Shown one piece after another: positions 1-32,103 of a stretch of DNA of 32,103 bases (the first letter of the stretch is position 1; every line of letters starts with the position of its first letter). A program made the position numbers and the translations under genes. Below the pieces are notes generated by a model. That model was not told the origin of the DNA and did not search any database. It worked only from the letters and a program-made list of their open reading frames with translations. The DNA comes from Myxococcales bacterium (lineage in GTDB: Bacteria; Myxococcota; Myxococcia; Myxococcales; UBA5297). The stretch lies in NCBI GenBank assembly GCA_031262165.1, contig JAISIF010000202.1, forward strand, positions 1 to 32,103. The letters are read 5' to 3'.

Positions 1-74
1 TTAGATTTCACGGAATGTCTGCTGATCTGGCGCTCCTGGTTGAGCGCGTCGTGTAAGGAAGAAGTGAGGGAAAA
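1..74. other. Left edge, no confident gene
   Basis: In frame 3 the first 56 bases read as a short C-terminal tail ending in Val-Val-stop (TAA at 54-56). It does not resemble the C-terminus of EF-Tu, which often lies upstream of rpmG in related genomes. It may be the end of a gene outside the window or non-coding. The rpmG ribosome binding site (GAGGG, 66-70) lies at its right end. Confidence 0.3.
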
Positions 75-227
75 ATGAACCGGACGATTATTCAGCTCGA
101 ATGCACCGTTTGTAAGTGGCGGAATTACTCCACGACCAAAAACAAGCGGACGATGACCGATAAGTTGGTCCTGGCGAAGTATTGCAAGAATTGCCGAAAG
201 CATCAGGATCATAAGGAGACGAAATAG
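75..227 (+). CDS. rpmG: 50S ribosomal protein L33
   Basis: A 50-residue basic protein of the large ribosomal subunit. The sequence shows the usual L33 pattern: an N-terminal strand, a CTVC pair (Cys10 and Cys13), the central NYSTTKNKR segment, and a second pair CKNC near residues 37-40. The four cysteines mark the zinc-binding (C+) form of L33. Length matches the family. The start is ATG at 75 with GAGGG four bases upstream; the stop is TAG at 225-227. It heads the run tRNA-Trp, secE, nusG, rplK, rplA, an arrangement seen in many proteobacteria, and is probably co-transcribed with the tRNA that begins 7 bp later. A complete gene too short for most ORF cut-offs. Confidence 0.96.
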
Positions 228-233
228 TCTCGA

Positions 234-306
234 AGGCCAGTAGCGCAATTGGCAGCGCAGCGGTCTCCAAAACCGCGGGTTGGGGGTTCGAGTCCCTCCT
301 GGCCTG
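234..306 (+). tRNA. trpT: tRNA-Trp (anticodon CCA)
   Basis: A 73-nt cloverleaf. The acceptor stem pairs AGGCCAG (234-240) with CTGGCCT (299-305), and the discriminator base is G306. The anticodon stem is GCGGT/ACCGC with the seven-base loop CTCCAAA (265-271), so the anticodon is CCA at 267-269, reading UGG (Trp). The T arm carries GGTTCGAGTCC. The 3' CCA is not encoded and must be added after transcription. It sits between rpmG and secE, where tRNA-Trp is often found in proteobacteria. Confidence 0.96.
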
Positions 307-443
307 AACAAGACCTCAGGCGCCTTTTTGTAGTGGATGAGAAATAAAAAGGTGTGCTGAGGTATTTTGTTGTCCGAGATCGTGATTTCGAGGAACGCTC
401 GCCAAGTGATTCTCTCGGCAAGACGCGAAAGGAAAAGACTCAC

Positions 444-890
444 ATGGATTCGTCTTCATCTTCGACAGGACTGAATGCTGGTGTCGATGTCAAAAAAATG
501 GTCGGCATCGCCTATGTCGCCTTGGGCATCGTCAGCGTCCTGTTCTTTTCGAGTCTCATCGAAAGCATCTTCGCGGCGATGCGCTGGAGTAATCCCACGC
601 TGCTGGGTGTGGAACAATTCTCTCCCGCCACGCTCATTGGGTTCGGCATTTCGCTGGCCATCGTCCTAGGCTGCTTTTTCAATAAAAAGATTCACGCGGG
701 CAGCGTCGACATCGCGACCGAGCTCAAGCGGGTGACGTGGCCGTCCTTCGCCGAGACGAAGGTCTCGACCGTCGCGGTCGTCGTCGTGAGCATCGTCGCC
801 TCGCTCATCCTGTTCTTCTTCGACTTCGTCTCGTCGAAGATCATGTCCAACTGGATTCCAGCGCTTTTGAACTGGATTTCGGGCGGGTGA
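444..890 (+). CDS. secE: Preprotein translocase subunit SecE
   Basis: SecE, the small essential subunit that clamps the SecYEG channel in the inner membrane. The predicted protein is 148 residues. It has a short Ser-rich cytoplasmic start, two N-terminal hydrophobic segments (about residues 19-45 and 60-78), then the conserved amphipathic motif ELKRVTWPSFAET, followed by the core C-terminal transmembrane helix (about 107-130). Three membrane segments match the enterobacterial type rather than the short one-helix type. ATG at 444 was chosen over an upstream in-frame start at 354 because AAAGGAAAAG lies 8-16 bases upstream and the upstream extension is not SecE-like. The next gene is nusG, the classic secE-nusG pair, here with a 211-bp gap. 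Confidence 0.95.
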   Translation: MDSSSSSTGLNAGVDVKKMVGIAYVALGIVSVLFFSSLIESIFAAMRWSNPTLLGVEQFSPATLIGFGISLAIVLGCFFNKKIHAGSVDIATELKRVTWPSFAETKVSTVAVVVVSIVASLILFFFDFVSSKIMSNWIPALLNWISGG

Positions 891-1000
891 GCCAAGGACC
901 GGTGGACTCTCTGATGGGCCGACGAGATGAATCGACATCGACCCAAATCAGGTATCCAGAGCGAAGGGGGATTGAGCGGCGCGTATCGAGCCCGAGCAGC

Positions 1001-1064
1001 TTGACATATCGATCGGACCCAAAGTTCGAAGGCACATCCTCCACGCGTTTTTCCGTGGGGGATG
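1001..1064 (+). promoter_or_regulatory. nusG leader: perfect -35 hexamer and 11-bp hairpin
   Basis: In the secE-nusG gap, TTGACA at 1001-1006 is a perfect -35 hexamer, but the sequence 17-18 bases downstream (1024-1030) is a poor -10. Beyond it is a hairpin: CATCCTCCACG (1035-1045) pairs with CGTGGGGGATG (1054-1064), 11 bp with one G-T pair and an 8-base loop. No long T run follows, so it is not a classic terminator. It ends 37 bases before the nusG start. A leader or processing structure is plausible but unproven. Confidence 0.45.
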
Positions 1065-1101
1065 AATTGTTTCTTTTGAATCGAAGAAAGGTGGACTGCA
1101 C

Positions 1102-1689
1102 ATGACAGAAGCAAAAGAGATCGAGACGGGTTCGCCTTTGCGGAAGCGTTGGTATGTGGTCCACACCTATTCCGGGTTCGAGAACAAGGCCAAGAAGTCC
1201 CTCGAAGAGCGCATCAAATCCGAGGGAATGGACGAATACTTTGGCGAGGTGCTCATTCCGACGGAACAGGTCGTCGAGATGGTCAAAGGCACGCGGCGCA
1301 CGAGCAAGCGCAAGTGCTACCCGGGTTACATCCTCGTCGAGCTCGTCATGAATGAGCGCAGCTGGCATCTGGTCAAGTCCACGCCCAAGGTGACGGGCTT
1401 CGTGGGTGGGACGCAGACCATGGAGCCGGATCGCATCCCCTGGATTTCGGATGACGAAGCGCGGCGCCTCATGAACCAGATGTCCGAGGATGTCTCCAAC
1501 AAGCCCAAGCCAAAGGTCGAGTTTTCCGTGGGCGACAATGTACGTGTCATCGACGGGCCATTCGCCAACTTCAATGGCGCGGTCGAGGGCGTGGACAACA
1601 ACAAAGGCCGCGTCAAGGTCTCCGTGTCCATCTTCGGGCGCCCGACACCAGTCGATCTCGACTTCATGCAGGTCGAGAAAGCCTCCTGA
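1102..1689 (+). CDS. nusG: Transcription termination/antitermination protein NusG
   Basis: NusG binds RNA polymerase, suppresses pausing and couples transcription to Rho or the ribosome. The 195-residue protein has the NGN domain (about residues 15-125), with the start motif [12 protein letters not shown], the LIPTEQ strand and the PGYILVEL segment, followed by the C-terminal KOW domain (about 140-193) with [17 protein letters not shown] and a closing [10 protein letters not shown]. Length and domain order fit ordinary bacterial NusG; the loop is not expanded. Start ATG at 1102 with AGAAAGG 11 bases upstream. It lies between secE and rplK in the conserved order. Confidence 0.97.
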
Positions 1690-1950
1690 TGCTCATTGGG
1701 TAATTCACGAAGCAAAAGGACAATCCAATAGATTCAATTCGAGGGAAGCGGCGCGCGCGATTGATTTGATTTGAATCGAAACTCGATTCGATCGAATCGG
1801 CACATCATCGCGTTGCCGCTGGACCTCGGGAGAGGGCCTCTTTCGGAAAACTTGGGCGCTATCGACCGGGTTGCCGAGGAGCATGTCGTTTCATCAGAGT
1901 GGGAGGACGTTGATTCGTCCGCATGAACCACACAAAGGCGGTCAGACATC
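1690..1950. promoter_or_regulatory. nusG-rplK spacer with 16-bp perfect palindrome
   Basis: This 261-bp spacer has no gene. It holds the perfect palindrome CGATTCGATCGAATCG at 1784-1799, next to other GATTC/GAATC words (TTGATTTGATTTGAATCG just upstream). A small hairpin, GGACG (1905-1909) with CGTCC (1916-1920), lies 30 bases before rplK. The palindrome could be an operator or an RNA stem. In many bacteria L1 represses this operon by binding its own mRNA, but I cannot identify the L1 site here with certainty. Confidence 0.35.
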
Positions 1951-2400
1951 ATGGCGAAAAAGGTAACGGGTCAGGTCAAGCTGCAACTCCCCGCGGGTAA
2001 AGCCACTCCGGCGCCCCCGGTTGGTCCAGCGCTCGGTCAGCACGGCGTCAACATCCTGGAGTTCTGTAAGCAGTTCAACGCGCGGACCCAGGAGCAGGCC
2101 AAGGAAGCGCTGATCATCCCGGTCGTGATCACGATTTATTCGGACAGGACCTTCACCTTCATCATGCGCACGCCCCCGGCGGCGGTCCTCCTCAAGAAGG
2201 CTGCGGGTCTGCACACCGAAAAGAAGAAGGGATCTGGCTCCAAAAAGCCTGGCAAGGAGAAGGCTGGGACCGTGACGCGCAAGCAGATCGAGGCAATCGC
2301 CAAGACCAAGGGGGATGAGCTCACGGCAGCCTCTCTCGACGCGGCCATGCGCACCATCGAGGGGACGGCCCGTTCCATGGGGCTCGAAGTCGTCGATTGA
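1951..2400 (+). CDS. rplK: 50S ribosomal protein L11
   Basis: L11 of the large subunit, part of the GTPase-associated centre that binds 23S rRNA with L10. The 149-residue product begins [20 protein letters not shown] and continues with [14 protein letters not shown], the proline-rich N-terminal signature. The C-terminal rRNA-binding domain (about 75-149) has [13 protein letters not shown] and ends in [13 protein letters not shown]. No truncation or insertion is seen. Start ATG at 1951, with AAAGG 13-17 bases upstream as a distant ribosome binding site. It is followed 86 bp later by rplA. Confidence 0.97.
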
Positions 2401-2486
2401 GGCGATTTTTCAGCAAACCTTTTTGGGTGGGAGAGCTGCTCCTGAGCGGAGCGGCTCGCTGGGACCACCGTTAGGAGTGAGTTGTC

Positions 2487-3215
<729 letters not shown>

Positions 3216-3264
3216 CGCGGCGAGGTCGACCTCGCCCATCCATGGTGCCTCTGGCACGGGACTG

Positions 3265-3312
3265 AACGCCCTGCGTCATCCTCTTCAGAAGAGGGTGGGC
3301 AGGGCGTTTTTT
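3265..3312 (+). terminator. Strong intrinsic terminator after rplA
   Basis: AACGCCCTGC (3265-3274) pairs with GCAGGGCGTT (3299-3308). A nested arm inside adds CATCCTCTT with AAGAGGGTG. The stem ends in a T run (3307-3312). Together they make one of the strongest terminators in the window, 50 bp after the rplA stop, and imply that the ribosomal transcript ends here. Confidence 0.92.
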
Positions 3313-3342
3313 CGTCTCATTATGTTTTTTGGATTTCACGAA

Positions 3343-3668
3343 TCGTCCTTCGCCTGGCTCGGTCCGAATTCGAGGAGACGCCTTAGGGGCTGCGCCCCTA
3401 CAATTTTATCGAGGCAGCGAGATTCAATTGTAGGGGCGATTATCGATCGTTCGTGCGCAATCGATTTGGACGACGGTGTTGAGGAACAATTCAGAAACAA
3501 TTTATGATCGATATTTGAATGAAATCATTTTTTTTGACGACGGGCGATTGATAATTACCCCTACAAAACAATTTGGGTGACGGATTTCAGGATCGATTCA
3601 TAGCCGATACTTGAATGAAATTATTTTTAATGACGGGCGATTGATAATGCCCCTACAAATCAATTCGG
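3343..3668. repeat. Intergenic repeat cluster built on CCCCTACAA
   Basis: This gene-free patch (most of 3313-3702) contains: (a) a tight hairpin TAGGGGC/GCCCCTA at 3384-3400; (b) a 12-bp inverted repeat, GCCCCTACAATT (3394-3405) and AATTGTAGGGGC (3426-3437); (c) two diverged direct copies of a 72-76 bp unit at 3501-3576 and 3597-3668, both with TTGAATGAAAT, GACGGGCGATTGATAAT and CCCCTACAAA. The lead-in TCGTCCTTCGCCTGG at 3343-3357 recurs near 14305. The pattern resembles REP-type extragenic repeats. No protein-coding signal is seen. Confidence 0.7.
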
Positions 3669-3702
3669 ACGCATCAATTTATTTGTAGAGACGACGCATG
3701 AG

Positions 3703-4383
3703 TCACCCCATCGCCCTCTCGCAGCAGGCCACGAGCTCGTCTGGATGCTCGGCAATGGCGCGGGCACCGGCGCGTTCGAGTTCGGCGCGCGTGCCCAGGC
3801 CCCACAGCACGCCGACGAACGGGAGCCCAGCTGTCCTGGCTGCCTCGCCGTCGATCTCCGAGTCGCCGATGAATACGGCGCACTCCACGGCCGTCCCGCC
3901 TCCGCGGGCCTCGATGAGCGCGAGCGCGCGATCGATCCCATCGCGGGCAGGCTTGCGCTCCGCCACGTCGCCCAAGCCCACGATGGCCGCGGCGCACATC
4001 CGATCGAGCCCGACGCGCTGGCACAGCCTGCGGGCGCTCTCGCCTGGTTTGTTCGTGACGATGGCCTTGGGGCCGTGGAGCCGCGCGAGCGCCTGGGCAA
4101 TGCCTGGAAACAGGCGCGTGCGGTCCATCATGTGGGTCTCGTAGAGCTCGACCCAGCGCCGAACACCCTCGTCGAGCGTCGCGGCGTCTGGATCAGCGCC
4201 GTCGTTCGATCCAACGAGCGCGCGTGCGACGAGGTGGCGCGAGCCCTTGCCGATGAACGTGAGGATGAGCGCCTCGGGGATCGGCGCCATGCCAAACGAG
4301 CCTCGCACCAGGTTCGCGCACGCGGCGATGTCGCCGATGCTGTCCACGAGGGTCCCGTCCAAGTCGAAGAGATAGGCGTTCAC
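3703..4383 (-). CDS. HAD-family phosphatase, phosphoglycolate phosphatase-like
   Basis: A 226-residue soluble hydrolase of the haloacid dehalogenase superfamily with an alpha-helical cap. Motif I is DLDGTLVDS near the N-terminus (nucleophile Asp7, acid Asp9), motif II is IVTNKPGESA, motif III is the Lys in AERKPARDG, and motif IV is GDSEIDGEAA. Layout and length fit the Gph/PGP group, which removes phosphate from 2-phosphoglycolate, but the substrate cannot be fixed from sequence. The start is GTG at 4381-4383 with GGAGG (complement of 4394-4398) upstream. It lies 24 bp downstream of the alpha-2-macroglobulin gene on the same strand and probably shares its transcript; a functional link is not obvious. 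Confidence 0.88.
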   Translation of the reverse strand: MNAYLFDLDGTLVDSIGDIAACANLVRGSFGMAPIPEALILTFIGKGSRHLVARALVGSNDGADPDAATLDEGVRRWVELYETHMMDRTRLFPGIAQALARLHGPKAIVTNKPGESARRLCQRVGLDRMCAAAIVGLGDVAERKPARDGIDRALALIEARGGGTAVECAVFIGDSEIDGEAARTAGLPFVGVLWGLGTRAELERAGARAIAEHPDELVACCERAMG

Positions 4384-4407
4384 GTCTTTCGATCCTCCGT
4401 CATGAAA

Positions 4408-7400
4408 TTACGGCTGAATGGTGATGCGGCTGCCACTCGAATGCGCCGTGAACTCGGGCGCGTACATCGACTGAAGCGTGGCAGGGGATACGCGGAACGT
4501 GCCGACCATCGAGGCCTTGAGCCGATGGCGCAGCGTGAACTCACCGGCTGGCAAGCGGTCGAAGAAGAAGTTGGTCGCGCTGTCGCGAACCTCCTGCTGA
4601 AAGGCGAGGCCCTGATCGAAGCGGTAGCCCGAGAGCGCCTCCACTGGCTCCAGCCCCGCCGCGCGCGGGTCACGCAGGTGGACGTATTCGGCCGCGTGCC
4701 TGGTGCTGACGACGAGCTGGACCTCGACCTCGTCGCCTGGCTTCAGGCGCGCGCCCTCGGCCAATGGTTCGAGCACGTGCTCTCTGCCGCGCACCACGCG
4801 GCGGAAGTAGGTGCGCCGAACGGAGAACAGATCACCGCTCTGACGCACCGCCTCGCTCTCGGTCGAGAAGTGCCAGGTCGCCGACGCGAACACGATGCCC
4901 GGCGTCATCTGTTCCAGCTCGATGGCGGAGAGTGCGCGGGCATCGATGGCCTGACTCGTCAGCGACATCTGTCGCTTGCGCGCGCCGCTCGTGGGCGAGG
5001 TCGGCTGGAACACGAACTCCTCCTGCTTCGAGCCCAGCGTCACCCGCACGCGATCGGTCGCGTCGATCCGGTGCTCGGACTGTGCGTAGTGGGCGAGCGC
5101 ATAGATGGCCTCGGCCGAGGCGCGCGTCGATTTCCAGTGATTCAGCTTCTTGTTGAGGAAGAGCCATTGGGCCAGGCCAGCGCGCCGCGGGTCCTCGGGG
5201 CTCAGCTCGGTCAGGACGCGCAGGCTGAAGGCGTGCGAGTCGATCGTGTCGCGATACCAGAGCCAGCTGCGCGCGCTCGTCTGCCAGAACGTGCCCTGCT
5301 CTGGCGTGGTCTTGGCCGCGTCCATGACCGCGTCGAACACGAGCCGCGCGTCGGCCTCGCGGCCCATGCGTTTGAGCGTCAGCGCGAGCTGGCCTTTGCC
5401 CTGGTTCGACAGCTCCTTGCGGCGCTTGAACGAGAAGTCGAGGAGCTTTTGGCGCGCGGCGCGGTCGAGCATCACCGCCTCGAAGCGCGGCCCGTCGAAC
5501 GCCGTCGCCACGTAGTTGAGGAAGGTGGCGAGCGCGACGTCGGCCTCGTCCTTTTTGGATGGCTGCGTGATCCAGACGTCGAGTTCGCGGCCATACCAGT
5601 CGCTCATGAAGCGCCACGCCTTGACCGCGATGTCCTCCGGGATCTCTCCGCCGAACTCGGCGGCGCGCGCCAAGCCCGCGAGCACATAGAGCGTCATGTA
5701 GGGCGAGGGCGTGCCACCCGCCCACCAGGCAAAGCCACCGCCGCGCTGCTGGGCCTTGCGCAGCTTGCTCAGCGCGCTGTCGCGCTCGGCCTTGGCCACC
5801 TCGGGGTTGAGCAGCGCGATCGCCTCCACGTCCTCTGCGCCTGCGCCACCCTTGGCCTGCCGCAGCCACGGCGTCTCTTCGAGTGACAGCTTTCGATTGG
5901 GATCGAGCTGGTCGAATGTCTCGAGCCTCGCCGAGCGGCTGGCAGCCAGGAGCTTGGCGCGGCCACCGAGTGACGGGAAGCGCTCGAACAGGCCCGTCAG
6001 GATGCCGGTGGAGACGAAGCGGTTGAGCGTCTGCTCGACACACTCGTAGGGGTAGCGCACGAGGTAGGGCAGGGCCGCGAGCGCGCCATCGAGGAGCTGC
6101 GCATCGAGCGTCACGACGAGCGCCTCGTTGACGAGGCTCGCGTCACTCGCATCCACCTCGAACGAGAGCGTGCGCCGCTCGTTGCCGCGCAGGGCAGCGA
6201 AGCGCGACTCACTCAGGTGCGCGCGGCTCGGGAGGATGGGCAAGGGGCGCAGCTCTCCGTCACTCAATCTGCCGTCCGCGGTGCGCGCCGTGACCTTCAC
6301 CTCGATCGGTCCAGGGCCCGGTGGAACCTGGAGCGGGAAGGTGATCGTCTGGCTCTTGCCTGGCGCGAGGCTGAAGCTGGCCGTGGCTGCCGTCGCGTCG
6401 AGTCCGTAGAGGGGCAGGAGGTCGGCGCCCGTCTCGGGATCGGTCAGCTCGAACCTCACCTGGCCCGCGATCGGAGCGTCTGAGGCGCTGTCCACGGTGA
6501 TGGCCAGGTCGGCGCGGTCTCCCTCGCGCAAAAAGCGTGGCAGGCGCGGTCTGACCATGAGCTCGCGGACGCTCTGGAACGTGCGACTCGCGATGCCCGC
6601 GTGGAGCTGGCGCGTGAGCGCGACGGCCCATACCCGCCACGAGGTCAGCGCGTCCGGGACCGTGAATTCGAGCGTGGCGCTGCCGTCCTGGTTCAGGAGG
6701 AGCGCCGGTGCCCAGAGAGCCGTCTCGCGGAAGTCGGCGCGGACGAGGGGCAGGCTAGGCGCGTCGTGTTCGGCTTCGGCAGGGCCAGGATCTGTGGACA
6801 GCGGCGAGGCGGCCTCAGCTGAATTGGCCGAATCAAGCGAATCAGCCGAATCGGCCACCGACAACCCAGCCACCGACTTCATCGCCATGGGCGCCGGTGA
6901 CGCGGCAGCCCGCATTCGACGCGGGAGGTTGCCGCCACCCTCGAAGAGGAAACGGCGGCCAGGGCCACTGGCGCCGCTCATCCCCTTGAACGCGTCCTCG
7001 GTGAAGGGTTCAGAGGACGGGGCAGGCGCGCTCGACGTCTGGACGCCGGTCTGTCCCCATCGAACTGCGTCCGAGGGCCGCGTCACGCTCGACTGGAACG
7101 CGGGCAGGCCACGCCGACTGGGCAACAGGGCGAGCGGGTTCGCTGGCGTGTGCGGGGCAAAGGCTTCGAGGCTGCGATCGTAGATGTAGGCGAGCAGCTC
7201 GGCCTCGCGCGGATCGAGCGCCTTGCCATCGAGGCGCTTCACGGTCACGCGGAAGCGCTCGCGGCTGCCCGGCTGGACGTGGTCGCGGAAGCTCTCCCAC
7301 TCGACCTGGAGCTCGCGATCGTCGAACGGCACGGCGATGTCGGCGCTCAGCGTGACGCTCTGCCAGTCCATGACGGTCGTGAGGCGCACCGTGAGGCCGC

Positions 7401-10400
7401 CGCGATCCTCGTCGCGGATTGGCAGCTCGCGCAGCGGCTTGTCCGTGCCCGTCACGAGCCACTGATGGGAGACGCGCTCCTGGTCGCGGAAGACCTCCAG
7501 CAACATTCGTTGCCCAGGCCGACCAGCATGGACAAAGAGGCGCGCCGATTCGCCTACCTTTGCGCTCGACCTGTCCGCGATCAGCAGCGCGGGCAACGCT
7601 AGGTCCGCCTTGGGCGAGGCCACGACGAACTCGCGGGTGCGCTCGACAATCTGCCCCGCGTCGTCCTGCGTCTCGTAGCGCAGCCGGTAGGCGCCAGCGG
7701 CCAGACCCGTGAGCGTGATTCTGCCAATGCCCTCGTCATCGTGCTTCACCGCGCCCTCGGCCACGCGCTGCGCCTCCTCGCTCTGGAGCGCGAGCGCCTC
7801 CTCCATCGAGTAGCCAGGTGCCCAGCGCGGCCGCAGCGTGTCGCCCGGCAGGTCGAAGTGCGCGTCGTGTCCAGGCGCGCGCGGGCGTGGCAGGTCGGCG
7901 GGCAGTGGCGCGGTCTTGGGCAGCGCGAGCCGCGTCACCCAGAAGCGGCCTTCCCCTCCACGGCGCGGCGTGCCGTCGAGGCTGGTGCGCGACACGGTCA
8001 GCTCGGCGGGCTTGTCCGCGTCCAAGAATCCCGCGGGCAGCTCGATCGAGGCGTCGATCGATCGCCAGCCGAGCCGGAAGACGCGTGAGGCCGATCGCGT
8101 CTCGCCGCCTTGGTCTGTGACGTCCACGCGGACCGCGTAGAGATAGCGCTTGTCGGGCGAGGTCTTGGCCTCCTGCGGATCTGCCCGAGGCGTGAAGTCG
8201 AACCGGAACCGACCCTCCGCGTCGAGCGTGGCCTCGCCCGCTGCCACGAGCTCTGAGACGTCGCGACACGGTGGGCCGCGCCACCAGAAGCGAGGCGGGC
8301 ACAGCGGCCGCCTCTCGACCGTCCACTTGGCCGCGCCCGCGTTCACGGCCGTCCCAAAGTAGGTGTGCGCCGAGCCAGCGACGCTCACCTGCGCGTTGAG
8401 CTTGGCCGCGCCCTGGGTCGGATCGAGCGCCACCTCGAACGTCGGGCGCTTGTATTCCTCGACGCGCAGCCTCGACACCCCGAGCCACAGGCCGTCCTTT
8501 TTCTTCGGCAGGTCGAGCGAGACGCGGATCTGCCATTCGCCGAGCGCGCGGCCCACCGGGATCTCGAACTCGCCCGAGGCCGAGCCAAAGGCGTTGCTCT
8601 CGACCTTCTTCAGGGCCACGCGCTGATGGTTGGCGTCCACGAGCGCGACCTCGATCCCGGCCGTGCGCAGGGTCGAGAAGCGCGCCGCCGCCGTGTTGCC
8701 GCGATAGGGAACGATCTTCCACGAGATGGTCTGGCCCGGCCGGTAGATGCCGCGATCCGTGTAGACGAGCGCTCTGCTGTGGTCCTCCGAGCTCGGGGCG
8801 CTGCGCGACCCGCCATCATAGTCGGGCCACGGGTCGAGGGTGACCTCGCCGTCCTTGCGCGCCACGAGGAAGAAGTTCCCCTCGCCAGGCCGCAGCGCGA
8901 CCTCGCCAGCCGCGTCCGTCACGGCCGAGACCGTTTTCCCAAAGGTCGAGTCCCAGCGGGGCGCACGATAGACCTCGACCGTGGCACCTGCGATGGGCGC
9001 GCCCGTCCGCGCGTCGAGCACCCGCGCCCGGAGCTCACCTGTGCGTGGATACTGGTCCCTGGTGATCACGAACTTCGAGATCATGAGCGTCCTGCCCTGG
9101 AGCACTGTCTTGGCAGCGTCGAAATCCTCGCGCAGCGAGGCAACGATGAAGTAGCCGCCCGGCCTGTCGAGCGGTGGCACGAGGAAGGTTCGATGCGCTC
9201 GGTAATCGCCCGGATCCGTCAGCCGGACGCTCCAGGCCGCGGCAGGCTTCGCGTTGCGCATGAACTCCTCGATGTGCCGCGATCCGCTCCACCCCTGGGA
9301 GGTCGTGCGCGTGATCAGGCGCACGAGATCGACCGGGTAGGCGCGCAAAAAGATCTCCTTCACATTGGCGTGCTCGATCGAGAGGGAGCGCTTGCGCGGG
9401 CCATCGACCGACCCCGACGACAGCTCGAAGCGGGGCAGCTCCAGCCGGGCGATGAGGTCATTGCAGCGCTGTGCGCCTGCCGAGTCAGGAAAGGCCTCGC
9501 GGCCCGATCGGGCGAGCGCCAGGGCGCGGATCTGGTCTTCGAGGCGATCGCGCTTGCTCAGCTGATCGGCGAGCGAGGCCATGCCCATGGCCCACCATGG
9601 CGCGCTGGAAAACGCCCCGAGGCGCGCGTCGAAGTCGGCGAGCACGACGTCCCGCTGCGCTGCGGTGACGAGCGGTGCCAAGGTCTCCAGCCGCACGCGC
9701 AGCGTCTCCAGCGCGGCCTCGCGTGCGTCGGTCGAGAGGTGCCAGTGCTCCAGGTCGCCGAGCAGGACAGCGATCTTGAGCAGTGGGTGGGTCGCTTCGT
9801 CCGTCAGAAAATTGCCATTGGACAGGGCCGGATCGGGGCGCAGCAGGCGCTCCGTGCTCAGTGCGAACACGCCGGATCGCTGCTCTGGCCGCCACTGGAA
9901 CGAATCGGCGAGCGCCTCGACCCACAGGTAGGTCACCGCGTCGCGCGGCGTGGGCCGGATCTTCTCCGGGAAGTCGTTGCGCTCGATCACGTCCTTGAAG
10001 GTGTCGAATGGGAGCTGGGCAAGGCGTTCTCGCTTCTGCCAAGCGGCAAAGAACGCGCGGTCGATCTCGGCGCGCAGCTCGGCGCGCGTCCACGTCGAGA
10101 TCGGCCTGTCCTGGGTCGACGCGAGGCGCTCGCGCTGGTCGATGTCGTAGCGGTGCTGCGCCAGGTAGCCGATGAGCGCCCGGGCCTTGGCCAGATGGAG
10201 CGCTGCCTGCCACTCGAACGCGCTGGGCCACGCAGAGCTCATCAAGAGGTTCACCGCCGCCTCGAAGTCACGCGGGAGCTCTGCCTCGCGGATCAGGGCA
10301 CGCGCCCAGGTTGCCTCGTCCTTCGCGGCCATGGCCTGAGCGCGCAGGTGCGAGAGCTCTTTCGAGGCGCGCTCGAATTTTCCCTGCTCGATGAGGCGGT

Positions 10401-10545
10401 CGATCGCCTTCCAGTCAGTGGCGATGGGTTTGGAACGGGGAGCGGGCGCGGCCCATGCCGGGGCAAGGGCGGCGAGCGCCGACATCAGCACCACAAGGAG
10501 CAGGGAGGAGAGAGCGCGGCAGTGGAGAGCACTGGCAGCCTTCAT
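4408..10545 (-). CDS. Large secreted alpha-2-macroglobulin with thioester motif
   Basis: Bacterial alpha-2-macroglobulins are protease traps thought to guard the periplasm or cell surface. This one is 2045 residues. The first 32-33 residues are a Sec signal ending AWA-A with no lipobox cysteine, so it is probably soluble. Residues 40-480 are largely helical. About 505-525 is a carboxypeptidase-regulatory-like strand (DARTGAPIAGATVEVY). About 595-615 is an MG2-like start (DRGIYRPGQTISWKIVP). A Ser/Asp/Ala-rich low-complexity insert lies at about 1225-1265. The signature A2M segment (ALWAPALLLNQDGSATLEF) is near 1275. The thioester is YPYECVEQT, with Cys1502 and Gln1505. C-terminal beta domains complete it. 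The start ATG (10543-10545) has GGAG seven bases upstream. No pbpC (PBP1c), the common enterobacterial partner, is next to it; a HAD phosphatase gene follows instead. Confidence 0.93.
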   Translation of the reverse strand: MKAASALHCRALSSLLLVVLMSALAALAPAWAAPAPRSKPIATDWKAIDRLIEQGKFERASKELSHLRAQAMAAKDEATWARALIREAELPRDFEAAVNLLMSSAWPSAFEWQAALHLAKARALIGYLAQHRYDIDQRERLASTQDRPISTWTRAELRAEIDRAFFAAWQKRERLAQLPFDTFKDVIERNDFPEKIRPTPRDAVTYLWVEALADSFQWRPEQRSGVFALSTERLLRPDPALSNGNFLTDEATHPLLKIAVLLGDLEHWHLSTDAREAALETLRVRLETLAPLVTAAQRDVVLADFDARLGAFSSAPWWAMGMASLADQLSKRDRLEDQIRALALARSGREAFPDSAGAQRCNDLIARLELPRFELSSGSVDGPRKRSLSIEHANVKEIFLRAYPVDLVRLITRTTSQGWSGSRHIEEFMRNAKPAAAWSVRLTDPGDYRAHRTFLVPPLDRPGGYFIVASLREDFDAAKTVLQGRTLMISKFVITRDQYPRTGELRARVLDARTGAPIAGATVEVYRAPRWDSTFGKTVSAVTDAAGEVALRPGEGNFFLVARKDGEVTLDPWPDYDGGSRSAPSSEDHSRALVYTDRGIYRPGQTISWKIVPYRGNTAAARFSTLRTAGIEVALVDANHQRVALKKVESNAFGSASGEFEIPVGRALGEWQIRVSLDLPKKKDGLWLGVSRLRVEEYKRPTFEVALDPTQGAAKLNAQVSVAGSAHTYFGTAVNAGAAKWTVERRPLCPPRFWWRGPPCRDVSELVAAGEATLDAEGRFRFDFTPRADPQEAKTSPDKRYLYAVRVDVTDQGGETRSASRVFRLGWRSIDASIELPAGFLDADKPAELTVSRTSLDGTPRRGGEGRFWVTRLALPKTAPLPADLPRPRAPGHDAHFDLPGDTLRPRWAPGYSMEEALALQSEEAQRVAEGAVKHDDEGIGRITLTGLAAGAYRLRYETQDDAGQIVERTREFVVASPKADLALPALLIADRSSAKVGESARLFVHAGRPGQRMLLEVFRDQERVSHQWLVTGTDKPLRELPIRDEDRGGLTVRLTTVMDWQSVTLSADIAVPFDDRELQVEWESFRDHVQPGSRERFRVTVKRLDGKALDPREAELLAYIYDRSLEAFAPHTPANPLALLPSRRGLPAFQSSVTRPSDAVRWGQTGVQTSSAPAPSSEPFTEDAFKGMSGASGPGRRFLFEGGGNLPRRMRAAASPAPMAMKSVAGLSVADSADSLDSANSAEAASPLSTDPGPAEAEHDAPSLPLVRADFRETALWAPALLLNQDGSATLEFTVPDALTSWRVWAVALTRQLHAGIASRTFQSVRELMVRPRLPRFLREGDRADLAITVDSASDAPIAGQVRFELTDPETGADLLPLYGLDATAATASFSLAPGKSQTITFPLQVPPGPGPIEVKVTARTADGRLSDGELRPLPILPSRAHLSESRFAALRGNERRTLSFEVDASDASLVNEALVVTLDAQLLDGALAALPYLVRYPYECVEQTLNRFVSTGILTGLFERFPSLGGRAKLLAASRSARLETFDQLDPNRKLSLEETPWLRQAKGGAGAEDVEAIALLNPEVAKAERDSALSKLRKAQQRGGGFAWWAGGTPSPYMTLYVLAGLARAAEFGGEIPEDIAVKAWRFMSDWYGRELDVWITQPSKKDEADVALATFLNYVATAFDGPRFEAVMLDRAARQKLLDFSFKRRKELSNQGKGQLALTLKRMGREADARLVFDAVMDAAKTTPEQGTFWQTSARSWLWYRDTIDSHAFSLRVLTELSPEDPRRAGLAQWLFLNKKLNHWKSTRASAEAIYALAHYAQSEHRIDATDRVRVTLGSKQEEFVFQPTSPTSGARKRQMSLTSQAIDARALSAIELEQMTPGIVFASATWHFSTESEAVRQSGDLFSVRRTYFRRVVRGREHVLEPLAEGARLKPGDEVEVQLVVSTRHAAEYVHLRDPRAAGLEPVEALSGYRFDQGLAFQQEVRDSATNFFFDRLPAGEFTLRHRLKASMVGTFRVSPATLQSMYAPEFTAHSSGSRITIQP

Positions 10546-10745
10546 GGGAGACTCCGATGAGGGGAAGGGGAGGAGGCGGGGAGGGGAGGGGTAAGGAAGG
10601 AGAAGTTCTCGGCAAAGAGGCGGTGGATGGTGTCATGTGCTTGGATGCCGAGCGATGACATTCAAAAGACGCGATCAAATATGCATCGACCGCATGAAAG
10701 GCTGAATGAATGCATAAAATCGAGGGTCGAGTCGTGAATGATGGA
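10546..10745. other. Spacer upstream of the macroglobulin gene with purine tract
   Basis: The 357-bp gap between the divergent A2M and lipoprotein genes (10546-10902) holds no gene. Next to A2M is an almost pure G/A tract on the plus strand (10561-10605), which would be C/T-rich in the A2M leader. Further right are TGCATAAAAT at 10711-10720 and ATGCAT at 10681, extra copies of the box used in the lipoprotein promoter at 10746. Confidence 0.5.
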
Positions 10746-10798
10746 TGCATAAAATATTGAAAAACTCACTTGAATCGCGACTCGAGCTGGAATAGGCG
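10746..10798 (+). promoter_or_regulatory. Predicted promoter of lipoprotein gene 1
   Basis: TGCATA (10746-10751), 18 bases, TTGAAT (10770-10775), 17 bases, TAGGCG (10793-10798), followed by CTGCGCCGCC. The same order and spacing occurs upstream of the related genes at 12253 and 27465 (minus). The -10 is weak by sigma-70 standards, so another sigma factor or an activator at TGCATA is possible. The call rests on conservation between paralogues. Confidence 0.5.
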
Positions 10799-10871
10799 CT
10801 GCGCCGCCAAAAATGCTTTTTGGTAATGGTGCAGTGGCACCTGCCGCGAGCCATTCAACCAGCTGTCCCAA

Positions 10872-10888
10872 TGAGGCATCCCGCCTCA
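10872..10888 (+). promoter_or_regulatory. Leader hairpin before lipoprotein gene 1
   Basis: TGAGGC (10872-10877) pairs with GCCTCA (10883-10888) around a five-base loop. It ends five bases before the ribosome binding site GGAG (10894-10897). The same stem with a different loop precedes the paralogue at 12253, which suggests a conserved leader RNA structure rather than chance. Confidence 0.5.
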
Positions 10889-10902
10889 ATACTGGAGAAT
10901 GA

Positions 10903-11808
10903 ATGATGAAGAAGCTTTTGATCAGCAGCTTCGCGGTCATGAGCCTGTTGGCTTTTGGCGCCTGCGGTAGCGACGACAAGAAAGAAACAAAACCGAATAC
11001 GGATAAATGCACCAGCAATGCTCAGTGCGACAGCGGTGAGAAGTGCTCTGCTGATGGCGTGTGCGTAGCCGATACGACCACTGGCGGCTGCACCAGCAAT
11101 GCTCAGTGTGCCAGCGATGAGAAGTGCCAGTCTGGCGTGTGTGTGGCGGACACGACCACTGGTGGCTGCACCAGCAATGCTCAGTGCGCCAGCGATGAGA
11201 AGTGCCAGTCTGGCGTGTGCGTGCCGGATACGACCACTGGCGGCTGCACCAGCAATGCTCAGTGCGCCAGCGACGAGATTTGCCAGTCTGGCGTGTGTGT
11301 ATCAGCAGGTGGAGACAATGAAGGAACCTGCGATAAGAATCTGAGCGAATTCGCTGGGAAAGAGATGGAAGGCGAAGGTCTGCTTTATGATTATGGCTGT
11401 GACCCAGAATTGGGCTGTTATATTGAGGTCGATTTCTTTGCTGAAGTAGGTGCCGCTGAGCTGTTTGTGAATATCAATGAAGAGGCCACTGGTCTGTCAG
11501 TGTTCAGCTTTCAGAATATTGCTTTTGAGAGTTTTATTCTCGTTGAAAATGACTATCCATATTGCAATGAAGTTGTCTGCGCGGCCTTCTTTTTTGAAGA
11601 TACTGTCTATGAAGCCTTGTCTGGCAATCTGACGATGACCTCTATCGATCCCACGTTCGCTGGAGAGTTTAGCAATGCTGTTTTCTACGATTGGACCACA
11701 GCTGAATGGGATGATTATGGCTACGTCGCCAATTCGTGTGAAACGCCCCCAATTAGCTTCAGCTTTACCGGTCCTCTTGAGGATGGCTCTTTTGAGGAAG
11801 CTGAATAA
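10903..11808 (+). CDS. Cys-rich repeat lipoprotein 1
   Basis: Predicted outer-surface or periplasmic lipoprotein of 301 residues; function unknown. Order: a lipoprotein signal (MMKKLL... ending LLAFGAC, lipid-bearing Cys21), an acid/Lys linker, four Cys repeats of the type CTSNAQC-x5-C-x4/5-C (starting at Cys36, 63, 89 and 115), then a C-terminal beta-rich domain (about 140-301) ending in CETPPISFSFTGP. That C-terminal domain also occurs twice in the lipoprotein encoded at 25696-27465. The second in-frame ATG (10906) may be the true start: it gives the same 8-base gap from GGAG as in the paralogue at 12253. The gene is richer in A/T than the neighbouring A2M gene. It has its own promoter and terminator, so it is probably a single-gene transcript. 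Confidence 0.85.
   Translation: MMKKLLISSFAVMSLLAFGACGSDDKKETKPNTDKCTSNAQCDSGEKCSADGVCVADTTTGGCTSNAQCASDEKCQSGVCVADTTTGGCTSNAQCASDEKCQSGVCVPDTTTGGCTSNAQCASDEICQSGVCVSAGGDNEGTCDKNLSEFAGKEMEGEGLLYDYGCDPELGCYIEVDFFAEVGAAELFVNINEEATGLSVFSFQNIAFESFILVENDYPYCNEVVCAAFFFEDTVYEALSGNLTMTSIDPTFAGEFSNAVFYDWTTAEWDDYGYVANSCETPPISFSFTGPLEDGSFEEAE
11008..11298 (+). repeat. 78-bp in-gene tandem repeat (CTSNxxC units)
   Basis: Four consecutive units begin at 11008, 11089, 11167 and 11245. The last three are 78-bp (26-codon) units that are nearly identical at the DNA level, with shared third-codon positions, which points to recent expansion by slippage or unequal exchange. A stretch of the first junction (GCCGATACGACCACTGGCGG) is repeated exactly in the neighbouring gene near 12498. 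Confidence 0.85.
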
Positions 11809-11842
11809 TTCGTCTAAATAAATTTCATAGTCTTAATTTTTT

Positions 11843-11874
11843 AAACCACCCGATTTTGATCGGGTGGTTTTTTT
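11843..11874 (+). terminator. Intrinsic terminator after lipoprotein gene 1
   Basis: AAACCACCCGAT (11843-11854) pairs with ATCGGGTGGTTT (11859-11870) around TTTG, followed by a T run to 11874. An A/T-rich stretch on the other side could let it work in both directions. It lies 35 bp after the stop codon. Confidence 0.9.
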
Positions 11875-12052
11875 ATATCCAAAAGGCGTGGAGAAATGAG
11901 CGAGAGCGATGCTGCCGACGGCTTGAGATCGAGCAGAGAGGTGATCGAGTGCTTCCCTTTCTGGAAGCCGTATCTCCTGTTCAGAGCCCATTGTTTCTGC
12001 ATAAAATCGATAAATGCAGAGAAAATGGCAGGGTCTTTGAGAGAGAAAGCCA

Positions 12053-12106
12053 TGCATAAAGGTTTGAAATTTTTCACTTGCTCAGTGGCAGGGTTTGGAC
12101 TAAAGG
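12053..12106 (+). promoter_or_regulatory. Predicted promoter of lipoprotein gene 2
   Basis: TGCATA (12053-12058), 19 bases, TTGCTC (12078-12083), 17 bases, TAAAGG (12101-12106), then GCGCGCCGCC. An additional TGCATAAAATCGA box lies at 11999-12011 and forms an inverted repeat with ATGCA (12013-12017). The region 11881-12252 has no gene and aligns in patches with the leader of lipoprotein gene 1 (GCGCCGCCAAAA, GTGCAGTGG, GAGGC). Confidence 0.5.
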
Positions 12107-12219
12107 GCGCGCCGCCAAAATGGTCGAGTTCTTAACTAGTGGTAGAGGGTAGTAAAAGTGCAGTGGTTTGTATCGGCGCCCGTGAGCAATTCCGCCACGA
12201 GCCGATCGAATTAATACAA

Positions 12220-12235
12220 TGAGGCATTTGCCTCA
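12220..12235 (+). promoter_or_regulatory. Leader hairpin before lipoprotein gene 2
   Basis: TGAGGC (12220-12225) pairs with GCCTCA (12230-12235) around ATTT. It is followed by AGAACTGGAGAATG, the same context as at 10872-10905. The stem is identical and only the loop differs in sequence and length. Confidence 0.5.
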
Positions 12236-12252
12236 GAACTGGAGAATGGCAG

Positions 12253-13878
12253 ATGACGAAGAATTGGATTGTTGCTCTCGCAGCGATGAGCCTGTTGGCT
12301 TTCAATGCTTGCGGCGATGACGAGAAAGATCCCGTTGATCCAAAAGTTGAATGCACCAGCAACAATGACTGCGACGCAAATGAGAAGTGCTCTGCTGACG
12401 GCGTGTGTGTTGCGGACGTCGTTGTTGATCCAGAGTGCACCAGCAATGAAGACTGTGCGACTGGTGAGAAGTGCCAGTCTGGCGTGTGCGTAGCCGATAC
12501 GACCACTGGCGGCTGCACCAGCAATGAAGACTGTGCGACTGGTGAGACGTGTGAAGACGGTGCGTGCGTGCCAGAGACCACTCCAACTTGGACATGCCCT
12601 GAGGAATGGTATGGCGATGACTCATGCGATTGTGGCTGTGGGATTATCGATTCGGATTGCGATGATGCATCTGCCGATAGCTGTGATTATACCGATGCAT
12701 GTCTAGAGCAGTCCATGCTTCCAAAGTCAGATGAGAATTGGCTTTGTGTGGGTGGGGCATGGATCTGTGACGATCTGTTTGGCGAAAGTATGCAGGGCGA
12801 TGGCGCGTGCGATTGTGGCTGTGGCGTTGTCGATTCGGATTGCGATGATGCATCTGCCGATAGCTGTGAGTATTCCGACTTGTGCAGCGCTCTCGGAATG
12901 GAACCGCACCCCACCGAGAACTGGCATTGTGTTGCTCCGGCACTTGAACCTTGCACTGAAGCCGGCGCCGAAAAATATGACTGTATCGAATACGACCTTG
13001 GCGCAGATTATGGTTTGCCAGGATTCTATTTTATCGATGTCTCGATGCAGCTTGTTTGTGACGGTTCGGAATATGTTCCCAATAATAGTAGCATGGTTGA
13101 GTGTTCAAATGGTTGTGACGCGGGGAAATGTATTCTTTTGGATGAACGCGAAGGACAGTCATGCACTAAGGAGACTTTCCAAGAGACCTGTGGTGGCACT
13201 GGAGATGTCGTCCTTTGGTGTGACGTGGAGGATGGTGCGACTGCAGGAGTCGTCGCTGCTTTCAAATGCTCTGAGAGTTCTTCATGTGAAGTAATGGCAG
13301 ATGACAATTATGCTAATTGTTATGCTCCTGCGGATGCTTGCTCTGAAAGTGATAATACAAAACAGGGATGTGGAACTAGCGATTACGAGGGTTACCTGCT
13401 TGAATATGGCTGTTTTGAAATGGTGAGCGGCGAGTATTATTGGGAGCCAATAAACCTTATTGAAGAATGTGAAGGACAATGTGTAGAGGATGCATGTCTG
13501 GAGGTTGCAGAAGGTTGGACATGCTCTGGGGCGTGGTATGGTGATGGTGATTGCGATTGCGGCTGTGGTATTGTCGATATGGATTGTGCAGATGCCTCCA
13601 TTGCATCTTGCAAATATGGTTCGGACTGTGGCGGGTTATCACTTGTCGATCCCTCTGATACTACGCAGTGCATCGAACTTGAAATTCCTGACGGATGGAA
13701 TACTGCTTGTTCGTATCAAAGTGGAACCTCTTGGTATGGTGACGGTTCGTGCGACTGTGGCTGTGGTGCCTTGGACGTCGATTGTGACGACGAGACAGCT
13801 GCCAGTTGTGAGGAAGATTGGTGTGCAGACTTAGGATATACGTCTGCTGTCGCCAGTCAGAACTGGCTTTGCGAATAA
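12253..13878 (+). CDS. Cys-rich repeat lipoprotein 2 with four CDCGCG modules
   Basis: Predicted surface lipoprotein of 541 residues, function unknown. The signal ends LLAFNAC (lipidated Cys20). Three N-terminal CTSNxDC repeats like those of the upstream neighbour cover about residues 34-110. Four modules of the type W-x-C-x-W(Y)GD-x-x-CDCGCG-x2-D-x-DC-x5-SC follow; their CDCGCG cores lie near residues 125, 190, 433 and 494. Between modules 2 and 3 are two copies of another Cys-rich unit (ending in EC-x-GC-x3-C). The first two CDCGCG modules are nearly identical in DNA, so the duplication is recent. Tight CDCGC spacing and conserved Asp suggest disulphide-rich or metal-binding folds; this is inference. 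Start ATG 12253 with GGAG 8 bases upstream. It is monocistronic, with its own promoter and terminator. Confidence 0.87.
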   Translation: MTKNWIVALAAMSLLAFNACGDDEKDPVDPKVECTSNNDCDANEKCSADGVCVADVVVDPECTSNEDCATGEKCQSGVCVADTTTGGCTSNEDCATGETCEDGACVPETTPTWTCPEEWYGDDSCDCGCGIIDSDCDDASADSCDYTDACLEQSMLPKSDENWLCVGGAWICDDLFGESMQGDGACDCGCGVVDSDCDDASADSCEYSDLCSALGMEPHPTENWHCVAPALEPCTEAGAEKYDCIEYDLGADYGLPGFYFIDVSMQLVCDGSEYVPNNSSMVECSNGCDAGKCILLDEREGQSCTKETFQETCGGTGDVVLWCDVEDGATAGVVAAFKCSESSSCEVMADDNYANCYAPADACSESDNTKQGCGTSDYEGYLLEYGCFEMVSGEYYWEPINLIEECEGQCVEDACLEVAEGWTCSGAWYGDGDCDCGCGIVDMDCADASIASCKYGSDCGGLSLVDPSDTTQCIELEIPDGWNTACSYQSGTSWYGDGSCDCGCGALDVDCDDETAASCEEDWCADLGYTSAVASQNWLCE

Positions 13879-13901
13879 GTTTTATTCGTAATAACAAACA
13901 C

Positions 13902-13935
13902 AAAAGTCACCCGGTCAAAAGCTGGGTGGCTTTTT
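13902..13935 (+). terminator. Intrinsic terminator after lipoprotein gene 2
   Basis: AAAGTCACCCGG pairs with CTGGGTGGCTTT (with G-T pairs) around TCAAAAG and ends in TTTTT (13931-13935), 24 bp after the stop codon. A cleaner second copy lies at 14042-14077. Confidence 0.85.
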
Positions 13936-14041
13936 ATGTATAGATAGGAGCTGTTTATTGTGTTCGTGCTCGATGAAAGCGCGGTTCAGTGCTCGAGTCG
14001 TGCAGGATCCTTCTAAAGAAGAGCCAGAGCTCTAAGCTTCC

Positions 14042-14077
14042 AAAAAGCCACCCAGTCAAAAGCTGGGTGGCTTTTTT
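14042..14077 (+). terminator. Second copy of the lipoprotein terminator
   Basis: AAAAAGCCACCCAG (14042-14055) pairs with CTGGGTGGCTTTTT (14063-14076) around TCAAAAG. With A and T runs on the two sides it is symmetric and could act in both directions. Confidence 0.85.
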
Positions 14078-14184
14078 AATGTGATAGAAGTTCTTCATTA
14101 TATTCCTGCTCGATGAAAGAATGGTTCAGTGAACGCCAGGAATAATAAGCAAGAACGGAAGTAAAACTCTTTACAGTAAGGGCG

Positions 14185-14352
14185 TAGGACTTAATCCATC
14201 GCAGATAAGTCCTAAGAACACAGCCTATCCTGGAATGAATGGGACAATTCAGGACATGCTGTCATTTTTGAATATGCCAAACATAGTGAACGGACAGCTC
14301 GTCATCGTCCTTCGCCAGGTCCGGTCGGAACTTGAGGGCACGCCCCTACGCT
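14185..14352. repeat. Gene-free spacer with two repeat fragments
   Basis: TAGGACTTA (14185-14193) and TAAGTCCTA (14206-14214) form a 9-bp inverted repeat. Its right arm plus flank (ATAAGTCCTAAGAA) matches the right end of the dispersed repeat at 25601-25625, so it may be an internally deleted copy. At 14305-14352, TCGTCCTTCGCCAGG ... GCCCCTAC matches the intergenic repeat at 3343-3400. Nothing else is recognisable between 14133 and 14430. Confidence 0.5.
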
Positions 14353-14430
14353 CCCCTTCCACGTTCCAGATTTCCAATGCGGACAGCTGTGCCTTGCCCT
14401 CACGGTGCGCGGTGCTAAGAGCGCGCGCCC

Positions 14431-15846
14431 ATGATCCCACCCAGCACACCACGACGCTCCAGAAACAAGGCCGCTCCCCTCAACCAGCTCGATCCAAGCC
14501 GCCGGATCGACGACCCGATCAATGAGGTCGTCCCTCAGCCAGAGCTGCCCGCCCCTGTGCTTCCGCCCGCGCTCGAAGCGATACGTGCGGCCTTTGACCA
14601 GGAAAAAGACAACCGCCCTGCCCTCTGGCGGACGCTCCCCAACATCGGCTTCGCGCCGCTGCTCTGGAGCGAGGGACAGGCCCGCGCCCAAAAGATGGCC
14701 GCTGCCCTCGTGTCCCTGGGCCTGAAGCCCGGCGACCGCGTGATCCTCACCGCGAGTGGCGATTGGCCGACGGCGCTCATCGCGGCGCTCACCGCGGGCG
14801 GCGAGATCTCCGTTTTCGAGAGCGACCCTTCCGTGCTCCTGCCGATCGCTCGCGCCCTGAACGCGCGCTTCATCCTGTCCGACACGCTGGGCGTCGAGGC
14901 GCTCAAAGCTGCCCTGGGCAAGGCGCGTGGCGCCCCCCGCCTCGCCTCTGACGAATCGCTGCTGTCCCGCGCGCCGACAGAGCCCGACGCGCCGTTTGTC
15001 CAGCCCTCGTCCAAGGCCGCGCTGTTCGTCGCATCCGACTCGACCAAATCGAAGCGCGCCGTGACCGCGTCGTGTTTCTCGCTCGCGCACCAGCCCTTGT
15101 TCGACCTGTGCCAGCGCTTCCTGAAGCTCTTTGCGCTGACGCGCGACGACCACGTGCTCTCGATCCTATCGCCCTCGCAGCCAGCCATGCTGAGCGCTGG
15201 GTTTTTCGCCCCGCTGATGGCTGGCGCCACGCTCCAGCTCGACCCGGGCGCGCCGCTCGACTCGCGCCAGCTCACCGTGTTTCGACCCACGGTCGTCATC
15301 GCCACGCGGGCGCAGTGGCAACAGCTGGGGGAGCGCATCGAAGCCCAGCTCGACGCTGGCTCGACGCGCGGGCGCTGGGCGCGCGACGTTGCGCTGCGGC
15401 GCAACGAGTGGGAGGCGGCGGACAAGCCCATTCCGCCCTCGACCAAGCTCAAGTATCGACTCGGGCAGCGGCTGGCCATCGCGCCGCTCAAGCGCCTCTT
15501 CGGGCTGAGCCGCGTGCGCCTAGCCATCGTGGCCGACGCCGTTCAGGCGCCGCTCGATCCGAGCCTGGCTGCGGCCTTTGCCGCCATCGATCTGCCGCTC
15601 CACGCCCTCGCTGGGAGCCCGGCCAGCTTTGGGCTCGCCTTTGCCAACGTGCCTGCCTCTTCTGAGCGTGGCAGCGCACTGGGCCGACCATTTCCCGGGC
15701 TCCAGGCGCGTCTCGATGATCAGGGCGCGCTCTGGATCAAAGGACCGACGATCGCCCCCGAAGCGCTCGAGCACGGACAGGACGGCTGGATCCGCGCGCT
15801 CGACCAGGCCGAGCTCGACTTCACTGGCTTCGTCCACGCGCGCTGA
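14431..15846 (+). CDS. Degenerate acyl-CoA synthetase-like (ANL) protein
   Basis: A 471-residue protein that resembles the N-terminal domain of long-chain acyl-CoA synthetases. Recognisable parts are the early GLKPGDRVILTASGDWP and the late GSALGRPFPGLQARLDDQGALWIKGP and DGWIRALDQAELD, which match the motif before the family's hinge. Key catalytic parts are missing. The ATP-binding TSGTTGxPKG loop is replaced by ASDSTKSKRAV, the YGxTE motif by AGSPAS, and the protein stops at the hinge, so the C-terminal lid with the catalytic lysine is absent. The frame is intact and codon use is like its neighbours, so it looks like a maintained pseudoenzyme rather than a fresh pseudogene. No clear ribosome binding site precedes ATG 14431; the start is uncertain. 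The adenylation function is probably lost. Confidence 0.7.
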   Translation: MIPPSTPRRSRNKAAPLNQLDPSRRIDDPINEVVPQPELPAPVLPPALEAIRAAFDQEKDNRPALWRTLPNIGFAPLLWSEGQARAQKMAAALVSLGLKPGDRVILTASGDWPTALIAALTAGGEISVFESDPSVLLPIARALNARFILSDTLGVEALKAALGKARGAPRLASDESLLSRAPTEPDAPFVQPSSKAALFVASDSTKSKRAVTASCFSLAHQPLFDLCQRFLKLFALTRDDHVLSILSPSQPAMLSAGFFAPLMAGATLQLDPGAPLDSRQLTVFRPTVVIATRAQWQQLGERIEAQLDAGSTRGRWARDVALRRNEWEAADKPIPPSTKLKYRLGQRLAIAPLKRLFGLSRVRLAIVADAVQAPLDPSLAAAFAAIDLPLHALAGSPASFGLAFANVPASSERGSALGRPFPGLQARLDDQGALWIKGPTIAPEALEHGQDGWIRALDQAELDFTGFVHAR

Positions 15847-15865
15847 GTGACATTCGACGCCAAAG

Positions 15866-15908
15866 ACAAAACAGCCCCGCGATTCGACGATTCGATTCGC
15901 GAGGCTGT
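15866..15908 (-). terminator. Terminator between convergent genes
   Basis: ACAGCCCCGCGA pairs with TCGCGAGGCTGT across 15871-15908, with one C-A mismatch, around a 14-base GATTCG-rich loop. On the minus strand the stem is followed by TTTTG, serving the lipoprotein gene ending at 15975. On the plus strand the T run is poor but the stem lies 25 bp after the ANL gene, so it may act both ways. Confidence 0.75.
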
Positions 15909-15974
15909 CGTCGTTTGATGAGCCCTCACCTCTGCCTTCGGTAGGCCCTCTGGCACGAGTGGGAGAGGGAGCGC

Positions 15975-18002
15975 TCACCACGTCAGGCCATAGACGAAGC
16001 TCGCCTTGGGGTGACGCAGCAGGCGCTCGACGATGACCTCGTGCGGCACCACGCTGCCCTTGACGTAGCGATCGATGAGCGCCTCCAGCGCGGCACGATC
16101 ACCCTGGGCCTTGAGCGATCCAGTCAGCTTCATGAGCTTCTCGGCGGCGGGCGCGAGCTTGTCGAAGTGCACGGTGAACGCGCCCTTGTCCGTGCCGTTG
16201 GCGGCCATGGCCTCAGGCTCGAAGCTGAGCGCGCCCTCGTCCATCAAAAAGCCGAGTTGGATGGCGGCGAGCTGGCTGTAGGTCTTGGGTCTGCCCGTGC
16301 CGTCGAACATGCCGCGCGAGACATGGCCAAACGCCCAGACGATCGAGTCGAGGTAGCTCTCGGCCACCTCCTTTGGCGTGAAGAGCTCTTCGCGCGCCAA
16401 AAAGTCGATGAACCACAGCGCTGCGCTCTGCGCCTTGAGCTCCTCTGCGATCGAGGCCAGAGGCCCGCCGAACACGTCGGTGTCTATCTTTCCATCGACC
16501 TCGTATTCGTGGGACGGCCCGAGGTTGTGCGCAGCCTCGTGCAGGATGGTCGAGATGAGGCCTGGGTTGGGCGAGTCGGTGTAGTGCGCCATGGTTTGCG
16601 CGGTGAGCAGCGATTGAGCGCCCGAACGGCGGTTCTTCAGGCTGACGGGGTCTGTGTAGAGGTTGCTCATGGCCACGGTCCGGCCTCTTCCCTCGTTCGC
16701 GACCGGTCCCCAGTTCGGCAGGCTCTGGCCGATGGTGGCACCGAACGGATCGCGATCGTCGCCCGCGTTGAACACGATGTCGATGAAGTCGGGCAGCTGG
16801 AACGAAACCTGGCGACTGGCGTAGGGCGCGCCGATGAGCTCGGCCAGGTCGTCCTCCATCTTCTGGCGCCGCGGCGTCAGCTTGTCCTGCCAGTCGATGG
16901 ACGCGGGGTTGATGCGCGCGAACGTCAGGTGGATGCCCGCCTTGAGGCTGCACGGCTCCCAATAGGTCTCGTCGGGTCCGACACGGACATACCAGCGGGA
17001 GTTGCGGCCATTCATCGCGGCCCAGGCCTCGTCGGCTGGCTTCCAGTCATTCGTCTCGAAGGCAGTCGCGGCAGCGCGCAGATACGCTCGCAGCGCTGAT
17101 TCGGATTCGATGGCGTCGATCGCGTCGGCAGCAGCGCGCAGATGAGTGGCAACGCTCTTCATCGCATCGGACCACGCCTCTGTGTAGGGCACGGCAGAGA
17201 GCGCTTCGGCACTCTGGCCTCGACGAACAACCACCGTGAAAGGATCGGCGAGTTTGGGATCAGCCTCCATCTGCTTGCAGAAGGCTGCGTCCGCATCCTG
17301 GAGATCGAGCGGATAGACGCCGACCTTGAACGGTTCGCGCGTCGGCAGGGCCCAACAGTTCGGATCGTTTTGTGTCATGGGCGCGAGGCACTTCGGTCCC
17401 CAGTTGCGGCGAAACAGACTCTGACTTTCGGGATCGAGGCTGCTGACCTTGTCCTCGAAGGGCTGCATTCCGGTCTGGACCGCATAGAGGGCATCGATGA
17501 GGTGTGCCGCGGCGAGCATCTGTTGGACAAAGGCCTTTTCGGCATCGGCGAGCGAACTCAGATCGGTGTGAACGAGCGCGGGCTGTCCCTGGTCGAGCTC
17601 ACGAATCACGGCTGAGCGACGCGCGCGCTCCTCGGTGGAGAGGTTTTCGAGAGAGCCAGCCTCGTCCGTGGTCGCGCTGATGCGTTCGAGCGCTTGGGCA
17701 AGCTCTGCGTTCGAGGCACCCTTGCCCAGGTGTCGGCCCGAGGTTGGGTAGAAGAGCAGTTCGACGAGTTCTTCGGGGTTGGGCGTGCCATCGCCGTTCG
17801 TGTCGGCAGTCCAATAGAGCGGCAGGTTGAGGCGGACAGCGGCCCGGTTGAAGTGCCCACACAGCTCTGCCCCTGTCTCTGAGGCGAGATTTTTCGTCCC
17901 CTCGGCAGATGAAGCCGAGACAGCCTTGGTCGATTGGCAGGCAGGCAGGACAGTGAGAGCAATCGGCAGGCAGGCGACGGCAAGGGTTCGGCGAAGGGTC
18001 AT
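15975..18002 (-). CDS. Zinc-metallopeptidase-like lipoprotein (M49-like)
   Basis: A 675-residue predicted lipoprotein: MTLRRTLAV...VLPAC, with lipidated Cys22, then a Ser-rich linker. Residues 40-450 are mostly helical with acidic segments, including DTNGDGTPNPEE (about 75-90), which looks like a calcium-binding loop. The catalytic region is in the C-terminal third: HEAAHNLGPSHEY gives a HExxH site (His488, Glu489, His492), followed by FGGPLASIAEELKAQ with Glu520/521 as a likely third zinc ligand. The EELKAQ element recalls the dipeptidyl-peptidase III (M49) family, but spacing differs and I call it only M49-like. ATG at 18000-18002 is chosen because GGAG lies 7 bases upstream and it begins the lipoprotein signal; a longer in-frame reading upstream crosses a terminator. 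A terminator separates it from the FabH-like gene upstream, so it probably has its own promoter. Confidence 0.75.
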   Translation of the reverse strand: MTLRRTLAVACLPIALTVLPACQSTKAVSASSAEGTKNLASETGAELCGHFNRAAVRLNLPLYWTADTNGDGTPNPEELVELLFYPTSGRHLGKGASNAELAQALERISATTDEAGSLENLSTEERARRSAVIRELDQGQPALVHTDLSSLADAEKAFVQQMLAAAHLIDALYAVQTGMQPFEDKVSSLDPESQSLFRRNWGPKCLAPMTQNDPNCWALPTREPFKVGVYPLDLQDADAAFCKQMEADPKLADPFTVVVRRGQSAEALSAVPYTEAWSDAMKSVATHLRAAADAIDAIESESALRAYLRAAATAFETNDWKPADEAWAAMNGRNSRWYVRVGPDETYWEPCSLKAGIHLTFARINPASIDWQDKLTPRRQKMEDDLAELIGAPYASRQVSFQLPDFIDIVFNAGDDRDPFGATIGQSLPNWGPVANEGRGRTVAMSNLYTDPVSLKNRRSGAQSLLTAQTMAHYTDSPNPGLISTILHEAAHNLGPSHEYEVDGKIDTDVFGGPLASIAEELKAQSAALWFIDFLAREELFTPKEVAESYLDSIVWAFGHVSRGMFDGTGRPKTYSQLAAIQLGFLMDEGALSFEPEAMAANGTDKGAFTVHFDKLAPAAEKLMKLTGSLKAQGDRAALEALIDRYVKGSVVPHEVIVERLLRHPKASFVYGLTW

Positions 18003-18022
18003 CTTGGAACTCCAGGTGATCG

Positions 18023-18056
18023 AAAAAGGCGCCCTCTCCTGTAGGAAAAGGGCGCC
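18023..18056 (-). terminator. Terminator of the FabH-like gene
   Basis: GGCGCCCT (18028-18035) pairs with AGGGCGCC (18049-18056). On the minus strand the stem is followed by TTTTT (complement of 18023-18027). It ends transcription from the FabH-like gene whose stop is at 18178. Confidence 0.88.
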
Positions 18057-18177
18057 GGGGGAAGTTGAATTGGGATCATTCGTCGACTGCTGCGGGTCGA
18101 AGAATCGAAAACTCAGCACACGACGATGTCGTCCTGCGAAAAACGGAAAGTTTTTTTGAGCAGCGGTCAGTTCACGC

Positions 18178-19248
18178 TCACTGCCGATAGAGGACGGCGC
18201 CCCAGTGGAAGCCAGCGCCAAGACCCACGAAGCAGACGAGGTCGCCTTTTTTGATTCGGCCCTGCTTGATGCACTCGTCGTAGGCGATGGGCAGCGTGGC
18301 TGCGGTCGTATTTCCGTAGCGCTGGATATTGTTGAAGATGCGATCGTCCGTCAGGCCGAGCACCTTCTGAATCATCTGGTTGATGCGCAGGTTGGCCTGG
18401 TGCGGCAGGATGAGCGAGATGTCGTCGAGTCCGATTCCGTTCGCGTCGCAGATGGCCGCGATGGCCTGGGGCATCAGGGTGACCGCACGTCGGAAGACCG
18501 ATTTGCCGTTCATCACTGGAATGAGCTCAGCTGCATCGAGTGAGGCATGTGACATGTAGGGCCGCTGCGCAGCGCCGCCGGTCGGCACATAGAGATCTTC
18601 GAACGAGTCACCGTCGGAGAACATCTTGCTGTCGATGATGCCTACGCCTTCTTCCTCGCTTGCCCTGAGGATGACCGCGCCTGCCGCGTCGCCGAAGAGC
18701 ACGGCGCGATCGCGGAACTGCGAGGACCACTCGTTCTCCTCCTTCGTGGGTGGCACGTCCGAGCGACCGAACAGGAACTCCCACTGATGCTTGGGCCACG
18801 GGAAGAAGACGCTGTGGACCTCGGCGCCGACGAGCAGGATCGTCTTGGCCATGCCCGACTTGAGGAGCGCGTCGCATGTCTGCAGGCCGAAGAGGAAGCC
18901 GGTGCATTGCTGGCGGATGTCCAGCGCGGGGATGCTCTTCTTGAGGCCCAGCTGGCGGACGAGCAGGCCGCCGCAGCCCGGAAAGTAATAGTCGGGCGTC
19001 ATGGTCGCGAAGACGACGTAGTCGATGTCGTCCTTGCGCAGTCCTGCGTCGGCGATGGCCTTCTCGCTGGCCCGCAGTCCGAGGTCGGTCGTGGTGGTGC
19101 CGTGCTCGACCATGAAGCGCTGCTCGATGCCGGTCCGCTCGCGAATCCACGCATCCGAGGTGTCCACCATCTGACACAGCTTGTCGTTGGGGATGCAGTG
19201 CTCGCCGGTGACGAAGCCGCTGCCGATGATCTGGGAATGAATCGCCAT
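18178..19248 (-). CDS. 3-oxoacyl-ACP synthase III family protein (FabH-like)
   Basis: A 356-residue thiolase-fold condensing enzyme. The FabH triad is complete: Cys115 in QQCTGFLFG, His283 in LPHQANLRIN and Asn313 in RYGNTTAA. The N-terminal SDAWIRERTGIEQR and the LFGDAAGAVILR loop are also typical. Classic FabH joins acetyl-CoA to malonyl-ACP to begin fatty-acid synthesis. This one is about 40 residues longer, with an insert around 148-180 (FFPWPKHQWEFLFGR ...) in the region that shapes the acyl pocket, so it may use other acyl primers. It is not beside fabD/fabG/acpP, which also argues for a side role. Start ATG at 19246-19248 with GAGAGG about 12 bases upstream. A terminator follows it. 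Confidence 0.9.
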   Translation of the reverse strand: MAIHSQIIGSGFVTGEHCIPNDKLCQMVDTSDAWIRERTGIEQRFMVEHGTTTTDLGLRASEKAIADAGLRKDDIDYVVFATMTPDYYFPGCGGLLVRQLGLKKSIPALDIRQQCTGFLFGLQTCDALLKSGMAKTILLVGAEVHSVFFPWPKHQWEFLFGRSDVPPTKEENEWSSQFRDRAVLFGDAAGAVILRASEEEGVGIIDSKMFSDGDSFEDLYVPTGGAAQRPYMSHASLDAAELIPVMNGKSVFRRAVTLMPQAIAAICDANGIGLDDISLILPHQANLRINQMIQKVLGLTDDRIFNNIQRYGNTTAATLPIAYDECIKQGRIKKGDLVCFVGLGAGFHWGAVLYRQ

Positions 19249-19550
19249 GAAATTGTCCGCCTCTCGAAAGCTCCCGCTGTGTGGTCGCCGCCCATCGCGT
19301 CCAGGAAAACGGACAGTCCGAAACCAGACGATTCAGACGGCAATGGCCCGCTGGGAAATCCAAGCCGCCCCTCCCCAGAGGCAGCGTGAAAAATGGGTGG
19401 GTTCCTCTCCGCCCCCAGAGGGAGGCGCAAAGGCGCGCCTCTATGGGCGGGCAGACCTGCTTTGTCAAGCGCCTGGAAAAGGTCGAGAAATCGGTCTAAC
19501 CTATTGAAATTACTCGATATTTTTCAGTTCTCCCCGCCCCGCTCCTGCGC
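19249..19550. other. Spacer upstream of the FabH-like gene
   Basis: No gene is supported here. It has a perfect hairpin GAGGCGC/GCGCCTC at 19422-19441 inside a C/G-rich patch (GCCCCTCCCC ... GCGCGCCTCTATGGGCGGG, 19370-19450) that looks like extragenic repeat sequence. The right end turns A/T-rich (19500-19530). Confidence 0.4.
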
Positions 19551-19551
19551 G

Positions 19552-19580
19552 TTGACACGCGGCCATGCGCCGCGCATAAG
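19552..19580 (+). promoter_or_regulatory. Predicted promoter close to a GTG start
   Basis: TTGACA (19552-19557), 17 bases, CATAAG (19575-19580). The -35 is perfect and the -10 matches four of six. A GTG codon opens the small reading frame 10 bases after the -10, so the transcript would have almost no leader. Confidence 0.45.
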
Positions 19581-19590
19581 GCCGCCCCTC

Positions 19591-19773
19591 GTGAAGACCT
19601 CCCGCCATCGCAATCCCGTCCGTGTCGCCCTCAACGCGCTCTACATCGCGCTCGTGGCCTACACAGCGTTCGTCCTGCTGTCGGGCGCATGGCGTGGCGC
19701 GTCCGCGCATCGGGAGGAGGGCGACAGCCAGGCGACAGAGTCCGCGTCGATCCAGGATCCGGCTGTGCGGTGA
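19591..19773 (+). CDS. Small single-helix membrane protein, possibly leaderless
   Basis: A 60-residue reading frame from GTG at 19591 to TGA at 19771-19773. The product has a basic N-terminus (KTSRHRNPVR), one hydrophobic helix (about residues 11-32, with LNALYIALVAYTAFVLLSG) and a charged, Ser/Glu-rich tail. By the positive-inside rule the tail would face out. No Shine-Dalgarno is present, but a good promoter places the likely transcription start within a few bases of the GTG. It is convergent with radA, whose stop is 45 bp away. No family recognised; it may not be a real gene. Confidence 0.45.
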   Translation: MKTSRHRNPVRVALNALYIALVAYTAFVLLSGAWRGASAHREEGDSQATESASIQDPAVR

Positions 19774-19817
19774 GGTGATTTCCTCGCCCAGTCGTTTTGC
19801 GGCAGATCGCGTCGCTC

Positions 19818-21179
19818 TCACTCGAACAACACGGCGAGCGCCTCGCCGACTGTCGAGACAGGCAAGAGTGTGAGCGGCGGTGACTCGATGCCGCGCACGC
19901 TCGACGAGGGCAGGATGGCACGCTTGAACCCCATCTTGGCAGCCTCGGCGAGTCTTGGTTCCATCTGCGCTACGGCGCGCACTTCGCCCGCAAGGCCAAC
20001 CTCTCCCAGGACGAGCGTCTGCGCATCGACAGGTCTATCGCGCGCACTGGAGACGAGCGCCGCTAGGATGGCGAGATCGCCGCTTGGCTCCGAGAGCTCG
20101 ATGCCTCCAGCCACATTCACGAACAAATCGCAGCCCACGAGGTTCACGCCCTCCTTCTTTTCGAGCACGGCCGCGAGCAGCGCCACGCGATTGTGATCGA
20201 CGCCCATGGCTGTTCGCCTGGCCGTGCCATAGCCCGTGGGCGCCACGAGTGCCTGGATCTCCACGAGAAGTGGTCGTGTCCCCGAGACAGATGCTGTGAC
20301 GATCGATCCCGATGCCTGAATGGGCCGCTCCGATAGAAAAAGTGCAGACGGATCGAGGACAGCACTCAGCCCACTCGACTTCATCTCGAACACGCCGATC
20401 TCGTTCGTCGAACCAAAGCGGTTTTTGTGCGCGCGCAGCACACGATACGGATGCCCGCGATCGCCCTCGAAGTAGAGGACCGTGTCCACCATGTGTTCGA
20501 GCAGGCGCGGCCCAGCGATGGCGCCATCCTTCGTCACATGCCCCACGATGAACGTCGGTGTCTCGGTCTGCTTGGCAAACGCGACGAGTCGCCCCGAGAT
20601 CTCGCGGACCTGACCGATGGTCCCAGGTGCGCTGCCAATCTCCGGCAAAAAGAGTGTCTGGATCGAGTCGATGGCGAGCGCGCTTGGTTTGAGCTCTGCT
20701 GCGGTTTTCAAAACCTTGTCTGCATCTGTTTCAGCAAACAAAAGCAGGTTGTCGCTGTCGATCCCCAGGCGCTCTGCCCGCATTCGCGTCTGACGCAGTG
20801 ATTCTTCGCCCGTCACATAGAGCGCGGTCCCATGGTGCGCGAGCCTGGCGAGCGCGGCGAGCATGAGCGTGCTCTTGCCAATGCCTGGATCGCCACCGAG
20901 CAAAACCACGCCACCTGCCACGACGCCGCCGCCGAGCACGCGATCGAGCTCCGAGAGTCCGGTGAGCCAGCGAATCTCACGATCGGCGCAGATGTCTTTG
21001 AGGCGAAGCGGTCGTTCGCTTCCTGGTGCAAACGATCGTGCAGCTTGGGCTGGCGACTGAGGCTCGATGGTTTCCTCGGCCATCGTGTTCCAGGCGCCGC
21101 ACCCCGGACATCGACCAAGCCATTGCGCTGAATGATGGCCACATGCCTGGCAGCTAAAGAATTTCTTGGGTTTGGCCAC
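19818..21179 (-). CDS. radA: DNA repair protein RadA
   Basis: RadA (Sms) is a RecA-like, DnaB-like helicase that drives branch migration in recombinational repair. The 453-residue protein is complete. It has a zinc finger with Cys10, Cys13, Cys24 and Cys27 (CQAC ... CPGC), a RecA core with Walker A GDPGIGKST (96-104) and Walker B LAIDSIQTLF, the RadA-specific HKNRFGSTNE motif (about residue 250), and a C-terminal Lon-like domain with LVGCDLFVNVAGG and LVLGEVGLAGEVR. The start is GTG (complement of 21177-21179) with GGGAG upstream. It diverges from coaE across 109 bp. No clear terminator is seen after its stop. Confidence 0.97.
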   Translation of the reverse strand: MAKPKKFFSCQACGHHSAQWLGRCPGCGAWNTMAEETIEPQSPAQAARSFAPGSERPLRLKDICADREIRWLTGLSELDRVLGGGVVAGGVVLLGGDPGIGKSTLMLAALARLAHHGTALYVTGEESLRQTRMRAERLGIDSDNLLLFAETDADKVLKTAAELKPSALAIDSIQTLFLPEIGSAPGTIGQVREISGRLVAFAKQTETPTFIVGHVTKDGAIAGPRLLEHMVDTVLYFEGDRGHPYRVLRAHKNRFGSTNEIGVFEMKSSGLSAVLDPSALFLSERPIQASGSIVTASVSGTRPLLVEIQALVAPTGYGTARRTAMGVDHNRVALLAAVLEKKEGVNLVGCDLFVNVAGGIELSEPSGDLAILAALVSSARDRPVDAQTLVLGEVGLAGEVRAVAQMEPRLAEAAKMGFKRAILPSSSVRGIESPPLTLLPVSTVGEALAVLFE

Positions 21180-21219
21180 GTCAGACTCCCTTCGAGCTCA
21201 CGCCCCGCGTAGAAGCGGC

Positions 21220-21260
21220 GGCCCTCTACGACTGCCTGGCCAAAGGGGCCAGGGCCTTTT
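21220..21260 (+). promoter_or_regulatory. Hairpin in the coaE leader
   Basis: Two overlapping pairings are possible: CCTGGCC (21235-21241) with GGCCAGG (21247-21253), or GGCCCT (21220-21225) with AGGGCC (21251-21256) followed by TTTT (21257-21260). The second has a short terminator form. The arrangement could be an attenuator before coaE or a chance GC-rich fold. Confidence 0.35.
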
Positions 21261-21288
21261 CAGGCTGCAAATTGGAGGAGGAGGATGC

Positions 21289-21900
21289 ATGCGGCGCATT
21301 GGACTGACGGGTGGCATTGCCTCGGGCAAGAGCAGCGTGGCGCGCTGGATCGAGGCGAAAGGCGCCCCGATCATCGACGCGGATCGGCTGGCGCGTGACG
21401 TGACGCGCCCCGAAACCTCGGCGCTTCGCTCGATCGCCACACGCTGGCCCCAGGTGATCCGCGCGGACGGCACTCTCGATCGCGGATGGCTCGGCCGCGT
21501 CATTTTCAGCGATCCGACGGAGCGAGCCGCGTTGGAGGCCATCGTCCTCCCAGAGATTCTCGACGCCTTCGAGCGCTGGGCGCGTGAACGCGAGGCCGAA
21601 GGTTGCCCGCTCGCTGTCTTCGACGCGGCGCTCCTCTTCGAGCAAGACCTCGACGCGCGCTTCGACGGCATCCTGCTCGTCGCGGCCCCGCCAGAGCTTC
21701 AGATCGAGCGGATCGTCGCCCGTGATGGCCTGTCGCCAGACGAGGCGAACGCCCGCGTCGCCGCCCAGCTCCCGCTCGAGCTCAAGCGCCCGCGCGCCCA
21801 CTGGATTTTGGAAAACACGGGATCGATCGAGGCACTCAGAGATCAGTTCGAGGCGCTGTGGGCGCGAGTGATTGGACCGAGCCTGGTGCTAAAGTTGTAA
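21289..21900 (+). CDS. coaE: Dephospho-CoA kinase
   Basis: CoaE phosphorylates dephospho-CoA with ATP, the last step of coenzyme A synthesis. The 203-residue protein starts MRRIGLTGGIASGKSSV, the family P-loop, followed by GAPIIDADRLARDVT (substrate site), the IVLPEI helix in place of the common VHP motif, and the lid region VARDGLSPDEANARVAAQ. The tail has WILENTGSIEAL, matching the usual NNG/D element. ATG at 21289 is preferred because the purine-rich GGAGGAGGAGG lies just upstream and the P-loop begins at residue 8; the reading frame extends further upstream without similarity. Divergent from radA. The region after its stop is repeat-filled. Confidence 0.95.
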   Translation: MRRIGLTGGIASGKSSVARWIEAKGAPIIDADRLARDVTRPETSALRSIATRWPQVIRADGTLDRGWLGRVIFSDPTERAALEAIVLPEILDAFERWAREREAEGCPLAVFDAALLFEQDLDARFDGILLVAAPPELQIERIVARDGLSPDEANARVAAQLPLELKRPRAHWILENTGSIEALRDQFEALWARVIGPSLVLKL

Positions 21901-21917
21901 TTTAGAATCTATTCTTA

Positions 21918-22240
21918 AGTAATTTTTCCTATGATTGATGAACCTTCAGGATTTTTTGTCTCCAGACAATGATTGCACAAGAAAAATATAAAAGTCCTAA
22001 AGACTTATCCCTTCATTAGGACCTTTGCACCACGAAGGATGGGGAATGTCAGACGAGGTGCGAGGCGGGAGCTTCCAGACGGAAGTGAAGAGCGAAGCAA
22101 CGAAGACGGACGTTTCACGGACAAGTGGGGCGACGGGATAATTGATAAATAAGTCCTTCAGTAATTTTGCCTATGATTGATGAACCTTCAGGATTTTTTG
22201 TCTCCAGACAATGATCGCACAAAAAAAATATAAAAGTTCT
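21918..22240 (+). repeat. 81-bp direct repeats flanking a dispersed repeat copy
   Basis: 21918-21998 and 22160-22240 are direct copies with 77 of 81 positions the same. Each contains CCTATGATTGATGAACCTTC and the small hairpin TTGTCTCCAGACAA. Between them lies dispersed-repeat copy 1. The right copy ends exactly at the TA flanking the 186-bp miniature element. No gene is seen between 21901 and 22427. Confidence 0.85.
22000..22158 (+). repeat. Dispersed structured repeat, copy 1
   Basis: The GC-rich core from GGGGAATGTCAGACGAGG (22042-22059) to GGGGCGACGGGATAATT is shared with copy 2 at 24579-24716. The core hairpin is CTTCC-AGAC-GGAAG. Left arm AGACTTATCC and right arm GATAAATAAGTCCT are imperfectly complementary. 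About 20 extra bases separate the left arm from the core. A 31-codon frame (22046-22141) is uninterrupted but probably incidental. Confidence 0.65.
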
Positions 22241-22241
22241 A

Positions 22242-22427
22242 TAGCCGCATAAAGAAGAAACGCTAAAAGGGAACTCCCAACAACACCGAGGTCAATCATG
22301 CTTTACTCACGAAAAGACATGGGCAAATTTCAAAAGGTGGCTACGTGATAATGTTTTACGATATGAATCACTAGAGTCGGCCATCTATGAATACTCAAGA
22401 TGTTAGTGATGCTTTTTTATACGACTA
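22242..22427 (+). mobile_element. 186-bp miniature element, copy A
   Basis: Begins TAGCCGCATAAAGAAG and ends with the complement of TAGTCGTATAAAAAAG, giving imperfect terminal inverted repeats of 16 bp with three mismatches. TA lies on both sides (22240-22241 and 22428-22429). Copy B at 28273-28458 has the same length and only four base differences. TA target duplication and lack of a transposase gene suggest a MITE moved by an IS630/Tc1-type enzyme encoded elsewhere. Confidence 0.85.
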
Positions 22428-22555
22428 TAAATAGGTTTTCTTCTCTTTCTCAAACCGAACCAGCAGTTTTCTAAATCGATTGATCCAGGAATGAACCATC
22501 TCGACGATCCATTGACGCGCCTTGAAATTCGGATGACTGCTCCCCAAGACCGAAT
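22428..22555 (-). pseudogene. IS5-type transposase remnant (C-terminal end)
   Basis: On the minus strand this reads as the end of an IS5-family DDE transposase: HPNFKARQWIVEMVHSWINR followed by FRKLLVRFEKEKKTYL and a stop. In the family this helix carries the catalytic Glu (here in IVEMVHSW). The upstream two-thirds of the gene is missing. The miniature element copy A abuts its stop codon. It is oriented opposite to the other remnant at 24371. Confidence 0.75.
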
Positions 22556-22717
22556 TTCACTCACGCTTCAGCATAAGGGACTCAATCTCTGAAATCCTGA
22601 TCGCCTTCCGCCGTCCATTCGCTCCGATCGATGTGGCGCTCAACGAGCCAGCCGATAACCGCGCAACTCTGGGCAACACGCATCGAGGCCCCAACCAGCT
22701 CAAGGACCCCCTTCCCT

Positions 22718-24340
22718 GTGATCCGCATCGACCGCATCAGCAAGCAACACGGCAAGCAGCTCCTCTTCGTCGAAGCCTCCGCCGCCATCCACCACGGCGA
22801 GAAGGTGGGGCTCGTCGGCCCCAACGGAGCGGGTAAATCCACTCTCTTCCGCATGATCGTCCGCGAAGAAACCCCCGATGAAGGGCAGGTCTCCATCGAT
22901 CGCGGGGTGACGGTCGGCTACTTCAGCCAGGACATCGGCGAGATGTCGGGCAAGACCACGATCGACGAGGTGATGGACGGCGCGGGTCCGGTCTCGTCGG
23001 TCGCGCACGAGCTACATGAGCTCGAGCTTGCGTTGGCCGATCCCGACCGTGCCGACGAGATGGAGCGGCTGATCGAGCGCTTCGGCGACGTCCAAGCGCG
23101 CTTCGAGGAGCTGGGTGGCTATGGGCTCGAGTCGCGGGCGCGGGAGATCCTGGCGGGCCTGGGCTTCAGTGCCGCGATGATGGATGGCGAGGTGGGCGCG
23201 CTCTCCGGCGGCTGGAAGATGCGCGTGGCGCTGGCGCGCATTCTGTTGATGCGTCCAGACGCCATGCTGCTCGACGAGCCGACCAACCACTTGGACCTCG
23301 AGTCGATCATCTGGCTGGAGGGATTCCTCAAGGCCTTCAACGGCGCTGTCTGGATGACCAGCCACGATCGGGAGTTCATGAACAGGGTCGTCTCTAAAGT
23401 GGTCGAGATCGACGCGGGGGTGCTGACCAGCTACAGCGGCAACTACGACTTCTACGAGAAGCAGCGGGCGCAAAACGAGGCCCAGGCCGAGGCCCAGTAT
23501 GAGCGGCAGCAGGCCATGCTCGCCAAGGAGTTGGCGTTCATCGAGCGCTTCAAGGCCCGCGCTTCCCACGCAGCCCAAGTGCAGTCGCGGGTGAAGAAGC
23601 TGGAGAAGATTGAGAAGGTCGAGCCGCCACGGCGACGCAAGGCGCTCCGCTTCGATTTTCCGGCAGCGCCACGGTCCGGTGAGGATGTGGTGCGCCTGTC
23701 ACGGGTGAACAAGGCGTATGGCGAGCACGTCATCTACGAGAACTTCGATTTCCTGGCGCGCCGCCGCGAGCGATGGTGCGTGATGGGCGTCAACGGCGCA
23801 GGCAAGTCCACCCTCCTCAAGCTCGTCACCGGCGCTTCGCAGCCAGACTCTGGCGAGGTCACCGTGGGCGGCAGCGTCAGAATCGGCTACTTCGCCCAGC
23901 ACGCCATGGACTTGCTCGAGCGGGGCGATACGGTCTTTAGCACGCTCGAGAGCGCCTTTCCCAAGGCCTCGGTGGGCTCACTCAAGACGCTGGCTGGCTG
24001 CTTCGGTTTTTCGGGCGACGAGGTGGACAAGCCCTGCCGGGTCCTCTCTGGCGGCGAGAAAGCACGGCTGGTTCTGGCACGCATGCTCTTCGATCCGCCG
24101 AACTTCCTGGTCCTGGACGAGCCGACGAACCACCTGGACATGGCCACGCGCGAGATGCTGCTGGATGCCCTCAGAGGCTTCGATGGGACGATGCTTTTCG
24201 TCTCCCACGATCGGCATTTCCTGGCGGCTCTCTCCGACCACGTGCTCGAGCTGACACCCCAAGGGCCTGTGGTCTACGGCGGCGGGTATCTGGAATACGT
24301 CGCGCGGAGCGGGCGTGAGGCGCCGGGGATCAGGCAGTAG
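22718..24340 (+). CDS. ABC-F family ATPase
   Basis: A 540-residue cytosolic protein with two ATP-binding cassettes and no membrane segments; ABC-F proteins act on the ribosome to relieve stalls or protect against drugs. Cassette 1: Walker A GPNGAGKST (34-42), signature LSGGWKMRVALA, Walker B AMLLDEPTNHLD. Between the cassettes is the charged ABC-F linker with YEKQRAQNEAQAEAQYE and KARASHAAQVQSRVKKLEK. Cassette 2: GVNGAGKST (near residue 358), signature LSGGEKARLVLA and FLVLDEPTNHLD. The start is probably GTG at 22718 (VIRIDRISKQ is the usual N-terminus); the upstream 29 codons are not family-like. No good ribosome binding site is visible, and repeats and IS remnants lie on both sides. The subgroup cannot be set from the sequence alone. 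Confidence 0.9.
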   Translation: MIRIDRISKQHGKQLLFVEASAAIHHGEKVGLVGPNGAGKSTLFRMIVREETPDEGQVSIDRGVTVGYFSQDIGEMSGKTTIDEVMDGAGPVSSVAHELHELELALADPDRADEMERLIERFGDVQARFEELGGYGLESRAREILAGLGFSAAMMDGEVGALSGGWKMRVALARILLMRPDAMLLDEPTNHLDLESIIWLEGFLKAFNGAVWMTSHDREFMNRVVSKVVEIDAGVLTSYSGNYDFYEKQRAQNEAQAEAQYERQQAMLAKELAFIERFKARASHAAQVQSRVKKLEKIEKVEPPRRRKALRFDFPAAPRSGEDVVRLSRVNKAYGEHVIYENFDFLARRRERWCVMGVNGAGKSTLLKLVTGASQPDSGEVTVGGSVRIGYFAQHAMDLLERGDTVFSTLESAFPKASVGSLKTLAGCFGFSGDEVDKPCRVLSGGEKARLVLARMLFDPPNFLVLDEPTNHLDMATREMLLDALRGFDGTMLFVSHDRHFLAALSDHVLELTPQGPVVYGGGYLEYVARSGREAPGIRQ

Positions 24341-24370
24341 CCTGGCAATTCCTGTTATTCGAGAACAATT

Positions 24371-24578
24371 CGGCTCATCAAAAAAGAAGTTTTGTCGAAG
24401 ATTATTGAAAGGTTGAAAGAATACAAAGTCATTGATTCAGATCAGCATGTTCTGGCTATTGATAGCACAAGCATCAAGGTTCACCCAGATACGAGCGGTG
24501 CTCAAAAAACGGTCTGCAAACCATTGGGCGATCAAAAGCGGCTCGACGACGAAAAATCATGCGATTGTGGCCTCTATA
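24371..24578 (+). pseudogene. IS5-type transposase remnant (internal part)
   Basis: Reads VLSKIIERLKEYK, then VLAIDSTSIKVHPDTSGA, the first catalytic Asp region of an IS5-family transposase. A frameshift near 24500 moves the continuing match to another frame, where SGSTTKNHAIVA resembles the family's GGLTTKIHAIVA. The match stops where dispersed-repeat copy 2 begins at 24579. Not functional. Confidence 0.75.
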
Positions 24579-24716
24579 AGGCCTTATTCCTTGAAGGACG
24601 GGGAATGTCAGACGAGGCGCGAGGCGGGCGCTTCCAGACGGAAGTGACCATCGAAGCAACGAAGGTTGGCGTTTCACTGACGAGCGGGGCGACGGGATAA
24701 TTAAGGAATAAGGCCT
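24579..24716 (+). repeat. Dispersed structured repeat, copy 2
   Basis: A 138-bp element with perfect 14-bp terminal inverted repeats: AGGCCTTATTCCTT (24579-24592) and AAGGAATAAGGCCT (24703-24716). The core is shared with copy 1. It interrupts an IS5-type transposase remnant. The arms differ in sequence from those of copies 1 and 3, yet pair within this copy. Confidence 0.8.
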
Positions 24717-24777
24717 AAGCATACTTCTAATTTAGAATGACGACGTATTGGGTCGACTATCGTGACAGGCAAGGCGC

Positions 24778-25515
24778 TCAAATCGTCATCGTGAGCTGAC
24801 CGATGACGAAGGCGACGGACGTCTCGACTCGGAGGATGCGCTCACCCAGATGGAACGGTCGAAAGCCCTGGACCTGCAACAGCTCGAGCTCGAAGGGGAC
24901 GAAGCCACCCTCGGGGCCAAGCGCGACGACGATTGGAGTGGTGGGGGGCAAGGAATCACACAGGAGGTCCGCGAGGCGATCGCGCACGCCTGGATGGGCC
25001 ATGAGGCGCCGGGCATCGGCAAAGAATGTGGGCACCTCGTCTTCGACAAAGGGCCGGAAGCGTTCTCGAATCTCCACGCGCGGCAGCCGCGTGTCGCACC
25101 CTTGCTCCAGACCGCGAAGGAGGGAGGCGCGCACTTCCTCGGGCGAGAGGCGAGGTGAGTCGAAGTAGCTTTTCTCGACGCGGGCTGCGTTCACGAGAAA
25201 GAGCTCTTGGATGCCCAGGGCAGCCACGGATTCTAGCACGCGGCTGAGCACTTTGGGCCGAGGTAGGGCGAGGATGAGGCGGATGGGCAGCGGCTCGGGC
25301 GGCGCTTCGCAGAGATCGATTTCGTCGAAGGCGACCTCGTCCTGGCTGAGCCCACACACGCGAGCGCTGCCCATGTTGCCACCGAGGCGGCCGACCCGGA
25401 GGCGTTCTCCGAGTCGCGCGCGGTGAACGTCGATCACGTGCCGAGCGCGTCGGTCGGTCAATGTCGCCCGCGTGTCACAGACGAAATCGTCAGAAGAAAG
25501 AAGGATCAGGTTCAT
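24778..25515 (-). CDS. rsmE: 16S rRNA (uracil1498-N3)-methyltransferase
   Basis: RsmE methylates N3 of U1498 in 16S rRNA using S-adenosylmethionine. The 245-residue protein has the N-terminal PUA-like part (RRARHVIDVHRARLGERLRV) and the SPOUT knot at the C-terminus: VALGPEGGFVPFELELLQVQ and LGERILRVETSVAFVIGQL, the knot motifs that bind the cofactor. The middle LALPRPKVLSRVLESVAALG and the EKSYFDSPRLSPE segment are also typical. ATG at 25513-25515 gives the family N-terminus, but no Shine-Dalgarno lies upstream; the dispersed repeat copy 3 begins only 15 bp away and may have displaced the original leader. Copy 2 of the repeat lies just past its stop. Confidence 0.92.
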   Translation of the reverse strand: MNLILLSSDDFVCDTRATLTDRRARHVIDVHRARLGERLRVGRLGGNMGSARVCGLSQDEVAFDEIDLCEAPPEPLPIRLILALPRPKVLSRVLESVAALGIQELFLVNAARVEKSYFDSPRLSPEEVRASLLRGLEQGCDTRLPRVEIRERFRPFVEDEVPTFFADARRLMAHPGVRDRLADLLCDSLPPTTPIVVALGPEGGFVPFELELLQVQGFRPFHLGERILRVETSVAFVIGQLTMTI

Positions 25516-25530
25516 GAATGAACGAATGAA

Positions 25531-25620
25531 TAAGGATTTATCTTCAATTAAGACCGAGCAACGCGAAGGCTGGCGTTTCAAGGAGAAGCGGGCGGCGGGA
25601 TAATTGAGGGATAAGTCCTA
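25531..25620 (+). repeat. Dispersed structured repeat, copy 3 (short)
   Basis: A 90-bp copy keeping both arms but lacking much of the core. The left arm TAAGGATTTATCTTCAATTA (25531-25550) and the right arm TAATTGAGGGATAAGTCCTA (25601-25620) pair with one bulge. The remaining core (GCAACGCGAAGGCTGGCGTT ... GGCGGGATAATT) matches the right third of copies 1 and 2. It sits immediately upstream of rsmE. Confidence 0.7.
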
Positions 25621-25636
25621 AGAAACACGGGAAATG

Positions 25637-25673
25637 AAAAACCGCGCCCCCAATAGATGAGAGCACGGTTTTT
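25637..25673 (-). terminator. Terminator of lipoprotein gene 3
   Basis: AAAAACCGCGC (25637-25647) pairs with GCACGGTTTTT (25663-25673). The stem has A/T runs on both sides, so it can work in both directions. It lies 22 bp after the minus-strand stop codon at 25696. Confidence 0.88.
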
Positions 25674-25695
25674 ACATCATGAAAGAATCGATGGA

Positions 25696-27465
25696 TTATT
25701 CCTGAACGACAGGACCCGAGAAAGAGAACGACAACGGGACACTGGGCGCACAGAGGTTCGCCGACTGCCATTCTTCCTGGAAGATGCCATCGGTAATCTT
25801 TCCGCCGAACTGTGTGGCAGACAACGTGGTGACCTCGAACATACCATCGATCAACTCAAACTTGCCGGTAAGGAGGGATCCCTCTTCATCTGTCTCGAAG
25901 GGAAAGAGCGTCACACAGACACCGTCGTATTCCCCAGATGGCTCGACGTCGCAGAAAGGCCCAACATTGTCCTCCCAGTCGCTATAGCTGTCACCATAAC
26001 CCAGAGAATGGATTGTCTTGGACAGGGAAGTCGCCGCATTGATTCCAACGAAGAGCATGGCGCCGGTTCCATTCGCACTCTCGAGGTCAGCCATGAAAGC
26101 GAGGGACTTTCCCTCGACATAGGCTTCACCCTGAAGCGTAGCACCATAATAGGAGTTCAGGATGGAGTCGTAATCAGGACAATCGAGGTTGAAATCCTCT
26201 GGAACCTGTCCGCTGAAGCTGAAGCTGATTTCAGGGGTTTCACAGGATTCGAGTGTTTGCAGGACACTGGCGGTCATCTTGGCATTCTTGATCTCGCCGG
26301 CAAAAGTATTATTGCCAACATTCGTTATATCAATCGTGCCTGCAGTGGCCTCATAGATCGCATAAACACCATCTGATTCATAAGGCAGAGCTGTAAAGCA
26401 GAATTCTGCGTCAGGTGTACAACCAAAGCCGGTTGAATTGTTGAACCAAGAATTGCTCTTGGAGAGATCACCGCCCGTCACAGTCGTGAGTCCTTCCGGC
26501 ATATTGGCGCCAATGATGAAGAGCGTTCCCTCGGTTGCGGACCCTATCTCAAAAAAGGCCAGCGCGCCTTGGGGGCTCTTGAAGATATCTCCATTGCCGG
26601 CCGCGCTGCTATCGATGGTCACGGAAGCGCCGATCGTCGCATCATAATCAGGGCAGTCCTGGGTGTCTTCGACGCACAATGAAGAAGCACAGATTTGACC
26701 CTCGCCACAGTTATCGAGAGAACATGGCAGATAGACAATATCGCCACAGCTATCCCTGCCGCTCCAATCAGAGAAAACCCCGTTGAGGCCAAAATCTCCA
26801 CACGCGACGAGCGAAGGATCGACAAAGACGCCACCATTCGGGCTACAGATTTCATCGACAAACTCAGTATTCAAAGCGACCCATTCATTTTCTTCATCGC
26901 AATAAATGAGCGAATCGCCTCCAAAATAATCTATGACGGATTGAGGAATCTCGCAGCCGCAATTAATGATTTGGTTATAGCCACAGCTGTCTTTGACGTT
27001 GAGAACACCACAGGTGTACTCATCGCAAAAGTCGGCAGTATCCAGCTCACATGAACTCTCATTCACGCAGGCATTCGAATTGAGATTACAGGTTTTTCCT
27101 GCGCCGCAATCCATGCCACATTGAATAGTCACGCTGCCACAATCTCCCCCGAGATAGACTGAACTCGAACCACACTTGCCTTGGCAGGCTGCCTCGGTTT
27201 GCTCGGCGCTGGCCGCGCACGTCGGGCCGGTGGACGAGACGCACTTATTGGCCACGCAGTCGTCGCCTTCATTGCAGGTGTTGGCGCACTCGATGGTCTG
27301 CGTCTCATTGCAGGTGTCCTGGACCGTGGTCTGACCACATTGCTTGGCGGCGCAGGCGGCTTCCTTGGCAGCATCCTCAATCTTGCAAGTCGGCTTCTTC
27401 GGCTCATCGTCGCCACAGGCGATCAAAAAAGACGATGCCAACACAGCCAACATAAATCTCTTCAT
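25696..27465 (-). CDS. Cys-rich lipoprotein 3 with two copies of a shared beta domain
   Basis: A 589-residue predicted surface lipoprotein, function unknown. The signal MKRFMLAVLASSFLIAC places the lipid on Cys17. Residues 25-265 are a run of Cys-rich units (CNEGDDCVANKC, CGAGKTCNLNSNAC, CGEGQICASSLC), probably disulphide-bonded. Two copies of one domain follow (about 270-430 and 430-589): each starts CPDYD and ends in a strand of the type ISFSFSG or LSFSFSGPV. The single C-terminal domain of lipoprotein 1 (10903) has the same elements, including TFAGE-x2-NA and SCETP-x-ISFSF. Start ATG at 27463-27465 with GGAGG 8 bases upstream. Its promoter matches those of lipoproteins 1 and 2. It has its own terminator, so it is monocistronic. 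Confidence 0.87.
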   Translation of the reverse strand: MKRFMLAVLASSFLIACGDDEPKKPTCKIEDAAKEAACAAKQCGQTTVQDTCNETQTIECANTCNEGDDCVANKCVSSTGPTCAASAEQTEAACQGKCGSSSVYLGGDCGSVTIQCGMDCGAGKTCNLNSNACVNESSCELDTADFCDEYTCGVLNVKDSCGYNQIINCGCEIPQSVIDYFGGDSLIYCDEENEWVALNTEFVDEICSPNGGVFVDPSLVACGDFGLNGVFSDWSGRDSCGDIVYLPCSLDNCGEGQICASSLCVEDTQDCPDYDATIGASVTIDSSAAGNGDIFKSPQGALAFFEIGSATEGTLFIIGANMPEGLTTVTGGDLSKSNSWFNNSTGFGCTPDAEFCFTALPYESDGVYAIYEATAGTIDITNVGNNTFAGEIKNAKMTASVLQTLESCETPEISFSFSGQVPEDFNLDCPDYDSILNSYYGATLQGEAYVEGKSLAFMADLESANGTGAMLFVGINAATSLSKTIHSLGYGDSYSDWEDNVGPFCDVEPSGEYDGVCVTLFPFETDEEGSLLTGKFELIDGMFEVTTLSATQFGGKITDGIFQEEWQSANLCAPSVPLSFSFSGPVVQE

Positions 27466-27605
27466 TGAGTCATCCTCCGATTTCGGTTGGTGAACGCACC
27501 GACCATTGAGCGAAAGGTCCCGGGCCGACCCTTCAGTTGTAGCTACGACAACAAGGCTTCGACAGAGGCCCGATAGACGTCTCTTTCAGTAAAAAGAGGC
27601 GCGGC

Positions 27606-27658
27606 GCCCTAGACCAGAAGATGGGACATGTCAATCACTAGTTTTGCATAGATATGCA
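27606..27658 (-). promoter_or_regulatory. Predicted promoter of lipoprotein gene 3 with palindromic box
   Basis: Read on the minus strand: TGCATATCTATGCA (27658 to 27645, an inverted repeat of TGCATA), 10 bases, TTGACA (27634 to 27629), 17 bases, TAGGGC (27611 to 27606), then GCCGCGCC. The distance from the first TGCATA to the -35 is 18 bases, the same as in lipoprotein gene 1. The rest of the 429-bp gap (27466-27894) shows no gene. Confidence 0.55.
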
Positions 27659-27894
27659 GGATTTTAGCTCATGATCTGAGCGATACCTCGATGCATATTC
27701 TTAAAAAATGCAAAGGTGACGCATCTTCAGCAAAGATTCGAGTCGTCATTGCCCTTCCTCGATAGCCAAAAAGGAAAGTGGTCACCGATTTGATGCGGTT
27801 CTATGATCGGCTCAGCCAAACTTGTGAATGTATCGATTGTATAGACCTCCTCGGGAACCTTTCAGTGGTGATAAAAGAGTAATAGGTTGAGAAA

Positions 27895-28865
27895 ATGAAT
27901 CACTATGAAAAAACAGAACGTTTGAAGGATGCGGATTTCAAGCAGCTCATCGGCGTAAAAAGAAAAACCTTTTCCGAAATGGTCAAGGTATTAAACGCCA
28001 AATATCTCAAGAAACACGAAAAGGGGGGACGCAAACCCAAACTTACGCTTGAAGAGCAATTGCTGATGACCTTAAAATATCTGCGGCGATATGCCACACA
28101 AAAGGAACTCGCGTATGAATTTGAGGTTGGGGAAGCAACGATTCACGACACGATTGTTTGGATTGAAAATACACTCGTTAGGTCTGAGAAATTCAAACCG
28201 CCCGGCAAGAAAGAATTGCTTGAGGAGGAAAGTATAGAAATAATCCTTGTTGATGTGACGGAATGTCCGATATAGCCGCATAAAGAAGAAACGCTAAAAG
28301 GGAACTCCCAACAACACCGAAGTCAATCATGCTTTACTCACGAAAAGACATGAGCAAATTTCAAGAGGTGGCTACGTGATAATGTTTTATGATATGAATC
28401 ACTAGAGTCGGCCATCTATGAATACTCAAGATGTTAGTGATGCTTTTTTATACGACTATAGAACGACCTAAAAAACGGCGGCGATGGTATTCAGGGAAAA
28501 AACACACCATAAAAATTCAAGTCGTCATCAACAAACACATGGAAGAAATTATTTGCGTTTCGGAAGATTGTGGAAAAACGCATGATTTCAAGTTGTACAA
28601 AGACACCATTGAAGCGCGTATTCTGGAAAGTATAAAGTTACAAGTGGGCAGTGGGTATCAAGGAATTTCTAAGGTTCACAAAAATAGCGAAACACCGAAA
28701 AAGAAACCAAAAGGCGGCGAACTCACTGAGGAAGAAAAGGCGGGCAACAGACGAATTTCTCGCGAGCGAATCCTGATTGAGAATATCAATGCAAAAATCA
28801 AAGTTTTCAAAATCATGTCGTGTAAATACCGAAACCGTAGAAAACGTCATAACTTAATTATTTAG
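27895..28865 (+). pseudogene. IS5-family transposase split by a miniature element
   Basis: Two reading frames make one transposase: 27895-28272 (126 codons, HTH part, with GGRKPKLTLEEQLLMTLKYL and VDVTECP holding the first catalytic Asp) and 28461-28865 (134 codons, from ERPKKRRRWYSGKKHTIK). Removing the 186-bp element and one TA joins them in frame as CPIERPKKRRRWYSGKK, the usual sequence of the family. The protein would be 260 residues with an HTH_Tnp_4-like and a DDE_Tnp_4-like domain. Other damage: the second catalytic Asp, expected in DSGYQG or DTGYQG, is Gly in VGSGYQG, and the C-terminus is cut short after RRKRHNLII. The Glu of the triad is present (RILIENINAK). Clear terminal repeats of the IS were not found. 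Confidence 0.88.
28273..28458 (+). mobile_element. 186-bp miniature element, copy B
   Basis: Same length as copy A and differing at four positions. Starts TAGCCGCATAAAGAAG and ends TTTTTTATACGACTA, with TA on both sides (28271-28272 and 28459-28460). The host gene needs only one TA to restore its frame, which proves a two-base TA duplication in practice. No open frame of note inside. Confidence 0.9.
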
Positions 28866-29221
28866 GCATAGGTCCTTAATTCCCTCGGAACGATATTTTA
28901 CCGAGGGAATAGTTCTTTGAAACCGACAAATAGAATGGTTCGACCAAGGGGGCCGTGTATTTTTTTTCGATTTTTCAAAACCAAATGGTTTTGATTTTTT
29001 TGATGAAAAACCGCCCTCGTGACAGACCTTCATTCGAGCTTTGACAGTACACCTTCAAATCTATAGAGCAGCTCAAAATATTCTCTTTGCTGAGGTGCAT
29101 TGAAGAGACGCCCATCTATATCAGATGAGAGAGATTGTCTTGGCATGAATGAATACGGCTTCTGAGAGCAAAGCGAATCAATCCATTTTGCTTGTCGAGG
29201 TTGCGCATCAAAGGATTTTTG
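28866..29221. other. Gene-free stretch with two hairpins
   Basis: After the dead transposase are a 10-bp hairpin, ATTCCCTCGG (28879-28888) with CCGAGGGAAT (28901-28910), without a T tract, and an A/T-rich terminator-like hairpin, CAAAACCA (28976-28983) with TGGTTTTG (28986-28993), followed by ATTTTTTT. Apart from these I see no gene; a 95-codon minus-strand frame crossing the region has no recognisable protein features and includes repeat sequence. Confidence 0.5.
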
Positions 29222-29256
29222 GATTGTTTCGTCGCTTCGCTCTTCAGCGTGAGGAC
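29222..29256. repeat. Widespread GTCGCTTCGCTC-type extragenic repeat
   Basis: GATTGTTTCGTCGCTTCGCT followed by CTTCAGCGTGAGGAC resembles a repeat known from many bacterial genomes (GATTGCTTCGTCGCTTCGCT ...). Its minus-strand translation gives the tell-tale EERSDETIQ peptide that often turns up in spurious annotations. Confidence 0.55.
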
Positions 29257-29261
29257 ACAAT

Positions 29262-29288
29262 AAAAAAGGCGGCTCCGAAGAGCCGCCT
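29262..29288 (-). terminator. Terminator of the small lipoprotein gene
   Basis: AGGCGGCTC (29267-29275) pairs with GAGCCGCCT (29280-29288) around CGAA. On the minus strand it is followed by TTTTTT (complement of 29262-29267). It serves the gene ending at 29328. Confidence 0.9.
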
Positions 29289-29327
29289 GAAACATCTTTC
29301 AAATCAATCTGATTCAAATGACTTCAA

Positions 29328-29795
29328 TCAAACACCACCTTCGGTCTCGGGCAGAACACAATACTTCGCCTGCGTGTCCTGCTCCTCCATGCCGCTGACA
29401 CCCTCTGGCCGAAGTTGCTTGCAGACGAGCGTCTTCTTTTTGCCCTCGAAGTCGGGAGAGCAGTCGTCGTTCGTTTGGCAGGGCGCCGTGCAATAGCCCA
29501 TGGCTGCTGCGGTCGTGTCTTCGTATCGGCGGTTGCGCGAGCGCAGGCAGACCAGATCGTCGCATTCGGCCACGCCTTCGCTCACGTAATCGAGGATGGG
29601 GTAGCCGAGCTCCGGGTCCGTCACCTTGTCCGGGGAGAGGTTGACGATGGGGCACTCCTCGCCTGCGGGCACACCCTCGCATTTGGGCCCTGTCATTTCG
29701 CAGGTGAATCCCAAGTCCGTCGTCTGGGAGCATGCGGTGAGGGTCAGGAGCAGGGCAGTGGCGCAGAGTGGAAGAGTGAGGGCTGTGCGGTTCAT
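29328..29795 (-). CDS. Small Cys-containing lipoprotein of unknown function
   Basis: A 155-residue predicted lipoprotein. The signal MNRTALTLPLCATALLLTLT is followed by the lipobox cysteine Cys22. The mature part has eight further cysteines, among them CEMTGPKCEGVPAGEEC, CDDLVC and CTAPCQTNDDC, the last recalling the short Cys repeats of the other lipoproteins in the window but without the TSN motif. No family is recognised. Start ATG at 29793-29795 with GAGG about 6 bases upstream. A possible promoter lies 33-60 bp upstream and a strong terminator follows, so it is probably transcribed alone. It is divergent from the PP2C gene. Confidence 0.8.
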   Translation of the reverse strand: MNRTALTLPLCATALLLTLTACSQTTDLGFTCEMTGPKCEGVPAGEECPIVNLSPDKVTDPELGYPILDYVSEGVAECDDLVCLRSRNRRYEDTTAAAMGYCTAPCQTNDDCSPDFEGKKKTLVCKQLRPEGVSGMEEQDTQAKYCVLPETEGGV

Positions 29796-29827
29796 CGATT
29801 GACCTCAGGCAAGTGATGGGAAGAGCC

Positions 29828-29855
29828 GTTTTAGATACCCAAAATTCGAATTCAA
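29828..29855 (-). promoter_or_regulatory. Possible promoter of the small lipoprotein gene
   Basis: On the minus strand TTGAAT (29855 to 29850), 16 bases, TAAAAC (29833 to 29828). It lies 33 bp before the start codon. A moderate match only. The rest of the 329-bp divergent gap (29796-30124) has nothing I can name. Confidence 0.35.
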
Positions 29856-30124
29856 AACCCCAGACATCACATTCACGCCATTCGAAATCTAAGCGCGCGT
29901 TTGGAAGATTTCGTTCGATCCAGCTTCGAGTTGGAAGGCAGTCCTCTGGGCGATCTGGGGGCAATCGAACGGGCGCGGCTCCGATGATCTGACCCCTATT
30001 TTTTGTCAAGGGGAAGTTGTCCGCGCCCCTGGGCTTGGCTAAGAAGCGCGCCCTTTTGAGGGAGTATTGCCACCAACCCCTCTCTGCCAAACAGTGGTTC
30101 GTGGATCGAGACAGGAGCGCGCAC

Positions 30125-30919
<795 letters not shown>

Positions 30920-30922
<3 letters not shown>

Positions 30923-30955
30923 GCCGAACCGCGCGGCGGCGGCGGCATCGGCTCA
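30920..30955. terminator. Hairpin between convergent PP2C and lgt genes
   Basis: TGAGCCGA (30920-30927) pairs with TCGGCTCA (30948-30955) around a GC-rich loop. It overlaps the PP2C stop codon and lies 13 bp from the lgt stop. There is no T run on either side, so if it terminates it does so weakly or with Rho. Confidence 0.4.
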
Positions 30956-30967
30956 TTCTCGGAGCCC

Positions 30968-31798
30968 TCAGGGGCGTTCGGCGTCGCCGCTGGGGTCTGT
31001 GTTTGTCCTCGACGATGAGGCTGCTTGCGCGCGCCGCCAGCACAAGAGCGCGGCGGCGAACAGCAGGAGGCTGATGAGCGCGCTCGGCGGTAGTGGACCT
31101 GCCCCGAGCCCGCGATCGTCGCCCCGCAGCGCCAGCTCGATGGTGAATCGGAATACGGCGTAGCTCGCGCTCCAGGCCAGGAACACGGTGCCAGGTCGCG
31201 GTCGGTTTGCGCTGCGCCATCGCGACAGCAGGTAGAGCGCTCCAGCCATGAGCAGGAGCTCGAACCCGGCCTCGTAGAGTTGAACTGGGTGGAGCGGCGT
31301 GTCGGCCGGGCCGTCGAAGAAGGGCGAATCGGGAAAGCGCACGCCCCACGGCAGCGAGGTCGGAGCGCCATAGCAGCAGCCGAAGAGGAAGCAGCCGACG
31401 CGGCCCAGCGCATGGCCGAGCGCGAGCGCGGGCGTAGCCATGTCGGCAAACGCCAGGAAGGGCAGGCCGCACGCGCGCAGGTAACTCGCGACGGCGGCGA
31501 GGCCGCCGATGAGCCCGCCGTAGAACACGAAGCCGCCGCTTTCGAGGAAGGGCCCGAGGCCCTCGACCGCGATCCTGGGGAGGGACACGGCGAGGTAGAA
31601 CAGCTTGGCGCCCAAAAGGCCGAACGCGATGCCGAGCGTGGCCGCGCAGATCGCTTCGAAGCGGGGCAGGTCTCGCCAGGGCGCGAGCCGCCAGATCGCG
31701 GCGAGGCCAAGGAGCACCCCGAGGATCGCGCACAGGCCGTAGCTCGTCAGCGGATGGCTGAGACCGGCGATCTGGAGCTGGGCAACGATAGGCCACAT
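30968..31798 (-). CDS. lgt: Prolipoprotein diacylglyceryl transferase family protein
   Basis: Lgt moves a diacylglyceryl group from phosphatidylglycerol to the lipobox cysteine of pre-lipoproteins at the inner membrane. The 276-residue protein has about seven hydrophobic segments, the early HPLTSYGLC strand, GGFVFYGGLIGG, the signature GHALGRVGCFLFGCCYG, and HPVQLYEAGFELLL. The signature differs from the enterobacterial GRxGNFxNxExxG: Asn and Glu positions are replaced by Cys, as in a C-rich group found in deltaproteobacteria and relatives. Start ATG at 31796-31798 was chosen by the MWPIVAQLQIAGLSHPL start; no Shine-Dalgarno precedes it. Its likely substrates include the five lipoproteins in this window. 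An IS3-type element begins about 105 bp upstream, so its own promoter region may be cut short. Confidence 0.85.
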   Translation of the reverse strand: MWPIVAQLQIAGLSHPLTSYGLCAILGVLLGLAAIWRLAPWRDLPRFEAICAATLGIAFGLLGAKLFYLAVSLPRIAVEGLGPFLESGGFVFYGGLIGGLAAVASYLRACGLPFLAFADMATPALALGHALGRVGCFLFGCCYGAPTSLPWGVRFPDSPFFDGPADTPLHPVQLYEAGFELLLMAGALYLLSRWRSANRPRPGTVFLAWSASYAVFRFTIELALRGDDRGLGAGPLPPSALISLLLFAAALLCWRRAQAASSSRTNTDPSGDAERP

Positions 31799-31903
31799 AG
31801 AGGAGGAGAGTTGGCTGAACGCGCCGTGCCGCGCGCGTCGGGTGAGGAGGAACAACGCTTCAGTGAGCTCTTCGAATTCCGAGCCGGGGCACGACAGCCG
31901 CTC

Positions 31904-32103
31904 TGACCCCGACCCGCTTTGGTGGACACATCTTTCGCCTGAAGAGATGTCCAAGAAAAAAGAAAAACAAGCAGTCGTTCCCGCATCGAAAGATCAATCT
32001 TCGAACCGTCCTCGACGTCGATTCACGGCGGGGTTCAAAGCCGGAGCTGTGCGTCTGGTGTTGGAGGAAGGACGGAAGGTTTCCACGGTCGCGCAGGATT
32101 TGG
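31904..32103 (+). mobile_element. IS3-type insertion sequence, left end (cut by window)
   Basis: The likely left terminal repeat starts TGACCCCGACCCGCTTTGG at 31904; IS3-family elements usually begin with TGA(A/C)C. The orfA gene begins 43 bp inside. The right end lies outside the window, so the exact boundary and target duplication cannot be checked. Confidence 0.6.
31947..32103 (+). CDS. IS3-family transposase OrfA (partial)
   Basis: Starts MSKKKEKQAVV at 31947, with GAAGAG just upstream, and runs off the window at 32103 after 52 codons. RRRFTAGFKAGAVRLVLEEG followed by KVSTVAQDL is the helix-turn-helix start of IS3-family OrfA (usual form RRxYTxEFKxxAVRLV). It binds the IS ends. OrfB, which would carry the DDE catalytic triad, must lie beyond the window. 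Confidence 0.85.
   Translation, partial: MSKKKEKQAVVPASKDQSSNRPRRRFTAGFKAGAVRLVLEEGRKVSTVAQDL

Follow-up and report, generated by a model that had tools for sequence, protein, structure and literature searches.

Is a reading frame that stays open over 471 codons, while its product has lost the ATP loop, the YGxTE motif and the C-terminal lid of the acyl-CoA synthetases, the gene of a functional pseudoenzyme or a pseudogene in decay? The question is raised by a gene in the draft genome of a Myxococcales bacterium (G000, 96% complete, 214 contigs), located in a stretch of 32,103 nucleotides that is called the window below. The original prediction, made from the letters of the window, was that the frame encodes a catalytically dead acyl-CoA synthetase fold with a possible binding or regulatory role. 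The features of the gene are given here, with the motif names (A3 to A10) and the A3 consensus (TSGTTGxPKG) of the ANL proteins.

14431..15846, + strand: putative ANL N-domain pseudoenzyme gene, 471 aa, stop codon at 15844-15846 (open reading frame, Pfam, AlphaFold2 and PDB matches)
14431..14550, + strand: low-confidence N-terminal extension, residues 1-40, basic and Ser/Pro-rich (pLDDT below 50 at residues 1-4, 6-21 and 23-39)
15031..15063, + strand: degenerate ATP loop (A3), residues 201-211, ASDSTKSKRAV (motif alignment; pLDDT below 50 at residues 203-212)
15190..15348, + strand: conserved block with new shared residues, residues 254-306, a candidate binding face (24 of 53 columns specific to the window protein and its orthologue)
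15604..15636, + strand: former A5 motif, residues 392-402, ALAGSPASFGL (no Tyr/Trp, no catalytic Glu)
15787..15843, + strand: former A7 region and C-terminus, residues 453-471 (TGD changed to ALD; terminates at the N-domain boundary)

The frame is open throughout, as had been claimed, and its product matches the Pfam AMP-binding profile (PF00501) over residues 79-442 with 57.2 bits, compared with a gathering cut-off of 29.9 (E 1.7e-15). The structure prediction that had been proposed as a check gave an AlphaFold2 model with a pLDDT of 81.2 and a pTM of 0.82, the residues below 50 being those listed above. Searches of the PDB with Foldseek and VIA-align returned ANL proteins, the best with a Z of 39.3 over 350 aligned residues and an rmsd of 2.3, and the aligned part stops at the N-domain boundary, as it does in the N-domain entries of FadD13. 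The ANL N-domain fold is predicted to be retained, with the qualification that 13 of the 15 rows of the AlphaFold2 alignment were other ANL proteins chosen by their intact ATP loop, which biases the model toward this fold (one search for relatives found none, and two others yielded 40 loci, 13 of them taken into the alignment). The N-terminal extension reaches beyond the start methionine of the intact relatives.

Concerning the catalytic motifs, the losses read originally from the sequence all stand. In the ungapped register, the ATP loop keeps two of the nine consensus residues. At the position of YGxTE the protein has LAGSPASFG, with neither the aromatic residue nor the catalytic glutamate, the [T/S]GD of A7 is ALD, and the A4 histidine is replaced by glutamine. 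The last residue falls just before the hinge GRKKE, so that the lid, the hinge and the A10 lysine are all missing. A tblastn search for a remnant of the lid, with eight lids against the window and locus L036 at an E threshold of 10, gave nothing credible: the lowest E value (0.053) belongs to a match remote from the gene, and another match, of 28 residues and E 1.8, overlaps the gene's end. As a control, seven of the eight lids (the exception being that of genome G004) match both ligase paralogues of the window genome with E values of at most 1e-23. In view of these motif losses, it appears very unlikely that the protein adenylates, and unlikely that it is a functional long-chain acyl-CoA ligase.

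An orthologue is found in the same-genus genome G002 (sheep colon, about 130 contigs). It has 472 residues, is 55% identical to the window protein, terminates at the residue homologous to the window protein's end and carries a similar N-terminal extension. The expectation that orthologues would show the same losses is borne out for the lid, the A4 histidine and the A5 glutamate (VTGPAAAFG, again without the aromatic residue), and A7 reads ALE; it fails for the ATP loop, TEGETATPKG, which is merely degenerate and keeps six of the nine consensus residues, including PKG, with two acidic substitutions. The decay of the ATP loop is further advanced in the window than in G002, and the losses of the glutamate, the histidine and the lid are common to both. 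The codon use is host-like, as predicted: GC3 is 0.82 for the pair, compared with 0.88 for fabH, 0.84 for the peptidase gene and 0.79 for radA, all of them neighbouring genes in the two genomes.

The known distribution of the gene is narrow. Among genome contigs there was one orthologue, in G002's own record, the sheep-colon MAG contig JAFVYB010000086.1 (Myxococcaceae bacterium RGIG5499), whose protein is identical to the G002 orthologue letter for letter; no orthologue was found among viral contigs. A third short form was seen neither in the order (145 genomes, E 1e-20) nor in the class (147 genomes, E 1e-35), in searches that scored up to 11 candidates per genome and that weaker matches would escape. 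The order search gave 80 matches, with loci given for 30. By the listed frame lengths, two of the 78 other matches are shorter than 600 residues (in G136 and G137), and both of these frames run off contig ends and contain the lid. In G001, the third genome of the genus and 89% complete, a search at E 0.001 gave no match, and some members of the genus may therefore do without the gene.

To place the pair, a tree of 35 ligases was built by a quick method with SH-aLRT support and no bootstrap. The window and G002 proteins group together with a support of 100, and the protein C59 of the same-family genome G004 joins them with 99; because the tree program flags the long end branch of G004 and the unusual letter make-up of all three rows, the placement is less certain than these figures. 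The pair has a stem of 2.51 changes per column and tips of 0.38 and 0.60. A set of 20 intact relatives, 19 of them from family f3, whose genomes we judge to be Myxococcaceae (in the NCBI taxonomy a family of the Myxococcales), and one from family f2, served to define the invariant positions of the N-part. Of these 112 positions, the window protein keeps 42, G004 C59 58 and the G002 protein 39, the last count being slightly low since the aligner puts a five-residue gap inside the ATP loop. At the 107 comparable positions, 30 are replaced in both members of the pair and 32 are kept in both. Taken from these sequences, the loss appears to be stepwise, the ligase being intact in the f3 genomes, eroded with its lid in G004, and lidless in the genus.

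The G004 protein (L037:3838-5622, − strand; 595-620 residues, depending on the start chosen) is a full-length eroded ligase, which has lost many invariants (75 of 142 kept overall) and is possibly a pseudoenzyme that still carries the lid. Like the pair with which it groups, it has nine residues never seen in the 20 intact relatives; unlike the pair, it retains the lid (PF23562), YGQAE, TGD and seven of the nine ATP-loop residues, with no lysine in the A10 stretch. The A10 lysine was dropped as a test of such an intermediate, since intact-looking relatives such as L009 also deviate there. In L009 and L012, both from f3 genomes, the A10 stretch reads TPKLSVRR, that is, the usual lysine position is changed while the other motifs are intact.

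The evidence on constraint comes from the single known orthologue, that of G002. In a pairwise codon model over 456 codons, dN is 0.366 and omega = 1 is rejected with a 2dlnL of 219; as dS is saturated, the fitted omega of 0.042 is not a reliable measurement, and the rejection alone is used here. The dN/dS check that had been suggested is thus answered as far as neutrality is concerned, and no value of the ratio can be quoted. For the neighbouring peptidase and radA genes dS is also saturated, with fits at the bound, and for the housekeeping gene fabH it is 1.73 between the same two genomes, itself near saturation. We have also simulated neutral evolution from the window copy, with substitutions only and 300 runs at each of three distances. 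At a distance of 1.73 the copies are 12% identical, with about seven stops each, and at none of the three distances, 0.5 included, were both copies free of stops in any of the 300 runs. Given this result and an orthologue of nearly equal length, the open frame is not due to chance. The sequence has been under purifying selection since the split from the G002 copy, and since the common end most simply predates that split, the constraint acted on a lidless protein. A broken frame or neutral substitution, by which a pseudogene would be recognised, was found in neither copy. A constrained ANL pseudoenzyme is hence well supported, on two sequences, and the original preference for a pseudoenzyme over a pseudogene is upheld.

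It could nevertheless be argued that the copy in the window has begun to decay as a pseudogene, and that the measured constraint is mostly historical. The pair has some three to four times the evolutionary rate of the intact paralogues, the sum of its tips being 0.98 as against 0.32 for G000_C177 and G002_C1 (0.16 each) and 0.24 for C191 and C102 (0.13 and 0.11). The lack of a match in one of the three genomes of the genus, the more decayed ATP loop of the window copy and the small size of its genome (3.0 Mb, compared with 7.6 and 8.7 Mb for same-family genomes) point in the same direction, and a very recent relaxation of selection in the window lineage could go unseen. However, the lid was most simply lost before the split, and yet both frames have remained open at saturated dS, while neutral pairs already acquire stops at the much smaller distance of 0.5. 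In addition, a block of new residues, discussed below, is held identical in the two copies. Ordinary decay is therefore disfavoured, and we regard its early form as unlikely.

The next question is on which parts of the protein the selection acts. The window/G002 pair is identical at 246 of 456 columns, and an intact pair of comparable divergence in this respect, L009/L021, at 226 of 459. In the intact pair the eight motifs are better conserved than the rest (71 of 89 columns identical versus 143 of 335), while in the window/G002 pair the corresponding numbers are 43 of 89 and 188 of 335. The ATP loop alone stands out as badly conserved, with two of 14 columns identical as against 13 of 14 in the intact pair, and the least conserved 15-residue segments (one identical residue of 15) start at residues 198-202, which is the ATP loop. 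Conservation of the A4, A6 and PRVWEK regions is near the average or higher, and the pair has much the same frequency of identities at columns invariant among the intact enzymes as at other columns.

The strongest conservation is found instead in residues 254-306, where the pair agrees at 44 of 53 comparable columns, compared with 187 of 365 elsewhere. The ten best 15-residue segments, with 14 identical residues, start at 260-261, 270-274 and 277-279. In this block, 24 of the 53 columns hold residues unseen in the 20 intact relatives, versus 68 of 365 elsewhere (Fisher p 5e-5). In permutations that score the best segment, the pair-specific count was reached in 27 of 10,000 and the identity count in 1 of 10,000; it is important to note that the block was picked after inspection and that the permutation allows for the choice of the best segment, not for neighbouring residues that co-evolve.

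With the fold and the pocket scaffold predicted to be intact, one could also imagine a neofunctionalised enzyme or carrier, in which the pocket still does some chemistry, or binds the acyl-AMP or acyl-CoA product of another enzyme. Lidless ANL N-domains have been crystallised with acyl-AMP (the PqsA N-domain, 5oe3 and 5oe6, by their entry titles), PKG is retained in the G002 loop, and conservation in the pair is not poor over the former A4, A6 and PRVWEK regions. Yet the catalytic glutamate, the aromatic residue, the A4 histidine and TGD are gone from both copies, and the ATP loop, instead of being the best conserved part, is the worst, which makes this scenario improbable in our judgement. 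That the gene is an artefact, whether from the joining of two fragments or from a chimeric MAG contig, is scarcely credible, for although both genomes are draft assemblies (214 and about 130 contigs), the two give proteins of near-equal length with a common end, the predicted fold shows no break, and the neighbouring peptidase and fabH genes have counterparts in the genus (fabH 91% in G002).

The surroundings of the gene were considered as a clue to its function and dropped, as they are not conserved and give no pointer to a partner or ligand. The gene lies at different loci in the two genomes, next to a peptidase-like gene in the window and to a small membrane-protein gene in G002. In the G001 counterpart of the window neighbourhood a TPR-like gene takes that place, and in its counterpart of the G002 neighbourhood a uvrC-like gene, the pseudoenzyme gene being absent from both (gene names read from the sequence). 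The G002-type neighbourhood of the window genome (C166, 9,000 of 10,217 bases) is also without the gene, and the peptidase neighbourhood of G002 is broken off by a contig end.

Some other elements of the window can be mentioned here. A promoter scan of 13700-16100 found none, with 0.4 expected in shuffles. Two exact copies of AAGCTGGGTGGCTTTTT, none being expected by chance, lie at 13919-13935 and 14060-14076; each ends a GC-rich inverted repeat, judged by eye, and the two resemble tandem terminators upstream of the gene, while a terminator scan did not list them. Three Cys-rich proteins, lipoprotein-like by eye, are encoded at 10903-11808, 12253-13878 and 25696-27465, the first two with repeated units of the kind CTSNAQCASDEKCQSGVCV. 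Two AT-rich frames at 27895-28275 and 28431-28865 look by eye like the halves of an interrupted transposase.

On balance, we think it probable that the gene encodes a non-adenylating ANL pseudoenzyme, descended from a long-chain acyl-CoA ligase of the Myxococcales, that is under selection and works by binding through a remodelled face. The binding role proposed originally fits the pattern of constraint, from which we infer that binding, rather than chemistry, is the most likely function. Residues 254-306 would then be a face that was remodelled on the stem branch and afterwards frozen, most likely docking a protein partner. A candidate for this partner is one of the intact ligase paralogues of the same genome, C177 or C191, which keep the A5, A7 (TGD), hinge and A10 motifs and have the ATP loops TSGTTGKPKG and TSGTVGTPKG, respectively; the pseudoenzyme could be a dead partner subunit that alters the activity or location of the ligase. 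Alternatively, the empty pocket may accommodate a hydrophobic ligand, acyl or other, that is not activated there. None of the tests performed points to a particular partner. The more specific proposal, namely an ANL line in which stepwise catalytic loss was combined with a new fixed interaction face at 254-306, and which serves as a dead subunit to regulate the cell's own intact acyl-CoA ligases, is doubtful and is put forward only tentatively. If the reading as a binding pseudoenzyme is true, the Myxococcales series leads from an active ligase, by way of an eroded one, to a lidless constrained protein, and one can follow in it, residue by residue, how catalysis was lost and a new face acquired.

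Well-known pseudoenzymes exist in the kinases and in other families. For the ANL or acyl-CoA synthetase family, the matches listed from the open-access literature contained no relevant paper on pseudoenzymes, which is not proof of absence. Among characterised models, the NCBIfam family TIGR03089 shows a weak likeness of 20 bits, below its cut-off of 85 bits, and the window protein is not a member by that model. The closest relatives are the long-chain acyl-CoA ligases of the f3 genomes (e.g. L009 and G033; AMP-binding and AMP-binding_C_3), which belong to the same gene lineage by the tree and by best match and have the N-domain family in common with the window protein. They have TSGTTGxPKG, the A5 glutamate, [T/S]GD and the lid (PF23562 in L009), whereas the window protein has none of these. 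In structure, the nearest parallel is the N-domain of FadD13 (FACL13) from M. tuberculosis (3t5b, 3t5c and 5zrn), which consists of the N-domain alone and aligns over 362-366 residues with Z values of 38.5-38.8. However, these entries cover parts of an enzyme that the PDB also contains in a longer form (3r44), while the window protein is lidless in the gene itself and lacks the motifs.
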